Of a DNA stretch of 64,000 nt, positions 1 through 64,000 are shown in pieces; position 1 is the first letter of the stretch; each line of letters starts with the position of its first letter. Under the pieces are notes generated by a model, which saw nothing but the letters and a program-made list of their open reading frames with translations, was not told the DNA's origin and made no database searches. The stretch is from Shimia aestuarii (GTDB lineage Bacteria > Pseudomonadota > Alphaproteobacteria > Rhodobacterales > Rhodobacteraceae), in the NCBI RefSeq assembly GCF_022814865.1, contig NZ_JAKVRD010000007.1:124001-188000 (forward strand), read 5' to 3'. Made by a program: the position numbers and the translations under genes.

Positions 1-2096
1 AATTCCGCCGTCGCCTCCTTGCGGATCTTCGCCCCTTCCACGGTAAGGAAGCTCGGGCAGAACCCATTCAGACAAGAGAAGTCCTTGTTACAGGAGGATT
101 GGTTGATCGCCCGTTTGCGGCCAAGCTCGGTCTGCACCGGCTCGATAGAGATACAGTTCGACTGCACCCCGCAATCGCCGCAGCCCTCGCAGACATCGGT
201 GTTGATGAACACCCGCTGATCCGGGTCCGGGAAAAGCCCGCGCTTGCGGCGGCGGCGCTTCTCTGCGGCGCAGGTCTGGATGTAAAGAATGACCGATACA
301 CCCTTGTGATCCCTGAATTTTTCCTCAACCGTGAGCAGTTCTTTGCGCTCATGAAAGTCTAGCCCGGTCGGGAAACCGGCACGGTCGACCTCTTCCTTCT
401 CGTCATAAACCACGGCCACATGCTCAACCCCCATCGCCTTCACTTCGGCGGCGATCTGCTGGGGCGAAAGATCGCCCTCGTTGGCCTGCCCGCCGGTCAT
501 CGCGACGGCATCGTTATAGAGAATCTTGTAGGTGATGTTGGTCCCCGCCGCGAGCGCAGCACGGATCGCCTGAATGCCAGAGTGGTTGTAGGTGCCATCG
601 CCGAGGTTCTGGAACACATGCGCGCGTTTGGAGAACGGCGCCTCCCCGATCCAGTTCGCGCCCTCGCCGCCCATATGGGTAAAGCCCACGGTATCGCGAT
701 CCATCCACTGCACCATGTAGTGACAGCCAATACCCGCATAGGCCCGGCTTCCATCCGGAAGCTTGGTGGAGCTGTTATGCGGACAGCCCGAGCAGAAATA
801 CGGGATACGCGCAGCGATTTCCTCGGCATTGTCGGCGCGTTTCGCTTCGGCGATCTGCGCCAGCCCCGCCTTGACGGCTTCGGTTCCACGGCCCTCTTCA
901 ATGAGGATTTCGCCAAGCTTCTCGGCAATCATGATCGGATCAAGCGCCGCCTTGGTCTGGAACAGTTCCGGCCCATGCATCGAGCCCGCACCGCCGCCCT
1001 TGTGCCAGCCATAGACCCGGCGGCCCCGACGGTCGTCAAAGATCGCTTCCTTGACCTGCACCTCAATGAGCTTGCGCTTTTCCTCCACCACGACAATCAG
1101 GTCGAGCCCCTCAGCCCAATCGTGGAACCCCTTCATATCCAAGGGGAATGTCTGACCGACTTTGTAGGTCGTGATGCCAAGACGCTCGGCCTCCGCCTCG
1201 TCGATCCCGAGAAGCGAGAGCGCATGCACAAGGTCGAGCCAGTTCTTGCCCGCCGCCACGAACCCGATCTTCGCGCCGGGCTTGCCCCACATGCGCTTGT
1301 CCATCTTGTTGGCATGGCTAAAGGCTTCGGCGGCAAAACGTTTATAGTCGATCATCCGCGCTTCCTGCGCGTGCGGCGTGTCGGTCAGGCGGATATTGAG
1401 ACCGCCCTCTGGCATCTCGAACTCCGGCGTCACGAAACTCAAACGGTTCGGATCGCCATTGACGACCGCCGTCGCCTCGATCGTGTCCTTCATCGTCTTG
1501 AGGCCGACCCAGACGCCGGCAAATCGCGACAACGCGATACCGTAAAGACCGTAATCGAGAATTTCCTGCACCCCAGCGGGCGATACAACCGGCATATAGG
1601 CATCGACCATGGCCCATTCTGATTGATGCAACACGGTCGAGCTTTCGCCCGTGTGGTCATCGCCCATCGCCATCAGCACACCGCCATGCGCCGAAGTGCC
1701 CGCCATATTGGCGTGGCGCATCACGTCACCGGTGCGGTCCACCCCCGGCCCCTTGCCATACCAAAGGCCGAACACGCCATCGAACTTACCTTCACCGCGC
1801 AGCTCGGCCTGCTGGCTACCCCAAAGCGCCGTTGCCGCAAGGTCTTCGTTGAGACCCGCCTGAAAGGTAATGTCATTTTCCGTCAGATGCTTTTCGGCGC
1901 GCATCATTTGGCTGTCCACTGCACCAAGCGGCGAGCCGCGATACCCGGTCACAAGCCCCGCCGTATCAAGCCCCGAGGCCCGGTCGCGCGCCTTTTGCAT
2001 CAACATCAGACGCACAAGCGCCTGTGTCCCGTTGAGCAGAACATTCTGCTTCTCCAGGTCGAATCGATCAGCGAGACTGACTTTCTGGATACTCAT
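1..2096 (-). CDS. Indolepyruvate ferredoxin oxidoreductase, fused subunits (partial, C-terminus outside window)
   Basis: The frame runs from an ATG at 2096 (MSIQKVSLADRF) off the left edge, giving 698 codons. It matches the fused IorA/IorB-type enzyme that oxidatively decarboxylates aryl or branched 2-oxo acids to acyl-CoA with TPP and iron-sulfur clusters. Visible are an N-terminal pyruvate-oxidoreductase-like domain (VTGYRGSPLGAVD near residue 50), CSGCPHNSST near 430, a TPP-type region (NLGDGTYNHSG) near 500 and an Fe-S cysteine motif CEGCGDCGVQSNC near 640. The full-length family is about 1,130-1,160 residues, so the gamma-like domain lies outside. It is divergent from a LysR gene that may control it. 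Confidence 0.93.
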   Translation of the reverse strand, partial: MSIQKVSLADRFDLEKQNVLLNGTQALVRLMLMQKARDRASGLDTAGLVTGYRGSPLGAVDSQMMRAEKHLTENDITFQAGLNEDLAATALWGSQQAELRGEGKFDGVFGLWYGKGPGVDRTGDVMRHANMAGTSAHGGVLMAMGDDHTGESSTVLHQSEWAMVDAYMPVVSPAGVQEILDYGLYGIALSRFAGVWVGLKTMKDTIEATAVVNGDPNRLSFVTPEFEMPEGGLNIRLTDTPHAQEARMIDYKRFAAEAFSHANKMDKRMWGKPGAKIGFVAAGKNWLDLVHALSLLGIDEAEAERLGITTYKVGQTFPLDMKGFHDWAEGLDLIVVVEEKRKLIEVQVKEAIFDDRRGRRVYGWHKGGGAGSMHGPELFQTKAALDPIMIAEKLGEILIEEGRGTEAVKAGLAQIAEAKRADNAEEIAARIPYFCSGCPHNSSTKLPDGSRAYAGIGCHYMVQWMDRDTVGFTHMGGEGANWIGEAPFSKRAHVFQNLGDGTYNHSGIQAIRAALAAGTNITYKILYNDAVAMTGGQANEGDLSPQQIAAEVKAMGVEHVAVVYDEKEEVDRAGFPTGLDFHERKELLTVEEKFRDHKGVSVILYIQTCAAEKRRRRKRGLFPDPDQRVFINTDVCEGCGDCGVQSNCISIEPVQTELGRKRAINQSSCNKDFSCLNGFCPSFLTVEGAKIRKEATAE

Positions 2097-2145
2097 CACG
2101 CACCTCCCCTCGGCGGATTTTTTCTAGATCAAATATATCGCAATA

Positions 2146-2168
2146 TTAGGTCACTATTTTTGACCTAA
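2146..2168. promoter_or_regulatory. Perfect inverted repeat in the divergent ior/lysR promoter region
   Basis: TTAGGTCA is followed after 7 bp by its exact reverse complement TGACCTAA. The core TCA-N7-TGA satisfies the T-N11-A pattern of LysR-family operators. It lies between the divergent oxidoreductase gene (start 2096) and the LysR gene (start 2269), in an AT-rich stretch. It is the natural candidate for the LysR binding site; this is inferred, not shown. Confidence 0.6.
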
Positions 2169-2268
2169 CAAGCGATTTTTGCCAAAAGGTCGCACCATCG
2201 TGTCGACACGGTGTTTCGTTTATCAAAGCTTTCCCATAGACAGGGATTACCTTGAGAAAGTTGCGGAC

Positions 2269-3174
2269 ATGGATTGGGACAAGCTCAGAATATTTCACGC
2301 GGTTGCAGATGCTGGCAGCCTCACCCACGCGGGTGACACGCTGCATTTGTCGCAATCAGCGGTCTCCCGCCAGATTCGCGCGCTCGAGGAATCGCTCAAC
2401 ACGACCCTGTTCCACCGCCACGCCCGCGGCCTGATTCTCACCGAACAGGGTGAACTTCTGTTTGATGCCACATCGGCAATGATCAAACGCCTCGACGCCG
2501 CCGCCGCCCGCATCCGCGATAGCGAAGAAGAAGTGTTCGGCGAATTGCGCGTCACGACAACGATCGGTTTCGGCACCCTCTGGCTCGCCCCGCGCCTGCC
2601 CAAGCTCTACGAGAAATATCCCGACCTCAACATCGACCTGATGCTCGAGGAAAAGGTGCTCGACCTGCCTATGCGCGAGGCCGACGTCGCCATCCGCATG
2701 AAGGAACCGTCCCAGGCCGACCTGATCCGCAAGCGCCTGATGAACGTGCATATGCGCCTCTATGCGTCGCCCGAATACCTCGATCAGAACGGCCGCCCGG
2801 AAACGCTCGACGATCTGTCGTCGCACCGCCTGATAAGCCAGAACGTCACCTCCGCGCAGGTCGGAGCCGGTGCCAATCTCGTGCAGCAGATCATGAGCTA
2901 TGACGTGCCTTCGGTGCTTTACGTCAACAACTACTACGGCGTCCTGCAAGCCGTGCGCCACAATCTCGGTATTGGTGTCCTGCCCGACTATCTGACGCAG
3001 GATTTCCCGAATCTCGAGCGGGTCTTGCCAGACCTTGAATCCGGCGATATCCCCGTTTTTCTCGCCTACCCGGAAGAGTTGCGGCAATCTAAACGCATCG
3101 CGGCCTTCCGCGATTTCGTGCAGGAAGAGATTATTTCACACCGCAAGCAACTGAGAGATCAGGGAAATTCCTGA
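2269..3174 (+). CDS. LysR-family transcriptional regulator
   Basis: This 301-residue protein has the family's usual length. An N-terminal winged helix-turn-helix covers about residues 3-60 (LHLSQSAVSRQIRALEE as recognition region), followed by a LysR substrate-binding domain from about 90 to 295. The ATG at 2269 was chosen because it begins the canonical MDWDKLRIFHAV start and has GAGAAAG upstream; an in-frame start at 2179 would add 30 atypical residues and overlap the inverted repeat region. It is divergent from the indolepyruvate oxidoreductase gene and probably regulates it, itself, or both. The effector cannot be read from the sequence. Confidence 0.93.
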   Translation: MDWDKLRIFHAVADAGSLTHAGDTLHLSQSAVSRQIRALEESLNTTLFHRHARGLILTEQGELLFDATSAMIKRLDAAAARIRDSEEEVFGELRVTTTIGFGTLWLAPRLPKLYEKYPDLNIDLMLEEKVLDLPMREADVAIRMKEPSQADLIRKRLMNVHMRLYASPEYLDQNGRPETLDDLSSHRLISQNVTSAQVGAGANLVQQIMSYDVPSVLYVNNYYGVLQAVRHNLGIGVLPDYLTQDFPNLERVLPDLESGDIPVFLAYPEELRQSKRIAAFRDFVQEEIISHRKQLRDQGNS

Positions 3175-3225
3175 GACATGCACATATAGCATAGCGGCTA
3201 TGTTGCACCTGCGGCATTCTTTCCC

Positions 3226-3254
3226 TTGATCGATTCAAAACTGATGCCTAATTC
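3226..3254 (+). promoter_or_regulatory. Putative promoter of the small RNA
   Basis: TTGATC (3226-3231) and TAATTC (3249-3254) are separated by exactly 17 bp, placing a start near 3261, just before the first hairpin of the predicted RNA. The -35 is preceded by CC (CCTTGAT), so a heat-shock-type sigma factor is also possible. Confidence 0.5.
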
Positions 3255-3260
3255 ATCTCT

Positions 3261-3343
3261 CGAAGACGGTGATTGCTGAAAAGCGCATCATCTTCAACCT
3301 CCCTGTTGGACTTCGGCCGAGCTTGATGCTCGGCCTTTTTTTT
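3261..3343 (+). ncRNA. Predicted small RNA with CCUCCC loop and Rho-independent terminator
   Basis: Three consecutive hairpins follow the promoter-like sequence. The first (3262-3295) pairs GAAGA with TCTTC, then GGTG with CATC, then TGCT with AGCG around a GAAA loop. The second (3295-3308) is CAAC/GTTG with loop CTCCCT, an anti-Shine-Dalgarno-like sequence. The third (3315-3335) is a perfect 8-bp GGCCGAGC stem followed by eight Ts, a strong terminator. No protein fits this stretch. The layout recalls alphaproteobacterial CCUCCUCCC-loop RNAs (CcsR/'cuckoo' family), but only CCUCCC is present and membership is not proven. An alternative is that it is only the lysR terminator region. Confidence 0.6.
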
Positions 3344-3391
3344 GGACTTGTGGCCCCCGGCATGACACAAGACAGAGAGTTATTTCCTCTC

Positions 3392-4876
3392 ATGTGTTTG
3401 CCGAATATGCCTTTCCTTTTTGCCGTTCTGATCTGCGCCCTCTCCGGCGCAGTGACCGCTGCCGCCCTGCCGGGCTATGACCTGCCCTTTCTTGGCTGGG
3501 TTGGCTTTGTTCCCTACTTCACCCTCCTGCTGACCCAGCCCGACCGTCAGGTGCCGCTCCTGTCGATCGCCTTCTTCCTTGTCTTCTCGCTCGGCGCCCA
3601 TAGCTGGTATCCGGCGATCTTCGGCCCCGCCCTCGGCTGGAGCCTCGTTTTCGCGGTGGCAGGTTGGTATGGGCTGAAAATTCGCCTTGGCCTTTGGCTC
3701 ACCCGGCGCATGCCGGGCGCGATCCGCCTTCTCGCCCTGCCCTTGGTCTGGAGCGCGGTGGAGTTCGTGAAGTTCATCGCGCCTTATGTGCGCGATTGGT
3801 GGTTCGTCTCGCCCTCTGCCACACAATGGCGGTTTCCCCCGGCGCTGCAAATCCTCTCGGTGACCGGGTTTCCGGGCCTGACCCTTATGGTGCTTGTGGC
3901 CATCCTTTCCCTTGCCGCGCTCTTGATCCGCGCCCTACGTCTCACGCCACGCACGGGTCTTGAAATCGCGCCCCGCACTGCGTTCGCCGCTCTGGCCGTG
4001 ATCGGCACGCTTCTCCTTGCCGGAGCCGCCCTTATGCCGCGCACGGGCACACCCGTGACCATCGCCGCCGTGACTGACATGACCCTGCAACGCGCCGACA
4101 TGCCCTTGGTAGGCGACCTTGGCCAGATCGCCGCCGACCCCGCCCTCTCCCGCAAGGTGCTGGACGAGAATATCCGCCTGACAGAAACCCTGCCCGCGGG
4201 CATGGACCTGATCGTCTGGCCGGAAAACAAATTCGCCTACGATGACAACAAAGAGACCCGCGCCGCGCTGTCGTCGCTGGCCAAGGCCCAAGGCGCCTAT
4301 CTCTCGGTCAACCTTCTGCACCGCACGGCACAGGGCAAAGAAAACACCAACACCCTTTTTGCCCCCTCTGGCGAGCAAGCCCTACAACGCGCCAAAATCA
4401 ATCTCTTCCCGGCGGAAATCGCCGCCGGATATGCGCGCGGGCCTGAATCCTTCGCTCATATAGAAACGCCCTTTGGCCGCCTTTCCGGCGCGATCTGTTG
4501 GGACACGCACCGCCTCTGGATCCTACGCGCCCTCGCCCGCGAAGGCGCAGACGTCATCGCGCTGCCGATGGACAATGACTTCGACGCCGACCCGATCTTT
4601 CCCTATCATCACGCCGCCGATGTCGTCTTTCGCGCCGTCGAGAACCGCCTGACGATCGGCGTCGGCTCGGTCAACGGCATAAGCCTCGTCGTATCACCCG
4701 CTGGTGAAATCGTCGCAGAAAGCCCCGTCAACACCGCCGGCGCCATCCACGGACAAAGCTTCCGACACTCAGGCCAAAGCCTCTATACCCGCCTCGGTGA
4801 CTGGTTCGGATGGGCGCTCGTCCTTGCCGCCGCGCTTCTCGCGCTCTTCGGCTGGCGGCGTGGGCGCACGGCCTGA
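3392..4876 (+). CDS. Lnt-like membrane nitrilase (apolipoprotein N-acyltransferase family)
   Basis: The 494-residue protein has a hydrophobic N-terminal half with several membrane segments (about 1-240), a nitrilase domain (about 250-460) and a C-terminal membrane helix before an Arg-rich tail, the Lnt architecture. The Glu-Lys-Cys triad is visible as E278 (WPEN), K335 (RAKINLFP) and C369 (GAICWDTH). Lnt N-acylates lipoproteins at the inner membrane; this could be a second, divergent copy, since housekeeping lnt usually has other neighbours. The frame extends back to a GTG at 3269, but that would lie inside the small RNA and terminator, so the ATG at 3392 is preferred (ATG 3407 also possible). 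Confidence 0.82.
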
Positions 4877-4974
4877 GAGAAATGCGAGGGGCCAGAGACC
4901 GAAAGCCCCCTTTTCCACAGCGCCGCAATGCCCTAAAGAAGCGCCAGACACGCGCCGCCGGAGAGAGAGTCCCC

Positions 4975-7134
4975 ATGCAAGAGCCCGCCATCACCCCCGA
5001 CCTGATCGAAAGCCACGGTCTGAAGCCCGACGAATACGACCTGATCCTCGAGATCATCGGACGCGAACCGAGTTTCACCGAGCTTGGCATCTTCTCGGCC
5101 ATGTGGAACGAACACTGCTCTTACAAATCCTCCAAGAAATGGCTGCGCACCCTGCCGACTGATGGCCCGCAGGTGATCTGCGGCCCCGGCGAAAACGCGG
5201 GCATCGTGGATATCGGCGATGGCGACGCCGTGGTCTTCAAGATGGAAAGCCACAACCACCCCTCCTACATCGAGCCCTATCAGGGCGCGGCCACAGGGGT
5301 CGGCGGTATCCTGCGTGACGTATTCACCATGGGCGCCCGCCCCATCGCGGCGATGAACTCCCTTTCCTTTGGCGAGCCGTCCCACCCCAAGACCCGCCAG
5401 CTCGTCAATGGCGTCGTCGAAGGCGTCGGCGGCTACGGCAACTGTTTCGGCGTGCCGACTGTCGGCGGCGAAGTGCGCTTCCATCCCGCCTATAATGGCA
5501 ACTGCCTCGTCAATGCCTTCGCAGCAGGCCTCGCCAAAAGCGATGCGATCTTCTATTCGGCGGCCTCCGGTATCGGCATGCCCGTCGTCTATCTTGGCGC
5601 GAAGACCGGCCGTGACGGCGTCGGCGGCGCAACCATGGCAAGCGCCGAATTCGACGACACCATCGAAGAAAAACGCCCCACCGTTCAGGTCGGCGACCCC
5701 TTCACCGAGAAACGCCTGATGGAAGCGACGCTGGAACTCATGCAGACCGGCGCCGTAATCTCGATCCAAGACATGGGCGCCGCAGGCCTGACCTGCTCGG
5801 CCGTGGAAATGGGCGACAAGGGCAAGCTCGGGGTCAAGCTGAACCTCGAAGACGTGCCGCAGCGCGAAGACAACATGACCGCCTACGAGATGATGCTCTC
5901 TGAGAGCCAGGAACGTATGCTCATGGTCCTGCGCCCCGAGAAAGAGGCCGAGGCACGCGCCGTGTTCGAGAAATGGGACCTCGATTTCGCCATCGTCGGC
6001 GAGACCATTGCCGAGGATCGCTTCCTCATCCTGCACAATGGCGAAGTCAAAGCCGACCTGCCGCTCTCGCCCCTTTCGGGCCGTGCGCCGGAATATGATC
6101 GCCCGTGGGTCGAAACCCCGCCGGCTGAACCGCTGGCCGACGTGCCGCAGATTGATCCCATCGACGGCCTCAAGGCGCTGATCTCCTCGCCGAACTACGC
6201 CGGCAAGCAATGGGTCTATGAACAATATGACACCATGGTCATGGCCGATAGCGCCCGCTTGCCGGGCCTCGGCGCCGGGATCATCCGGGTCCACGGCACC
6301 GACAAAAAGCTCGCCTTTACCTCTGACGTGACACCGCGCTACGTGCGCGCCAACCCCGTCGAAGGCGGCAAGCAGGCCGTGGCAGAAGCCTGGCGCAACC
6401 TCTGCGCCGTCGGGGCCAAGCCGCTGGCGACAACCGACAACCTCAACTTCGGCAACCCCGAAAAGCCCGAGATCATGGGCCAATTCGTCGGCGCCATCAA
6501 AGGCATCGGCGAAGCCGTCGCCGCGCTCGACATGCCAATCGTTTCGGGCAACGTCTCGCTTTATAACGAGACCGATGGATCTGCCATCCTGCCGACGCCG
6601 ACCATCGGCGCCGTGGGGCTGATCGCGGCCGACGAAGAACCGATCATCGGCGAAGTCCGCGACGGCCATGTGGCCCTCGTTATCGGCGACACGACCGGTC
6701 ATCTGGGCCAATCGGCGCTTCTGGCCGAGGTGTTCAACCGCGAAGATGGCGACGCGCCGCATGTGGATCTCGCCGCAGAGAAAGCGACCGGCGAATTCAT
6801 CCGCGCCAACCGCGATTTCATCAAGGCCTGCACCGATCTCTCCGACGGCGGCCTTGCGCTTGCCGCCTTCGAGATGGCCGAGGCCGCGGGCGTCGGTATC
6901 CATCTCGACAGCGACGACACCGCAACCCTCTTTGGCGAGGATCAGGCGCGCTACCTCGTGGCCTGTAACTTCGATCAGGCCGAGGCCCTGATGATCGCCG
7001 CAGGTCAGGCTGGTGTGGCGGTCCATAGCGTCGGTCGCTTTACCGGCACCGATGTTTGCATGGGCAATAGCTCCGCCTCCCTCGAAGAGCTTTCGGCGCT
7101 GTTCCGCGCGGGCTTTGCCGAGGCCGTCGCCTGA
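4975..7134 (+). CDS. purL: Phosphoribosylformylglycinamidine synthase subunit PurL
   Basis: The 719-residue protein is the ATP-dependent large subunit of FGAM synthase, step 4 of purine synthesis, working with PurQ and PurS, which are not in this window. The opening [20 protein letters not shown], the [12 protein letters not shown] segment near residue 45 and the paired PurM-like halves ([10 protein letters not shown] near 85; [14 protein letters not shown] near 485) are diagnostic. The ATG at 4975 follows GGAGAGAG with good spacing; a longer frame to 4810 overlaps the previous gene and is not credible. The length matches the alphaproteobacterial small-PurL class. Confidence 0.97.
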
Positions 7135-7150
7135 CCCGACCAACGCATCC

Positions 7151-7179
7151 GGCCTCCGGACCTCACTGGCCCGGAGGCC
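7151..7179 (+). terminator. Hairpin downstream of purL
   Basis: A perfect 9-bp stem (GGCCTCCGG/CCGGAGGCC) with an 11-nt loop follows purL by 16 bp. There is no T-tract, so it may be a weak terminator or an mRNA 3'-end stabiliser. Confidence 0.4.
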
Positions 7180-7249
7180 CTACGCGGATTTGCTTGCAAG
7201 CCGCAAACGCACATCCTACATCTTAACGACATCTATTCGGGAGACCTCC

Positions 7250-7480
7250 ATGGCCATGCTCGCCTCTGATATCGAAGCCCTGATCCGCGTGGGCTTTCCG
7301 GACGCCAAGATCACCGTCATGGGCGATGACGGTCAGCATTTTTCTGCCGAGGTGATCGACGAGAGCTTTCGCGGCATGTCCCGTGTGGCCCAGCAACGCG
7401 CCGTGAACGCGACGCTCAAGGAAAAGATCGACAGCGGCGAGCTGCACGCCCTCGCCCTGATGACCAAAGCGCCCGGCTAA
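7250..7480 (+). CDS. BolA family protein
   Basis: This small protein (76 residues; ATG 7256 would give 74) shows the BolA fold: an N-terminal helix (SDIEALIRVGFPDAKITV), the invariant-type central segment FRGMSRVAQQRAVNATL, and the C-terminal HALALMT strand. BolA proteins partner with monothiol glutaredoxins to bind or traffic [2Fe-2S] clusters. A CGFS glutaredoxin is encoded just downstream, separated only by a small membrane protein gene. GGGAGACC precedes the start. The class of BolA (IbaG/YrbA-like or other) is not resolved here. Confidence 0.92.
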   Translation: MAMLASDIEALIRVGFPDAKITVMGDDGQHFSAEVIDESFRGMSRVAQQRAVNATLKEKIDSGELHALALMTKAPG

Positions 7481-7484
7481 TTCC

Positions 7485-7766
7485 ATGCTCTTTGCACGTC
7501 TCCCAAGCCTCTTGCTGCTGACGCCCTTCGTGCTGGTGTTCCTCTATGCGGCATGGCACGAATACAACCGCTTCAAACGCGACGGTGCATCTTCCTACGG
7601 TTTGAGTTACGATCCCGAAACCAATAGCACCTACGTGACCGCGCTGGCGGATGAAGAGGATCACTTCGACCTCGAAGATTTCAACCCAGACGACACACAA
7701 GACCCGGTCCAAACCGCTTCGGCCCCTGCCGAGGCAGACCCCAAGGAACAGGACAAGACATCATGA
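7485..7766 (+). CDS. Small membrane-anchored acidic protein between bolA and grxD
   Basis: The 93-residue product has one N-terminal transmembrane helix (about residues 3-23, [19 protein letters not shown]), a short basic stretch (NRFKRDG) and a strongly acidic, Asp/Glu-rich C-terminal tail rich in Pro and Ala. No known domain is recognised. It begins 4 bp after bolA stops and overlaps grxD by the ATGA at 7763-7766, so the three are very likely translated together. By position it may tether or assist iron-sulfur trafficking at the membrane, but that is inference. Confidence 0.72.
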
Positions 7767-8125
7767 CCGACGCAAAAACCCAGATCGACGAAATCGTAAA
7801 AGCCAACGACGTGGTGCTCTACATGAAAGGCACCAAGGAAATGCCGCAATGCGGCTTCTCCTCGCGCGTCGCAGGCGTGCTCAACTTCATGGGCGTGGAT
7901 TATACTGACGTGAACGTGCTCGCAGACGAAGGCATCCGCCAAGGGATCAAGGATTATTCCGACTGGCCCACCATCCCCCAGCTCTACGTGAAGGGTGAGT
8001 TCGTGGGCGGCTGTGACATCATCACTGAAATGACCCTCTCGGGCGAGTTGGATACGTTGTTCGAAGAAAACGGCGTCGCCTACAACAAGGAAGCCGCCGA
8101 CAAGATCCGCGAAGCCAACGCCTGA
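7763..8125 (+). CDS. grxD: Monothiol glutaredoxin, CGFS type (Grx4 family)
   Basis: The 120-residue protein carries the CGFS active site at C30 (MPQCGFSSR) in a thioredoxin fold, plus the glutathione-binding [19 protein letters not shown] segment near residues 70-90. CGFS glutaredoxins bridge [2Fe-2S] clusters with BolA partners and deliver them to targets in the cytoplasm; a bolA gene lies two genes upstream in the same operon. The start overlaps the preceding stop (ATGA). A strong terminator follows at 8173. Confidence 0.96.
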
Positions 8126-8172
8126 TCCTGTCGCCCTAGGGTGGGCTTCACCCCACCATCCGAAACAGAAAA

Positions 8173-8199
8173 GGCCGATCCGCAAGGATCGGCCTTTTT
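8173..8199. terminator. Bidirectional Rho-independent terminator, grxD / zapA
   Basis: A perfect 9-bp stem GGCCGATCC/GGATCGGCC with a GCAA tetraloop is followed by TTTTT and preceded by an A-tract, so it can serve both the rightward grxD operon and the leftward zapA operon. Confidence 0.9.
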
Positions 8200-8219
8200 C
8201 ATGTTGTCTCAATACCTTA

Positions 8220-8606
8220 TCAGCCGACCTTTTCCTCGACCGTATCGGCAAGCGACTCGGCCCGCGCGGCCAGTTCGGCAAGCGTATCGGTGACCTCCGG
8301 CGGGATCACAGCAACCTCGACCTTCTCCGGCCCGGCATCCTTCAAGCCCTGCAACTCGCCCTGCACCTGCGCCAGTTGCGCCTCGACCTCGCGCAGCTTG
8401 TCCTCAAGCCCCGCCGTCTTATCGGCAAGCATCAGCCCCGCCATCAATAGCATCCGCGGTTCGGGAATGCGGCCGATCTGGCTCGTGAGTACCTGTGCTT
8501 CGTCATCAAGCAATTTGGCCGCCGCCTGCAGGAAATGCTGCTCCCCGTCCTGACACGCAACCTCGAAGGTCCGGCCACCGATATGGATTTCCACTTCGGG
8601 CATCAT
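8220..8606 (-). CDS. zapA: Cell division protein ZapA
   Basis: The 128-residue product starts MMPEVEIHIGGRTFEV, the ZapA beta-hairpin signature, followed by a helical domain (HFLQAAAKLLDDEAQVL) and a long coiled coil with KLREVEAQLAQVQGELQGLK. ZapA binds and bundles FtsZ at midcell. The first ATG overlaps the upstream stop (ATGA); the second ATG (8603) has better spacing from AAGGAGG. The C-terminal acidic extension makes it slightly longer than E. coli ZapA (109 residues). The co-transcribed upstream coiled-coil gene is a plausible partner. Confidence 0.88.
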   Translation of the reverse strand: MMPEVEIHIGGRTFEVACQDGEQHFLQAAAKLLDDEAQVLTSQIGRIPEPRMLLMAGLMLADKTAGLEDKLREVEAQLAQVQGELQGLKDAGPEKVEVAVIPPEVTDTLAELAARAESLADTVEEKVG

Positions 8607-9256
8607 GCACCTCCTTCTGCGGCTTGGTCTTTCTCCGCCTGCACCAGCATCGGGCGCAGCGTCGCGTTGACCGCCTTCATCTCGGCAAGTTCCGTCTCGC
8701 GCATCGCTTTGAGATCGGCAAGCTCGGCCTCGAGCGCCTGATTGACCAGCGTCGCATCCGACAACTCCGCCTTCATCGCGTCGCGCATCATCTGGTTCGA
8801 CGCCCGGAGCATCCGGCTGGTGCGACGCATCCGGCGCAACCGACCGGCAAGCTGATTGAGAATATCGCGGCTCTCTTCAAGATCGACCGACACCTGCGCA
8901 GGCTCGGCGGCTTGGCTGGCCGTCGCTTCGGCCTCTGCACGCTTGGCCTCAGCGGCCTCCGCCGTGGCCTTGGCGCTTTCGGCCTCATCCGTAGCGCGCC
9001 GCGCTTCGGCCTTGGCGGTTTCAAGCGCCGTCTCCAGCGCCTCGCGCTCCACCGTCAGCGCCTCGACCCGCGCCTCAAGCTCAACCACCCGGTCTTTCTC
9101 TGCGGCAAGCGCGTCTTGTGCCTCGCCGAGGGCCGCGCTGTCGCTTTCGCTGCTCGCCGCCTCTGCGCCCGACGCCGTCTTCAGCCCCTCAAGACCGCGC
9201 CCGATGCGATCCATCGCGGCGCTGATCCGGCTTTCAAGGTCACTGATCTCACTCAT
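8603..9256 (-). CDS. Coiled-coil protein upstream of zapA (unknown function)
   Basis: The 217-residue protein (MSEISDLESRISAAMDRIG...) is almost entirely predicted coiled coil with Ala/Glu-rich heptads between about residues 45 and 125, then a basic segment (GRLRRMRRTSRMLRASNQ) and a C-terminal helix. It has no signal peptide or membrane helix. AAGGAGAGGGG precedes the ATG at 9256. It overlaps zapA by four bases, so a role in division, for example as a ZapB-like scaffold, is a reasonable guess but not shown. The same frame stays open upstream antisense to transketolase; that extension is not real. Confidence 0.8.
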   Translation of the reverse strand: MSEISDLESRISAAMDRIGRGLEGLKTASGAEAASSESDSAALGEAQDALAAEKDRVVELEARVEALTVEREALETALETAKAEARRATDEAESAKATAEAAEAKRAEAEATASQAAEPAQVSVDLEESRDILNQLAGRLRRMRRTSRMLRASNQMMRDAMKAELSDATLVNQALEAELADLKAMRETELAEMKAVNATLRPMLVQAEKDQAAEGGA

Positions 9257-9423
9257 CGGCCCCTCTCCTTGGTTCGAACCGTTGTCGCCGGTCCCGTCTG
9301 CTTCTTTGCTCCTCCAGTGCCCAATCCGCCACACGAATCGCCTTTTGCCCGGAGTTTTCACGAGTTTATCCAATGAATGTGCAAATTGCTTCCCCCATTG
9401 CCCGCCCCACGCCACGCACATGC

Positions 9424-9451
9424 TTGATAATTGGTCGTGGGCTGGTATTGA
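9424..9451 (+). promoter_or_regulatory. Possible tkt promoter in the 234-bp divergent gap
   Basis: TTGATA (9424-9429) and TATTGA (9446-9451) are 16 bp apart, 40 bp upstream of the transketolase GTG. The -10 is weak. The rest of 9257-9490 shows no gene or strong hairpin. Confidence 0.35.
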
Positions 9452-9490
9452 GCACCCACAAACAGACCCACCAGTCAAAGGACCTGCCCC

Positions 9491-11512
9491 GTGGATATCG
9501 CTGCCCTTCGCGCAAAGAACCCCGACCACTGGATGAAAGCTGCCGCGATCCGCGCGCTGACGCTTGACGCCGTGGCCGCCGCCAATTCCGGTCATTCCGG
9601 CATGCCCATGGGCATGGCCGATGTCGCCACCGTCCTGTTCGAGAACCACCTGAAGTTCGACGCTTCGGCCCCCAAATGGCCCGACCGCGACCGCTTCATC
9701 CTCTCTGCCGGTCATGGCTCGATGCTGATTTATTCGCTCCTGCACCTCGTCGGTGACGCGCAGGTCACGCTCGACCAGATCAAGAACTTCCGCCAACTTG
9801 GCGCGCTGACCGCCGGTCACCCCGAAAACTTCCTGCTCGACGCGGTCGAGACGACCACCGGGCCGCTCGGCCAAGGTATCTCCAACGCTGTCGGCTTCGC
9901 CATCGCCGAGGAAATCCAACGCGCCCAATACGGCAAGAAACTGGTCGATCACCACACCTACGCGATCGCCGGCGACGGCTGCCTCATGGAAGGCATCAGC
10001 CAGGAAGCCATCGGCCTCGCTGGTCGCCTTTCGCTGGGCAAGCTGATCGTCTTCTGGGACAACAACAACATCACCATCGACGGCACGGTCGAGCTTTCGG
10101 ACCGCACCAACCAGGTGCAGCGGTTCAAGGCGTCCGGCTGGCATGTGCAGGAAATCGACGGCCACGACCCGGAGGCCATCGACGCCGCCATCACCGCCGC
10201 CAAAAAATCGCGCAAGCCCTCGATGATCGCCTGCAAGACCCATATCGCCCTCGGCCACGCGGCTCAGGACACGTCCAAGGGCCACGGCGCCCTGACTGAC
10301 GCGGACCAACTCAAGGCCGCAAAAGAGGTCTATGGCTGGAACCACGGCCCGTTCGAAGTCCCCGCCGATGTCAAATCGCAATGGGAAGCCATCGGCGCCC
10401 GTGGCGCTGAGGAGCGCGCCGCATGGGAAGCCCGCCTCGCCGAGGTCGGCTCCGCCAAGCGCAACCGTTTTGAGCGCGCCTATGCGGGCGACGCCCCCAA
10501 AAAACTCTCGGCCACCATCAAGGCCCTGAAGAAACAGATCGCCGAAGAGGCGCCCTCCGTGGCGACCCGCAAATCGTCTGAGATGGTGCTCAAGGCGGTG
10601 AACCCGATCATGCCCGAAACCGTGGGCGGCTCGGCGGACCTTACCGGCTCCAACAATACCAAGACCGAAGACCTCGGTGTCTTTGACGTGGATAACCGCA
10701 AGGGCCGCTACATCTACTATGGCATCCGCGAACACGGCATGGCGGCGGCGATGAACGGCATGGCGCTGCACGGCGGCATCCGCCCCTATGGCGGCACCTT
10801 CTTCTGCTTCACCGATTATGCCCGCCCGGCCATGCGCCTCGCGGCTCTGATGAAAACCCCGACGGTCTTTGTGATGACCCACGATTCCATCGGTGTTGGC
10901 GAAGACGGACCCACCCACCAGCCGGTCGAACACCTCGCCATCTGTCGCGCCACGCCGAACACCTATGTGTTCCGCCCCGCCGACACCGCCGAGACCGCCG
11001 AGGCTTGGGAAATCGCCCTGACCTCCAAGGACACGCCCTCGGTCCTCGCGCTCACGCGCCAGAACCTGCCGACCGTGCGCACTGAGGCCAAGAACACCAA
11101 CCTGACCGAGAAAGGCGCTTACGTGCTGGCCGAGGCGGAAGGCAAGCGTCAGGCCATCCTGATCGCGACCGGCTCTGAGGTTTCCGTCGCCATGGACGCC
11201 AAGGCCAAGCTCGAAGCCGAAGGCATCGGCACCCGCGTCGTCTCCATGCCCTGTATGGAGCTCTTCGCCGAACAGGACGAAGCCTATCGCCGCAAGGTAC
11301 TGCCCGCAGGCGCCGCTGTCCGCGTCGGCATCGAGGCCGCCGCGCGTCAGGGCTGGGATCAATGGCTGCTCGGTGAGCGCGCCAAGCCCGGCAAATCCGA
11401 TTTCGTCGGCATGGACCGCTTCGGCGCTTCCGCCCCGGCCGGTCAACTGTTCGAGAAGTTCGGCATCACCGCCGACAACGTCGTGGCCAAGGTCAAAACC
11501 CTGCTCGGCTAA
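9491..11512 (+). CDS. tkt: Transketolase
   Basis: The 673-residue enzyme transfers two-carbon units in the pentose phosphate and Calvin-type pathways using TPP. Diagnostic stretches are [18 protein letters not shown] near 35-50, [17 protein letters not shown] near 120, the TPP motif [13 protein letters not shown] near 160, and [16 protein letters not shown] near 470. The start is a GTG ([14 protein letters not shown]) with AAAGGA upstream; the length fits the family. It stands alone on this strand, divergent from the zapA pair, and ends in a terminator at 11537. Confidence 0.97.
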
Positions 11513-11536
11513 TCTCGACGCCATAGAAACACAAAA

Positions 11537-11563
11537 GCCGCCGGTCTCTCCCGGCGGCTTTTT
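11537..11563 (+). terminator. Rho-independent terminator after tkt
   Basis: A perfect 8-bp stem GCCGCCGG/CCGGCGGC with loop TCTCTC is followed by TTTTT; an A-run precedes it. Confidence 0.9.
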
Positions 11564-11603
11564 CTTTGCTTCAAGAGACGCGCAGACGCACGCCCCCTCG
11601 CCC

Positions 11604-11690
11604 TTACTGGATCATCGCCGCCATAAGCGCTGGCACGCCAAGCATTCCGCCAACGATGATTGCGACCGAAAGTCCGAGTCCTTTGAACAT
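11604..11690 (-). CDS. 28-residue hydrophobic small protein
   Basis: A short frame MFKGLGLSVAIIVGGMLG continues VPALMAAMIQ and stops. Apart from a basic Lys at position 3 it is a single hydrophobic helix long enough to cross the inner membrane. AGGAG lies 11 bases before the ATG (11700-11704). It sits alone between the tkt terminator and a lipoprotein gene. Its composition is unlike chance translation of GC-rich DNA, but no homology was tested, so it is a candidate small membrane protein only. Confidence 0.45.
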   Translation of the reverse strand: MFKGLGLSVAIIVGGMLGVPALMAAMIQ

Positions 11691-11788
11691 GGTGATTTCT
11701 GCTCCTGTGCACGTGTTCGCAGACATCTAGGTAGAGCGCCCCTTCGTGCCGTCCATACCCCGAATGTCAAAAATCACCCGGTGCAGAC

Positions 11789-12232
11789 CTAGCCAGAGAT
11801 CGCCGCACGCACAGCCGCCTCATTGGCTTCTTTGCCCCAACCGAACACCGCCACGAACGGATGCCCTTCGCGCACCCCGCGCGTGACGTTGATCCCCGAC
11901 ATCTTGGCTTTCTGTTGGCCAGCCTCAAAGGCATAGGCCATTCCGTTTTCACAGGTCATGCTGGTGTAGCCAGACTTGGTGCTTTGGCCTTCGCAGTCGC
12001 CCCATGTAGGGCCGGTCAGGTTGAATTTCGCACTGCCATTCATATGACCGATCAACTCCCCGCGAAGAAGCTGCTGCTCCTCGCCTGCCGCCTCGATAAG
12101 TAACATGGCTGGCAGGGTCACTTCGAACATGCCGGTCATCTTGCCGTCATTTTGGTTCGCCGCAACGATGACCGGCACTTCGCAGCCCCCAAGCAGCGCC
12201 ACCAGCGCCATACCTGAAACAAACTTCTTCAT
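11789..12232 (-). CDS. Putative lipoprotein
   Basis: The 147-residue product begins MKKFVSGMALVALLGGCEVP, a lipoprotein signal peptide with lipobox LGGC at Cys17, so it is probably lipidated and exported. The mature part has two further Cys (WGDCEG and MTCENG), which may form a disulfide, and a Gly/Thr-rich beta-like composition. No catalytic domain is recognised. It is separate from the neighbouring DUF808 gene (120 bp gap). Confidence 0.8.
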   Translation of the reverse strand: MKKFVSGMALVALLGGCEVPVIVAANQNDGKMTGMFEVTLPAMLLIEAAGEEQQLLRGELIGHMNGSAKFNLTGPTWGDCEGQSTKSGYTSMTCENGMAYAFEAGQQKAKMSGINVTRGVREGHPFVAVFGWGKEANEAAVRAAISG

Positions 12233-12352
12233 TCAAAATCTCCTTTGGCCTCTATCTCAATCTGCGGCATCGCCCATATCGAACACCGCCTCAAAGGGTT
12301 CTTGTAAGCCCTTGTCCAAGGGATTTCGAAGGCGCTTGCCAGAGCATAAATC

Positions 12353-13327
12353 TCAATGCGCCTCTTTCTTCCCGCCAAACACCGCGCCCCAAATTGGCGC
12401 GATGACCTTGGTAGCGACGGGAATAAGCACGAAGCCAAGCGCGAGGCCGAACACCCCGTCCATCGCCGCCTTCGCGGACCACTCCACAAGCCCCTCCCAC
12501 GCCGCAGGCACCATATGCGCAACGGCATAGGCCCAGTCGTGGATATGATGCCCGAGCCAGCCATAGCCCAGCTCTTCTAGCCCGTGCACGATAATCGCGC
12601 CGCCGACCCAGAGCATCGCCGCCGTGCCGACAATCGTCAGGAACTTCATGAACTTCGGCATCGCCCGCACAAGGCCCCGCCCAAAGGCCTGCGTCAGGCC
12701 AAGCCGTCCATTCTGAGCCATGAAAAGCCCCACATCGTCCATTTTGACGATAAGCGCGACCGAGCCATAGACCGCCACCGTGATCCCGACCCCGGCCACC
12801 GCCAGCGTCGCCGCCTCCATCCAAAAGGTGCTTTCGGGAATGGCCGAAAGAATGATCGTCATGATCTCGGCCGAGAGGATGAAATCTGTCTTGATCGCAC
12901 CCGCCGCCTTGCGTTCCTCAAGGTGCAATGGATCGCCCGGCGCATCCTCCTTGAACACCGCATGATCGTCATGCGGCACAAGCACGTGATAGATCTTTTC
13001 CGCCCCCTCGAAACAAAGATACGCGCCGCCAAGCATCAACAAGGGCGCGATGAGCCACGGTGCGAAATTCGACAGAAGCAGCGCCGCCGGAAGCAGGATC
13101 AAGAGCTTGTTGCGGATCGATCCGCGCGCGATCTTCCAGATGATCGGCAGTTCCCGCGCCGGTGCGAACCCGTGGAGATATTTCGGCGTCACCGCCGCAT
13201 CGTCGATCACCGCGCCTGCCGCTTTGGCCCCGGCCTTGGCCGCCTGCGCCGCCACATCATCCACCGATGCCGCTGCAACCTTGGCAATCCCTGCCACATC
13301 ATCGAGCAAGGCCAGCAATCCACTCAT
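12353..13327 (-). CDS. DUF808 (YedI-type) inner membrane protein
   Basis: The 324-residue protein opens MSGLLALLDDVAGIAKVAAA and contains VSPKYLHGF-like VTPKYLHGFAPARELP near 50, both typical of the YedI/DUF808 family, followed by about six membrane helices and a central EERKAAGAIKTDFILSAEI segment. Function in the family is unknown; it is an integral inner membrane protein. The ATG at 13327 follows CGGGAG with good spacing and replaces a longer frame to 13438 whose extra residues are not family-like. A triple 11-bp repeat lies 163 bp upstream. Confidence 0.9.
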   Translation of the reverse strand: MSGLLALLDDVAGIAKVAAASVDDVAAQAAKAGAKAAGAVIDDAAVTPKYLHGFAPARELPIIWKIARGSIRNKLLILLPAALLLSNFAPWLIAPLLMLGGAYLCFEGAEKIYHVLVPHDDHAVFKEDAPGDPLHLEERKAAGAIKTDFILSAEIMTIILSAIPESTFWMEAATLAVAGVGITVAVYGSVALIVKMDDVGLFMAQNGRLGLTQAFGRGLVRAMPKFMKFLTIVGTAAMLWVGGAIIVHGLEELGYGWLGHHIHDWAYAVAHMVPAAWEGLVEWSAKAAMDGVFGLALGFVLIPVATKVIAPIWGAVFGGKKEAH

Positions 13328-13489
13328 CCGAAATACTCCCGTTGAAACCGCTCTTTGCACCCTACCCGATCCGACGCGCCAAACAAGCATACCCAAAGGG
13401 TCCACGACGGGGAAAAACCTACCGCCGTCCCCCGTCACCTTGCGTGAGACCGTGCGCTGCCTTCATCCGCACCATCGGGGCCGCGCCAC

Positions 13490-13522
13490 AGACGCAATAC
13501 CGACGTGATACCGACGTGATAC
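13490..13522 (+). repeat. Triple 11-bp tandem element, copy 1
   Basis: Three units AGACGCAATAC, CGACGTGATAC and CGACGTGATAC follow each other without gaps, then AGA. The same three-unit element occurs at 19788-19820 and, inverted, at 38062-38094. The 308-bp gap 13328-13635 holds otherwise only the coaD terminator and an inverted repeat. Confidence 0.8.
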
Positions 13523-13551
13523 AGACCCCGAGTCCGCCCTGTCCCAAGGCC

Positions 13552-13579
13552 TTCACATTTGCCGTGATTCGAATGTGAA
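13552..13579. repeat. 8-bp inverted repeat beside the coaD terminator
   Basis: TTCACATT (13552-13559) and AATGTGAA (13572-13579) are perfect reverse complements separated by 12 bp. The right arm overlaps the A-tract of the coaD terminator, so it may be part of a compound 3' structure or a protein site. Confidence 0.45.
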
Positions 13580-13610
13580 AACGCCCCGCACCGGTAAGAT
13601 GCGAGGCGTT
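13576..13610 (-). terminator. Rho-independent terminator of coaD
   Basis: On the minus strand AACGCCTCGCA pairs with TGCGGGGCGTT (11 bp, one G-U) around a 9-nt loop, followed by TTTTC. It lies 26 bp after the coaD stop. Confidence 0.75.
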
Positions 13611-13635
13611 GCAGAAATCCTGTGCGGCGTCTGAA

Positions 13636-14127
13636 TCAGGCGAAACGGGCCTTCAGCGCTTCGTTGACATCGGGCGAGACGAATTTCGAAACGTCCCCAC
13701 CAAGCCGCGCGATCTCTTTGACGAGCTTGGAGGCAATCGCCTGATGCTTGGCCTCGGCCATAAGGAATACCGTCTCAACCGAAGAGTCGAGCGCCCGGTT
13801 CATGCCAACCATCTGGAATTCATACTCAAAATCGGCCACAGCCCGAAGCCCGCGCACGATCACCTGGGCCCCGACATCATGGGCGCAATCGATCAAAAGG
13901 TTCTCGAACGGATGCGCGACAATCTCGGTGCCGGTCTCTTTCGAGAGCGCGGCGCATTCCGCCTCGACCATGGCAACGCGCTCTTCAAGCGTGAACAGCG
14001 GCCCCTTGTCACGGTTGATCGCAACCCCGATGACCAGCTTGTCCACCAAGAGACAGGCCCGGCGAATAATGTCGATATGACCCATTGTGATCGGGTCAAA
14101 CGTGCCCGGATAAAGACCAACGCGCAT
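13636..14127 (-). CDS. coaD: Phosphopantetheine adenylyltransferase
   Basis: The 163-residue enzyme makes dephospho-CoA from 4'-phosphopantetheine and ATP, the penultimate step of CoA synthesis. It starts MRVGLYPGTFDPITMGHIDI with the nucleotidyltransferase (T/H)xGH-type motif, and has RGLRAVADFEYEFQM near 90 and the C-terminal SSKLVKE-like ASKLVKEIARLGGDVS segment. The ATG at 14127 is the family start; upstream in-frame codons to 14169 are not conserved-looking. It is monocistronic with its own terminator. Confidence 0.97.
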   Translation of the reverse strand: MRVGLYPGTFDPITMGHIDIIRRACLLVDKLVIGVAINRDKGPLFTLEERVAMVEAECAALSKETGTEIVAHPFENLLIDCAHDVGAQVIVRGLRAVADFEYEFQMVGMNRALDSSVETVFLMAEAKHQAIASKLVKEIARLGGDVSKFVSPDVNEALKARFA

Positions 14128-14246
14128 GGATTGTCTCCGCTTTTCAGTGGCTTCCGCGGCACGCAACATTATTGCGCCCAGAAATGCAAGCCCTCATTGG
14201 TCGCACCCGTAGTCTTACGGGGTATGTACCGCTCTGGGATTGGGCC

Positions 14247-14681
14247 TCAATGGCCCATGATCATCCCCTCAAGAGCGTCTTTCTCCATCGCAAGCTCCGT
14301 TAAGCGGGCCTTAACCACATCTCCGATACTGATGAAACCGACCATAACGCCGGCATCGACCACCGGCATGTGACGGAACCGTTTCTCGGTCATCGTCGCA
14401 AGCACCGCATCGGCCTTTTCGCCAAGGCCGCAAGTGATGATATTGCGCGACATGATCTCTTCGACCTTGGTCTCAAGGCACACAGAGCCGCGCCGCGCCA
14501 CCTCGCGCACGATATCGCGCTCGGAACAGATGCCGTCGGCGGTGTCGCCTGTGGAAGAAATGACCAATGTGCCGATCCGTTTTTCATCAAGAAGCTTTGC
14601 CGCTTCCGCAACCGTCATGGACGGCGGCACCGTGACAACGCCTTGATCGCCTTTGTGTTTCAGGATCTGATGGACCAGCAT
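14247..14681 (-). CDS. Two-CBS-domain protein
   Basis: This 144-residue protein consists of a tandem CBS pair (a Bateman module): the first spans about 15-70 (TVAEAAKLLDEKRIGTLVI) and the second about 80-140 (VLATMTEKRFRHMPVVD). Such stand-alone modules bind adenine nucleotides and act as energy or redox sensors on partner enzymes. GGAGG precedes the ATG at 14681 by 7 bp; the ATG at 14687 is too close to it. The gene lies 59 bp after a LysR gene on the same strand and may be co-transcribed. Confidence 0.9.
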   Translation of the reverse strand: MLVHQILKHKGDQGVVTVPPSMTVAEAAKLLDEKRIGTLVISSTGDTADGICSERDIVREVARRGSVCLETKVEEIMSRNIITCGLGEKADAVLATMTEKRFRHMPVVDAGVMVGFISIGDVVKARLTELAMEKDALEGMIMGH

Positions 14682-14740
14682 ATTCATTCCTCCATAAGAA
14701 TATTGCGTAAATCCAATGGTCGTCGCAATTTTTTCACCTG

Positions 14741-15637
14741 TCAAGCTTCGCTCTCAAGCCGCGCGACCTCTGCGCGAATTCCCTCGCAAAGCGCTTCGGC
14801 AAAACGGTTCATCCGCTCAAGCCGCCGATCATCCGCATGCCGGATCAGGTAGAAACTCCGCGTCAGGCTGACCGCCTCCGGCAAGACCTTCACCATGCCG
14901 CGCGCCGAAGGTAAGGCGAAATCATGCACGATCCCGATCCCATGCCCGCCCCGGACCCAGTTGAACTGAACAGAGGCCGAGTTCGACGCTAGCCGCACCC
15001 GCTCCACCCCGGTCTCGTTGAGATAGTCGAGCTCCTTGTCGAAAATCATATCCGGGATATAGCCGACCACCATATGTTCACGCAGGTCTTCAAGGCTCTC
15101 GATCGGTGGGGCATTGCGCAGATACCAACGCGCCGCCGCAAGGTGCAGCGAGTAGTCCGTGATCTTCTGCACCGTGAGCTTGCCTGCGCTTGGCGGGCTT
15201 ACGGCGACGACAAGATCGGCCTCACGCTTGGATAGGTTGACGACCCGCGGCAACGCCACGATCTGAATTTCAAGGTCTGGATTGCTCCGCGCGATCTCGG
15301 CACAGACCTGCGGCAAGAGGTAGTTCGCCGCCCCGTCCGGCGCCCCGATGCGGATCTGCCCCGAAAGCCCCCCGCTCGTCCCGGCCATCTCCTGCGTCGC
15401 TTCTTCGAGCGACTGCTCGATCCGCACCGCATGCACCAAGAGCCGCTGCCCGGCATCTGTCATGGCATAGCCCGAGGGTGATTTGACAAATAGCGGCGCA
15501 CCCATATCCGTCTCGAGCCGCGCCACCCGCCGCCCCACTGTCGCCGGATCCACCTTGAGCCGCCGACCCGCCGCAGAAAGGCTTTCTTCGCGCGCCACAG
15601 CCAGAAACACCCGAAGATCGTCCCATTGTGGTGCCAT
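14741..15637 (-). CDS. LysR-family regulator divergent from mmsA
   Basis: The 298-residue protein has an N-terminal helix-turn-helix (MAPQWDDLRVFLAVAREESL, then AAGRRLKVDPATVGRRVARLE) and a LysR effector domain (SGQIRIGAPDG near 90 onward). The ATG at 15637 follows AGGAGGG; an in-frame ATG at 15652 is also possible. The gene is divergent from methylmalonate-semialdehyde dehydrogenase with a 101-bp gap containing two GCATTCTYGCAA repeats, so it probably controls mmsA and perhaps the valine genes beyond. The inducer is unknown. Confidence 0.93.
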   Translation of the reverse strand: MAPQWDDLRVFLAVAREESLSAAGRRLKVDPATVGRRVARLETDMGAPLFVKSPSGYAMTDAGQRLLVHAVRIEQSLEEATQEMAGTSGGLSGQIRIGAPDGAANYLLPQVCAEIARSNPDLEIQIVALPRVVNLSKREADLVVAVSPPSAGKLTVQKITDYSLHLAAARWYLRNAPPIESLEDLREHMVVGYIPDMIFDKELDYLNETGVERVRLASNSASVQFNWVRGGHGIGIVHDFALPSARGMVKVLPEAVSLTRSFYLIRHADDRRLERMNRFAEALCEGIRAEVARLESEA

Positions 15638-15648
15638 GCCGCCCTCCT

Positions 15649-15702
15649 GCATTCTCGCAAAGCTGTTTTGAGATGTTGGCTCTTTTAAAGGCATTCTTGC
15701 AA
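15649..15702. promoter_or_regulatory. Paired 12-bp direct repeats between lysR and mmsA
   Basis: GCATTCTCGCAA (15649-15660) and GCATTCTTGCAA (15691-15702) differ at one base and start 42 bp apart, close to four helical turns. Both lie in the 101-bp divergent gap, one near each gene start, as expected for a regulator contacting two sites on one DNA face. Confidence 0.5.
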
Positions 15703-15738
15703 GTCTAATCTGCCCCGGAACGCTTTGGAGGAGATCCC

Positions 15739-17238
15739 ATGCAAGAACTGACCCATTTCATCAACGGCAAGCACGTCAAAGGCACGTCCGGCCGTTTCGC
15801 AGATGTCTACAACCCCGCCACCGGCGAAGTGCAGGCCAAGGTGCCGCTCGCGACCGTGGACGAGATGAACGCCGCCATCGCCGCTGCCGAAGCCGCTCAG
15901 CCCGCTTGGGCCGCGACCAACCCGCAGCGCCGCGCCCGCGTCATGATGAAGTTCGCCGCTCTGATCGAAGAGCACATGGACGAGCTGTCCGAGCTGGTAA
16001 GCCGGGAACACGGCAAGACCCTGCCCGACGGGCGTGGCGATGTGCAGCGCGGCCTCGAGGTGATCGAGGTCTGCATGGGCGCGCCGAACCTGCTCAAGGG
16101 CGAATACATGAACGATGGCGGCCCCGGCATCGACCTCTACGCCATGCGCCAGCCGCTCGGCGTTGTCGCGGGCATCACCCCGTTCAACTTCCCGGCCATG
16201 ATCCCGCTCTGGAAGATGGGCCCCGCGCTTGCCTCCGGCAACGCGATGATCCTGAAACCCTCCGAGCGCTGCCCCTCGACCTCGCTGCGCCTTGCCGAAC
16301 TTATCAAAGAAGCGGGCCTGCCCGATGGTGTGCTTCAGGTCGTCAACGGCGACAAAGAAGCCGTGGACACGATCCTCGACAACGAGACGATCCAGGCCGT
16401 GGGCTTTGTCGGCTCGACTCCGATCGCCCAGTATATCTATGGCCGCGCCTGCACCAACGGCAAACGCGCCCAATGCTTCGGCGGTGCCAAGAACCACATG
16501 ATTATCATGCCCGACGCGGACATGGACAAAGCCGCTGACGCGCTCGTGGGCGCGGGCTTTGGTGCGGCTGGCGAACGCTGCATGGCGATCTCCGTGGCCG
16601 TGCCGGTTGGCGAGAAGACCGCCGACGCCCTTATCGAACGCCTTGTGCCGCGTATCGAGAAACTCAAGGTTGGCCCCTATACTGCTGGCGCCGACGTGGA
16701 TTACGGCCCGGTCATCACCCCGCAAGCCAAGGACCGCATCAACGGCCTCGTCTCGAGCGGTGTCGACCAAGGCGCGACGCTTGTCGTCGACGGCCGTGAC
16801 TTCTCGATGCAGGGCTACGAGGACGGCTTCTTTGTCGGCCCGAGCCTCTTTGACAACGTGACCAAGGACATGGACATCTACAAGGAAGAGATCTTTGGCC
16901 CGGTCCTGTCGACCGTGCGCACCGAGAGCTATGAAGAAGCGCTCGATCTCGTGATGACCAACCAATACGGCAACGGCACCTCGATCTTTACCGCAGATGG
17001 CGACACCGCACGCGACTTTGCCACCAAGGTCAATGTCGGCATGGTCGGCATCAACTTCCCGATCCCGGTGCCGCTGAGCTACTTCACCTTCGGCGGCTGG
17101 AAGAAATCGGCCTTTGGCGATCTGAACCAATACGGCCCCGACGCCTTCCGCTTCTACACCAAGACCAAGACCGTCACCGCGCGCTGGTTCTCGGGCATCA
17201 AGGAAGGCGGAGAGTTCCACTTCAAGCAAATGGACTGA
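15739..17238 (+). CDS. mmsA: Methylmalonate-semialdehyde dehydrogenase (CoA-acylating)
   Basis: The 499-residue aldehyde dehydrogenase oxidises methylmalonate semialdehyde to propionyl-CoA with NAD and CoA, the last valine-specific step. The family start MQELTHFINGKHVKGTSGRF, ITPFNFPAMIPLWKMGPALA near 150, and the catalytic cysteine C281 in AAGERCMAISVAV are diagnostic of MmsA rather than other aldehyde dehydrogenases. GGAGGAGAT precedes the ATG. A LysR gene is divergent, and three further valine-pathway genes follow within 5 kb. Confidence 0.96.
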   Translation: MQELTHFINGKHVKGTSGRFADVYNPATGEVQAKVPLATVDEMNAAIAAAEAAQPAWAATNPQRRARVMMKFAALIEEHMDELSELVSREHGKTLPDGRGDVQRGLEVIEVCMGAPNLLKGEYMNDGGPGIDLYAMRQPLGVVAGITPFNFPAMIPLWKMGPALASGNAMILKPSERCPSTSLRLAELIKEAGLPDGVLQVVNGDKEAVDTILDNETIQAVGFVGSTPIAQYIYGRACTNGKRAQCFGGAKNHMIIMPDADMDKAADALVGAGFGAAGERCMAISVAVPVGEKTADALIERLVPRIEKLKVGPYTAGADVDYGPVITPQAKDRINGLVSSGVDQGATLVVDGRDFSMQGYEDGFFVGPSLFDNVTKDMDIYKEEIFGPVLSTVRTESYEEALDLVMTNQYGNGTSIFTADGDTARDFATKVNVGMVGINFPIPVPLSYFTFGGWKKSAFGDLNQYGPDAFRFYTKTKTVTARWFSGIKEGGEFHFKQMD

Positions 17239-17262
17239 TCTCCCAGCGACAGTCATCCAAGA

Positions 17263-17289
17263 GAGGCCGGACATCGTTCCGGCCTCTTT
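17263..17289 (+). terminator. Rho-independent terminator after mmsA
   Basis: A perfect 9-bp stem GAGGCCGGA/TCCGGCCTC with a 6-nt loop is followed by a short TTT, 24 bp after the mmsA stop. Confidence 0.75.
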
Positions 17290-17382
17290 CGCGTTTATGC
17301 CACAGGCCCCGACCGCCCGCGGCGCTTGAAACGATCCCACATTCCTGCTCAACTCCTTCCAAGACCACTCGGGAGGGCCGCC

Positions 17383-18516
17383 ATGTCACCGCAGGGACCG
17401 GATTTCACCATCGGCGTGGAAGAGGAATACCTCCTCATCGACAAGGATAGCCTCGACCTCGCGGCCGCGCCGGACGGGCTGATGGAGGCCTGCAAGGCCG
17501 AGCTTGAAGGCCAGGTCAGCCCCGAGTTCCTCAACTGCCAGATCGAAATCGGCACGGCCGTCTGTCGCAACGTGGCCGAGGCCCGCGAAGACCTCAAGCG
17601 CCTGCGCTCGACCGTGGCGCGGGTGGCGGGCAAGTATAACCTCGCCCCGATCGCCGCCTCCTGCCATCCGTTCTCGGACTGGCGCAACCAACATCACACC
17701 GACAAGCAACGCTATAACGAGCTGCGCGACGACCTCGCAGGTGTGGTACGGCGTATGCTGATCTGCGGCATGCATGTCCATGTCGGCATCGACGGTCCGG
17801 ACCAACGCATCGACCTGATGAACCAGCTCAAGTATTTCCTGCCACATCTGCTTGCGCTGAGCTGTTCCTCGCCGTTCTGGCAAGGCGAGGATACGGGCCT
17901 GAGTTGTTACCGTCTGACGGTGTTTGACAACCTGCCCCGCACCGGCCTGCCGCCGCGCGTCGAGGGATGGGGCGAATATGAACGCTCGGTTGAGGCGATG
18001 AAAACCGTGGGCGTGATCGAGGACGCCTCCAAGATCTGGTGGGATCTGCGCCCCTCCTCTCGCTTTCCAACCATCGAGAGCCGGGTTTGCGATGTGTCGC
18101 CCCGCCTTGAAACCGCACTAACCCTTGCCGCATTGACCCAAGCCCTGACCCGGATGCTCTGGCGCCTCGCGATCAAGAACCAACGCTGGCGCCTCTATGA
18201 TAATTTTCTCATCTCCGAGAACCGCTGGCGTGCACAGCGATATGGCATTTCATCCGGCCTGATCGACTGGGGCCGCCGCGAAATCGTTTCCTTCGAAGAA
18301 CTCGCAGAAGAATTCATCGCGCTTCTACATGAAGACGCCGAAACCCTCGGCTGCCTGCGCGAAATCGAGAACACCCGCACCATCGTCGCCACCGGCAATA
18401 GCGCCGATCAACAACGCGCGGTCTACCGCGATGCGATCCAGGCCGAATACACCCATGAAGAGGCATTGCGCGCCGTGGTCAAACACCTGATCGAAGAATA
18501 CCACGCAGATTTGTAG
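17383..18516 (+). CDS. Carboxylate-amine ligase, YbdK/GCS2 family
   Basis: This 377-residue protein belongs to the glutamate-cysteine ligase type 2 (YbdK) family: [19 protein letters not shown] at the N-terminus, MHVHVGI near 130 and the [15 protein letters not shown] segment near 230 are characteristic. The E. coli homologue has weak glutamate-cysteine ligase activity in vitro; the real substrate is unsettled. The ATG at 17383 has GGGAGGG upstream. It sits inside the valine-degradation region but after the mmsA terminator and before a separate promoter, so it is probably its own transcription unit. Confidence 0.88.
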
Positions 18517-18559
18517 GAGGTCCGGGCATATTCGCCAGCCTGTTTTGCATTTTTGCGCA

Positions 18560-18588
18560 CTGACACCGCGCTTACGGCACTGTATAAT
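18560..18588 (+). promoter_or_regulatory. Strong sigma-70-type promoter for the acyl-CoA dehydrogenase gene
   Basis: CTGACA (18560-18565) and a perfect TATAAT (18583-18588) are separated by 17 bp, 38 bp upstream of the ATG at 18627. It is among the best consensus promoters in the window. Confidence 0.75.
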
Positions 18589-18626
18589 TTAACAGTCGTT
18601 CAATTTCGCGTTTTGGGAGGAACCCG

Positions 18627-19772
18627 ATGGATTTTGCACTGAGTGAAGAGCAAACCCTGATCTTTGATATGGCCAAGGGCTTTGGCGAAGAACACATCGC
18701 CCCCAACGCCCAGAAATGGGAGGCCGAAGGCACGATCCCGAAAGAGCTCTGGCCGCAGATTGCCGAGCTTGGCCTTGGCGGCATTTACGTCAGCGAAGAG
18801 TACGGCGGCTCCGGCCTGTCGCGCCTCGACGCGACCCTCGTCTTTGAGGCGCTCGCCATGTCCTGCCCCTCTGTCGGCTCCTTCCTGTCGATCCACAATA
18901 TGTGCGGCGGCATGATCGACAAATTCGGCAGCGAAGAAACCAAGCAGAAATGGCTTCCAGACCTCTGCACCATGTCCAAGGTCTTCTCCTACTGCCTGAC
19001 CGAACCCGGCTCCGGTTCCGACGCGGCCGCGCTCAAGACCCGCGCCGCCAAAACCAATGACGGCTATGTGCTGAATGGCACCAAGGCGTTTATCTCCGGC
19101 GGCGGCTACTCCGATGCTTATGTCACCATGGTGCGCACCGGCGATGACGGCCCCAAGGGCATCTCGACCGTGGTTGTCGAAGACGGCTCCGCGGGCCTGA
19201 GTTTTGGCGGGCTTGAGAACAAGATGGGCTGGCGCTCGCAACCGACCGCGCAGGTGCAGTTCGACGATTGTAAAGTCCCGCATGACAACCTCATCGGCGA
19301 AGAAGGCAAAGGCTTCTCCTACGCAATGGCCGGTCTCGACGGGGGCCGCCTCAACATCGCCGCCTCTGCGCTTGGTGGTGCGCAGAACGCCCTCGACCTG
19401 ACGATGCAATACATGGCCGAGCGCAAAGCCTTCGGCAAACCCATCAACCAGTTCCAGGCGCTGCAATTCCGCCTCGCCGAGTTCGAAACGAAGCTGCAAG
19501 CCGCCCGCATCTTCCTGCGCCAGGCCGCGTGGAAGCTCGACAACAAATCCCACGACGCGACCAAGTTCTGCGCCATGGCCAAGCTCATGGTGACCGATGT
19601 CGCCTTCGAAGTGGCAAATGGCTGTCTGCAACTGCACGGCGGTTATGGCTACCTTGCGGATTACGGGGTCGAGAAGATCGTGCGCGATCTGCGCGTCCAC
19701 CAGATTCTCGAAGGCACAAATGAGATCATGCGCCTGATCGTATCGCGCCAAATGATCGCCGATGCGGCCTGA
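18627..19772 (+). CDS. Acyl-CoA dehydrogenase, probable isobutyryl-CoA dehydrogenase
   Basis: The 381-residue flavoenzyme has the full acyl-CoA dehydrogenase fold: YCLTEPGSGSDAAALKT near 130, GWRSQPTAQVQFDDCKVP near 205, and the C-terminal LQLHGGYGYLADYGVEKIVRDLR with QILEGTNEIMR. The catalytic glutamate is the E of EGTNE. The sequence style and position before HIBCH and mmsB point to isobutyryl-CoA dehydrogenase (ACAD8-like), converting isobutyryl-CoA to methacrylyl-CoA. It has its own near-consensus promoter and GGGAGGAA as ribosome site. Assignment of the exact acyl chain is inference. Confidence 0.92.
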   Translation: MDFALSEEQTLIFDMAKGFGEEHIAPNAQKWEAEGTIPKELWPQIAELGLGGIYVSEEYGGSGLSRLDATLVFEALAMSCPSVGSFLSIHNMCGGMIDKFGSEETKQKWLPDLCTMSKVFSYCLTEPGSGSDAAALKTRAAKTNDGYVLNGTKAFISGGGYSDAYVTMVRTGDDGPKGISTVVVEDGSAGLSFGGLENKMGWRSQPTAQVQFDDCKVPHDNLIGEEGKGFSYAMAGLDGGRLNIAASALGGAQNALDLTMQYMAERKAFGKPINQFQALQFRLAEFETKLQAARIFLRQAAWKLDNKSHDATKFCAMAKLMVTDVAFEVANGCLQLHGGYGYLADYGVEKIVRDLRVHQILEGTNEIMRLIVSRQMIADAA

Positions 19773-19787
19773 TTCCGCAATTCGCAC

Positions 19788-19820
19788 CGACGCAATACCG
19801 ACGTGATACCGACGCGTTAC
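19788..19820 (+). repeat. Triple 11-bp tandem element, copy 2
   Basis: Units CGACGCAATAC, CGACGTGATAC and CGACGCGTTAC are contiguous, followed by AGA, and end 16 bp before the ATG of the HIBCH-type gene. It is therefore in the 5' leader or intercistronic RNA of that gene. See copies at 13490 and 38062. Confidence 0.8.
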
Positions 19821-19836
19821 AGATAGGGGTTTTCCC

Positions 19837-20877
19837 ATGGGCGATATCAATATTCGCAAGGTCGGAAAGACCGGCCGCATCACCTTTACCCGCCCCAAGG
19901 CGCTCAATGCGATGAGCTACGAGATGTGCATCGCCATCGAAGACGCGCTCGACGCGTGGTCCGATGACGATCAGGTCAAGATGCTGGTGATTGACGCCGA
20001 AGGCGAGAAGGCCTTTTGCGCAGGCGGCGACATCGCTGAACTGTACGAAACAGGGAAAGCCGGAAATTTCGCATTTGGACAGAAATTCTGGGCTGATGAG
20101 TACAGAATGAACGCCAAGATGTTCGAATTCTACAAGCCTGTGGCGAGCTTCATGCAGGGGTTCACAATGGGCGGCGGCGTCGGCGTCGGATGCCACGCAT
20201 CGCACCGTGTGGTTGGCGAGTCGAGCCAGATCGCCATGCCTGAATGCGGCATTGGCCTCGTACCGGATGTCGGCGGCTCCTACATCCTCGCTCATGCGCC
20301 GGGCCGTCTTGGCGAATATCTCGGCCTCACCGCCTCACGCCTCGCCGCCGGAGACGCCATCCTCGCGGGCTTCGCAGACTACTATATCCACGAGAAGAAC
20401 TGGCCGGAACTCATTGCAAAACTTGAAGAAACTGGCGATTGGACATTGATTGACGCCGCTGCGGAACCGGTGCCTGAGGCGGCGCTCGCCACACAAGAAG
20501 ACGAGATCAACGCCTTCTTCGGCGGCGAGGCACTGCCCGATATTGTCAACGCCCTGAAGGCCAGCAAAAGCACCTTCGCAGAAGCCGCGCTCAAGAAGCT
20601 CTCCCGCAACTCACCCCTCGCCATGGGGTGCACGCTCGAGATCATCCACCGGGTGCGCGGCACCGAGACACTCCGCCCGGCCCTCGAACAAGAATACCGC
20701 TTTACCTATCGCGCGATGCAAAAGGGCGATTTCCTTGAAGGAATCCGCGCCCAGATCATCGACAAGGACAGAAACCCAAGCTGGAAACACGCGCTTTCCG
20801 CGCTCCCGGCCACCGCCGTGAGCCAGATGTTGATGCCTTTGGGAGAGGCAAAACTCACATTCGAAAAGGGAGACTAA
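19837..20877 (+). CDS. 3-hydroxyisobutyryl-CoA hydrolase (HIBCH-type enoyl-CoA hydratase/isomerase family)
   Basis: The 346-residue protein is longer than a simple enoyl-CoA hydratase and has the HIBCH layout: TFTRPKALNAMSYEM near 25, the oxyanion-hole segment KAFCAGGDIAELYETGK near 65, GFTMGGGVGVGCHASHRV near 110, and a C-terminal extension ending in a DKDRNPSWKH segment. HIBCH hydrolyses 3-hydroxyisobutyryl-CoA in valine catabolism, protecting the cell from methacrylyl-CoA. It is followed after 3 bp by mmsB, which uses its product. A tandem 11-bp repeat lies just before its start. Confidence 0.92.
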   Translation: MGDINIRKVGKTGRITFTRPKALNAMSYEMCIAIEDALDAWSDDDQVKMLVIDAEGEKAFCAGGDIAELYETGKAGNFAFGQKFWADEYRMNAKMFEFYKPVASFMQGFTMGGGVGVGCHASHRVVGESSQIAMPECGIGLVPDVGGSYILAHAPGRLGEYLGLTASRLAAGDAILAGFADYYIHEKNWPELIAKLEETGDWTLIDAAAEPVPEAALATQEDEINAFFGGEALPDIVNALKASKSTFAEAALKKLSRNSPLAMGCTLEIIHRVRGTETLRPALEQEYRFTYRAMQKGDFLEGIRAQIIDKDRNPSWKHALSALPATAVSQMLMPLGEAKLTFEKGD

Positions 20878-20880
20878 GCC

Positions 20881-21753
20881 ATGAAAATCGGATTTATTGG
20901 ACTTGGCAACATGGGCGGTCCTATGGCCGCAAACCTCGCCAAAGCCGGGCATGAGGTCACGGGGTTCGATATGGCCGAGGTGACCGTTGAGGGCGTCACC
21001 ATGGCCGCCTCTGGGCCCGACGCCGCCAAGGGTGCCGACGTGGTGATCACCATGCTCCCCAACGGCCAAATCCTGCGCAGCGTTGCGGCAGAACTGATCC
21101 CCGCGATGGATAAAGGCGCGGCACTTGTCGATTGCTCGACCGTAGATGTCGAAAGCGCCCGTGCTGTGGCAGAACAGGCCGAGGCCGCGGGTCTTCTGGC
21201 CGTGGACGCCCCTGTGTCTGGCGGTGTTGGCGGTGCAGCCGGCGGCACGCTCACCTTCATGGCTGGCGGCAGCGACGCCGCATTTGCCAAGGCCGAGCCC
21301 CTCTTTGACATCATGGGCCAGAAGGCCGTGCATTGCGGCGAAGCAGGAGCCGGGCAGGCCGCGAAGATCTGCAACAACATGATCCTTGGTGTGACCATGA
21401 TCGCCACCTGCGAAGCCTTTGCGCTCGCCGACAAGCTTGGTCTTGATCGTCAGAAGATGTTCGACGTGGTGTCGACCTCTTCGGGCTATTCCTGGACCAT
21501 GAATGCCTATTGCCCAGCCCCGGGGGTTGGGCCGCAATCGCCCTCAGACAACGACTACAAGCCCGGTTTTGCGGCCGACCTGATGCTCAAGGACCTGCGC
21601 CTTTCGCAACAGGCCGCTGAGGCTGCTGACGCAGACACCCCGATGGGTCAGATGGCGCGCGACCTCTATGCCAAGTTCGTCGAAAACGAAGATGGGGCCG
21701 GAATGGATTTCTCGGCCATGCTACCCCGCTTTGAGAAACGTGGGCGCGGCTAA
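20881..21753 (+). CDS. mmsB: 3-hydroxyisobutyrate dehydrogenase
   Basis: The 290-residue NAD-dependent enzyme oxidises 3-hydroxyisobutyrate to methylmalonate semialdehyde, the substrate of MmsA. It starts MKIGFIGLGNMGGPMAANLA (Rossmann GLGNMG), has the family signature DAPVSGGVGGAAGGTL near 115 and the catalytic lysine motif GAGQAAKICNNM near 165. The gap to the preceding gene is 3 bp with AAGGGAGA as ribosome site inside it, so the two are co-translated. The length is normal. Confidence 0.96.
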   Translation: MKIGFIGLGNMGGPMAANLAKAGHEVTGFDMAEVTVEGVTMAASGPDAAKGADVVITMLPNGQILRSVAAELIPAMDKGAALVDCSTVDVESARAVAEQAEAAGLLAVDAPVSGGVGGAAGGTLTFMAGGSDAAFAKAEPLFDIMGQKAVHCGEAGAGQAAKICNNMILGVTMIATCEAFALADKLGLDRQKMFDVVSTSSGYSWTMNAYCPAPGVGPQSPSDNDYKPGFAADLMLKDLRLSQQAAEAADADTPMGQMARDLYAKFVENEDGAGMDFSAMLPRFEKRGRG

Positions 21754-21763
21754 AGACGTAAGG

Positions 21764-21784
21764 CCCCGCCCGCCTTGGGCGGGG
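21764..21784. terminator. Convergent hairpin between mmsB and the patatin gene
   Basis: A perfect 8-bp stem CCCCGCCC/GGGCGGGG with loop GCCTT occupies the 31-bp gap between convergent genes. It lacks a T-tract. Confidence 0.5.
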
Positions 21785-22660
21785 TCACCCCTTCAGCAGA
21801 TCGCGGATCGCATCTGCCTGATCCCGCACGATCCGTTCACCTTCGCTGATCGCCTTATCGGCTCGGAACAGTTCCAACACCGACATGTCGTTTAGATCCG
21901 CCTCAAGGGCGAGGTTCGGTGGATCAGAGGCGCTTCGGGTCTTCCGGACATATTCCGTCATGATATCAATGGAAGTCGACACCACATCGAGCGAGTTCGG
22001 CCCCGGCTCGCTATCCGGTTGCAGCATATCGCGCACGCTATCTGGCAGCTTCTCCACCCACCCCGCAGAACCCAATTTGGATAGAAAGCTTTCGCGTGGT
22101 TCCCAAAGGTTGCCGAACTTTGCGTTGGGATTTACAGCAAGGGTCACGTCCGCCTCAAGTGCACGACAGGCAGAGCTTGGGACCGGATTGACCAGCCCTC
22201 CATCCAACAGCCATTTCCCATCAACCTTGTGAGGGCTGAACAAACCGGGGATCGAGATGGTCGCCCGAATGGCGTCAAAAAGCGATCCGCGTTGGATCCA
22301 GATCTCCCGCCCCGTCGCCATATCCGTTGCGACGACGATAAACGGCTTGCCGAGGTCTTCGATCCGTTCCGGCAGATCGAGATCCTTGAGCATCTCGCGC
22401 ACTGTCCCACCGCGCAAAAGACCGCCATGTTCAAACCGCAGGTCGACGTAGTTGAGCATTCCGCGTTGTGTCAGGGCGCGCGCCCAATCTTCCAGGCGAG
22501 ACAGACGGCCAGAGGCCCATGCCGCGCCCACAAGCGCGCCCATAGAGCATCCAGCGACCACGTCCGGAGCAACGCCGATCGCATCAAGCTCTTTGAGCAC
22601 ACCGATATGGCACCACCCTCGCGCACCACCAGAGCCAAGAGCGATCCCGAGCCGGCTCAT
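21785..22660 (-). CDS. Patatin-like phospholipase (RssA-type)
   Basis: The 291-residue protein is a bacterial patatin: glycine-rich oxyanion loop [15 protein letters not shown] near 8-22, nucleophile serine S39 in GCSMG, and the catalytic aspartate in [11 protein letters not shown] near 185. These hydrolyse acyl esters; cellular substrates are generally unknown. The ATG at 22660 overlaps the uvrA stop as ATGA, so it is co-transcribed behind uvrA and may fall under the same LexA control. A longer frame to 22753 lies inside uvrA and is rejected. Confidence 0.9.
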
Positions 22661-25515
22661 TCCGCGGCAACCCGTTTGGCCGCTAGCATCGGTTTCAGGT
22701 AGCGCCCTGTATGACTGCGTTCGACCTCGGCCACATCCTCGGGCGTCCCGCAAGCCGCGATCTCGCCCCCGCCATCACCGCCCTCTGGGCCAATGTCGAT
22801 GATCCAATCCGCAGTCTTGATCACATCGAGGTTGTGTTCGATCACGACGACCGTATTGCCCTGCTCAACCAACTCATGCAGAACCTCGAGAAGTTTTCGC
22901 ACGTCTTCGAAATGCAGGCCCGTGGTCGGTTCATCTAGGATATAGAGGGTACGCCCTGTGGACCGCTTTGCCAGTTCCTTGGAAAGCTTGACCCGCTGTG
23001 CCTCACCACCAGAGAGCGTCGTCGCCTGCTGGCCGACTTTGATGTAGCCAAGGCCGACCCGCGCCAGCGCATCCATCTTGTCCCGGATCGAGGGCACCGC
23101 CTTGAAGAAGTCCTGCGCATCTTCCACCGTCATATCGAGGACATCCGCAATGCTTTTGCCCTTGAATTTGATCTCCAGTGTCTCGCGGTTGTAGCGCGCA
23201 CCGTTGCAGGTTTCGCAGGTGACATAGACATCAGGCAAGAAATGCATCTCGATCTTGATGACCCCGTCCCCCTGACAGGCTTCACAACGCCCGCCTTTGA
23301 CGTTGAAACTAAACCGTCCCGGCTTGTAGCCCCGCGTCTTGGCCTCTGGTAGCCCCGCGAACCAATCTCGGATCGGAGTAAACGCCCCGGTATAGGTCGC
23401 GGGGTTGGAACGCGGTGTGCGGCCAATCGGGCGTTGGTCGATGTCGATGACCTTGTCGAGATGCTCGAGCCCCTTGATCGTCTCACAAGGAGCAGGCGTT
23501 TGGCGCGCCCCGTTGAGGCGCATTGAGGCCGTCTTGAACAGGGTTTCAATGGTGAGGGTTGACTTTCCCCCTCCAGACACACCCGTCACGCACACGAATT
23601 TCCCAAGTGGGAAATCCGCTGTGGCAGATTTGAGGTTGTTCCCGGTCGCCTTGACGACAGTGACTTTCTTGCCGTTCCCATCCCGGCGCTCTGTCGGTAC
23701 GGTGATCTCGCGCTCGCCTGAAAGATACTGACCGGTCAGCGAGGCCGGATCCTCGGCGATCTCTTTCGGCGTGCCTTTAGAGACGACGCGACCACCATGC
23801 ACACCAGCGCCGGGGCCGATATCGAACACATAGTCGGCCTCGCGGATCGCTTCTTCGTCGTGTTCGACAACAATGACAGTATTGCCCTGATCCCGTAGGT
23901 TCTTGAGTGTCCCAAGAAGCCGATCATTGTCACGTTGGTGAAGCCCGATCGACGGCTCGTCGAGCACGTAGAGCACCCCGGTCAAACCGGACCCAATCTG
24001 CGACGCGAGCCGAATTCGCTGGCTCTCACCACCGCTTAGCGTTCCACTTGAACGTGATAGTGTAAGGTATTCCAAACCAACGTTATTTAGGAAACCAAGC
24101 CGCTCTTTGATCTCTTTGACGATGGCACGTGCGATCTCTTTTTTCTGAGCCGTCAGATGGTTTGGCGCGTCTTCGATCCAACGATAGGCTTCGCGGATCG
24201 ACATCTCGACGACCTTGCCGATATGCAGACCGGCGATGCGCACCGCCAAGGCCTCTTCCCGAAGGCGATATCCGCCGCAGGTGCCACAGGGTCGGTTGTT
24301 CTGGTAGCGTTCAAACTCTTCGCGGATCCAGTTGGAATCCGTCTCGCGATAGCGACGCTCCATGTTTGGAATGACGCCCTCGAAGACGCGCGTCACCTGA
24401 TAGACGCGGCCCCCCTCATCATATCGGAAGGGGATTTCTTCCTCGCCGGAACCATACAGAAAAACCTGTTGCACATGTTTCGGCAGTTTTTTCCAAGGGG
24501 TATTCTTGTCAAATTCGTAATGGCGCGCAATCGCCTCGATGGTCTGCAAGAAGTACGGCGATTTCCCCTTCCGCCATGGCGCGAGCGCTCCATCATAAAG
24601 ACGCAGCGTCGCATCTGGCACCACAAGGCGCTCATCAAAGAACAGCTCTTTGCCAAGCCCATCGCAATCGGGACAGGCCCCAAACGGCGCGTTGAACGAG
24701 AAAAGGCGCGGCTCGATCTCTGGGATCGTGAAACCGCTCACCGGACACGCGAAATTCTCGGAAAACGTGATCCGCTCTGGGTCGCCTTCCTTCGGTGCCG
24801 TCTCCAGAACCGCAATGCCGTCGGCAAGATCAAGCGCCGTGCGCAGACTGTCGGCAAGACGGGTTTCCATCCCTTCGCGCACCACAATACGATCCACCAC
24901 GACGTCAATGTCATGACGAAACTTCTTGTCGAGTGTTGGCGGTTCATCCAGATCGTAGAATGTTCCATCGACCTTCACGCGTTGAAAGCCTTGTTTGCGC
25001 AGCTCTAGAAATTCCTTACGGTACTCGCCTTTGCGGTCACGAATAATTGGCGCAAGAAGATAACCGCGCGTCCCCTCTTCGAAAGACATAATCCGGTCGA
25101 CCATATCCTGCACCTGTTGCGCTTCGATGGGCAGGCCCGTCGCCGGGCTATAGGGCGTCCCGACGCGCGCAAAAAGCAGACGCAAGTAGTCGTAGATCTC
25201 GGTCACCGTGCCAACGGTTGAGCGCGGGTTCTTGGAGGTCGTCTTCTGTTCGATCGAGATTGCCGGGGATAGCCCGCTAATATGATCGACATCCGGCTTT
25301 TCCATCATGTCGAGGAACTGTCGCGCATAGGCAGAGAGAGATTCGACGTAGCGCCTCTGCCCCTCAGCATAGATCGTATCGAAGGCGAGAGACGATTTTC
25401 CGGAACCGGACAGGCCAGTTATCACCACAAGCTGATCACGTGGAATGTCCACATCGACGTCTTTGAGATTGTGTTCGCGCGCGCCGCGCACTTCGATATT
25501 CTTCAGCTCGGCCAT
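22657..25515 (-). CDS. uvrA: Excinuclease ABC subunit A
   Basis: The 952-residue damage-recognition ATPase of nucleotide excision repair has both ABC cassettes (Walker [16 protein letters not shown] near 33; [11 protein letters not shown] near 650), two ABC signatures ([28 protein letters not shown]) and zinc-finger cysteine pairs ([14 protein letters not shown] with CETCNG). It starts [20 protein letters not shown] as expected. A GAAC-N7-GAAC LexA site lies 66 bp upstream. The gene overlaps the patatin gene downstream. Confidence 0.98.
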
Positions 25516-25580
25516 GATAATCCTCGCGGTGACTGCCCAAGAAATAGGTCAGATCAGCAGAGTCGCCAACCCAAAAACAT

Positions 25581-25595
25581 GAACAAAGCATGAAC
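25581..25595. promoter_or_regulatory. LexA (SOS) box upstream of uvrA
   Basis: GAAC-AAAGCAT-GAAC is an exact match to the alphaproteobacterial direct-repeat SOS box GAAC-N7-GAAC. It lies 66 bp before the uvrA start, a gene that is classically SOS-induced. Confidence 0.8.
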
Positions 25596-25620
25596 TTTAC
25601 CATTTTTTGGTCGTTTCTTG

Positions 25621-25636
25621 AATTGTATTCACAATT
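25621..25636. promoter_or_regulatory. Inverted repeat upstream of the rhodanese gene
   Basis: AATTGT-ATTC-ACAATT is a perfect 6-bp palindrome with a 4-bp spacer in the divergent uvrA/rhodanese gap, 63 bp before the rhodanese start. It could be a repressor site; no partner is known. Confidence 0.35.
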
Positions 25637-25698
25637 TCGAATGTTATTTCTGAGGCAATGGAAACACCGGCGCGGACCGGACAGCGAAGAGGTTCACC

Positions 25699-26058
25699 AT
25701 GTTCTTTCTCAGGCAAAAGCCCAAAGCCGGAATGAGTGCACAGGAGGCCGTCCAAGGCGCCAAGGCCGGGGCGATCACCGTGATTGATGTGCGCGACGGA
25801 ATGGAGCTTGCGAACTCCGGTATTGCCGAAGGGGCACTCCACATGCCCTTGATGCGACTGCGCGATATGGCCGATCCGCGCCACCCTGACTATCACCCAG
25901 CCCTCAAGACCACTGGCAAGATCGCTGTCTATTGCGCCTCTGGCGCGCGGTCACATTCTGCCGCATCCGTGTTGCGCCAACTTGGCTATGAAGACGTACA
26001 CAACATCGGTGGTTTGTCGCATTGGGTGCAGGCTGGCGGCAAGGTCATCCGCACCTAG
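25699..26058 (+). CDS. Rhodanese-like domain protein
   Basis: A single rhodanese domain fills this 119-residue protein. The active-site loop is CASGAR with the persulfide-carrying cysteine at C79, preceded by VIDVRDGMELANSGIAEGALHMPL near 28-51 and followed by the LGYEDVHNIGGLSHW segment. Such single-domain enzymes move sulfane sulfur. There is no signal peptide, so it is cytoplasmic. AGAGG precedes the ATG. It is divergent from uvrA and convergent with a methyltransferase; no operon partner tells what it serves. Confidence 0.93.
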   Translation: MFFLRQKPKAGMSAQEAVQGAKAGAITVIDVRDGMELANSGIAEGALHMPLMRLRDMADPRHPDYHPALKTTGKIAVYCASGARSHSAASVLRQLGYEDVHNIGGLSHWVQAGGKVIRT

Positions 26059-26073
26059 AGCTGCGCACCCGCC

Positions 26074-26670
26074 CTATGTGCGGCGCGCTATAGCCCAAGC
26101 ACAGATCGGCATTTCCGGATCGTTTTCAAGCGTGTCCCGACCCTCATCATACATCGGAGGCCACGGCAGTTCGAGATTGCGCGCTGCAGCGGGACGGTTT
26201 CCCCATTGCTCGGCTTGAATCTCGTCCTCCGCGAATCCGCATTCAATCAACAGGTTCTTGAGGCCGCGCGCAGACCAACGCGAATTGTCCAAAGGCGCCG
26301 CATGAAACGGAATGTGGAAAGGCACCGCGACCCAGAAATGCCCTCCTTTCCGAAGCATCCTGCGCACGTTCTTCGTCGCCGCGTAGGGGCGATCAAGATG
26401 TTCCCAGACCTGGTTGGCGATGATGAGGTCGAATTTGCGCGGCTTTCCGTCCGGACGTGGGAACGGACCCGCGCAAATGTCAAACTCGGGGTAGATGAAG
26501 CGTTCGTAGGAGCGAAACCCAAACTGTTCGCCCCATCGCCCCGAGATTTCCGCTGCATCTAGTCGCTCAGGATCAAGCGCACGGATCATGCGGCGGCTCG
26601 ATTTGGCCATAACGATCCGATTAAGGCTTGGCACTTCGGGCTCCCGGCTGGATCGGTGGGGACGGGCCAT
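26074..26670 (-). CDS. Class I SAM-dependent methyltransferase (type 11-like)
   Basis: The 198-residue protein shows the later motifs of a class I methyltransferase: FDLIIANQVWEHLDRPYAAT near 80-100 and the post-motif MLRKGGHFWVAVPFH near 105-120. The usual glycine-rich motif I is degenerate here (LDAAEISGRWGE), as in a subgroup of these enzymes. The substrate is unknown. The ATG at 26670 has GGAGAGGGG upstream and lies 22 bp after the lpd stop on the same strand, so it may be co-transcribed with lpd. Confidence 0.75.
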   Translation of the reverse strand: MARPHRSSREPEVPSLNRIVMAKSSRRMIRALDPERLDAAEISGRWGEQFGFRSYERFIYPEFDICAGPFPRPDGKPRKFDLIIANQVWEHLDRPYAATKNVRRMLRKGGHFWVAVPFHIPFHAAPLDNSRWSARGLKNLLIECGFAEDEIQAEQWGNRPAAARNLELPWPPMYDEGRDTLENDPEMPICAWAIARRT

Positions 26671-26692
26671 AGGCGCGCCCCTCTCCGATTGC

Positions 26693-28084
26693 TTACATAT
26701 GGATCACGCGCCCATATGCATCGAGCACGCTTTCATGCATCATTTCAGAAAGCGTCGGGTGCGGGAAGACCGTTTCCATCAACTCCGCTTCGGTTGTCTC
26801 GAGGGTGCGGCCCACGACATAGCCCTGGATCATCTCGGTGACTTCCGCACCGACCATATGCGCCCCGAGCAGCTCTCCTGTCTTGGCATCGAACACTGTC
26901 TTTACCATGCCCTCTGCCTCGCCAAGTGCGATGGCCTTGCCGTTGCCGATGAACGGGAAACGCCCGACCTTGACCTCATACCCAAGCTCTTTGGCCTTTG
27001 CTTCACTATAGCCGACAGAGGCGACTTGCGGGTGACAATAGGTGCAACCCGCGATGCTTTCGGGTTTGACGGGATGAGGCTTCTGTCCGGCGATCAATTC
27101 CGCGATCATCACGCCCTCGTGGCTCGCCTTGTGGGCAAGCCAAGGCGCGCCGGCGATATCGCCGATCGCGTAGACGCCTTCGACATCTGTGCGGCAATAG
27201 GCATCTGTGACGACATGGGTACGATCCACCTTGACGCCGATCTCTTCAAGGCCAAGACCCTCGACGTTGCCGACGATACCAACCGCCGAAATGACCGTAT
27301 CAAAGTCGTGTTTCTCGACCTTGCCACCAGCTTCGATATGGGCCGTGACTTTGCCTTTGCCGCGGTCAAGTTGCTTGACCATGGATTTCTCGCGAATGGT
27401 CATGCCTTGCTTTTGAAACTGTTTCTTCGCGAATGCGCTGATCTCTGCGTCTTCTACAGGCAAGACACGATCCATCACCTCAACCACCGTGGTATCGGCG
27501 CCAAGTGTATTGAAGAAACTTGCGAACTCGATCCCGATCGCGCCAGAGCCAATCACGAGGAGCTTCTTGGGCATACGTTTGGGCTGAAGTGCATGTTTGT
27601 AGGTCCATACGAGATCGCCATCCGCCTCAAGCCCCGGCAACTCGCGCGCGCGGGCGCCTGTCGCAAGCACGATATGCTTGGATGTCAGCTCTTCGTTGCC
27701 CTTCTCTGTCTTGACGGTCACTTTGCCTTTGGCGGGAAGGCTCGCTTCACCCATGACCACCGTGATCTTGTTCTTCTTCATCAGGTGGCCGATGCCAGAG
27801 CTCAGCTGCTTGGCAACACCACGCGAGCGTTTCACGACCGCATCAAGATCGTAAGACAGGTTATCTGCGCTGAGGCCAAATTCCTTCGCGCGATGCATCA
27901 GGTGATACACTTCTGCAGAGCGCAGAAGCGCCTTGGTCGGGATACACCCCCAGTTGAGGCAGATGCCCCCCATGTGCTCGCGCTCAACAATCGCGACGTT
28001 GAGGCCCAGCTGTGCGCCCCGGATCGCCGCCACATAGCCGCCCGGCCCTGCGCCGATCACGATCATATCGAAAGATTTGGCCAT
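26693..28084 (-). CDS. lpd: Dihydrolipoyl dehydrogenase (E3)
   Basis: The 463-residue FAD enzyme reoxidises dihydrolipoamide in the pyruvate, 2-oxoglutarate or branched-chain dehydrogenase complexes. It has the FAD motif IGAGPGGYVAAIRGAQLG, the redox disulfide C42/C47 in GGICLNWGCIPTK, the NAD motif IGSGAIGIEFASFFN near 180, and the C-terminal His-Glu pair in VFPHPTLSE. GGAGGGCGTC precedes the ATG. The promoter carries a palindrome resembling one before pdhA, which suggests this E3 serves the pyruvate dehydrogenase encoded 16 kb away. Confidence 0.97.
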   Translation of the reverse strand: MAKSFDMIVIGAGPGGYVAAIRGAQLGLNVAIVEREHMGGICLNWGCIPTKALLRSAEVYHLMHRAKEFGLSADNLSYDLDAVVKRSRGVAKQLSSGIGHLMKKNKITVVMGEASLPAKGKVTVKTEKGNEELTSKHIVLATGARARELPGLEADGDLVWTYKHALQPKRMPKKLLVIGSGAIGIEFASFFNTLGADTTVVEVMDRVLPVEDAEISAFAKKQFQKQGMTIREKSMVKQLDRGKGKVTAHIEAGGKVEKHDFDTVISAVGIVGNVEGLGLEEIGVKVDRTHVVTDAYCRTDVEGVYAIGDIAGAPWLAHKASHEGVMIAELIAGQKPHPVKPESIAGCTYCHPQVASVGYSEAKAKELGYEVKVGRFPFIGNGKAIALGEAEGMVKTVFDAKTGELLGAHMVGAEVTEMIQGYVVGRTLETTEAELMETVFPHPTLSEMMHESVLDAYGRVIHM

Positions 28085-28105
28085 GACGCCCTCCGTGATT
28101 CAATT

Positions 28106-28123
28106 TAGTTCAGCATTAAACTA
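28106..28123. promoter_or_regulatory. Pseudopalindrome upstream of lpd, shared with pdhA
   Basis: TAGTTCAGCATTAAACTA has matching ends (TAGTT/AACTA) and is identical at 14 of 18 positions to 43867-43884 upstream of pdhA. It lies 22 bp before the lpd start, over the likely -10 region, a repressor-like position. Confidence 0.5.
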
Positions 28124-28217
28124 TTTCTCCCGACGCTTCAAACGTCATTTCATTCAATACCAAAAACCCGCGCGAATTTATCGCACGGGTTCAGAAATTC
28201 TCATGATTTGGCGTGTT

Positions 28218-28796
28218 TCAGCCGACCTGCTGTAGCTCTTGCACGGTCTGGCCATAGCCTCCATTGGCAACATATGCCTTTTCCGGCTCGGTCGACGCCC
28301 GCGACAAGGCTTCGTTGCGATAGGGGAAACGCCCGAACTGACGAATGACTTCGCGATGCGCCTTGGCATGAAGCATATTGGAAGTGCCGGATTCCGGCAT
28401 CCGCTCTTTCATCAGGCGCACGCAGCGCTCTTGATCACAGAGGTTTTCGGAATGCATCAGCGGCAGATAGAAGAACTGCCGCGCGGGCTCTGCAATTTTG
28501 AGATCATATCCATGATGAATTGCGCCCTTGGCCGCTGCGAGAGCAATGCGGTCCGACGAGAAGGCCTTGGAACTGCCACGGAACATGTTCCTTGGAAACT
28601 GGTCGTTGAGGACGACATAGGCGAGCGCGCCGCTCGGGTATGTCAGCCACTGTGCAAAGCTACCTTCCTGCGCAGCTGTCCACGTATCTTGAAATCCTTC
28701 TCGGATCTGTTCGTCCAGATCTTCTGAGACTTTGTACCACCCGTCTGGCCCGACGTCGTCCAGCCAGAACTTCAATATCTCTTCCGGGCTCGCCAT
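28218..28796 (-). CDS. DUF924 family protein
   Basis: The 192-residue cytoplasmic protein fits DUF924: EEILKFWLDDVGPDGWY at the start, the LAYVVLNDQFPRNMFRGS segment near 60-80, and HREVIRQFGRFPYRNEALSR near 155. Family members are all-helical and tetratricopeptide-like, with no established biochemical role. The ATG at 28796 follows GAGGAGATAAGGGC. It lies 101 bp downstream of an MFS transporter on the same strand; the gap is AT-rich (many A/T runs at 28835-28897) and probably holds its own promoter. Confidence 0.9.
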   Translation of the reverse strand: MASPEEILKFWLDDVGPDGWYKVSEDLDEQIREGFQDTWTAAQEGSFAQWLTYPSGALAYVVLNDQFPRNMFRGSSKAFSSDRIALAAAKGAIHHGYDLKIAEPARQFFYLPLMHSENLCDQERCVRLMKERMPESGTSNMLHAKAHREVIRQFGRFPYRNEALSRASTEPEKAYVANGGYGQTVQELQQVG

Positions 28797-28897
28797 TGCC
28801 CTTATCTCCTCACCATACGCCACCCACCTGTGACATAAAAACGTTACACATGATTACTGTCGAAAAAACAGTAACAAATTACAACAGCGACGACACA

Positions 28898-30157
28898 TTA
28901 TGACGCAGCCTCGGCCTCCTCTTCTTCGAGGGCGGTTTCAATGGCGAATTCCTGCGCAACCTCAACAGCCACTGGCGAAGAAGTAGGCAAAACCGGCGCG
29001 TAGGTTGCCGTTTCATCAACAGTTGACCGGCGTGTCATCCGGTACGCGGCGTAGCCCCCAAGGCCAATCATGAGTACGGCAATGAGCAGAAAGAAGCCGG
29101 AGGCGCCATAGGTCGACATGATCCACCCCGTCACGACCGGACCGGCGATGGCACCGATACCATTGACGAACACCATGCCGCCAGAGGCCGCAGCCATGTC
29201 ATCAAGTTCGAGGAAATCGTTCGTGTGCGCGATCAGAAGTGAATAGAGCGGATTGGACAGCCCCCCAATAAGAGCAGCCGCGACAAGAAGCAGAACAAAG
29301 TTCTCGCCCGCGATCATCCCGAGCACCGCGCCAAGCCCACCGATGAGCGCCGCCGCCATGATAAGCACCCGGCGATCCATGCGGTCTGAAAGCCAGCCGA
29401 GCGGATATTGTAGGAACGTCGCTCCGACATAGAAGGCCGCGACAAAGATCGAAATCTGCGCAACGCTGAGCCCGATCTGAGCACCGAAAACCGCCGACAT
29501 ACCGAACTGCGCCGAGAATACGCTGCCGAGAAGGAACATGCCGACAACGCCAAGCGGCGATGTTTCCAGGAGGCTGCGCAGGTTCATCGGTTTCGTTGTG
29601 TCAAAGGCAGGTGTTGGTGAAATGCTCAGGAGAATGGGTGCAAACGAAATCGAAACAAGCACCGAGGGAATGACGAAGAGGACAAAACCCGAAGGATCGG
29701 CCGTCACGAGAAGCGCTTGAGCGACGATAATGCCGATCATCTGCACGATCACATAGAGCGACAGCGCTTGCCCGCGCGTCTCATTCGTGGCGGCGTTGTT
29801 GAGCCAGCTTTCGGCGGTCACATACACGCCCGAGAAACAGAACCCGATAATGATCCGCCCAATCGCCCAAACCCAAGGGTTTGCAAAGGTCGGATAGAGA
29901 ATCAGGACGGCAGAGATGAACGACGCCAGCGCTGCGAAGACCCGCACATGGCCGACCCGCCGGATCATCTCGGGCGCCATACGCGAGCCACCGAGAAAGC
30001 CGAGGAAGTAGGAGGACATGACAATCGACATCTCAAAGGTCGAGAAGCCTTCAATCTCGCCGCGAATACCAAGCAACGTGGATTGCAGGCCGTTCCCGAC
30101 CATCAAGAGCATCATACCGAGCAATAGCGCCCAGGCGTTGGACAGGAACTGAAACAT
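28898..30157 (-). CDS. Major facilitator superfamily transporter
   Basis: The 419-residue protein has about 12 predicted membrane helices from residue 8 to 375. A basic loop between helices 2 and 3 (GGSRMAPEMIRRVGHVR) and another in the second half (GWLSDRMDRRVLIMA) match the MFS signature at equivalent positions. The C-terminal 45 residues are cytoplasmic and acidic (ALEEEEAEAAS). The style resembles the YfkF/YcaD-like sugar or drug efflux group; the substrate is unknown. AGGAGGGG precedes the ATG. Confidence 0.9.
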   Translation of the reverse strand: MFQFLSNAWALLLGMMLLMVGNGLQSTLLGIRGEIEGFSTFEMSIVMSSYFLGFLGGSRMAPEMIRRVGHVRVFAALASFISAVLILYPTFANPWVWAIGRIIIGFCFSGVYVTAESWLNNAATNETRGQALSLYVIVQMIGIIVAQALLVTADPSGFVLFVIPSVLVSISFAPILLSISPTPAFDTTKPMNLRSLLETSPLGVVGMFLLGSVFSAQFGMSAVFGAQIGLSVAQISIFVAAFYVGATFLQYPLGWLSDRMDRRVLIMAAALIGGLGAVLGMIAGENFVLLLVAAALIGGLSNPLYSLLIAHTNDFLELDDMAAASGGMVFVNGIGAIAGPVVTGWIMSTYGASGFFLLIAVLMIGLGGYAAYRMTRRSTVDETATYAPVLPTSSPVAVEVAQEFAIETALEEEEAEAAS

Positions 30158-30243
30158 TCACCCCTCCTGAAGGTTTTTCTCCGCACTACCGTGCGTGACG
30201 TATGCCGGGCCTCATATGAACGACAAAACCCGGTCCATGTGCG

Positions 30244-31302
30244 TCACGCCTGTGACGGTATCAACAAAGACGCATCGCCATATGAAAAAAACCGGTACTC
30301 ATTCACGATCGCGTGTGAATAGATCGCCTTGATCCGATCTTCTCCCATGAGTGCTGATACAAGCATCATCAATGTCGATTTCGGTAGGTGGAAGTTTGTC
30401 ATCAGCGCATCCGCAACATGAAACACGAAACCCGGATAGATGAAGATATCGGTTTCCCCCTGCCACGGCGCAATCGCGCCGCTTTCGCGCGCCGCGCTCT
30501 CGATCAGGCGCAGGGCGGTGGTGCCGACGGGGATCACGCGCCCGCCTGCGGCCTTTGTGGCTGCGATCTCTGCGGCAGCGGTGTCGCTCACATGGCCCCA
30601 CTCGGCATGCATCTTGTGCTTGGTCACGTCCTCGACCTTGACCGGAAGAAACGTCCCCGCTCCGACATGCAGGGTCACGAAGGTAAACGTGACACCCATC
30701 TCACGCAGACGTTCGAGAAGCGGCGCATCGAAATGAAGGGAAGCCGTCGGCGCGGCCACGGCGCCTTTGTGTCGGGCGAAGACGGTTTGGTAATCGTCCA
30801 TGTCGCGCTCGTCCGCTGCACGTTTGGCCGCAATGTAAGGGGGCAATGGCATCATGCCCGCCTCGGCCAATGCTGCATCGAAATCTTCCCCGACAAGGTT
30901 GAAGCTCAGGATGCCCTGCCCTTCTTCCTTGGCAAGGAGCGTCGCACTCAGCCGCTCGGAGAAAACGATATCTTCGCCTTCGCGCACCTTCTTCAAGGGC
31001 TTAAGGAGCGCCGTCCAAGCGCCATCACCACGCGGCTCAAGCAAGGTCACATCAATGCGCGCCTCTGTGGGACCGTCCGGCCCCTGTCGTAGGCGGCGCC
31101 CAAAGAGGCGAGCGGGGATAACCTTGGTGTCGTTCAGGACGAGCCGATCCCCGGGACGCAGCCATTTGGTCAGGTCCGTCACCACCGCATCGGTGATCTT
31201 ATCGCCATCTGCCACGAGAAGCCGCGCGGAACTGCGCGGGTCTGCTGGGCGCGTGGCAATCAATCGATCAGGAAGATCGAAGTCGAAATCGGACAGGTTC
31301 AT
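30244..31302 (-). CDS. queA: S-adenosylmethionine:tRNA ribosyltransferase-isomerase
   Basis: The 352-residue enzyme makes epoxyqueuosine in tRNA anticodons by transferring the ribosyl part of SAM to preQ1. [20 protein letters not shown] at the start, [17 protein letters not shown] near 55, [13 protein letters not shown] near 210, and the C-terminal [12 protein letters not shown] segment are diagnostic. It lies five bases after the large AsmA-like gene and is probably co-transcribed with it; an MFS gene starts 86 bp downstream. Confidence 0.97.
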
Positions 31303-31307
31303 TTGGG

Positions 31308-34300
31308 CTACTCTTCAAGATTCGGGGCCGGGCGGCGGAAAATCTCGCGTAAGAACCCGGGCGTCAAGGCCGAGAGCGGATTGACCGAGACGCGCATGTT
31401 GTCCGGCGTGCCGCGCAAGTTGTAGTTGAAGGCGATCAAACCTTCGCCCTTCTTGGCAACGATCCGGCCGATAGCGTTCACCACGTAGAGCGGCGATAAA
31501 GCCCCCTGAAAATCCATCTGACGCGAGGCAAGATCATAGACACCATCAAGCGAAATCCCCATGGCAGGGCCGACCGCACTACTCTCGCCCACGATGATCT
31601 GGTCCGGCGTGAGGCGGAACTCTGCGGTGACATCGGAAAAGCTGATACCGGGCCCGTTCAATTGGTCGAGCAAGCCGACAATGCTCAACGCATTAAAGAC
31701 CTCCGCCATCACCGGTGCGTTCTGGATGCGAATATCTTCGATCTTGACGTAGCCATTGAATACTCCGGGGCCTTGCGTGGGTGTCAGCGCCATTTGCAGC
31801 GTCCCGGCATCAGAGGCATCCGAAAATCCAAGTGATTTGATAATCCTACCAGCCTGACGCGAGCGCAGATCAATCCGGGTCCGACCATTGAGCGGCGAAA
31901 GCGTTCCATCGACGGCCGCCTCGCCGTTGAGCAACCCTGAGAAGGCTCCGCGCAGCGTCGACCCTCCCGTGGTTTCAACCGCTACATTTCTAAGGTGGAT
32001 CGTGTCCGACACATCGACACGGTCAAGACGTCCAGAGATCGGGCCCATCGGGCGCCCCGACGACGCGCCACCAGAAGGTAGGCCCCGAATATCGACGCGC
32101 CCCCCAGAGACGCGTATCGCGGCCGGAACATCTTCACCACGGCCCTGCAAACGTCCCTGCCCATCAAGCCAAGCCCCGACCTGGAAGGTGGTAAAGTCAG
32201 CGGCATCAAGCGTCCCATCCGGTTTCAGTGTGACGCTGCCTTCCGCGTTGAGATTGCCACCGGAAAGCGCGATCTTCTCTAGAGAAGGCGGGGTTGATAG
32301 CACCATGTCGACGGCAAGATCGCCATTGGCAGTGGCGCTCTTTCGAATGCCAAGCGGCGCAAAAGCCAAAGACAAACCGTCGAGATCCGACGTCAGGCGC
32401 ATCTGCGGCGGTTCGCCCTTGTTGAAATCGATCCGAAACGCCGCCTTGGCAGTGCCGTCCACTGTGCCTTGTGGAAGGCCTATGCGAAATTCATCCATGG
32501 CCACAGGACCGAGGTCTGCGGTCCCCTGCAAGGTGCTGCGCCCGTTCGCGCTTGGGCCAAGGGCTGTCTCCCAAATGGCCACGAATGGCACCGCGCCAAG
32601 CTGACCGGAGCCATCGATCGTCAAAGACCTGTTTGTTGCCTCCCAAGTCGCGCGGCCCTTGATCGTCTTCTCCTTAACGAAGTGATCGCTCATGAAGGCT
32701 GGCATGGTGCCCGCAAGGTCAAAGGTCACAAGTTCTTTGGGCAGTTTCTTTTTCAGAAGTAGTTCGATCGTCCCCGAAGCCGTCATATCGCCTTGCGCGA
32801 GGGTCACGGGCAAGTTGGCCTTATCCATGGCCGATAGAGGCGGCCGGTTGAGAAGAGAAAGCGCCGCCGGGATCGGTCCGCTGGCCTTGAGATCGACACG
32901 CGCGGGTGCAGGTTTTTGCCGCGTATCGAGAATGGTGAACCCCGTCCCTGTTGCGTCAATCGCGCCCCCTTCGTCCGCCGTCACATAGCCTTTTTCTGCC
33001 GCAACGCGGAACGTATTGTCGGAAAAGCTCGCATAGCCCGCCGCACCTTGCATATCCGGCAGGCTCTTCACAAAACGCATGTCGAGGTCACGAAACTGAA
33101 AATCTGCGCGCACTTTGGGGCGATCGTTCTCTTGCGAGCGTAGCGCGACCCGTGCGGAATGTAGGTCTAACTTGTGGATGTTCTCATCAATCCAAATGCG
33201 CAGCTTCGGTAGGAACGCCTCGGGCCAAAGACCAAGAACACGGCGATGATCGAGCGTGTTTGCCTGAGCGTCGATCGCATACTGCCAGTTATCGGGCGTG
33301 GTACGCACGTCACCGCTCAGGGATAAGACCTGATTTCCTTCGATCAACACTGCTTGGCCGAGTTGTATCTCGAAAGGAGACAGATCGAGGTGGAAATCGG
33401 CAAATGCCTGATCGAGTGCGACCGGTATCGTCTCGCGGTCGTTTGGATTGACTTCGAGCTGATCGAGGCGCAACTGCACCACCATTTCACCGGGAAGCCC
33501 CAGTTCCATATCCTGCAGAAGCGCCTTGCCATTTGCTGTAAGCCGCACCCACGGAGCTTGCACGGAGAGTTCATCAAGCAAGAGCGTGTCACCGGTCGGC
33601 TCAAAGGTCAGATAGGTATGCGCAGATTCGAAAGGGATCGGACTGACGGTATCGGTTGGTTGCACTGCGCCTGCGCCGATCTGAAGTGCGGCGCTGGTGG
33701 CGCCAAGCGCGCCGGTCTCGTCAATCGAGCTGCGCAGTGAGCCGGAAATCGGCGCACGCAGGATATCGAGCCAAGCCAGTGCCGGGGATTGCGAGGCGAT
33801 GTCCTCAGCGGAAATGTCCTCGAATGTGACACCAAAACGTGACGCATCAGAGCCATAGGAGGTTTCGTATTTTACTTCCAACGTGGTGACGTAGTCCCGC
33901 GCACCAAGCGCCACGAGACTCGCGGAAAGATCGATCCCGGCCTCGTCACGACTTAGGCGCGCTTGCCCACCGTCAATCGTCCACCCTTTCCCGGCGCGCA
34001 CATCTTCATAGCGCAGGGTCACGGCGGTCAGGCTGGCCTCGGCCAGACGCGCAAGCCAAGGTTTGGCAAGCCCCTCTTTGAGTTCTCGTGACAGGCTTGC
34101 AAGCGTGGTCTTGCGGTCCACCGGGTCAACCGTTTGAGCGTCAGTGCCAAGTGCCACGCTGATCGACCCGTCCGAAAGCCGGCGCATATTGAGGAACAGC
34201 CCACTGACATGCAGCGCGCTCGGGGCAAGGCGGCCCTCCTTCAACGCTTCAAGTGAAAGGGTGCTATCAATCTCGGCTATCTCAACGACGGCCCCTGTCT

Positions 34301-34523
34301 CGGGATCTTGCAACAACACCGCAGAGGCGCGGATACGCGGGCGCCAGTCCTCTTCAAGCACGATGGAGATCTGGCCAATCTCGACATCCAGCTCGGGTAC
34401 TTCGCGCGCCACCACCTCGACCACCTGCTCCGCCGCCCAGTCGGGTAGCGTCAAGCTCCGCTCGAGCAACAGAATAAGCCCAAGCGCAATGACAACCGCC
34501 GAAAGCGATAGACTCAGGAGCAT
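31308..34523 (-). CDS. AsmA/YhdP-like large envelope protein
   Basis: This protein of 1,071 or more residues has one N-terminal membrane helix ([17 protein letters not shown]), then a long beta-rich region with a DUF3971-like middle and an AsmA-like C-terminal part ([15 protein letters not shown]-type repeats; [20 protein letters not shown] near the end). AsmA-like proteins such as YhdP form long grooves bridging the periplasm and are implicated in phospholipid transport. The first conventional start is ATG 34523, but the frame stays open upstream through LSNTDDIPDSEDPRPPRRRR, a sensible cytoplasmic basic tail, so a CTG start at 34595 is plausible. Confidence 0.82.
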
Positions 34524-34680
34524 CCACAGACCGACGCGCCGACGACGCGGGGGCCTCGGGTCTTCGGAGTCCGGGATATCATCCGTGTTGCTCAGGGCCG
34601 CCTCGTTTGGTTTTCTGGTTGGGCTTGCTCGTTGGATGGCACTATATACCCTACGCTAGAGACACCCAAGGACTGAGCAC

Positions 34681-35142
34681 ATGATTGACGTCAATGACAC
34701 GGCCCCCGACTTCACCCTCCCGGCGACGGGTACGCAGGACATAACCCTTTCAGAGTTGCGCCCTGCCCCGGTGGTTCTCTTCTTCTATCCACGCGACAAC
34801 ACTGCCGGCTGCACGCGCGAGGCCATCGAGTTCACCGAGTCGCTCGCAGCCTTCAAGGCAGCTGATGCGAAGGTGTTTGGCATTTCCAAGGATGGCTTGG
34901 CCTCGCATGAGAAGTTCATTGCCAAAAAAGAACTCGGGATGCCGCTGCTTTCGGATGAGGATAGCGATGTCTGCGAGACCTATGGCGTCTGGAAAGAAAA
35001 GAAGATGTATGGCAAGACCTTCATGGGCATTGAGCGCAGCACTTTCTTAATTGATGGTGATGGTCGGATCGCGAAGGTCTGGCGCAAGGTTAAGGTTGAT
35101 GGCCATGTCGCCGAAGTCCTTGAGGCGGTGACCGCGCTGTGA
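34681..35142 (+). CDS. bcp: Thioredoxin-dependent peroxiredoxin (Bcp/PrxQ family)
   Basis: The 153-residue peroxidase has the PrxQ layout: DVNDTAPDFTLPATG, LFFYPRDNTAGCTREAIEF with the peroxidatic cysteine C44, and the IERSTFLIDGDGRIAKVW strand. In E. coli Bcp the resolving cysteine is five residues later; here that position is Ile49, so the enzyme either works as a 1-Cys type or uses C98. It reduces hydroperoxides in the cytoplasm. Its stop overlaps the start of the ferritin-like gene (GTGA), so both are co-translated. Confidence 0.95.
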   Translation: MIDVNDTAPDFTLPATGTQDITLSELRPAPVVLFFYPRDNTAGCTREAIEFTESLAAFKAADAKVFGISKDGLASHEKFIAKKELGMPLLSDEDSDVCETYGVWKEKKMYGKTFMGIERSTFLIDGDGRIAKVWRKVKVDGHVAEVLEAVTAL

Positions 35143-35972
35143 CTGACCTGACCCTGTCTGAAATGGCGGTCGAAGTCTTGACCACCGCCGATGGGCGCGC
35201 AAAGACCGCGCTTTCTCACAAGCATGCGGCCACGTGGTTCGCGGCCCGCGCGCGGGGCGAGACAATCGAAATCGGTCGCGCCAGCCCACCGCTGCGCCCT
35301 GCACGCCCGGAAAAACCAGAACTATTGTCGCCACGCGACGTGCCCCGGCGCAGACCCGGAAGTCCTGAGGGCCGCATCGCACTTCTCCACGCAGTGGCGC
35401 ATATCGAGTTGAACGCGGTGGACCTTCACTGGGACATCATCGCGCGCTTTACAGACACGCCGATGCCGGTTGGTTTCTATGATGACTGGGTGAAATCAGC
35501 AGACGAAGAATCCAAGCATTTCAACCTTATATGCGACTGCCTTGAAGCTATGGGGAGCCACTATGGCGCGCTCGCCGCACATGCCGGCATGTGGCGCGCC
35601 GCCGAAGATACGGCCGAGGACTTCCTCGGTCGACTCGCGGTTGTGCCCATGGTGCTCGAGGCGCGCGGGCTTGATGTCACCCCCGGCATGATCAAGATTT
35701 TCGAGAAGGCCAAAGAAGAACAGACGCTTGAAGCGCTGCGCATTATCTATGCCGAAGAGGTTGGTCATGTGGCCTATGGAGCCAAGTGGTTCAATTTCCT
35801 TTGTGGCCGCGACAACCTCGATCCGAAATCGGAATTCCACGCCCTCGTGCAGCGCTATTTCCACTCGAACCTGAAGGCGCCGTTCAACGAGGAAAAGCGT
35901 GCGGAAGCCGGTATTCCGCCCGATTTCTACTGGCCGCTCGCCGACGAACTGCCACCGCCCTACGCCCGTTGA
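35139..35972 (+). CDS. DUF455 ferritin-like protein
   Basis: The 277-residue protein starts with a GTG overlapping the bcp stop. It carries the DUF455 ferritin-like four-helix core with carboxylate/histidine iron ligands in AVAHIELNAVDLHWD near 90, KSADEESKHFNL near 125, and YAEEVGHVAYG near 210. These residues fit a diiron site; relatives include MiaE-type tRNA hydroxylases, but the substrate for this subgroup is not known. Coupling to a peroxiredoxin hints at an oxidative role. The length is normal. Confidence 0.9.
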   Translation: MTDLTLSEMAVEVLTTADGRAKTALSHKHAATWFAARARGETIEIGRASPPLRPARPEKPELLSPRDVPRRRPGSPEGRIALLHAVAHIELNAVDLHWDIIARFTDTPMPVGFYDDWVKSADEESKHFNLICDCLEAMGSHYGALAAHAGMWRAAEDTAEDFLGRLAVVPMVLEARGLDVTPGMIKIFEKAKEEQTLEALRIIYAEEVGHVAYGAKWFNFLCGRDNLDPKSEFHALVQRYFHSNLKAPFNEEKRAEAGIPPDFYWPLADELPPPYAR

Positions 35973-36124
35973 TCGGCAAGTCCTTGCCCATGCGCGTTTT
36001 AATCCTGTTGCCCAATCGGCTCTGTATCGGCAAAAACCTTGCTCGTGTGGGCCTGAATGGGTAAGACCCCTACGTCGGGGTGTCATGCGGCCCCGCATCG
36101 ACGACAGGGACAAGGACGATAGCA

Positions 36125-37438
36125 TTGAGAACGCGGCTCGCGATAAAGATGAATGCCTTTCTGGAACGCTACTTCCCGGAACGCCGCCTCTTCCTCCGCT
36201 CCGAGACCGATACGAGGTTCATTCGCCTGCGCCCTGCAACGCAGATCATGGTCTTCCTCGGCAGTTCCGGCATCGTGGCTTGGGCCATCATTGCGACAGC
36301 GATCCTTCTCATGGATTCGATTGGCGCCGGGAACTTCCGTGAACAGGCCCGTCGTGACCAACAGACATACGAACAACGCCTGAACGACCTCTCTGACGAG
36401 CGTGACGCCCGCACCGAAGAAGCATTGGCAGCACAGGACCGGTTCAACTCGGCGCTGGCACAGATTTCCGAAATGCAATCCGAGCTTCTGGCCTCCGAGG
36501 CGCGCGGTCGGGAACTCGAAACCGGTATCGAGGTCATTCAATCGACATTGCGCCGCACGATGAAGGAACGCGATCTCGCGCGGCTTGAAAGTGAAAGCCT
36601 GCGCAGCAATGCCAGCGGTCAGAACACGCTGATGGCGGCGGGCTCGCAAACCGGCAATGACATGGTGGATGCGCTTGCAGCAGCGCTCGAAGAAACCGCG
36701 ACACAGCGCGACGAACTGATCCGCAACGCCGAGGCCGCAATCGAAGCCGAAGAAGCGATGCGCCTTGAACTTGCCCTGATGGAAGAGAAAAACGACCGCA
36801 TTTTCAGGCAGTTGGAAGACGCGATGACGGTGTCAGTCGCGCCGCTTGAGAAAATGTTCAAATCCGCCGGTCTCGACACGGACGCGCTCATCAATGAGGT
36901 GAAGCGCGGCTATAACGGTCAAGGCGGCCCGATGATGCCCCTGTCTTTCTCGACAAAAGGCGGCGAGATCGATCCCGAGGCGCAGCGCGCCAACCGCCTG
37001 CTCGACCGGCTCGACGCTCTGAATACCTACCGCATTGCGGCAGAAACCGCGCCCTTCTCGATCCCGGTCAAGAGCGCTTATCGCTTTACCAGCGGCTTTG
37101 GCATGCGCTGGGGTCGGATGCATAAAGGGTCGGACTTTGCAGCGAAGCACGGAACTCCGATCTATGCGACGGCGGACGGGGTTGTGGTCCATGCCGATTG
37201 GCTTTCGGGCTATGGCCGTCTCGTAAAGATCAAGCACGATTTCGGGATCGAAACCCGTTACGCGCACCTATCCAAGTTCCGCGTGAAGAAAGGCCAAAGG
37301 GTCTCGCGCGGAGACCATATTGGTGATATGGGCAACTCTGGTCGCTCGACCGGAACCCACCTCCACTACGAAATTCGGCTCAATGGTCGTGCCGTGAATC
37401 CGATGAACTTTATCAAGGCTGGAAGAGATGTTTTCTAA
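36125..37438 (+). CDS. M23 family metalloendopeptidase with N-terminal membrane anchor and coiled coil
   Basis: The 437-residue protein has a cytoplasmic N-terminus (MNAFLERYFPERRLFL), one membrane helix near 52-70 (SGIVAWAIIATAILLM), a long periplasmic coiled coil (about 85-230) and a C-terminal LytM/M23 zinc peptidase domain with HKGSDFA and HLHYEI, the metal ligands. Such enzymes cut peptidoglycan cross-links. TTG at 36125 is preferred: it gives MRTRLAIK and has AAGGACG eight bases upstream; GTG/ATG alternatives are 36080 and 36149. It overlaps the bactofilin gene by 11 bp. Confidence 0.9.
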   Translation: MRTRLAIKMNAFLERYFPERRLFLRSETDTRFIRLRPATQIMVFLGSSGIVAWAIIATAILLMDSIGAGNFREQARRDQQTYEQRLNDLSDERDARTEEALAAQDRFNSALAQISEMQSELLASEARGRELETGIEVIQSTLRRTMKERDLARLESESLRSNASGQNTLMAAGSQTGNDMVDALAAALEETATQRDELIRNAEAAIEAEEAMRLELALMEEKNDRIFRQLEDAMTVSVAPLEKMFKSAGLDTDALINEVKRGYNGQGGPMMPLSFSTKGGEIDPEAQRANRLLDRLDALNTYRIAAETAPFSIPVKSAYRFTSGFGMRWGRMHKGSDFAAKHGTPIYATADGVVVHADWLSGYGRLVKIKHDFGIETRYAHLSKFRVKKGQRVSRGDHIGDMGNSGRSTGTHLHYEIRLNGRAVNPMNFIKAGRDVF

Positions 37439-37961
37439 GAGCAAAATCAACGAACCTGCACCGAAATCCGAGGATCCGGCCAAGCCCGCAGCGGCCGATG
37501 CCGCACCGAAGCCTGCGGCTCCGGCTCCGTCGAGCGAGTTCAAGGCCTCCGCACCCAAGGCGAAACCGCCGGCATCGGTGCTGTCCTCTGACCTCCACAT
37601 TAGCGGCAACCTCAAGACGACCGGCGATATTCAAGTCGAGGGCACCGTCGAAGGCGATATCCGCGCGCACCTGCTGACCGTTGGTGAGAACGCCACGATC
37701 CGCGGCGAAGTCATCGCCGATGACGTGGTCGTCAATGGCCGCATCGTGGGTCGCGTGCGTGGCCTCAAGGTGCGCCTGACCTCGACCGCACGTGTCGAAG
37801 GCGACATCATCCACAAGACCATCGCCATCGAGAGCGGCGCGCATTTCGAAGGTTCGGTGCAGCGTCAGGACGACCCGCTTTCGGCAGGCGCCAAGAAGGC
37901 CGCTCCGGCCCCGGCGGCCAAGCCTGCACCGGCGGCAAAACCGGCTGGCAACGGTTCCTGA
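37428..37961 (+). CDS. Bactofilin (DUF583)
   Basis: The 177-residue protein has the bactofilin plan: a disordered Pro/Ala/Lys-rich N-terminus (1-50), a right-handed beta-helix core (about 52-145, including SSDLHISGNLKTTGDIQVEG), and a Pro/Ala/Lys-rich tail. Bactofilins polymerise without nucleotide into cytoskeletal filaments at the membrane and often recruit peptidoglycan enzymes. The gene begins inside the end of the M23 peptidase gene, the recurring peptidase-bactofilin pairing. A terminator follows at 37989. Confidence 0.94.
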   Translation: MFSKSKINEPAPKSEDPAKPAAADAAPKPAAPAPSSEFKASAPKAKPPASVLSSDLHISGNLKTTGDIQVEGTVEGDIRAHLLTVGENATIRGEVIADDVVVNGRIVGRVRGLKVRLTSTARVEGDIIHKTIAIESGAHFEGSVQRQDDPLSAGAKKAAPAPAAKPAPAAKPAGNGS

Positions 37962-37988
37962 TCTTAACAGATCTCTGGACATTTCGAG

Positions 37989-38020
37989 ACGCCGCCTTTC
38001 TTGGGCGGCGTTTCTTTTTT
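37989..38020 (+). terminator. Rho-independent terminator after the bactofilin gene
   Basis: ACGCCGCC pairs with GGCGGCGT around a short loop and is followed by TTTCTTTTTT. Confidence 0.88.
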
Positions 38021-38061
38021 GTCTTAACCTCTCAAAGAGTTAACGGCGAAATGGCGCATCT

Positions 38062-38094
38062 GTATCGCGTCGGTATCACGTCGGTATTGCGTCA
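38062..38094 (-). repeat. Triple 11-bp tandem element, copy 3 (inverted)
   Basis: On the minus strand the units read TGACGCAATAC, CGACGTGATAC, CGACGCGATAC, then AGA. It lies between the bactofilin terminator and the cyclophilin terminator, in a convergent region. The 230-bp gap 37962-38191 otherwise holds a TTAACCTCTCAAAGAGTTAA partial palindrome and the two terminators. Confidence 0.8.
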
Positions 38095-38142
38095 GTGCCA
38101 TTTCGCGCGCCCGTCGATTTGTTAACCTTTGCCTCTAGGCAC

Positions 38143-38164
38143 AAAAAAGGGGGCCGCAGCCCCC
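38143..38164 (-). terminator. Rho-independent terminator of the cyclophilin pair
   Basis: On the minus strand a perfect GGGGGC/GCCCCC stem with a tetraloop is followed by six Ts, 27 bp after the last stop. Confidence 0.85.
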
Positions 38165-38191
38165 TTCCCGTCTCTTTCAATGTGGGGCCGG

Positions 38192-38752
38192 TCACTCGGT
38201 CACGGTCACCTTGACCATGCGATCTGGCTGACCATAGACGAGACCATTCGGCCCCTCGCCGCGCTTGATCTGATCAACCACATCCATGCCCGAGGTCACC
38301 TTGCCGACGACAGTGTAGTTGCCGTTCAGGAAATAGCCTTCGTCAAACATGATGAAGAATTGCGAGTTCGCAGAGTCCGGTTCGCTCGAGCGGGCCATGC
38401 CAACGACGCCACGGTCAAAGGGGGTCTCGGAAAACTCGGCCGTAAGATCCGGGTAGGACGATCCGCCGCGTCCGGCATAGCGCATGTCGAAATCATCATC
38501 GAGCACGCCATGTTCCACATCGCCCGTCTGGGCCATGAAACCCTCGATCACCCGATGAAAAACCACGTCATCATAGGCGCCATCTTTGGCAAGCGTCGTC
38601 AGGCGCTCGGCATGGCCGGGGGCGATGTCTTCGAGAAGGTCGATGACCACTGTCCCATTGGCGCCAGGGCCGGAGATTTCGATCTCGAGGCCAGTGGCCA
38701 GAGCCGGGCTGGCGAGGAGGGTCAGAACGAGCGCGGATTTAAGCATCTGCAT
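38192..38752 (-). CDS. Periplasmic cyclophilin-type peptidyl-prolyl isomerase
   Basis: The 186-residue protein has a signal peptide (MQMLKSALVLTLLASPALA, cut after residue 19) and then a full cyclophilin domain with VVFHRVIEGFMAQTGD and ANSQFFIMFDEGYFLNGNYT motifs. It should catalyse prolyl isomerisation during periplasmic folding. It overlaps the preceding cytoplasmic cyclophilin gene by 14 bp (or starts at ATG 38746), so both come from one message. The pair looks like a duplication with one copy exported. Confidence 0.93.
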   Translation of the reverse strand: MQMLKSALVLTLLASPALATGLEIEISGPGANGTVVIDLLEDIAPGHAERLTTLAKDGAYDDVVFHRVIEGFMAQTGDVEHGVLDDDFDMRYAGRGGSSYPDLTAEFSETPFDRGVVGMARSSEPDSANSQFFIMFDEGYFLNGNYTVVGKVTSGMDVVDQIKRGEGPNGLVYGQPDRMVKVTVTE

Positions 38753-39251
38753 TGGCCGCCACCTTTACAGAGACCATGCGGTCAGGTTGCGCAGGCGGCT
38801 CGCCACGTGTGATCGCATCAACAAGTTCCATACCCGCGATCACGCGGCCATAGACCGTATATTGGCCATTGAGAAAGTGGTTGTCGCTGAAGTTGATGAA
38901 GAACTGCGAGTTTGCGCTGTCGGGCATCGCCGAACGGGCCGCGCCGAGCGTGCCGCGATCATGCGGGATGCGCGAGAACTCGGCCTTGAGGTTCGGCAAG
39001 TCCGAGCCACCGGTTCCTGCGCGGCGCAGATCAAAGTCTTTTTCCATGTTGCCGTTGGCGACATCACCTGTCTGGGCCATGAAGCCGTCGATCACGCGAT
39101 GAAAGGCGACGTTGTCGTAGGCACCGGAGCGCGCCAGTTCTTTCATGCGGTCGCAATGGCCGGGCGCAATATCGGGCAGCAGTTCAATGATGACGGTGCC
39201 GTCTTTGAGTTCCATCAGGATGGTGTTTTCGGGGTCTTTGATCTCGGCCAT
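38739..39251 (-). CDS. Cytoplasmic cyclophilin-type peptidyl-prolyl isomerase
   Basis: The 170-residue cyclophilin lacks a signal peptide (MAEIKDPENTILMELKDGTV) and has NVAFHRVIDGFMAQTGDVANG and ANSQFFINFSDNHFLNGQYT, the conserved active-site stretches of PpiB-type enzymes. GGAGGGCC lies before the ATG. It is the first gene of the two-gene cyclophilin unit and is divergent from pgk, with a 136-bp shared promoter region. Confidence 0.94.
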   Translation of the reverse strand: MAEIKDPENTILMELKDGTVIIELLPDIAPGHCDRMKELARSGAYDNVAFHRVIDGFMAQTGDVANGNMEKDFDLRRAGTGGSDLPNLKAEFSRIPHDRGTLGAARSAMPDSANSQFFINFSDNHFLNGQYTVYGRVIAGMELVDAITRGEPPAQPDRMVSVKVAANADA

Positions 39252-39318
39252 GGGGCCCTCCTGTCATTCGTGTTGCGTGATAGTTAATCACCGGCCAGCA
39301 GAAAGCCAAGACACCGCA

Positions 39319-39346
39319 TTGACGGTTAGGGTGTTTCCTATATGAA
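39319..39346 (+). promoter_or_regulatory. Probable pgk promoter
   Basis: TTGACG (39319-39324) and TATGAA (39341-39346) are 16 bp apart, 41 bp upstream of the pgk start. Confidence 0.55.
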
Positions 39347-39387
39347 ACGGGGCGAGCGCATTGTGAAAGACATCAGGGAGGAACCCC

Positions 39388-40578
39388 ATGCCTTGGAAAA
39401 CACTCGACGAGATGGATCTCGCCGGAAAGCGGGTCTTGACCCGTGTGGACATCAATGTGCCGGTCGTGGACGGCGTCGTGACCGACGCCACGCGCATTCA
39501 ACGGATCGTACCGACGGTCAAAGACATTCTCGCTGCGGGCGGCAAGCCGATCTTGCTCGCGCATTTCGGGCGCCCCGGCGGTGAACGGCGCGAGAACCTG
39601 TCTCTCAAACAGCTTGTGCCGACGCTTGAGACCGCCTTTGGTGTTCCGGTCGCTTTTGCCGCCGATTGCGTTGGCACCGAGGCCGAGCTTGCCACCGAGA
39701 CGCTTGGCGCAGGCAAGGTTCTTCTTCTCGAGAACACGCGCTTTCATGCAGGTGAGACAAAGAACGATCCGGCCCTGACCGACGCCATGGCCAAGCTTGG
39801 CGAAATCTATTGCAACGATGCCTTCTCGGCGGCGCACCGGGCGCATTGTTCGACCGAAGGCCTTGCGCACAAGATGCCCGCCTGTGCAGGGCGCCTCATG
39901 CAGGCCGAGCTTTCGGCGCTTGAAGCTGCGCTTGGCAAGCCGAACCGGCCTGTGACGGCCGTGGTCGGGGGGGCGAAAGTGTCGACCAAGCTCGAGCTGT
40001 TGTCGAACCTTGTTGAGAAGGTCGACAATCTGATCATCGGTGGCGGGATGGCGAACACCTTCCTCGCGGCCAAGGGACTCTGCATCGGGAAATCGCTGGC
40101 CGAGTTGAACATGACCGACACAGCGAAAGAGATTATGGACAAGGCCGAAGGCACAGGCTGTAGCATCGTGTTGCCGAGCGACGTTGTGGTCGCGCGCGAG
40201 TTCAAGGCCCATGCGGACAACGAGACGGTGCCGGCGGATGCCTGCCCCGAGGATGCAATGATCCTTGATGCCGGAGCACAAAGCGTGAAGACGATCACCG
40301 CCGTGCTTTCGGCGTCGCATACTGTGATCTGGAACGGTCCGCTTGGCGCCTTCGAGATCGAACCTTTTGACACGGCGACCAATGCCGCTGCGCTTGTTGC
40401 GGCGGCGCTGACAAAGTCAGGTGGAATCATTTCTGTAGCCGGGGGCGGCGACACGGTCGCGGCGCTCAATGCGTCTGGCGCAGCCAAGGACTTCAGCTAT
40501 ATCTCGACGGCAGGCGGTGCGTTCCTCGAATGGATGGAAGGCAAAGCCCTGCCGGGTGTGGCCGCGCTCGAAGGATAG
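39388..40578 (+). CDS. pgk: Phosphoglycerate kinase
   Basis: The 396-residue glycolytic enzyme transfers phosphate between 1,3-bisphosphoglycerate and ADP. Diagnostic segments are [16 protein letters not shown] near 14-30, [18 protein letters not shown] near 52-70, the nucleotide region [14 protein letters not shown] near 190, and the C-terminal [19 protein letters not shown] precedes the ATG. It is followed by a class I aldolase gene after a 139-bp gap with a long hairpin, giving a glycolysis/gluconeogenesis pair. Confidence 0.97.
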
Positions 40579-40639
40579 GGCCGCCCTGCCCCGAATTCAG
40601 AAGCCCGGCGCAGATCGTTAGCGCCACCAGAATTGCATG

Positions 40640-40671
40640 ATGCGCCCCGCTCCCGTAGAAGCGGGGCGCAT
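40640..40671 (+). terminator. Long hairpin between pgk and fructose-bisphosphate aldolase
   Basis: An 11-bp perfect stem ATGCGCCCCGC/GCGGGGCGCAT with a 10-nt loop is followed by TCATTT. It may terminate or attenuate pgk transcription, or set the pgk/fda ratio. Confidence 0.6.
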
Positions 40672-40717
40672 TCATTTCGCAACTGCGGCAGACAAGAAAT
40701 TCAAGGGCGGACCCGGC

Positions 40718-41611
40718 ATGACCAAGCAAGCACAGATCGAACAGATGACCAGCGGCGCAGGTTTTATCGCCGCGCTGGACCAATCGGGCGGTTCCACCCC
40801 GAAAGCGCTGCGACTATATGGCGTGGAAGAGGATCAATACGGCTCGGAAGCCGAGATGTTCGACATGATCCACGCCATGCGCGCGCGGATCGCCAAGGCG
40901 CCGGCATTCAGCGGCGAGAAGGTGATTGGCGCAATCCTGTTCGAGATGACCATGGAACGCGAGATCGACGGCAAACCAACCGCGACCTATATGTGGGAAG
41001 AGCGCGGGGTGGTGCCGTTTCTCAAGGTCGACAAGGGGCTGGCCGAGGAAGCAAACGGCGTGCAGGTGATGAAGCCGATGCCTGAGCTCGACGCGCTTCT
41101 GGGCCGCGCCGTGAAGGCGGGGATCTTCGGCACCAAGATGCGTTCGGTCATCAACGCGGCGAATCCGGAAGGGATCAAGGCGGTCGTGGCGCAGCAATTC
41201 GAGGTTGGCCAAGAGATTCTTGGCCATGGGCTCTTGCCGATCATCGAGCCGGAAGTGACGATCTCGATTGCAGACAAGGCGCAAGCGGAAGACATCCTGC
41301 GGGCCGAGTTGGTCGCGCATCTCGACGCGCTGCCGGAGGGGCAGAAGGTCATGCTCAAGCTGACGCTGCCGGAGGTGGCGAACCATTATAAGGCGCTGGT
41401 CGATCATCCGAAGGTGATGCGTGTTGTGGCGCTTTCGGGGGGCTATAGCCGTGAGGAGGCCAATGATCGCCTGTCGCAAAACACTGGCGTCATTGCATCG
41501 TTCAGCCGGGCCCTGACCGAAGGGCTCACAGCGGATCAATCAGACGCGGATTTCAACGACACCATCGCGGGCACGATCGAGAGCATCTATGCGGCCTCCG
41601 TGGCGGGCTAA
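40718..41611 (+). CDS. Fructose-bisphosphate aldolase, class I
   Basis: The 297-residue enzyme resembles the bacterial class I aldolases of about 296 residues: [35 protein letters not shown] near 22-36, [13 protein letters not shown] near 125-137, and [14 protein letters not shown] near 165. Class I aldolases form a Schiff base on lysine and need no metal. The ATG at 40718 follows AAGGGCGG; a frame to 40637 would run through the intercistronic hairpin and is rejected. The gene pairs with pgk in central carbon metabolism. Confidence 0.94.
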
Positions 41612-41649
41612 GAGACCCTCTCCAGAAGTCTAGAGATATTGCTTCCGTC

Positions 41650-41675
41650 GGATGCCTCCGGCGGGAGTATTTTCT
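41650..41675 (+). terminator. GCCTCCGGCGGGAG hairpin/repeat at convergent gene ends
   Basis: GGATGCCTCCGGCGGGAGTATTTTCTT contains a CTCC/GGAG stem followed by a T-rich tail. From memory, near-identical strings recur at gene ends across roseobacter genomes, so it may be a dispersed terminator-like repeat. It occupies the 84-bp gap between the aldolase and AidB-like genes. Confidence 0.5.
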
Positions 41676-41695
41676 TCAGAGAAGACCCCCTGCCC

Positions 41696-43315
41696 CTATC
41701 CGAGGCGCGCTAGGATGGCGTCGGTGTCAAGACCGCTGACGCTTCCGGCGATGGTGCCGCGTTGTCCGGTCAGGCGCGAAGTGATGTAGCCTTCGACCAC
41801 GGGCGCGGGCGCAGACTGCATGAGCGCCGCCGTGGTGAGGAGCGAGGCGAGGCTTTCGGCGAACCAACGCGCCTCTTGTTCAGCGGGAATACCTTGCCAG
41901 CGGGTGCGGTGTTGGTTGAGGACGGCATCATAGCGCGGATCGCGGCCCTTGGCGGCGTCGAGCACGGCGTCGAGCGCCTCGACGGCAAGTGGTTCGCGCG
42001 CCAATGTGCGCAGGATGTCGAGGCAGATCACGTTACCCGAGCCTTCCCAGATCGAATTTAGCGGCGCTTCGCGGTAAAGCATGGGCATCGGCGTGTCCTC
42101 GACATAGCCCATGCCGCCAAGCACTTCCATCGCCTCGCCAATGACAGAGATACAGCGTTTGTTGTTGAGAAACTTGGCCAGCGCGACGCCAATCCGAGCA
42201 AGCGCGCGGCTCTCGTCGTCGGTCTTGTCGAAGGTGCCCGCCATGAACATGGCGACAGCCAACGCGCCTTCCCAATCAAGCGCAAGATCGGCCAGAACGG
42301 CGCGCATGAGCGGCTGGTCAATCAGGCGGCGTTGGAAGGTCGAGCGGTGCGAGACCCAATGATGCGCCTCTGCAAGGGCCGCGCGCATGAGGCCCGCGGG
42401 GGCAATGGCGGTGTCGAGGCGGGTATGGTGGACCATCTCGATGATCGTGCGCACACCGCCGCCCTCATCGCCAAGGCGATAGGCGAGCGTGTCGTGGTAT
42501 TCGATCTCGGAGCTGGCATTGGCCTTGTTGCCGAGCTTGTCCTTCAGACGTTGCAAACGCATGGAATTACGCTCGCCCTCGAGCCAGCGCGGCACGAGGA
42601 AACAAGTCAGCCCGCCCTCGGCCTGGGCCAAGGTCAGAAAGCCGTCGCACATCGGCGCGGAGCAGAACCATTTATGGCCGCGCAGGCGGTAATGGTCACC
42701 GTCGCGATGGGCAATGGTCGAATTGGCGCGCACGTCAGAGCCCCCCTGTTTTTCGGTCATCGCCATGCCCATGGTCGCGCCCGCTTTCTCTGTTATCGGG
42801 CGGGTCGAGGGATCGTAGAGGCCCGACGCAAGGCGCGGCGCCCAGATTTTCTCAAGCTCGGGGTTATGACGCAGGGCCGGCACGGCGGCATAGGTCATGG
42901 TCATCGGACAGCAAGCGCCCGGCTCGACCTGGGCCATCATGTAGGAGACGACCGCATGCGTCGCATGGCCGCCCGGTTTGCCGTCCCAAGCGGCAGAGGC
43001 ATAGCCCGCCTCGAGGCCAGCCTTCATGACGGTGTGATAGCCGTCGTTGAAGGCCACCTCGTCAAGCCGACGCCCGCCCCGATCGAAGAGAACGAGGCGT
43101 GGCGGGTCGCGGCGGGCGTCTTCGCCTGCGGCAATGAGGCTCTCGTCCCCGAGCGCTGCGCCGGTTGTGGCGAGCGTCTTAGTGCGTGCGCCTGCCGCCG
43201 TTGCCGCATCGCGCAGGGGCGCATCCTCAGCCCAAAGATCACGCGATCCGCGCAAAGACGGTTGGTTCATCACCTCATGGGTTTCGAGGCGGCTTGCAGC
43301 TTCGGATTGGCTCAT
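41696..43315 (-). CDS. AidB-like acyl-CoA dehydrogenase
   Basis: The 539-residue protein has the long-form acyl-CoA dehydrogenase architecture of AidB: an N-terminal extension (HEVMNQPSLRGSRDLWAED), MTEKQGGSDVRANST near 190, HKWFCSAPMCDGFL near 215, and a long C-terminal domain with VLGGMGYVEDTPMPMLYREA and SIWEGSGNV. AidB binds DNA and FAD and is part of the E. coli adaptive response to alkylation; the true substrate is unclear. No ada or alkB gene is nearby. TTG/GTG alternatives exist, but the ATG with GGAGGAGACC upstream is good. Confidence 0.9.
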   Translation of the reverse strand: MSQSEAASRLETHEVMNQPSLRGSRDLWAEDAPLRDAATAAGARTKTLATTGAALGDESLIAAGEDARRDPPRLVLFDRGGRRLDEVAFNDGYHTVMKAGLEAGYASAAWDGKPGGHATHAVVSYMMAQVEPGACCPMTMTYAAVPALRHNPELEKIWAPRLASGLYDPSTRPITEKAGATMGMAMTEKQGGSDVRANSTIAHRDGDHYRLRGHKWFCSAPMCDGFLTLAQAEGGLTCFLVPRWLEGERNSMRLQRLKDKLGNKANASSEIEYHDTLAYRLGDEGGGVRTIIEMVHHTRLDTAIAPAGLMRAALAEAHHWVSHRSTFQRRLIDQPLMRAVLADLALDWEGALAVAMFMAGTFDKTDDESRALARIGVALAKFLNNKRCISVIGEAMEVLGGMGYVEDTPMPMLYREAPLNSIWEGSGNVICLDILRTLAREPLAVEALDAVLDAAKGRDPRYDAVLNQHRTRWQGIPAEQEARWFAESLASLLTTAALMQSAPAPVVEGYITSRLTGQRGTIAGSVSGLDTDAILARLG

Positions 43316-43473
43316 TCGGGTCTCCTCCCTTTCGCGCCCATGCTAGGGGCGCAAGGCGCGCGATGGCCAGCGTAGCGTTGCGTCAAAAACAAGGGCCGAG
43401 GGGGATTCACACGGCGAATCACTTATGGCATAGTGATTCGCAGAAGCTCGCAAAGGGCTCGCAAGAGGCAGAA

Positions 43474-43776
43474 ATGACAGCACAAAAAAACCGTCCCGCG
43501 ATTGGTGCGCTCCTGTTTTTCGGAGTGGCGTTTGCGCTTGCCTCGATCTTTACCTTTGCTGCCGTGCAGGGCGACTATGGTCTCTTCCGACGCGTTGAGG
43601 TCGAAGCCGAAAAAGCCGTTCTGAAAGAGGATCTTGCACGGCTTCAGTCCGAGGTCACGCGGATGGAGAACCTCACCCAGCGGCTTAGCGATGACTATCT
43701 CGATCTCGACCTTCTCGATCAGCAGGCGCGCGATGTGCTTGGCCTGATCCGCTCGGACGAGATCGTTATTCGCTAA
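43474..43776 (+). CDS. Septum formation initiator family protein (FtsB/DivIC-like)
   Basis: The 100-residue protein has a short cytoplasmic start (MTAQKNRPAIGALLF), one membrane helix (about 11-31) and a periplasmic coiled coil (VEAEKAVLKEDLARLQSEVT) ending in a DYLDLDLLDQQARDVLGL motif, the pattern of FtsB. It should link FtsL and FtsQ at the division septum. AGAGGC precedes the ATG at 43474. It sits just upstream of the pyruvate dehydrogenase operon, an arrangement seen in other alphaproteobacteria. Confidence 0.88.
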   Translation: MTAQKNRPAIGALLFFGVAFALASIFTFAAVQGDYGLFRRVEVEAEKAVLKEDLARLQSEVTRMENLTQRLSDDYLDLDLLDQQARDVLGLIRSDEIVIR

Positions 43777-43868
43777 CCCCTCCCTAGAATTTGACAGCAT
43801 TTCTCTGCTGGTATTGCGCCAGTGGAAAATTTTCTCTCGCATGTCATACGCGATTGCGATATGTTTTT

Positions 43869-43882
43869 GTTTAACGTTAAAC
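43869..43882. promoter_or_regulatory. Perfect palindrome upstream of pdhA
   Basis: GTTTAACGTTAAAC is a perfect 14-bp palindrome 24 bp before the pdhA start, next to its GGAGG site. The extended 18-mer (43867-43884) matches the sequence upstream of lpd at 14 of 18 positions. A TTGCGA lies about 17 bp before TTAAAC, so the palindrome may overlap the -10. Confidence 0.6.
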
Positions 43883-43906
43883 TATTTTCCTCATAGGAGG
43901 TGAGAC

Positions 43907-44896
43907 ATGGCTGCCAAACGGCCTGCGAAGAAGACGAATGTCTCGGGTGACGAACTCAAGCAATATTACCGAGACATGCTTTTGATCCGGCGCTTTGAAG
44001 AGAAAGCCGGACAACTTTACGGGATGGGCCTCATTGGCGGTTTCTGTCACCTGTATATCGGTCAGGAAGCGGTTGTTGTCGGTCTTGAGGCCGCGGCAGA
44101 GGAAGGCGACAAGCGCGTCACCTCATATCGTGACCACGGGCATATGCTTGCCTGCGGAATGGACCCGAACGGCGTCATGGCCGAGTTGACGGGGCGCGAG
44201 GGCGGCTATTCCAAGGGGAAAGGCGGCTCGATGCACATGTTCTCCAAGGAAAAGCACTTCTATGGCGGTCACGGCATCGTCGGCGCACAGGTGCCGATCG
44301 GCGCGGGCCTCGCCTTTGCCGACAAGTACAAGGACAACGGCCGCGTGACATTCACCTATTTCGGCGATGGCGCGGCGAACCAGGGACAGGTCTATGAGAC
44401 CTTCAACATGGCGGCGCTTTGGGATCTTCCGGTGATCTTTGTCATCGAGAACAACCAATATGCCATGGGCACGGCGCAGCAGCGGTCGACCTCGACCCCG
44501 GACATTCACACGCGCGGCGAAGCCTTTGGCATTCCGGGCGAAGCGGTTGACGGGATGGACGTTCTTGCCGTCAAGGAGGCGGGCGAGCGCGCTGTGGCGC
44601 ACTGCCGCAAGGGCAAGGGGCCCTATATCCTTGAGGTGAAGACCTATCGCTATCGCGGGCACTCCATGTCGGACCCGGCAAAGTATCGCACCCGCGAAGA
44701 GGTGCAGAAGATGCGCGAAGAGCGCGACGCGATCGAACATGTGCGGGCACTTCTGCTTGAAGGCAAGCACGCCAGCGAGGACGACCTCAAGGCGATCGAC
44801 AAGGACATCAAGGCCGTGGTCAACGCCAGTGCGGACTTCGCCAAGGACAGCCCGCTACCCGCGCTCGAAGAGCTGTGGACCGACATTTACGCCTGA
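43907..44896 (+). CDS. pdhA: Pyruvate dehydrogenase E1 component, alpha subunit
   Basis: The 329-residue TPP-dependent subunit of the heterotetrameric E1 decarboxylates pyruvate. It shows YYRDMLLIRRFEEKAGQLYG near 25, GGSMHMFSKEKHFYGGHGIV near 105, the TPP motif GDGAANQGQVYETFNMA near 150, and YRYRGHSMSDPAKYRT near 240, the phosphorylation-loop region. It heads the pdhA-pdhB-pdhC operon with GGAGGTGAGAC before the ATG. The length fits the alphaproteobacterial form. Confidence 0.97.
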   Translation: MAAKRPAKKTNVSGDELKQYYRDMLLIRRFEEKAGQLYGMGLIGGFCHLYIGQEAVVVGLEAAAEEGDKRVTSYRDHGHMLACGMDPNGVMAELTGREGGYSKGKGGSMHMFSKEKHFYGGHGIVGAQVPIGAGLAFADKYKDNGRVTFTYFGDGAANQGQVYETFNMAALWDLPVIFVIENNQYAMGTAQQRSTSTPDIHTRGEAFGIPGEAVDGMDVLAVKEAGERAVAHCRKGKGPYILEVKTYRYRGHSMSDPAKYRTREEVQKMREERDAIEHVRALLLEGKHASEDDLKAIDKDIKAVVNASADFAKDSPLPALEELWTDIYA

Positions 44897-44917
44897 GACG
44901 ACGGAGAGATTTGAAAG

Positions 44918-46279
44918 ATGGCTATTGAAATTCTGATGCCTGCCCTGTCGCCGACGATGGAAGAGGGCACGCTTGCAAAATGGCTCGTGAAAGAGGGGGA
45001 CGAAGTGTCCTCGGGCGATATTCTCGCCGAGATCGAGACAGACAAGGCGACGATGGAATTCGAAGCGGTGGATGAAGGCGTGATTGGCCAGATCCTCGTG
45101 CCGGAAGGCACAGAGGGCGTAAAGGTCAACACCGCCATTGCGACGCTTCTTGAAGAGGGCGATGCGCCCGACGCGACCCCGAAGAGCGCCTCTGCGCCTG
45201 CGGAAGAGGATGCGGCCCCTGCCCCGGCAGCCGCTGTTGCGGCCGCGCCGGACGCGCCCAAGGCTGACCTCAGCCCGGATTGGCCGGAAGGCACCGAGAT
45301 GAAATCGCAGACCGTGCGCGAAGCGCTGCGCGATGCGATGGCCGAAGAGATGCGCGGCGATGACAGTGTTTATCTCATGGGCGAGGAAGTTGCCGAGTAT
45401 CAGGGCGCCTACAAGGTCTCGCAGGGCCTGCTCGACGAGTTTGGCGGCAAGCGCGTGATCGACACGCCGATTACCGAACACGGGTTTGCCGGGATCGCCG
45501 TGGGCGCGGCCTTTGGTGGCTTGCGGCCCATCGTGGAGTTCATGACCTTCAACTTCGCTATGCAGGCGATTGACCAGATCATCAACTCGGCGGCGAAAAC
45601 GCTCTACATGTCGGGCGGCCAGATGGGCGCGCCGATGGTGTTCCGCGGCCCGAACGGTGCCGCCGCGCGCGTCGGCGCACAGCACAGCCAGGACTACGCC
45701 GCATGGTATGCGCAGATCCCCGGCCTCAAGGTCGTGATGCCCTATTCGGCATCGGACGCCAAAGGCCTTCTCAAGACTGCGATCCGCGATCCCAACCCGG
45801 TGATCTTCCTTGAGAACGAGATCCTTTATGGCCGCAGTTTCGATGTGCCGGTGATGGATGATTTCACCGTCCCGTTCGGCAAGGCGCGCATCTGGCGCGA
45901 GGGTTCGGACGTGACCATCGTCTCCTTCGGGATCGGGATGCAATATGCGCTCGAGGCGGCAGAAAAGCTCGCCGAAGAGGGCGTCGAGGCCGAGGTGATC
46001 GACCTGCGCACGCTACGGCCCATCGACTATGACACGGTGCTCGCCTCGGTGATGAAAACCAACCGCTGTGTCACTGTCGAAGAGGGTTGGCCCGTCGGGT
46101 CGATCGGTAACCACCTGTCGGCGACGATCATGGAGCGCGCGTTTGATTATCTCGACGCGCCGGTCATCAACTGCACCGGCAAGGACGTGCCCATGCCCTA
46201 TGCGGCGAACCTCGAGAAACACGCGCTTGTGACGACCGACGAGGTTGTCGCGGCGGTGAAACAAGTCACTTATCGCTAA
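44918..46279 (+). CDS. pdhB: Pyruvate dehydrogenase E1 component, beta subunit, with N-terminal lipoyl domain
   Basis: The 453-residue protein fuses a lipoyl domain (residues 1-80, lipoylation lysine in [15 protein letters not shown]) and an Ala/Pro linker (about 85-118) to the E1-beta catalytic domain (about 125-453; [20 protein letters not shown] and [18 protein letters not shown]). Ordinary E1-beta is about 330 residues; the extra lipoyl domain is a known alphaproteobacterial trait. It begins 21 bp after pdhA and is followed 12 bp later by pdhC. Confidence 0.97.
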
Positions 46280-46291
46280 GGAGACGCGGAC

Positions 46292-47617
46292 ATGCCTACT
46301 GAAATTCTCATGCCCGCCCTGTCGCCGACCATGGAGGAAGGCACGCTTGCGAAATGGCTCGTGAAAGAGGGCGATACGGTCTCCTCGGGCGATATTCTGG
46401 CGGAGATCGAAACTGACAAGGCCACGATGGAGTTCGAGGCCGTGGATGAAGGGGTCATCGGCAAGATCCTCATCGAGGACGGCAGCGAAGGGGTAAAGGT
46501 CAACACCGCCATCGCCGTGCTTCTTGAAGAGGGTGAAAGCGCTGACGACATCGACACCAGCGCCCCGGCGAAAGCCGCAGCGCCAGCATCGGATGCGGGG
46601 TCTTCGCAGGCCCCTGCCGAGGCCGCGTCGAAACCCGCAGAGGCCAGCGCCGCACCTGCCGCACCGCAGGCCGGGGATGGCTCGCGCATCTTTGCCTCTC
46701 CGCTCGCCCGCCGCATTGCCGCCGACAAGGGCGTCGATCTTGCCGCGCTCAAAGGCTCCGGCCCGCGTGGACGGATCGTCAAGGCCGACGTGGAAGCGGC
46801 GCAGCCCGGCACGAAGGCAGCCGCCGCGCCAGCCACCGCCGCACCGGCCTCTACATCGGCCCCTGCCCCTGCGGCTGCGCCGACAGGTCCGGATACAGAG
46901 ACCGTCAAACGCATGTATGAAGGGCGCGACTATGAAGAGGTCACGCTCGACGGGATGCGCAAAACGATTGCCGCGCGGCTTTCGGAAGCGAAGCAGACCA
47001 TTCCGCATTTCTACCTGCGCCGCGATATCAAGCTCGACGCGCTGCTCGCGTTCCGCAGCCAGATCAACAAGCAGCTCGAGGCGCGCGGCGTAAAGCTCTC
47101 GGTGAATGACTTCATCATCAAGGCCGTGGCCAACGCGCTTCAGCAAGTGCCGGATTGTAACGCGGTCTGGGCCGGGGATCGGGTGTTGAAGTTGAAACCT
47201 TCGGACGTGGCCGTGGCGGTCGCTATCGAAGGCGGACTGTTTACGCCGGTTCTCAAGGACGCGGACATGAAGACGCTTTCTGCGCTTTCGACCGAGATGA
47301 AGGATCTCGCCGCTCGCGCCCGCGAACGCAAGCTCGCGCCGCAGGAGTATCAGGGCGGCACCTTCGCGATCTCCAACCTCGGTATGTTTGGCATCGACAA
47401 TTTCGACGCCATCGTGAACCCGCCCCATGCCGGTATCCTTGCTGTGGGCTCGGGGGTGAAGAAGCCCGTGGTGGACGCAGAGGGTAACCTGAGCGTGGCG
47501 ACCGTGATGTCGGTCACCATGTCGGTCGACCACCGTGTGATCGACGGCGCGCTTGGGGCAGAGCTTCTGAAGGCGATTGTCGAGAACCTCGAGAACCCTG
47601 TGACGATGCTCGCCTGA
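46292..47617 (+). CDS. pdhC: Dihydrolipoamide acetyltransferase, pyruvate dehydrogenase E2
   Basis: The 441-residue core enzyme has a lipoyl domain (1-78, lysine in [15 protein letters not shown], nearly identical to that of pdhB), an Ala/Pro linker, a peripheral-subunit-binding domain (about 130-165, [16 protein letters not shown]), a second linker, and the catalytic domain (about 205-441) ending in [16 protein letters not shown] with the active-site histidine. It passes acetyl groups from lipoate to CoA. No E3 gene follows; lpd is at 26.7 kb. A terminator lies 24 bp after the stop. Confidence 0.97.
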
Positions 47618-47640
47618 TCGCGAGTCACGGAAAAAACAAA

Positions 47641-47669
47641 AGCGCCGCAAGATGTTGCGGCGCTTTTTT
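47641..47669. terminator. Bidirectional terminator, pdhC / cysE
   Basis: AGCGCCGCAA pairs with TTGCGGCGCT (10 bp) around GATG; T-run on the right and A-run on the left, so it serves both convergent genes. Confidence 0.9.
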
Positions 47670-47689
47670 CATGTCTGGATGTCGGTCGA

Positions 47690-48490
47690 TCAGTCGAACA
47701 TCTGATCCATTTCGACCGAAGGGTGTTCGCACCCCGCTTCGCCGACAATCTTGGCCGGGACACCGGCAACCGTCGAACAGGGCGGCACTTCTTCGAGCAC
47801 CACGGAGCCGGCGGCGATGCGGCTGCAATGGCCGACCTTGATATTTCCGAGCACTTTCGCCCCTGCCCCGATCAACACACCATCGCCAATCTTGGGATGG
47901 CGGTCTTCCTCTTCCTTGCCGGTGCCGCCAAGGGTCACAGAATGGAGCATGGAGACATTGTCGCCGACCACAGCCGTCTCGCCAATGACGATCGAATGGG
48001 CGTGGTCGATCATAATCCCTTTGCCGATGCGGGCGGCAGGGTGAATATCGATGCCAAAGATTTCCGAGGTACGCATCTGGATGAAATAGGCGAGGTCATA
48101 GCGCCCTTGTGTCCAGAGCCAGTGGCCGATGCGATAGGCCTGAACAGCCTGATAGCCCTTGAAATAGAGGATCGGCTGAAGGAGGCGGTGGCAGGCCGGG
48201 TCGCGTTCATAGATCGCCATGAGGTCGGCGCGCGCGGCTTCGGCAAGGGCCGGTTCGGCGGCAAAGGCCTCGTCCCCGATCTCGCGCAGGATCACCATCG
48301 ACATCTCGTTCGACGACAGCTTGGCCGCAAAACGGTAGCTCAGCGCGCGTTCGATGGATTTATGGTGGAGGACACAGGCATGCACGAGACCGCCCATAAT
48401 CGGCTCGTCCTGAACCGCCTGTTGCGCTTCGGTCGTGATCTGTTGCCAGACCGGGTCGATCTTGGTCAATTTCGCGCGGGTTTCAGCCAT
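47690..48490 (-). CDS. cysE: Serine O-acetyltransferase
   Basis: The 266-residue enzyme acetylates serine with acetyl-CoA, the first committed step of cysteine synthesis. The N-terminal helical domain (DPVWQQITTEAQQAVQDEP) is followed by the left-handed beta-helix of hexapeptide repeats (IHPAARIGKGIMIDHAHSIV, GDNVSMLHSVTLGGTGKE) and a C-terminal tail ending MDQMFD; the terminal hydrophobic residue is where cysteine synthase normally docks (usually Ile, here Phe-Asp). It is divergent from the DksA-like gene. Confidence 0.96.
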   Translation of the reverse strand: MAETRAKLTKIDPVWQQITTEAQQAVQDEPIMGGLVHACVLHHKSIERALSYRFAAKLSSNEMSMVILREIGDEAFAAEPALAEAARADLMAIYERDPACHRLLQPILYFKGYQAVQAYRIGHWLWTQGRYDLAYFIQMRTSEIFGIDIHPAARIGKGIMIDHAHSIVIGETAVVGDNVSMLHSVTLGGTGKEEEDRHPKIGDGVLIGAGAKVLGNIKVGHCSRIAAGSVVLEEVPPCSTVAGVPAKIVGEAGCEHPSVEMDQMFD

Positions 48491-48575
48491 GGCGTCCTGT
48501 CCTCTGTTCGCTTTAGACTACACCACATAAGACATTTTCCGCAAATTCAAACCCGTTTACGGAAGGATCACGGAG

Positions 48576-48914
48576 ATGAATGAAAGCGAGAGCGCGAAGT
48601 TCCGGGCCATGATCGAGACGCGGTTGGCGCAGATCGAGGAAGAGAACCGGCTTGGCGCAGAGGGGCAATCCGTTGTGACGCTGGATCAGCAGGCGGTAGG
48701 ACGGCTCAGCCGGATGGACGCGCTCCAATCACAGGCGATGGCCAAGGCGGGTCAGGCGCGGCGCGATGGCGAGGTCAGGAAACTGCGCGCGGCACTTGAT
48801 CGGATCAAAGAGGGAGAGTTCGGCTATTGCGAGGATTGCGGCGGAGAGATCGCATTGAAGCGCCTCGCATTTGATCCCGGTGCGGCGCTCTGTATCAGCT
48901 GCGCCTCCGGCTAA
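48576..48914 (+). CDS. DksA/TraR-type zinc-finger protein
   Basis: The 112-residue protein has an N-terminal helical hairpin and a C4 zinc finger at C85, C88, C106 and C109 (CEDCGGEIALKRL, then CISCASG), the DksA/TraR layout. It is shorter than E. coli DksA (151) and lacks most of its N-terminal region, so it is closer to the short DksA-like proteins that bind RNA polymerase secondary channels. AAGGATCACGGAG precedes the ATG. Its 3' end overlaps the GTA-linked small gene by 20 bp in convergent orientation. Confidence 0.9.
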   Translation: MNESESAKFRAMIETRLAQIEEENRLGAEGQSVVTLDQQAVGRLSRMDALQSQAMAKAGQARRDGEVRKLRAALDRIKEGEFGYCEDCGGEIALKRLAFDPGAALCISCASG

Positions 48915-49191
48915 GACGCCAGTCGATGAGCGTCGAGAGGACAAGCTCGAAACACTGGCAATAGTCCTGATCTCCAAACCCCGGTTCCGGGCGCATCGGG
49001 TGCTGGCCCGCCGCCGACATGAGCGAACCATCCCCCCAGAGACAATGGCTATGCCCGAAGCGTTTGAAATATCGGTGCGCGGCGTCGGCTTCGTAGATCA
49101 GGCGCCGACAAGCCGGTTCCCGCATCATCTGCGGCAGCACGAGAAGCGCCCGCGCCGCCGCCACCACATCGCCATGCATCACCCGGCGCAT
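48895..49191 (-). CDS. Small protein downstream of the GTA host-specificity gene
   Basis: The 98-residue protein (MRRVMHGDVVAAARALLVLP) is predicted helical and rich in Arg, with a LVLSTLIDWRLSRRRS tail and two His/Cys pairs (HSHC; DYCQCF). I recall a Rhodobacterales-restricted family (annotated DUF7742) placed directly after GTA g15; this fits by position and composition but was not checked. Its ATG directly follows the stop of the fused gene (TAG-ATG), so translation is coupled. The function is unknown. Confidence 0.65.
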   Translation of the reverse strand: MRRVMHGDVVAAARALLVLPQMMREPACRRLIYEADAAHRYFKRFGHSHCLWGDGSLMSAAGQHPMRPEPGFGDQDYCQCFELVLSTLIDWRLSRRRS

Positions 49192-51666
49192 CTAGGCCTC
49201 GAGCGCGATCCGCGCGAAGGGACCGGGGCCGAACCGGGCCGAGACCTGCGCCACTGCGATCTCATAGGGGCCAGAGAGGCCATCCGTGGCCTGCGCTGCC
49301 GCATCATAGATCCAGACCGGGACGTCGAGCGTCATCTCGCGGACAACTGAGGCTCCTTGCTGCACACGCAGGAGATACTGCTCTTGCTCTTCACCCAAGG
49401 GCACCTCTGGCTGGTCCCAGCCATCGCCATCAATCCGCGTCCGGCGCACCCATGTCAGCGAGAGATCGCCATTGGCCTCTGGTACTGCGCGCAGGTGACA
49501 GGGGCGATAGGGGCGTAGCCCGTTGCCTGCGAAGGCTTCGACATGATGGCGATAGGACGGATCGTCATATCCGCGCTGTGCCGGGCCGATCCGGTAGTGC
49601 CGCGCCACATCGCGCGCAGCGCTGGCAAGGTCGATCTGTTCCACTCCGTCACCAAGACGCACCACCCACGATCCGGCAGGCCATTGCCCCGGTATAAGCG
49701 CATCGGTGCCAAGCTGGCCGCGCAAGCGGTGACGCAACCACCAAGTATCCGGCGCGATCAACTCGGCCTCGCCAAACTGCAATAGCTCCCAGTTTCCCGG
49801 CGTGCCATCGCCGATCGCAATTAGGTTGGCGCCGGATAGCATTGCCTCTTCCGGTACGCTTTCGAACGCGCCCGAGATCAATCGCACCTGAAGGGCCGGG
49901 CCGTCATCGAACCGCCCGCTTGGCGCCGCATGTAACGCGGTTTCCGTAACGCCGATTGTGGCAGGTCGGCTCAGGAGCCTGTTCAGAGAATAGTTGCCAT
50001 CGCTCACCGAGTCATAGACCGCGACGCTCCCTGGCCAAGACTTCGCCGTCGTCGCGATATGGGGAGCATGGGGCAACTCGTCGCCACGCATGAGAGGCAG
50101 GTCGAGGAAAAGCGTCTCGACAGGAGATGGTGCAGCAAAGGCACGATGCGCAGGCGTATCCTCTTCATAAGGAACCGCCTCGTAGGTTGCAGGGAGGATG
50201 CGGGCGGCCTCAATGATCTGATGAACGCCAAGTTCGACGGAATCGATGCGGAAATGCTCTGTGCCGCTTTCGCCGTCAAGCGACACCACGTCCCCTGCCC
50301 CAAGCGAAAGGCGCGAAGGCGGCAACGCAAAGCGCAGGCTTTCGCGCGCCACTCGAGCCTCGTTCAGCCAGCGTTTTGCCACGTGCCGCCCTTCCCCGCG
50401 CGTCATTGCCAGCGGTAGCTCACTTTGCGACACTCCGCGCAGGGTATCGTCGGGCATGTTGGCCTCTTCCGCGACCACGTCGAAATCGCCATCCGCTTCG
50501 ATAAAGTTGACCCGCACGCGCCCGGAAAGCTCGCTTTCAGCGGCGCGCAGACGTTCGATGCGCCCATCGAGATCCTCACTGATCGCTAGGCGCTCCTCGT
50601 CGAGCGGCGCCGCATCGTCCCCGTCGCGCATCCGGAACTGAAGGCGTCCATCGCGTTCGACCGCATCGAAGCCATAGCGCAGCATGAGCGGTTGCAGCGC
50701 GGCGCGGGCGTCGCTGATCTGGTCGATAGTATAGCCGCTCACAACGCCGCGCAGATCGCGAATGTCGTAGTGTTGGAGCCCCGCATCATCGCAGATTTCT
50801 GCCACTACCGACGCCAGCGCACGGCTTGACACACGCCCATTGAGCCAATGCCCACGAGCATAGTTCGCGCCGTCGCTCCAAAGCGCACGCGCGTTTGGAA
50901 ACGCCGGGAAGGGCCGCGTGTCCCAAGCCCATGCACAGGCTCCTCCCATATCGACCATCGGCGCACCGTAAAGCGGCGACACCGGGTTGTGCGTGGGATC
51001 ATTCCAGTAGCTTAGCATGGCGCGGTAGTATTGCTGTTGCAGGTAGTCGTCGCGCTGGCCGTTGGAGGCGTATGGCAGACCGCTCTCCGACGATTTCACA
51101 TCGACGAAACGGTTCGGCTGGTTCGTGCCCTTGTCAATCGCGGCACAGCCGATCTCATCAACCCATGCCGCATCGAATTGCGGCCCCCGAAGCGCCTCGG
51201 GCTCATGTGCCGAGAACACCTGCGCAATCGCACCGTTGGGCCAAACGAGCCGCTTGCGTCCGGCCTCCCAGACCGGTTTGCGATCCGGCGGGGAACAGGC
51301 AAGGATACCGCTCTCGCCAAAGATCATCACCTCGCGCACCTGATCGACGGTCTCTCCGACAAGCGCCACGCGCCGCGCCCGGCCTGTGTCCGTGGGGCCA
51401 TCGCCCTCGACCTGCATGCGCACCCATTCCGACCCGGCCCGCGTCTTGCCCGCGCCGCGCCCGCCAAGGATCACCCAAGTGGCCCAATCGCCTTCCGGCG
51501 CGAGTTGATGCTCGTAGGCCCAGAAATCAAACAAGAAGGGGAGAGCCAAAAGCTCTCCCTCGCTGAGGCTGTCAAGAAACGCCTCCTGCGTCTTCCGCGG
51601 CGCGGAGGCGATCCAAGCGGCGCCCGATCTGATCCCGCGCGCTGTCGAGTGCGAGTTTCGGGGCAC
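49192..51666 (-). CDS. In-frame fusion of GTA large terminase N-terminus (g2) to GTA host-specificity protein C-terminus (g15)
   Basis: Residues 1-170 (from GTG 51666; the frame is open to 51774) match the ATPase half of the Rhodobacter-type GTA terminase: LSEGELLALPFLFDFWAYE, then Walker A GGRGAGKTRAGSEW at about 66-79 and FSAHEPEALRGPQFDAAW near 152-169. At the Walker B position the frame switches to the g15 TIM-barrel/tail protein: EIGCAAIDKGTNQPN, SSESGLPYASNGQRDD, GAPMVDMGGACAWAWD, and then its tail domain to the end. The terminase nuclease domain, the g15 N-terminal half and all of g3-g14 are absent. No stop or frameshift interrupts 824 codons. Expected lengths are about 430 for terminase and 1,300 for g15. 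Confidence 0.85.
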   Translation of the reverse strand: MPRNSHSTARGIRSGAAWIASAPRKTQEAFLDSLSEGELLALPFLFDFWAYEHQLAPEGDWATWVILGGRGAGKTRAGSEWVRMQVEGDGPTDTGRARRVALVGETVDQVREVMIFGESGILACSPPDRKPVWEAGRKRLVWPNGAIAQVFSAHEPEALRGPQFDAAWVDEIGCAAIDKGTNQPNRFVDVKSSESGLPYASNGQRDDYLQQQYYRAMLSYWNDPTHNPVSPLYGAPMVDMGGACAWAWDTRPFPAFPNARALWSDGANYARGHWLNGRVSSRALASVVAEICDDAGLQHYDIRDLRGVVSGYTIDQISDARAALQPLMLRYGFDAVERDGRLQFRMRDGDDAAPLDEERLAISEDLDGRIERLRAAESELSGRVRVNFIEADGDFDVVAEEANMPDDTLRGVSQSELPLAMTRGEGRHVAKRWLNEARVARESLRFALPPSRLSLGAGDVVSLDGESGTEHFRIDSVELGVHQIIEAARILPATYEAVPYEEDTPAHRAFAAPSPVETLFLDLPLMRGDELPHAPHIATTAKSWPGSVAVYDSVSDGNYSLNRLLSRPATIGVTETALHAAPSGRFDDGPALQVRLISGAFESVPEEAMLSGANLIAIGDGTPGNWELLQFGEAELIAPDTWWLRHRLRGQLGTDALIPGQWPAGSWVVRLGDGVEQIDLASAARDVARHYRIGPAQRGYDDPSYRHHVEAFAGNGLRPYRPCHLRAVPEANGDLSLTWVRRTRIDGDGWDQPEVPLGEEQEQYLLRVQQGASVVREMTLDVPVWIYDAAAQATDGLSGPYEIAVAQVSARFGPGPFARIALEA

Positions 51667-51910
51667 CGGCCCGGCCTCTGTCTTCTGTGCGGTATGTGTC
51701 AAAGCGTGTCTCCGTATCAAGCGCCAACCGGACGAGCCCGCGCAGATCGCGTACCAAGGGCGCGCACTGGGCAATCGCCCGGCGATCGCCCCGGCGCAGA
51801 TGCGTTTGCAGCGTCCCGACCGCGTCGCTCAGCCCAAAGAGAAGCTGTCGCAACTGTGCGATTTCGCGGTCCAGTGTGGGCTCGCCCGTAGGCGGGTGGG
51901 GTGTGGTCAT
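51572..51910 (-). CDS. GTA g1 protein (small-terminase-like)
   Basis: The 112-residue protein (MTTPHPPTGEPTLDREIAQL, then a helical LFGLSDAVGTLQTHLRRGDR and ERLR-rich tail) matches the first gene of Rhodobacter-type GTA clusters, proposed to be the small terminase subunit. It overlaps the following fused frame by 95 bp. It is intact in length, unlike its neighbour. With capsid and portal genes missing it has no obvious packaging partner. Confidence 0.7.
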   Translation of the reverse strand: MTTPHPPTGEPTLDREIAQLRQLLFGLSDAVGTLQTHLRRGDRRAIAQCAPLVRDLRGLVRLALDTETRFDTYRTEDRGRAGAPKLALDSARDQIGRRLDRLRAAEDAGGVS

Positions 51911-52041
51911 CTGTGCTCATCGCCTCTCATGCGTGGTGTGCCCCTCCGCACGAGCGTCCCCATCGGGAACGTCCAGCACCCCCAGTCCTAGACCAGCCTC
52001 CCCGCCAAAACGTGAATCCACCGTACGGAGGGTGCGACACG

Positions 52042-52066
52042 AAAAAGGGCGCCCCGAAAGGCGCCC
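52042..52066 (-). terminator. Rho-independent terminator of the fabF-mltG unit
   Basis: On the minus strand GGGCGCC pairs with GGCGCCC and is followed by five Ts. The rest of the 178-bp gap 51911-52088 holds the leader of g1, without a clear promoter match. Confidence 0.8.
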
Positions 52067-52088
52067 TTCTGTCTGTCTCGCGATATGC

Positions 52089-53243
52089 TTACTGGTCGTT
52101 GCGTTCGGCTTCGATCCGACGCCACTTGGCCACGTTGTCGTTATGCTCGGCCAATGTTCGTGCAAAGGCATGGCCGCCCGACCCATCCGCGACAAAGAAG
52201 ATATATTCCGTCTGGTCCGGGTTGACCGCTGCCTCAAGGCTGGCTTGCCCCGGGTTGGCGATCGGCGTCGGCGGCAGACCTTCGATCACATAGGTGTTCC
52301 AAGGCGTCTCACCGCGCAGCTCGCTCTGGCGCAGGCCGCGGCCAAGAACGCCCTGCCCCCGCGTGATACCGTAGATCACCGTCGGGTCGGTCTGGAGCTT
52401 CATGCCGCGCTCAAGGCGGTTGGTAAAGACGCTCGCCACCTGACGGCGCTCTTCCGGAACCCCGGTTTCCTTCTCGATGATCGACGCAAGGATGAGCATC
52501 TCTTCGGGCGACTTAAGCACCGTATCCTCCGAGCGGCTTTCCCACGCGGCGGCGACGCGCACGGTCTGCGCCTCAGCCATCCGCGCGATGACCGACGCAC
52601 GGCTATCCCCTGCGCGCACCTCATAGCTATCGGGCGCAAGCGTGCCTTCTGCGGGCACCTCGACCTCGCCCGACAAAAGATCAATCGCCTTCAGCGCATC
52701 GACCACCTGCCAGCTCGTCACGCCCTCGGCCAACGCGATGCGATAGCGCGTATCACGGCGCTGGCGTCGATCGGTATAGACCTGCGGCACCTCTTCGGCC
52801 TCGGCCGGGTTGAACGACGCCAACTCAACAAAAGCCTTCGCCTCCGGATCCAACTCGCGCACCTGCACCACCTGACGGGTGACACCGACGCGGTAGACGA
52901 TCTCCGTGCCACAGGTGCTCGCCCCGCCACGGGTCACGATATCGGTGATCTCTTGCATCGAGGCATGCGCCGGAACAAGGAACGATCCTGCCTTCAACTG
53001 GCTGGCCTTTTCCGTGTAATCCGCACCGATGCGAAAGATCGGGCCGCTGCTGATCGCGCCGCTCTCGTCAAGCTGGCGAGAGATGCGGTCCATTGTCGAC
53101 CCCGGTTCCACCCGAAGGCAGATCGGCGCATCCAATGGCCCTTCCGCGGTGTATTGCCCCTTCCCCCAAAGCACGAGGCCCGCGAGCAGGAACAATGCCA
53201 CGATCAAAAGCATGATCGCGTTCGAGGCGATGTGTCGCCACAT
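52089..53243 (-). CDS. mltG: Endolytic murein transglycosylase MltG
   Basis: The 384-residue protein has an N-terminal membrane helix (NAIMLLIVALFLLAGLVLW), a LysM-like region and the YceG catalytic domain: SIIEKETGVPEERRQVASVF with the catalytic glutamate E257, LQTDPTVIYGITRG near 280, and TPWNTYVIEGLPPTPIANPG near 315. MltG cuts nascent glycan strands and sets their length at the inner membrane. Its ATG shares one base with the fabF stop (TAATG), so the two are co-translated. Confidence 0.96.
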   Translation of the reverse strand: MWRHIASNAIMLLIVALFLLAGLVLWGKGQYTAEGPLDAPICLRVEPGSTMDRISRQLDESGAISSGPIFRIGADYTEKASQLKAGSFLVPAHASMQEITDIVTRGGASTCGTEIVYRVGVTRQVVQVRELDPEAKAFVELASFNPAEAEEVPQVYTDRRQRRDTRYRIALAEGVTSWQVVDALKAIDLLSGEVEVPAEGTLAPDSYEVRAGDSRASVIARMAEAQTVRVAAAWESRSEDTVLKSPEEMLILASIIEKETGVPEERRQVASVFTNRLERGMKLQTDPTVIYGITRGQGVLGRGLRQSELRGETPWNTYVIEGLPPTPIANPGQASLEAAVNPDQTEYIFFVADGSGGHAFARTLAEHNDNVAKWRRIEAERNDQ

Positions 53244-54502
53244 TAGCTCACCTTTCCGAAGAGCACCGAGGCGTTCGTGCCGCCAAAGCCAAAGGAATTC
53301 GAAAGCGCCACGTTGATTTCGCGCTCCACCTTCTTGTTCGGTGCAAGATCGACCTGCGTCTCGACCGCAGGCGTCTCGAGGTTGATGGTCGGCGGCGCGA
53401 CCTGATCGCGGATTGCAAGGATCGAGAAGATCGCCTCAATCGCGCCCGCGGCACCAAGAAGGTGACCTGTCATCGACTTGGTCGAGGACATGGTGACGCT
53501 TCCTGCCGCATCGCCCATCATGCGCTCTACCGCGCCAAGTTCGATCACGTCGGCCATGGTCGAGGTGCCATGCGCGTTGATATAGTCGATGTCTTTCGGC
53601 TCAAGCCCGGCATTGCGCAGCGCCGCACGCATGGACCGCTCGCCGCCTTCGCCATCTTCCGAAGGGGCCGTGATGTGATAGGCATCGCCCGACATGCCAT
53701 AGCCGATCACTTCGGCATAGATCTTCGCGCCGCGTGCCTTGGCGTGTTCGTATTCCTCAAGAACCACAACGCCTGCACCCTCGCCCATCACGAATCCGTC
53801 GCGATCTGCGTCATAGGGGCGGCTCGCGGCCTTGGGATCGTCCGCACGTTTCGTCGAAAGCGCACGCGCCGAGTTGAAGCCGGCAATGCCGATCTCACAG
53901 ATCGCCGCCTCTGCGCCGCCCGCCACCATCACATCGGCATCGCCGAACATGATGATCCGGCTGGCATCCCCAATCGCATGCGCGCCGGTCGAGCACGCCG
54001 TGACAACCGCGTGGTTCGGCCCCTTAAAGCCGTATTCGATGCTGACCTGACCCGAGATCAGGTTGATAAGGGCGCCGGGAATAAAGAACGGCGAAACACG
54101 GCGCGGGCCTTTTTCGGCCATCAGCAACGTGGTCTGTTCAATCGACTGCAAACCGCCGATCCCCGACCCGATCATCACGCCCGTGCGCTCACGGCCCTCG
54201 GAATCTTCCGGCTTCCAGCCCGAATCTTCGACCGCCTGCTTGGCAGCCGCCAGACCGTAGAGGATAAAGTCATCGACCTTGCGACGCTCTTTCGGCTCCA
54301 TCCAATCGTCCGGGTTGAACGTCCCGTCGCTGCCGTCGCCATAAGGCACTTCGCACGCATATTTCGTCGTCACGCGCTCGGGATCGAACCGCGTGATGGG
54401 GCCAGCCCCGGATTGCCCATCAAGGAGCCTCGACCAGGTTTCTTCGACCCCGTTGGCCAACGGAGTCACAAGCCCCAGTCCGGTAACGACAACACGACGC
54501 AT
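53243..54502 (-). CDS. fabF: 3-oxoacyl-ACP synthase II
   Basis: The 419-residue condensing enzyme extends acyl-ACP with malonyl-ACP. The thiolase fold carries C170 in VVTACSTGAHAIGDA, the histidines of INAHGTSTMADVIELG near 310 and KSMTGHLLGAAGAIEA near 340, and a NSFGFGGTNASVLF end. The start MRRVVVTGLGLVTPLANGVE is typical. It forms a cotranscribed pair with mltG; acpP lies upstream behind a terminator. Confidence 0.97.
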   Translation of the reverse strand: MRRVVVTGLGLVTPLANGVEETWSRLLDGQSGAGPITRFDPERVTTKYACEVPYGDGSDGTFNPDDWMEPKERRKVDDFILYGLAAAKQAVEDSGWKPEDSEGRERTGVMIGSGIGGLQSIEQTTLLMAEKGPRRVSPFFIPGALINLISGQVSIEYGFKGPNHAVVTACSTGAHAIGDASRIIMFGDADVMVAGGAEAAICEIGIAGFNSARALSTKRADDPKAASRPYDADRDGFVMGEGAGVVVLEEYEHAKARGAKIYAEVIGYGMSGDAYHITAPSEDGEGGERSMRAALRNAGLEPKDIDYINAHGTSTMADVIELGAVERMMGDAAGSVTMSSTKSMTGHLLGAAGAIEAIFSILAIRDQVAPPTINLETPAVETQVDLAPNKKVEREINVALSNSFGFGGTNASVLFGKVS

Positions 54503-54593
54503 GTTTATGCCCTTTCCTCAATATTCCCGAAAGCTCTTAGCCCGGCTTGCCCCTGCGGGGCAAGAGTTTGACGCCCGATCGGCAGGATCCGGC

Positions 54594-54626
54594 AAAAGAA
54601 AAACCCCTGCCAATATGGCAGGGGTT
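54594..54626 (-). terminator. Terminator between acpP and fabF
   Basis: On the minus strand AACCCCTGCCA pairs with TGGCAGGGGTT around a 3-nt loop and is followed by TTTCTTTT. It probably reduces readthrough from the abundant acpP message into fabF. Confidence 0.85.
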
Positions 54627-54654
54627 CCGTGACCTTCAAGAAGGTCGAAAAGCC

Positions 54655-54888
54655 TTAGGACGCTTCGGAGATGAACTTCACCGCGTCGCCAAAGGTCTGG
54701 ATGGTCTCGGCTGCGTCGTCCGGGATCTCGATGCCGAACTCTTCTTCGAAGGCCATCACGAGTTCCACGGTGTCGAGGCTGTCTGCGCCCAGATCGTCGA
54801 TGAACGATGCGTTCTCAACGACTTTGTCTTCTTCCACACCAAGGTGCTCGACAACGATTTTCTTAACGCGATCTGCGATGTCGCTCAT
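54655..54888 (-). CDS. acpP: Acyl carrier protein
   Basis: The 77-residue acidic protein carries the growing acyl chain on 4'-phosphopantetheine attached to S37 in [38 protein letters not shown] at the start is typical of alphaproteobacterial AcpP. GAGGAATGAACC precedes the ATG. It has its own promoter at 54998-55025 and terminator, as usual for this very highly expressed gene, between fabG and fabF. Confidence 0.98.
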
Positions 54889-54997
54889 GGTTCATTCCTC
54901 ATTTTTGGTTTGGGAGCATGTCCCGTCTTGTGATCCTGATGCCTTTTTACAGGCAATGATGTGCCGTGGAACAGCCCCCTTCGGCAAACTCTGGCGC

Positions 54998-55025
54998 GCT
55001 ATAGCACACTGCGCCTGTTTGGCAA
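54998..55025 (-). promoter_or_regulatory. acpP promoter
   Basis: On the minus strand TTGCCA (55025-55020) and TATAGC (55003-54998) are 16 bp apart, about 110 bp upstream of the acpP start. No gene is seen in the 229-bp fabG-acpP gap. Confidence 0.6.
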
Positions 55026-55117
55026 ATGCTTTCCCGCCCCTTGCGTAAACCCCAAAATGGAGACTGCAAGAGCGTGGCGCAAGAGGCGATTTCATGCATC
55101 TCCTCTGCCCCTTTGCC

Positions 55118-55855
55118 TCAAAGCATCGCCATACCGCCGTTGACGTGAAGCGTCGTGCCCGTGACATAGCCTGCTTCCGGGCTGGCAAGGTAAAGCACCG
55201 CCGCCGCGATTTCCTCGGCCGAACCCATGCGCGCTGCCGGGATCTGGGCGTTGATCTTGCCTTTTTGATCATCCGTGAGCTTGTCGGTCATCGCCGTGGC
55301 GATAAAGCCCGGCGCCACAGCGTTGGCGGTGATGCCACGGCTTGCGACCTCGTAGGCGATGGATTTCGTAAGACCCACCATGCCCGCCTTGGAGGCGGCA
55401 TAGTTTGCTTGGCCGGGGTTGCCGGTGGCACCAACGATGGACGAGATATTGATGATCCGCCCCCAACGCGCCTTCATCATCGGGCGCATCACGCCGCGGC
55501 AGAGCCGCATCGTCGAGGTGAGGTTGACGTCAAGCACCGACTGCCACTCCTCGTCTGACATCCGCATGAAGATCTGGTCACGGGTGATCCCGGCATTGTT
55601 GACGAGAATATCAAGCGCACCCATCGCCTCGATGGCCTGTTTCGGAAGCGCGTCGACCGCCTCCGGATCGCTGAGGTTGCAGGGCAGCACATGCGCCCGC
55701 TCGCCAAGCTCTGCCGCCAGCGCCTCAAGAGGCTCCACGCGGGTGCCGGAAAGGCCCACCGTCGCGCCCGCCGCATGAAGCGCCTTGGCGATCTCGCCGC
55801 CGATCCCGCCCGACGCCCCGGTCACAAGGGCGCATTTTCCTGTCAGATCAAACAT
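55118..55855 (-). CDS. fabG: 3-oxoacyl-ACP reductase
   Basis: The 245-residue NADPH-dependent short-chain dehydrogenase reduces 3-oxoacyl-ACP. It has the cofactor motif TGASGGIGG near 12-20, NNAGITRDQIFMRM near 87, the Ser-Tyr-Lys catalytic set in ISSIVGATGNPGQANYAASK near 136-156, and APGFIATAMTDKL. The ATG at 55855 (MFDLTGKCALVTGASG) has AAGGATAAGAGAC upstream; a frame to 55888 adds untypical residues. It lies 74 bp after fabD in the same direction. Confidence 0.97.
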   Translation of the reverse strand: MFDLTGKCALVTGASGGIGGEIAKALHAAGATVGLSGTRVEPLEALAAELGERAHVLPCNLSDPEAVDALPKQAIEAMGALDILVNNAGITRDQIFMRMSDEEWQSVLDVNLTSTMRLCRGVMRPMMKARWGRIINISSIVGATGNPGQANYAASKAGMVGLTKSIAYEVASRGITANAVAPGFIATAMTDKLTDDQKGKINAQIPAARMGSAEEIAAAVLYLASPEAGYVTGTTLHVNGGMAML

Positions 55856-55929
55856 GTCTCTTATCCTTATTCCTGCCACCCGGCACATGCCCTTTCACGG
55901 GTCACACGCCGGGCCATACTCGTTTCGGC

Positions 55930-56868
55930 TTAACCGAGGCTCTCGGCTGCCGCTTTCACATCATCAGGTGTGCCCACGGCCTTGCAGGCAATCGCCCGGT
56001 CAATCCGCCGGATCATTCCCGCCAGCGCCTTGCCTGCACCAACTTCCCACGCTTCCGTGATGCCGTTCTCCGACATCCACTGCACCGATTCGCGCCAACG
56101 CACGGAGCCAGTGACCTGATCGACGAGAAGCGCGCGGATCGTGGTCGGATCGCTGACCGGTTCGGCCAAGACATTGGCGATGACCGGCACCGCAGGCGCC
56201 TTGATATCCACTTGGCCAAGCGCCTCTGCCATGGCATCTGCCGCCGGTTTCATCAGCGCACAATGGAACGGTGCACTCACCGGAAGAAGAACCGCGCGTT
56301 TCGCGCCCTTGCCCTTGGCGATTTCCACCGCGCGCTCAACCGCGCCCTTGTGGCCCGACACCACGACCTGTCCGGGGTCATTGTCGTTCGCCGCCTGGCA
56401 CACCTCGCCCTCGGCAGCTTCGGCGGCAACTTCGCGCGCCGCTTCGAAATCCAGCCCAAGAAGCGCCGCCATGGCGCCGACCCCAACCGGAACCGCCGCC
56501 TGCATCGCCTGCCCACGCGTGCGCAGAAGACGCGCGGTATCGCCAATAGACAGGGCGCCTGCCGCTGCCAGCGCCGAATACTCACCAAGAGAGTGGCCCG
56601 CCACACAGGACGCCGCCTCGATGGTCACGCCCTCTGCCTCAAGTGCCTTCATCGCCGCCAATGAGGTCGCCATAAGCGCCGGCTGCGCGTTCTGCGTCAG
56701 GGTCAGTTCGTCTTGCTCCCCCTCCCAGATCAGCCCACTCAGGGATTCCCCAAGCGCCTCGTCCACCTCGTCGAAGACGGCCTTTGCCGCCGGATAGGCT
56801 TCGGCAAGGGCCTTGCCCATCCCAATCGCCTGTGCGCCCTGGCCCGGAAATACGAATGCTCGGCTCAT
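55930..56868 (-). CDS. fabD: Malonyl-CoA:ACP transacylase
   Basis: The 312-residue enzyme loads malonyl groups onto ACP. It begins MSRAFVFPGQGAQAIGMG, has the nucleophile S93 in GHSLGEYSAL and the histidine of LPVSAPFHCALM near 200. The ATG at 56868 follows GGGAGACC; a longer frame to 56892 adds eight residues without support. It heads the fabD-fabG-acpP-fabF-mltG block, all leftward. Confidence 0.97.
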   Translation of the reverse strand: MSRAFVFPGQGAQAIGMGKALAEAYPAAKAVFDEVDEALGESLSGLIWEGEQDELTLTQNAQPALMATSLAAMKALEAEGVTIEAASCVAGHSLGEYSALAAAGALSIGDTARLLRTRGQAMQAAVPVGVGAMAALLGLDFEAAREVAAEAAEGEVCQAANDNDPGQVVVSGHKGAVERAVEIAKGKGAKRAVLLPVSAPFHCALMKPAADAMAEALGQVDIKAPAVPVIANVLAEPVSDPTTIRALLVDQVTGSVRWRESVQWMSENGITEAWEVGAGKALAGMIRRIDRAIACKAVGTPDDVKAAAESLG

Positions 56869-57034
56869 AACTGGTCTCCCGTCTGCCTCCACGTTTCAAA
56901 CCGGGATACCCCGACCGCCCCACGGGCGCAACGCCATAGCGCATTTGCGCACGGCCCTTGTGCGCCTGTCTGCGTTCCGGTTTTCGCCCATGCAGCCTAG
57001 ATAGATCGAAAACCCGTGACCCAAGGACATCTCC

Positions 57035-58255
57035 ATGCCCCTGCAAGACACAACGGCTCGCTATGGCAGCCTGACCAAGACCTTTCACTGGCTGACCGCC
57101 CTTCTGATCCTAAGCGCGATCGGCCTCGGTCTTTTGGCCGAGAACGCGGCCTATGCGACGGGCGACGAGCTAGCCCGCAAGGCAACGCTCTTCTCAATTC
57201 ACAAGACCGTCGGCATCGCCGCCTTCCTGACCGCGCTCCTGCGAATCCTCTGGGCCGTGAGCCAAACCCGCCCCGGCCTCCTCCACCCCGAGCGCCGTCT
57301 CGAAGCCTTTGCCGCCCACCTCGCCCATTGGCTCCTCTACGGCGCGATGGTGATCGTGCCGCTCTCGGGCTGGGTGCATCACGCCGCCACAACCGGCTTC
57401 GCGCCGATTCTCTGGCCCCTTGGCCAATCCCTGCCCTTCGTGCCGAAATCCGAAACCGTCTCGGAACTGGCCTCGACGGTTCACTACCTCGGCTTCCTGA
57501 TCCTCGCGGGCACGATCCTCGCCCATGTGGCGGGGGCGCTGAAACATGCCCTGATCGACCGTGACGATACATTGCGCCGGATGCTGCCGCAGCGCGCCGA
57601 TTTCCCCGCAACCGCGCCGCGCCGCCACTTCCTGCCACCGCTCGCCGCGGCTGCTGTCTGGGCCGGGATCATCGCCTTTGGCGCCATGAGCACGAGCTTC
57701 GCCCCCGAAGCCCCGCAACAGGCCGCTGCGCCCGCGCCCGTCACAAGCGACTCCGCCGCCAATTGGCAGGTCGAAAGCGGCACGCTCGCCCTCACCGTCT
57801 CGCAGTTCGGCTCCGAAGTGTCGGGGCGCTTTGAGACATGGGATGCTCAGATTACCTTCCACGAGACCGCCACCAACGGCAGCCACGGCCGCGTCGAAAC
57901 ACGTGTGTCCATCCCGTCACTGACCCTCGGCTCTGTCACCGATCAGGCGCTTGGCCCCGATTTCCTCGCCGCCGAAGCGCACCCGACCGCCCTCTTCACA
58001 GCAGATATCCTACCCGCAGAGACCGGCTATATCGCGCGTGGCACACTCGCCTTACGCGACGCAGAACAGCCGCTTGATCTGCCCTTCACCCTCGAGATCG
58101 ACGGCGACACCGCCACAATGCAAGGAGAGCTCACCCTCGACCGCCGCGACTTCTCCATCGGTGACAATATCGCCGAAGAAAGCTCGCTCGGCTTTGGTGT
58201 CCGTCTCGACATTTCCCTCACCGCCACCCGCACTGCGCCAGACGCGAACAGCTAA
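57035..58255 (+). CDS. Cytochrome b561 fused to a YceI-like domain
   Basis: The 406-residue protein has an N-terminal di-heme cytochrome b561 module (about 1-185; four membrane helices with histidines in KTFHWLTALL, SIHKTVGI, VHYLGF and LAHVAGALKH), a further helix near 205-225 and a periplasmic YceI lipocalin-like domain (about 240-400; NWQVESGTLALTVSQFGSEVSG through TLDRRDFSIGD). YceI folds bind polyisoprenoid quinones or amphiphiles, so the fusion suggests quinone-linked electron transfer across the membrane. A separate secreted YceI is encoded 0.9 kb away. Confidence 0.92.
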   Translation: MPLQDTTARYGSLTKTFHWLTALLILSAIGLGLLAENAAYATGDELARKATLFSIHKTVGIAAFLTALLRILWAVSQTRPGLLHPERRLEAFAAHLAHWLLYGAMVIVPLSGWVHHAATTGFAPILWPLGQSLPFVPKSETVSELASTVHYLGFLILAGTILAHVAGALKHALIDRDDTLRRMLPQRADFPATAPRRHFLPPLAAAAVWAGIIAFGAMSTSFAPEAPQQAAAPAPVTSDSAANWQVESGTLALTVSQFGSEVSGRFETWDAQITFHETATNGSHGRVETRVSIPSLTLGSVTDQALGPDFLAAEAHPTALFTADILPAETGYIARGTLALRDAEQPLDLPFTLEIDGDTATMQGELTLDRRDFSIGDNIAEESSLGFGVRLDISLTATRTAPDANS

Positions 58256-58288
58256 GCTTACCGGCTTGGGCATCATGCATGGAAAGAA

Positions 58289-58314
58289 CGCCCTCAGAGA
58301 ACTCTCCGAGGGCG
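58289..58314. terminator. Hairpin between the b561 fusion and the DHFR-like gene
   Basis: CGCCCTC-AGAG pairs with CTCT-GAGGGCG, with two unpaired bases on one side; on the minus strand it is followed by TTCTTTCC. It serves the convergent gene ends. Confidence 0.65.
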
Positions 58315-58324
58315 CTCACAAGGC

Positions 58325-58888
58325 CTATTTCTCAAGAACGGGTTCCGAACTGTTGGCTGCGCCCAGCTCAAATCGCTCAACGAGATACCCTCCTTCGTAA
58401 GAAGTCGTCCCCGTTCTGAGAAGAGACAGAGGCCGCCCTTGCCCACCGAAGAGCGGTACACCGTCCCCATAGACACAGGGCGCACGCTTCAAGACGAGTC
58501 GGTCGATAAGACCCTGCCTAAGAAGCCAACCGGCGAATTCTCCTCCGCCACAAAGGTAGATTGGCCCTGGGGATTTTGCCTTCAGGCGATCTATCCGATC
58601 AGACCACCGGTCTTCTACAACGTGAATTTGGCTCTTATCGCCTAGACGAAGGCTTTGCGAGAATACAAAGGTTTCCATGTGTGCATATGGATTGTCCCCT
58701 GGACGAAGCCCGAAATCATATCCAAATTCATAGGTCTTTCGTCCCATGATTGCGGTCGCATAGCCGTCAAGTCGCGCCATGTAGTCGTCAACAACTGGCC
58801 CATCTGGGGCAAACAGAGAGATATCCCCATCCTGACCGCAGATATAGCCGTCCAACGAGACGGCAACGTCATAAATAATAGGTTGCAT
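58325..58888 (-). CDS. Dihydrofolate reductase-like (RibD C-terminal family) protein
   Basis: The 187-residue protein has the RibD-C/DHFR fold: MQPIIYDVAVSLDGYICGQDG, AIMGRKTYEFGYDFG near 55, and IYLCGGGEFAGWLLRQGLIDRLVL near 120-140. Members are NADPH-dependent reductases of unknown substrate. The ATG at 58888 follows CAGGAG. The base composition is noticeably less GC-rich than the neighbours and it interrupts the pairing of two YceI genes, so it may be a later arrival. Confidence 0.88.
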   Translation of the reverse strand: MQPIIYDVAVSLDGYICGQDGDISLFAPDGPVVDDYMARLDGYATAIMGRKTYEFGYDFGLRPGDNPYAHMETFVFSQSLRLGDKSQIHVVEDRWSDRIDRLKAKSPGPIYLCGGGEFAGWLLRQGLIDRLVLKRAPCVYGDGVPLFGGQGRPLSLLRTGTTSYEGGYLVERFELGAANSSEPVLEK

Positions 58889-59049
58889 GCGTTGCTCCTG
58901 CAGCAATTCCAAATCTGCCGATATCGGCGTGAAACGAATTTGGAACTATTTGATCACTGGCAGGGCACTCCTCTACTACTGTCATTGGGCTAGCATGGCC
59001 GTAGCTCCGGCGTCAAATCGACCCAAATCTGAACGGAACCAACCCGCAA

Positions 59050-59075
59050 AAAGGGCCGCCGGTCTCCCCGGCGGC
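59050..59075 (-). terminator. Terminator of the yceI gene
   Basis: On the minus strand GCCGCCGG pairs with CCGGCGGC and is followed by CCTTTTT. The remainder of 58889-59116 holds nothing else recognisable. Confidence 0.85.
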
Positions 59076-59116
59076 GCTTTCTATGTCTTCTATGCCTCAA
59101 ATAGACCCTTTGCGGA

Positions 59117-59692
59117 TCACTCGGCTTTCATCGCCTCAACCGAGATCATCACCTCGACCTCGTCCGAGACGTAAGGTGCAAACTTGCCAAGGCCATAGTC
59201 CGAACGCACGAGCGTGGTGGTCGCGTCGAAACCGGCCCATTCTTTGCCCGCCATCGGGTGTTCGCCAGATTGGTTCAGCGCCGCATCCAACACCACAGGC
59301 TTGGTCACGCCGTTGAGCGTCAGGTCGCCAGTGATCTTGGCCGTTGCTTCGCCCGTGACCTCGATACCGGTCGAGGTAAAGGTGACCATCTCGTCTTCAC
59401 CCGCGCCAAAGAAATCTTCCGACATGAAATGCGCGAACCGTGCTTCCCAGCCGGTCATCATCGCACGCACCGGGAAGGCCACGTTGACGGACGAGGCCGC
59501 CGGGTCTTCCTTGTCGAACTGGATATCGCCCTCAAACCCCGAGAACATCCCGTAGGTGGTCGAGAAACCGAGGTGGTTATAGCTAAAGAGGATCTGGCTG
59601 TGGCTGGCGTCGAGCGTGTAGGCAACAGGCTCGGCCGATGCGATTCCGCCACCAAGAAGAAGTGCGGCAGCAGCAATCATATGGGTTTTCAT
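59117..59692 (-). CDS. Secreted YceI-family protein
   Basis: The 191-residue protein has a signal peptide (MKTHMIAAAALLLGGGIASA, cut after residue 20) and a complete YceI domain: AYTLDASHSQILFSYNHLGF, GDIQFDKEDPAASSVNVAF and DLTLNGVTKPVVLDA. These periplasmic lipocalin-like proteins bind isoprenoids or related lipids. Together with the b561-YceI fusion upstream it may act in quinone chemistry. Length and fold are typical. Confidence 0.94.
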   Translation of the reverse strand: MKTHMIAAAALLLGGGIASAEPVAYTLDASHSQILFSYNHLGFSTTYGMFSGFEGDIQFDKEDPAASSVNVAFPVRAMMTGWEARFAHFMSEDFFGAGEDEMVTFTSTGIEVTGEATAKITGDLTLNGVTKPVVLDAALNQSGEHPMAGKEWAGFDATTTLVRSDYGLGKFAPYVSDEVEVMISVEAMKAE

Positions 59693-59794
59693 TTTGGATA
59701 ACTCCGGTTGGGTTTTCAGATGGCCTGAATGTCTATCCCAACCGGGTCGTGCACAATTCGCTACACTCCAACAGGTTTTGTGCGCTGGTGAACA

Positions 59795-60289
59795 TCACGA
59801 AACTGCGAGCGATTGGCTCCGCAGCTGTGCGATCGCGTCAAGACGGGCATTCGCCCCCTCGAGCGGCAGTTCCGCAAGAATCTTACCAGTGTCGCCATAC
59901 ATCGTCAGCACGTCATCCGAGACCTGGATCCGGCCAATATCTTCATAGTTGATGCTGCGCACGATATGGCTGCGCCCCCGCGACAAGCCCTGCACAAGAA
60001 GCACCTGACGGTTGCGCCCGTCGAAATGCAACTCAAAGCGCGGCTTGTCGGTGGCGATCTGGGTCATGCCGACGCCAGCGGTCACCATCATGATCGACAG
60101 GAACATCTTGGCAAGAAGGATCGACGGATCGAGATCCTGTCCCGGCACAAGCCAGAGACCCGCCCCTGCCCAGATGAACCCAAAGCCGAAAAGCACTGCC
60201 GCGGCACGGACCGGAAAGGATTGCGCGCGCTTCAATTCCTCGGACTGGACGCTTGATGAGGCAGAAAGCCCCTGAACTGCGACAGCCAT
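59795..60289 (-). CDS. Membrane protein of unknown function
   Basis: The 164-residue product has two adjacent membrane helices (about residues 30-48, AAVLFGFGFIWAGAGLWLV, and 58-78, LLAKMFLSIMMVTAGVGMT) and then a C-terminal beta-rich cytoplasmic or periplasmic domain (FELHFDGRNRQVLLVQG, IGRIQVSDDVLTMYG), reminiscent of PH-like bacterial domains. No named family is recognised. The ATG at 60289 follows GGGAGTGGG better than ATG 60307. It stands alone, divergent from rpsF. Confidence 0.7.
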   Translation of the reverse strand: MAVAVQGLSASSSVQSEELKRAQSFPVRAAAVLFGFGFIWAGAGLWLVPGQDLDPSILLAKMFLSIMMVTAGVGMTQIATDKPRFELHFDGRNRQVLLVQGLSRGRSHIVRSINYEDIGRIQVSDDVLTMYGDTGKILAELPLEGANARLDAIAQLRSQSLAVS

Positions 60290-60416
60290 TTTCCCACTCC
60301 CACTCATGAGACTATCATTTCGATGCCTTATGGTCGGTCGAGATTCGGGCGAGAATGCGGCAACGCCGGGGAATTCTCACGCCGCCGCCCGTGGCGTGAA
60401 AACCTGAAAACAAGCC

Positions 60417-60444
60417 TTGCGCCAGCCGCTCAAACCGCTATACA
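60417..60444 (+). promoter_or_regulatory. Probable promoter of the rpsF operon
   Basis: TTGCGC (60417-60422) and TATACA (60439-60444) are 16 bp apart, leaving a leader of about 105 nt before rpsF. No clear S6:S18 leader structure was identified in it. Confidence 0.6.
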
Positions 60445-60554
60445 GCGCCATCCTTTCGCGTGAATTATGAACCGCGCAGTCTCTCGTGGGTGGGGTGCGA
60501 AAGGACGTCAACGCCCCGCTCTTTGAAATGCGCCTGAAAATGAATGGAGCACAC

Positions 60555-60908
60555 ATGCCCCTCTATGAGCATGTATTCATCTCGCGCCAGGACCTGTCCA
60601 ACGCGCAAGCCGAAGGCCTCATCGAACATTTTGGCACCGTCCTCGCTGACAATGGCGGCAACGTCATCAACAGCGAATACTGGGGCGTCAAAACGATGGC
60701 CTACAAGATCAACAAGAACCGCAAGGGCCACTATGCCTTCCTGCGCACCGACGCTCCGGCGGCGGCTGTTCAGGAAATGGAACGCCTGATGCGCCTGCAT
60801 GACGACGTGATGCGCGTTCTCACCATCAAGGTTGACGAGCACGCCGAGGGTCCGTCGATCCAGATGCAGAAGAAAGACGACCGCGACAACCGTCGCGAAC
60901 GTCGTTGA
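60555..60908 (+). CDS. rpsF: Small-subunit ribosomal protein S6
   Basis: The 117-residue protein begins MPLYEHVFISRQDLSNAQAE and has YWGVKTMAYKINKNRKGHYA near 50, both diagnostic of bS6, with a charged tail. S6 binds S18 on the 30S platform; rpsR follows 28 bp later. The ATG at 60555 follows AATGGAGCACAC; a frame to 60486 is upstream of the promoter-derived leader and not needed. Confidence 0.97.
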   Translation: MPLYEHVFISRQDLSNAQAEGLIEHFGTVLADNGGNVINSEYWGVKTMAYKINKNRKGHYAFLRTDAPAAAVQEMERLMRLHDDVMRVLTIKVDEHAEGPSIQMQKKDDRDNRRERR

Positions 60909-60936
60909 TCCACGCGTGAAGAAAGGACACTAAACC

Positions 60937-61164
60937 ATGGCTGCAAAACCGTTTTTCCGCCGCCGCAAAGTCTGCCCCTTCTCGGGCGACAACGCACCGA
61001 AGATTGACTACAAGGACACCAAGCTCCTTCAACGTTACATCTCTGAGCGCGGCAAGATCGTGCCTTCGCGCATCACCGCCGTTTCCGCCAAGAAGCAGCG
61101 TGAGCTGGCCCGCGCAATCAAGCGCGCCCGCTTCCTCGCCCTGCTTCCCTACGCCGTGAAATAA
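60937..61164 (+). CDS. rpsR: Small-subunit ribosomal protein S18
   Basis: The 75-residue protein ([20 protein letters not shown], then [20 protein letters not shown] and the basic [19 protein letters not shown]) is bS18, the partner of S6. A cysteine in KVCPFSG marks the form that may coordinate zinc in some bacteria, but only one is present. GAAAGGAC precedes the ATG; rplI follows after 11 bp. Confidence 0.98.
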
Positions 61165-61175
61165 GGAGAGAACTG

Positions 61176-61805
61176 ATGCAAGTTATCCTTCTGGAACGTG
61201 TGGCCAAGCTCGGCCAGATGGGCGAAGTCGTCGACGTCAAACCCGGCTACGCTCGCAACTACCTCCTGCCCCAGAACAAAGCGCTGACCGCTTCCGCGGC
61301 CAACATCGCCCAGTTCGAAGAGCAGAAAGCCCAGCTTGAAGCCCGCAACCTCGAGTCCAAGAAAGAAGCCGAAGCTCTCGGTGAGAAACTCGACGGTCAA
61401 CAGTTTGTCGTGATTCGTTCGGCATCCGACGGCGGCAACCTCTACGGTTCCGTTTCGACCCGTGACGCCGCAATCGTGGCAACCGAGGCTGGCTTCTCGA
61501 TCGACCGCAAGCAGGTTCTGATCCGTCAGCCGATCAAAACCCTCGGCCTGCACGAAGTCGAAGTGCACCTGCACCCCGAAGTCGACGTCGTGATCAAGCT
61601 CAACGTGGCACGCTCCGACGAAGAAGCCGAGCTTCAGGCATCGGGCAAGTCGATCCAGGAACTCGCAGCCGAGGCAGAAGCCGAAGCCGAATTCGAGATC
61701 GCGGAACTCTTCGACGATATCGGCGCGGCTGCGTCGGAAGACGAAGACCTTGCCGAAGCTGTCGAAGAAGACGCTGGCGAAGAAGAAGAGACCACCGAGG
61801 AATAA
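61176..61805 (+). CDS. rplI: Large-subunit ribosomal protein L9
   Basis: The 209-residue protein starts [20 protein letters not shown] with the L9 N-domain signature ([17 protein letters not shown]) and has the C-domain ([17 protein letters not shown] near 95). It is about 60 residues longer than E. coli L9: the tail after residue 150 is strongly acidic (Glu/Asp/Ala runs ending EEEETTEE). Such tails occur in alphaproteobacterial L9. A strong terminator follows. Confidence 0.97.
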
Positions 61806-61831
61806 TCCTCCCCTCTTCTCCCAACTTATTG

Positions 61832-61860
61832 AAACCGGCGCCCTCGTGGCGCCGGTTTTC
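61832..61860 (+). terminator. Rho-independent terminator after rplI
   Basis: ACCGGCGCC pairs with GGCGCCGGT around CTCGT, extended by AA/TT, followed by TTTCTTTT. Confidence 0.9.
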
Positions 61861-61868
61861 TTTTGGGG

Positions 61869-62285
61869 CTACTCCCCGAAATTGCCGCCCGTTTCAATCG
61901 GCGCCATGCGGACAAGACGGCTATCGACGACCGCCGCCTGCCGATGCGCCATGGCCTTGCGATATTCCGGGTCTTTGAGCATATCGACAAAGGCCTGCGG
62001 GCTCGGATATTCCGCGATGAAACAGAGATCCCAGCCCTCCTCCTTCGGCCCGATCACCATCTGCTCCATCGCCCCACGCCAGACGATCCGCCCACCAAGC
62101 CGCTTGAACACCGGCGCGCTTTCGCGGCCATAGGCGGCATAAGCCTCCTTGCCGCTGGCTTCGCGCCCGTCTTCGTACTCGGCCCTGTCGCGCAGTTTGA
62201 CGAGGTTCAGCATATGGATCGGCCCGGGCCGGTCATTGGCCTTGAAGGCCTCGAAATCTTCCTTGTCAAACGCGGTATAGGGCAT
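61869..62285 (-). CDS. DUF1330 family protein
   Basis: The 138-residue protein (MPYTAFDKEDFEAFKANDRP) has the ferredoxin-like dimeric alpha/beta barrel of DUF1330: PIHMLNLVKLRDRAEYEDG near 21-40, AAYGRESAPVFKRLGGRIVW near 50-70, and WDLCFIAEYPSPQAFVDML near 85-103. Function in the family is unknown. CAGGAGGACCCC precedes the ATG at 62285; a frame to 62342 overlaps the tig terminator. It is convergent with rplI. Confidence 0.9.
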   Translation of the reverse strand: MPYTAFDKEDFEAFKANDRPGPIHMLNLVKLRDRAEYEDGREASGKEAYAAYGRESAPVFKRLGGRIVWRGAMEQMVIGPKEEGWDLCFIAEYPSPQAFVDMLKDPEYRKAMAHRQAAVVDSRLVRMAPIETGGNFGE

Positions 62286-62340
62286 GGGGTCCTCCTGATG
62301 TCTTTCCCCCAGACTGGAACACCGCCCTGCACAGGCCAAC

Positions 62341-62365
62341 AAAAAAGGCCGCCCGAAGGCGGCCT
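62341..62365 (-). terminator. Rho-independent terminator of tig
   Basis: On the minus strand AGGCCGCC pairs with GGCGGCCT around TTCG and is followed by Ts. Confidence 0.9.
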
Positions 62366-62388
62366 TTCAAAGGATGTGACGCAAGGTC

Positions 62389-63723
62389 TTACTCGTCTTC
62401 GAGCGACTCGAGCGCTTTCTCGAGATCGGCCTTGGCGACCTCTTTCTCGCTGACTTGGGCCAGTTCGAAGACATAGTCGATGACCTTGTCCTCGAAGATC
62501 GGCGCGCGCATCTGCTGCTGCATCTGGGCGTTCTGCTGCACGAATTCGAAGAACTCGCGCTCCTGCCCCGGATACTGGCGTGCCTGGTTCATGATCGCCT
62601 GGGTCATCTCGGCGTCGGTCACTTCGACCTCGGCTTTCTGGCCAAGCTCGGCCAGCAGGAGACCAAGGCGCACGCGGCGCTCTGCGAGGGTCTTGTGCTC
62701 GTCGGTCGGCTCGATCTCGCCGTGATCGTGGCCCTGCACGTCCGGGTTGTCGTCGTGCCAAAGCTGGTGCGCGATCTGGCCGGCTTCTGCTTCAACGAGG
62801 CTCGGCGGCAGCTCAAAGCTGACCATCTTGTCGAGTTCGTCAAGAAGCGCGCGCTTCATCAGGGCGCGGGCCGCACCAGCGTATTCCGCCTCAAGGCGCT
62901 CGCTGATCTGACCTTTGAGAGCTTCGAGATCTTCCGCACCGAACTTCTGTGCAAGCTCGTCGTTGACCTCTGCCGCAACCGGTTCCTTCACCTCTTTGAT
63001 GGTGCAGGAGAACACGGCTTCTTTCCCGGCAAGGTGCTCGGCCTGATATTCTTCCGGGAAGGTGACGGTGACGTCTTTTTCTTCCTCGGCCTTCACGCCG
63101 ACAAGCTGTTCTTCAAAGCCCGGGATGAACTGGTTCGAGCCAAGCACGAGCGGGAAGTCTTCCGCCGAGCCACCCTCAAACGCTTCGCCATCGACCTTGC
63201 CGACGAAATCCATGACGACCTGATCGCCGTCTTTCGCCTTGGAGCCCTTGCGGCGCGCTTTGAAGTCCTGCGCGGTCTCGGCAAGGTTGCCAAGCGCTTC
63301 TTCGACGCCCGCGTCGTCGGCCTTCACGACCATCTTCTCGAGCGAGATGGACTTGAGATCGACTTCCGGGATTTCCGGCAGGGCTTCATAGGACATTTCG
63401 ACTTCGACGTCGTCGCCCTCTTTCCACTCTTCGCCGTTCTTCATCTCGATTTTCGGCTGGGCCGCCGGCTTGTCGCCAGTGGATTCGAAATGCGCGCCCA
63501 TCGCTTCGTCGATGGCTTCCTGCATGGCTTCGCCAAGAAGACGCTGACCGAACTGTTTCTTCAGAAGCGGCATCGGCACCTTGCCTTTGCGGAAACCTTT
63601 CATTTCGATTTCCGGCTGCGCCTCGGCCAGCTTGGCGTTGACCTTGTCGTCCAGCTCCTGCGCGGTCAGCATCATCTGATACGCGCGTTTCAGACCTTCA
63701 TTCAGAGTCTCGGTGACCTGCAT
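62389..63723 (-). CDS. tig: Trigger factor
   Basis: The 444-residue ribosome-associated chaperone has the N-terminal ribosome-binding domain ([17 protein letters not shown], with the signature FRKGKVP near 44-50), a PPIase domain (about 160-245, [20 protein letters not shown]) and the helical C-terminal domain. It binds nascent chains and isomerises prolines. The length is normal. GGGGAACTG precedes the ATG. The first ORF upstream lies beyond a gap of about 190 bp without other features. Confidence 0.98.
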
Positions 63724-63911
63724 TTCAGTTCCCCATAGGTTACGGCGCGCATGAACCGCGCGCGGGCAAAAATTTTCGCCGTTCTATTGGCCAGCGCGAC
63801 CGGACGCAAGCGCAAATCCCCTGCCCTTGCTGCGAGGTTTCGCCTTTCTCGGCAGACAAGCGCGCTAACGGCGTGAAAACCCTGTAAAACCGGGCCAATC
63901 AGACGATCATC

Positions 63912-64000
63912 TTGGAAAAGCATGGTGCACCTGATCTGACGAATCTAGAACCGGAAAATGTCCAAGAAATCTTCGCTGAGCTTGAAGATTGGGGGCATAT
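63912..64000 (+). CDS. Possible 5' end of an unidentified gene (partial)
   Basis: A frame open from 63888 reads, from the TTG at 63912, LEKHGAPDLTNLEPENVQEI and continues FAELEDWGH to the window end. The composition looks protein-like, but there is no clear ribosome-binding site, and another frame offers ATG 63958 (MSKKSSLSLKIGG). Only about 30 codons are visible. Nothing else is seen in 63724-63911. Confidence 0.25.
   Translation, partial: MEKHGAPDLTNLEPENVQEIFAELEDWGH

Follow-up and report, generated by a model that had tools for sequence, protein, structure and literature searches.

A fused terminase and megatron gene of gene transfer agents with the same in-frame joint at 24 loci

The gene at 49192..51666 (complement strand) of the window, the stretch of 64,000 nucleotides of Shimia aestuarii DNA analysed here, is an unbroken frame of 824 codons in which residues 1-171 of the large terminase (g2) of a gene transfer agent (GTA) are joined in frame to the last 653 residues of the baseplate 'megatron' (g15). 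Moreover, the joint, W-x-D-E|x-G-C, is identical at 24 loci, and the idea of a private event, carried by an earlier note on this DNA, is not borne out. The explanation that we favour, tentatively and at somewhat less than an even chance, is a recurrent, independent and precise loss of the GTA, with an in-frame product that is probably favoured.

That the frame is a terminase-g15 chimera had been proposed from the letters of the window and is confirmed by the open frame itself, by Pfam, NCBIfam and PHROG matches and by the alignments of relatives. The g2 half (51157..51666, complement; residues 1-170) consists of the P-loop ATPase core, with the Walker A motif GGRGAGKT at residues 68-75 (51442..51465, complement) and a Walker-B-like WVDE. 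Terminase_6N matches residues 66-172 (E 3e-14) with positions 2-105 of the 215 in its profile, and PF03237 (terminase large subunit) scores 53.6 bits against a Pfam gathering score of 22, over its N-terminal part only; the C-terminal part of the terminase, with the nuclease, is missing, and the sequence is that of g15 from residue 172. The g15 half (49192..51153, complement) runs to the native g15 stop and comprises the end of GTA_TIM (about 85 aa past the joint), the central hub domain and the fibre-binding domain, with borders that follow a passage of PMC7296036. Pfam places GTA_TIM at residues 162-257 (profile positions 204-299 of 299), Phage-tail_3 at 315-478 and Rcc01698_C at 569-669. The NCBIfam model GTA_megatron (NF048004) covers residues 162-821 with its positions 639-1298 of 1299 and scores 795.2 bits, short of its equivalog cut-off of 800 bits, and the PHROG 4271 tail protein matches residues 155-822. 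The stop-free frame around the chimera is 878 codons long and holds a TTG start at 51774; GTG at 51666 is our guess at the start used. Within the g2 half, a hairpin resembling a terminator precedes a T-rich run (51539..51559, complement).

The nearest relatives having g2 and g15 separate, L034 (genome G017) and L037 (genome G013), keep the two genes 11.2 kb apart, and the g2 and g15 alignments of the chimera with these loci meet at 51154..51156 (complement), a Glu codon common to g2 (WVDE) and g15 (TEIG). The junction had been put at WVDE and EIG, which holds, but its exact place is corrected to the GAG codon 51156-51154, after residue 171. At the amino acid level the g2 half is 88% identical to that of G017 and 87% to that of G013, and the g15 half 76% and 74%, respectively. 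The two halves match the g2 and g15 of their own congeners, which supports the proposal that a single in-frame deletion collapsed the GTA cluster. About 12 genes had been said to lie normally between g2 and g15; an intact cluster (L035 of G016) has 13 non-overlapping ORFs of at least 70 aa there, and in the 13 intact clusters measured the joint sites are 11.1-12.4 kb apart.

The chimera occupies the ancestral GTA site, in the gene order mltG-[chimera]-DUF7742-cysE. Its upstream host flank is an mltG-like gene (52089..53243, complement), which we take to be mltG. A 112-aa ORF (51572..51910, complement) overlaps the start of the chimera frame and looks like the GTA small-terminase gene (g1) by its position and weak similarity: tblastn gives 27-45% to the same position in L161, L032, L033, L165, L172 and L173, 6 of the 28 loci searched, and there is no match to it in Pfam or PHROG. 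The next gene downstream (48895..49191, complement; Pfam DUF7742, E 2e-35) would, from its position, be g16 of the GTA transcript, which includes g16 in RcGTA according to a passage of PMC9552610; the downstream host flank is a cysE-like gene (47690..48490, complement), and in R. capsulatus cysE1 comes after the RcGTA cluster (same passage). With the chimera as query, no second g2 or g15 was matched elsewhere in the draft genome, where the chimera is also the sole Terminase_6N match, and the HK97-type capsid (Phage_capsid, PF05065) gave no match at E<=10, in a search that detected its control in 4 of 14 genomes. Neither a complete large terminase nor a complete g15/megatron was matched in this genome. 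The earlier note had called particle production from this locus impossible; we regard it as implausible, because a second g2 or g15, another Terminase_6N and a Phage_capsid all went unmatched in the draft.

Of the 394 genomes sampled from the family, roughly one for each genus, at least 17 carry a chimera. The joint was read by script at 23 of the 24 loci and separately at the 24th, L041. Both ancestral flanks, mltG and cysE, are present at 21 loci and one flank at three: L161 has cysE and no mltG match in the stretch examined, and contig ends cut L174 and L093. Walker A is found in all 23 loci that cover it (L093 begins beyond it), and the frame is open in 21 of 24, the exceptions being a stop (G336), a frameshift (G079) and an insertion-sequence-like insert (L093). 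The g15 halves, own genome aside, are 39-61% identical to that of the window. Other deletions of the GTA cluster have their end points elsewhere and are not all in frame. No chimera was seen outside the family among the matches of 385 genomes of the class at E<=1e-60; in viral contigs, none of the best 80 of 570 relatives matched over both halves, and the joint pattern occurs in six stretches, none with a GTA match. Among the papers listed by full-text searches, none was about the chimera.

The same fusion in many genera lacking a separate terminase had been named as evidence against the reading of the locus as a deletion; fusions of this form do exist, at 24 loci, but the trees point to scattered, separate origins and not to one inherited chimera. 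In the g15 tree, 24 chimera rows among 159 need 21 changes, at least 17 of them forced by well-supported branches, and shuffled chimera labels need 22.6. An earlier version with 22 chimera rows among 158 needed 22 changes, 16 of them forced in the same way, and a tree of the flank genes fabF, mltG and cysE, with 22 chimeras among 50 rows, needs 13, with 10 forced (L189 is not included, and 11 rows cover less than half of the columns). A fixed list had served to omit duplicate, partial and cut rows from the first tree; the 158-row tree added 30 rows, dropped L150, L152, L153, L026 and one duplicate, and counted L093 as intact, and the 159-row tree relabelled L093 as a chimera and took in 421 residues of G079. 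On the g15 tree almost every chimera stands alone, L039 and G079 forming the sole well-supported sister pair (99%). Intact relatives fall between apparent sister chimeras (G175 with G103 and G240), and an apparently ancient chimera clade of six genera dissolved once intact relatives entered the tree. The intact clusters themselves look vertically inherited, since the groupings of g2 and g15 are repeated by g3 and g5 in both sets that were compared. The chimeras therefore do not appear to be one inherited gene family with a chimeric ancestor; the deletion, we infer, recurs independently, and the tree distribution argues for short-lived alleles.

Common descent would give an identical joint, and a single old chimera could have spread between lineages by homologous recombination or persisted as a polymorphism whose flanks were later homogenised. 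The sister pair of L039 and G079 fits such a history, its omega being about 0.10-0.15 if the chimera was inherited (a rough value, several branch lengths being at their bound), as do the EPEAL of the window about 12 residues before the joint, where its sisters have DPESL, and the divergence of L043 near the joint, with 9 differences over the final 45 nt, compared with 25 over the 378 nt before them. This last case hints at one donor patch. L043 excepted, neither a donor patch nor a trans-species polymorphism is supported: the pairwise test found no patch in 7 of the 8 chimeras having a near relative, and the Ruegeria windows show no excess of chimera-chimera identity, and no shared patch, beside the joint. 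Moreover, the halves group with the g15 of their own lineage, and on the g15 side the window has the NRFVD residues of its own clade no more than about 60 nt from the joint. Carriage of the null allele by GTA particles was dropped as a route of spread, because null cells make no particles, as stated in a passage of PMC6209664. We consider a single old chimera very improbable.

In a Ruegeria codon model with 6 chimeras (and 12 intact clusters for g15, 7 for g2), omega for g15 is 0.093 on chimera tips and 0.079 on intact tips (LRT 3.94, 1 df) and for g2 0.044 and 0.072 (LRT 2.9), values that include the time before the deletion and so cannot show constraint after it. Two tips with other cluster deletions have an omega of 0.092, similar to chimera tips. 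Constraint on the chimeras, as read from these codon alignments, does not seem clearly relaxed. The earlier note had left the event as either recent or maintained, and both would be consistent with the open frames and the low dN/dS.

DNA homology does not account for the joint. The earlier note had suggested that short homology of the GAGATCGG type drove the deletion; the sisters have GAGCTGGCC or GAGTTGGCC in g2 against GARATCGGC in g15, with 3-4 nt exact, and exact homology at the joint amounts to 3-7 nt across 13 intact clusters, each of which has 741-81,325 equal or longer exact matches between g2 and g15. A homology hot spot is thus not supported in these clusters. Inverted-repeat arms around the joint exceeded the shuffled maximum in one of 26 comparisons made in 13 clusters (L186 outside, 14 against 11), and hairpin arms, not above that maximum in the other 25, were rejected as an explanation. 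A neutral deletion hot spot, in which short homology and local DNA structure would act together and the product would not be selected, gains from the GARCTGG common to g2 and g15 in some lineages and from a tip-like distribution with a few decayed frames; it has to face, besides the abundance of better repeats in the same genes, the 3-4 nt shared at the joint by the nearest relatives (L034, L037, L181, L182 and L183), the 12 of 13 clusters without hairpin-forming arms and the other cluster deletions, which end elsewhere. We judge it improbable.

Site-specific or enzyme-guided excision at the Walker-B codon of g2 and the TE codon of g15, with intact and excised forms possibly coexisting in a population, agrees with an exact joint at all 24 loci, with chimeras scattered over the tree and with constraint that is little changed. 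It would also account for two fragmented genomes in which no g2 was detected: contig C54 of G056 starts exactly at the g15 Glu codon and contig C14 of G182 ends there, as expected of an assembly-graph branch if the forms were mixed. However, the g2-side contig predicted by such a mixture was not found, because an 18 kb stretch of G182 with mltG has no GTA match and G056 has no mltG match; in many lineages the two sites have no more than GAR and a few bases in common, the distance between them varies, and no long repeats or consistent arms were found. Excision seems unlikely, though not negligible. A systematic artefact, in which assembly, curation or database handling made the joint in silico and not in cells, is rather unlikely in our view. 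Codon-exact joints across genera, a near-random spread, no clear loss of constraint and contigs ending exactly at the joint are all expected from the excision of one homologous interval. On the other hand, chimeras occur in genomes of one or few contigs (G079, one contig of 4.19 Mb; G128, a contig of 3.90 Mb) and come from separate submissions, of isolates as well as of uncultured records; there is no N in the 24 stretches counted, which represent 23 different loci, with G067 entered twice and L093 omitted, and three chimeras carry the further damage described above. Nor would nucleotide-based handling readily fix a codon boundary in g15 halves so divergent. Among the IMG/VR loci compared, a near-identical (>=99%) intact copy was seen for none of 8 chimeras and for 11 of 66 intact named loci, numbers too few to decide.

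Recurrent loss with a favoured product, the explanation that we prefer, would proceed as follows. Ordinary recombination at short homology (3-7 nt) would produce a deletion of about 11 kb that takes away g3-g14 along with the end of g2 and the first half of g15, creating a GTA-null allele, and this joint would be over-represented among the possible deletions because selection favours or tolerates its product. The frame would remain open via g15 into g16, with the P-loop half stopping after the Walker-B strand, and the C-terminal part of the terminase, the portal, the capsid and the megatron's pore-forming iris domain would be lost, so that the cell stops producing particles. Such null alleles would rise again and again, seldom leaving long-lived descendants. 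Any activity of the chimera would most likely be interference: conjecturally, a fragment that may still meet the small terminase, the tail hub or the tail fibres would poison assembly, whether of incoming particles or of roseophages that are related. Support for this explanation comes from the presence of the same joint at 24 loci whose lineages include relatives with g2 and g15 separate. Against it, selection on the product should let chimera clades persist, yet nearly all chimeras are isolated, and codon-exact repetition, even where lineages share only GAR, exceeds the precision to be expected of selection that allows some slack. Also against it are the slightly higher g15 omega on chimera tips, the three broken frames, the other cluster deletions that are not all in frame and the lack of a composite fold at the joint. 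Two AlphaFold predictions led us to reject such a fold: the g2 half has block means of 70-96 pLDDT for residues 71-170 (42-70 below residue 50), but pLDDT is below 50 for residues 173-205 and 246-279, even with 84 rows, and the predicted structure of the chimera gave no structural need for the exact joint residue.

That the same chimeric protein evolved repeatedly, independently and codon for codon in Rhodobacterales, through an immediate advantage such as interference with phage or GTA particles or through an enzyme excising the GTA interior at fixed codons, is possible but somewhat doubtful. A codon-exact convergent fusion that homology does not explain would be unusual, and would suggest either that selection acts on a chimeric phage protein or that an excision activity exists; were the joint an artefact, an error hidden in many public genomes would be important as well. 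Producers of GTAs die, which makes the persistence of GTAs a puzzle. Should GTAs be lost repeatedly through a single exact route in about 4% of the sampled genera, with losers rarely leaving lineages, this would be a natural experiment in which losses can be dated and counted and the cost of GTA loss measured; matched GTA-bearing and null relatives exist (G000 with G017 and G013; R. arenilitoris HKCCD6430 with HKCCD9208).

Among known systems, the locus is closest to the RcGTA-like cluster (g1-g16) of Rhodobacterales, with which it shares the chromosomal site, a small-terminase-like ORF, the start of g2, the end of g15 and a DUF7742/g16-like gene; in contrast to that cluster, it lacks g3-g14 as well as the end of g2 and the first half of g15, and a particle could not plausibly be built from it. 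Incomplete RcGTA-like clusters are abundant in alphaproteobacteria, according to passages of PMC9765227 that discuss unrecognised gene replacements and describe no fixed joint or chimera. From the large terminase g2 (Terminase_6N) the chimera keeps Walker A and the Walker-B strand, with everything past Walker B missing. With the RcGTA megatron (Rcc01698, g15) and its phage relatives it has in common the central hub and fibre-binding regions, and Foldseek matches it to 8gtc_M of roseophage R4C (E 9e-42, 34% identity) and to the native GTA baseplate chain 6tba_8A (E 6e-20, 52% identity over 240 columns). Unlike the megatron, however, it has the P-loop half of a terminase in place of the iris domain, the adhesin-like domain and most of the peripheral (TIM) domain.

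The chimeric gene (49192–51666, minus strand) runs through 824 residues without a stop, and the fusion of a terminase to g15 in one frame, which the earlier note had read from the sequence, is borne out by its Pfam domains: Terminase_6N at residues 66–172, the end of GTA_TIM at residues 162–257, then Phage-tail_3 and Rcc01698_C. The megatron family NF048004 covers residues 162–821 at 795.2 bits, marginally below its cut-off of 800. Alignments to the two nearest relatives, G017 (L034) and G013 (L037), meet from the g2 (large terminase) and g15 (megatron) sides at a single GAG codon, the joint (51154–51156, minus strand). The intact cluster expected in sister strains is seen in these relatives, where g2, g3, g5 and g15 matches are all present in the stretches examined, the g2 and g15 sites are 11.2 kb apart and the contigs stop within g15. 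The window's own genome, a draft of 70 contigs with a completeness of 99.99%, gave one match each to the chimera query and Terminase_6N and none to Phage_capsid, and these searches found no other part of the gene transfer agent (GTA) cluster. A g1-like ORF and mltG lie upstream of the chimera, DUF7742 and cysE downstream; in R. capsulatus, PMC9552610 gives the order g1–g15, g16, cysE1, with g16 included in the GTA transcript and cysE1 transcribed separately. In a 13.6-kb metagenome contig (L256, IMGVR_UViG_3300037791_000053), the C-half of g15 shares 78% identity with the chimera, matched from residue 171 onward; the contig is a close relative, probably with an intact cluster.

The same architecture occurs at 24 loci in several genera (one count per genome), and the reading of the fusion as a private accident is not upheld. 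A contig scan gave seven named loci with contiguous halves, one uncultured Sulfitobacter and six Ruegeria, HKCCSA071 (G067) being among the seven. When 394 genomes were surveyed across the family, roughly one for each genus, the matches listed included at least 14 full-length chimeras, and G163, G361 and G079, from fuller listings of subsets, bring the lower bound to at least 17 of 394; the joint is also present in a Roseobacter MAG (L093). Direct reading of the joint at all 24 gives W-[VALMCS]-D-E followed by [ILMFYT]-G-C, and Walker A GGRGAGKT is found in all 23 that cover that region. At 21 loci the chimera has mltG on one side and cysE on the other; L161 has cysE without an mltG match, although its stretch extends 5.6 kb upstream, and the flanks of L174 and L093 are truncated by contig ends. 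Frames are open in 21 of the 24 chimeras and broken in G336 (stop), G079 (frameshift) and L093, while that of G163 is interrupted by a contig end; occasional g15 stops also occur without a chimera (G001 and G009, among 25 genomes of the genus). The g15 half of L093 holds an insertion-sequence-like insert with transposase-like frames (L093:648–1885), which we take to be of IS3 type.

On a first tree of 133 g15 C-halves, 22 chimeras amount to 18 changes, 14 of them forced by well-supported branches. When 30 rows were added, some of them the closest relatives of an apparent chimera clade, and five were removed, 22 changes were required, 16 forced (158 rows); with G079 added and L093 relabelled as a chimera (159 rows), 24 chimeras amount to 21 changes, of which 17 are forced, and shuffled labels give 22.6. 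Loss and gain are not distinguishable in these counts. L039 and G079 are the sole well-supported chimera pair remaining; since they fall with G163, L093 and an intact Aliishimia (L088) in one supported group, fewer origins are possible there. A flank-gene tree of 50 rows, 11 of them filling less than half of the columns, gives the same picture (22 chimeras, 13 changes, 10 forced), and the window chimera groups with G017 and G013 with full support on this tree and on the 133- and 158-row trees. In both of the sets that were compared, g3 and g5 follow the relationships of g2 and g15, which makes loss of the GTA interior the economical direction. L082, from a record titled Nocardioides marinus, falls with Leisingera on the g15 tree and is probably mislabelled.

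Horizontal spread, in which the joint would have travelled between lineages, seems very improbable. Near the joint the chimeras bear their own lineage's sequence, and in Ruegeria (six chimeras, seven intact g2, 22 intact g15) identity between chimeras adjoining the joint shows no excess. For a pairwise test, eight of the 19 chimeras could be matched with a relative no more than 20% away. Divergence close to the joint, divided by that far from it, came to 0.73–1.53 in seven of these, compared with 0.58–1.40 in the 11 intact pairs listed; in L043 the ratio was 3.0. On the g15 side, some 60 nt or less from the joint, the window's chimera has NRFVD in common with G017 and G013; on the g2 side its EPEAL contrasts with DPESL in these two.

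The earlier proposal that a short homology drove the deletion is not supported, and homology does not choose the position: across 13 intact clusters, 3–7 nt match exactly at the joint, against 741 to 81,325 equal or longer exact g2/g15 matches per cluster. Site-specific excision would account for an exact joint and is unlikely; inverted repeats around the joint sites exceeded the shuffled maximum in only one of 26 comparisons. In two fragmented drafts of different genera, one contig each (L354:1, G056 contig C54; L355:4597, G182 contig C14) breaks off precisely at the joint's Glu codon in g15. If intact and excised molecules were mixed, a branch in the assembly graph would give such ends, as would an artefact. 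No g2 was detected in either genome, and the far side of such a branch did not turn up: in G182 the stretch bearing mltG lacks any GTA match, and in G056 mltG itself is unmatched. A data artefact as the source of the joint is judged slightly less likely than site-specific excision.

In a branch codon model of the g15 half in Ruegeria (six chimera tips, 12 intact tips and two with other deletions), omega was 0.093 in chimera and 0.079 in intact tips (LRT 3.94); inner branches gave 0.120, and the two tips that carry other deletions 0.092. For the g2 half it was 0.044 in chimeras against 0.072 in intact tips (LRT 2.9). The g15 difference is marginal, toward slight relaxation, the g2 difference is opposite, and overall the codon comparison suggests no clear loss of constraint. 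The proposed test of selection finds low omega in both halves; tip omega includes time before the deletion, and the chimeras are either very young or constrained. At the L039 and G079 tips omega is roughly 0.10–0.15, which would mean purifying selection if both inherited one chimera. A neutral hot spot, in which the joint would recur whatever its product, is quite unlikely. Selection on the chimeric product combined with short homology is our first choice, at somewhat less than even chances. A codon-exact GTA deletion recurring across many lineages is well supported by these comparisons; its cause is not.

Deletions that end elsewhere were also met; they are cases and not a census, and no proportion for the fixed joint is drawn from them. 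In G042, g2 to residue 66 is joined in frame with g15 from 815; in G069 the start of g2 and g15 from 941 share one 977-codon frame, the remaining g2 being in another; in G139 g15 633 follows the end of g2 in a different frame. Further examples are G027, G220, G100, G147, G135, G023 and G263 and, in Ruegeria, G420, G427, G428 and G429. In G005, of the window's genus, an in-frame fusion joins the portal up to residue 273 with g15 from 989 (L032:7249–8886), adjoining a full-length terminase frame. Two Ruegeria stretches (L192 in G427, L193 in G420) have an almost full-length g15 shortly after a broken g2, and no g5 (capsid) match.

AlphaFold with 21 chimeras (mean pLDDT 71) folded the hub and the fibre-binding part; the fold at the joint was not obtained. 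With 84 rows (the 21 chimeras, 27 g2 and 36 g15 pieces), residues 71–170 of the P-loop half became confident, and pLDDT was below 50 at residues 42–70, 173–205 and 246–279. With domain borders of the g15 half taken from PMC7296036, the predicted chimera appears to consist of a P-loop half-domain, then a loose TIM-like peripheral remnant and a baseplate hub with a fibre-binding domain; in structure matches the g15 half resembles the baseplate hubs of phage and GTA. Nine megatron-like matches in G406, at 38–40% identity to the query, are probably several prophages.

Within the g2-half coding sequence, a GC-rich hairpin is followed by a T-rich run (51539–51559, minus strand). Among 48 loci scanned, the homologous site was recognised in 20, of which 13 fold at −14 kcal/mol or lower, and in L166 and L156 the hairpin is kept through changes on both sides; shuffled versions of the region also yield such sites by chance. 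The hairpin could be an internal terminator; in the Caulobacter GTA, according to PMC11150451, a terminator follows the first gene and GafZ lets polymerase through.
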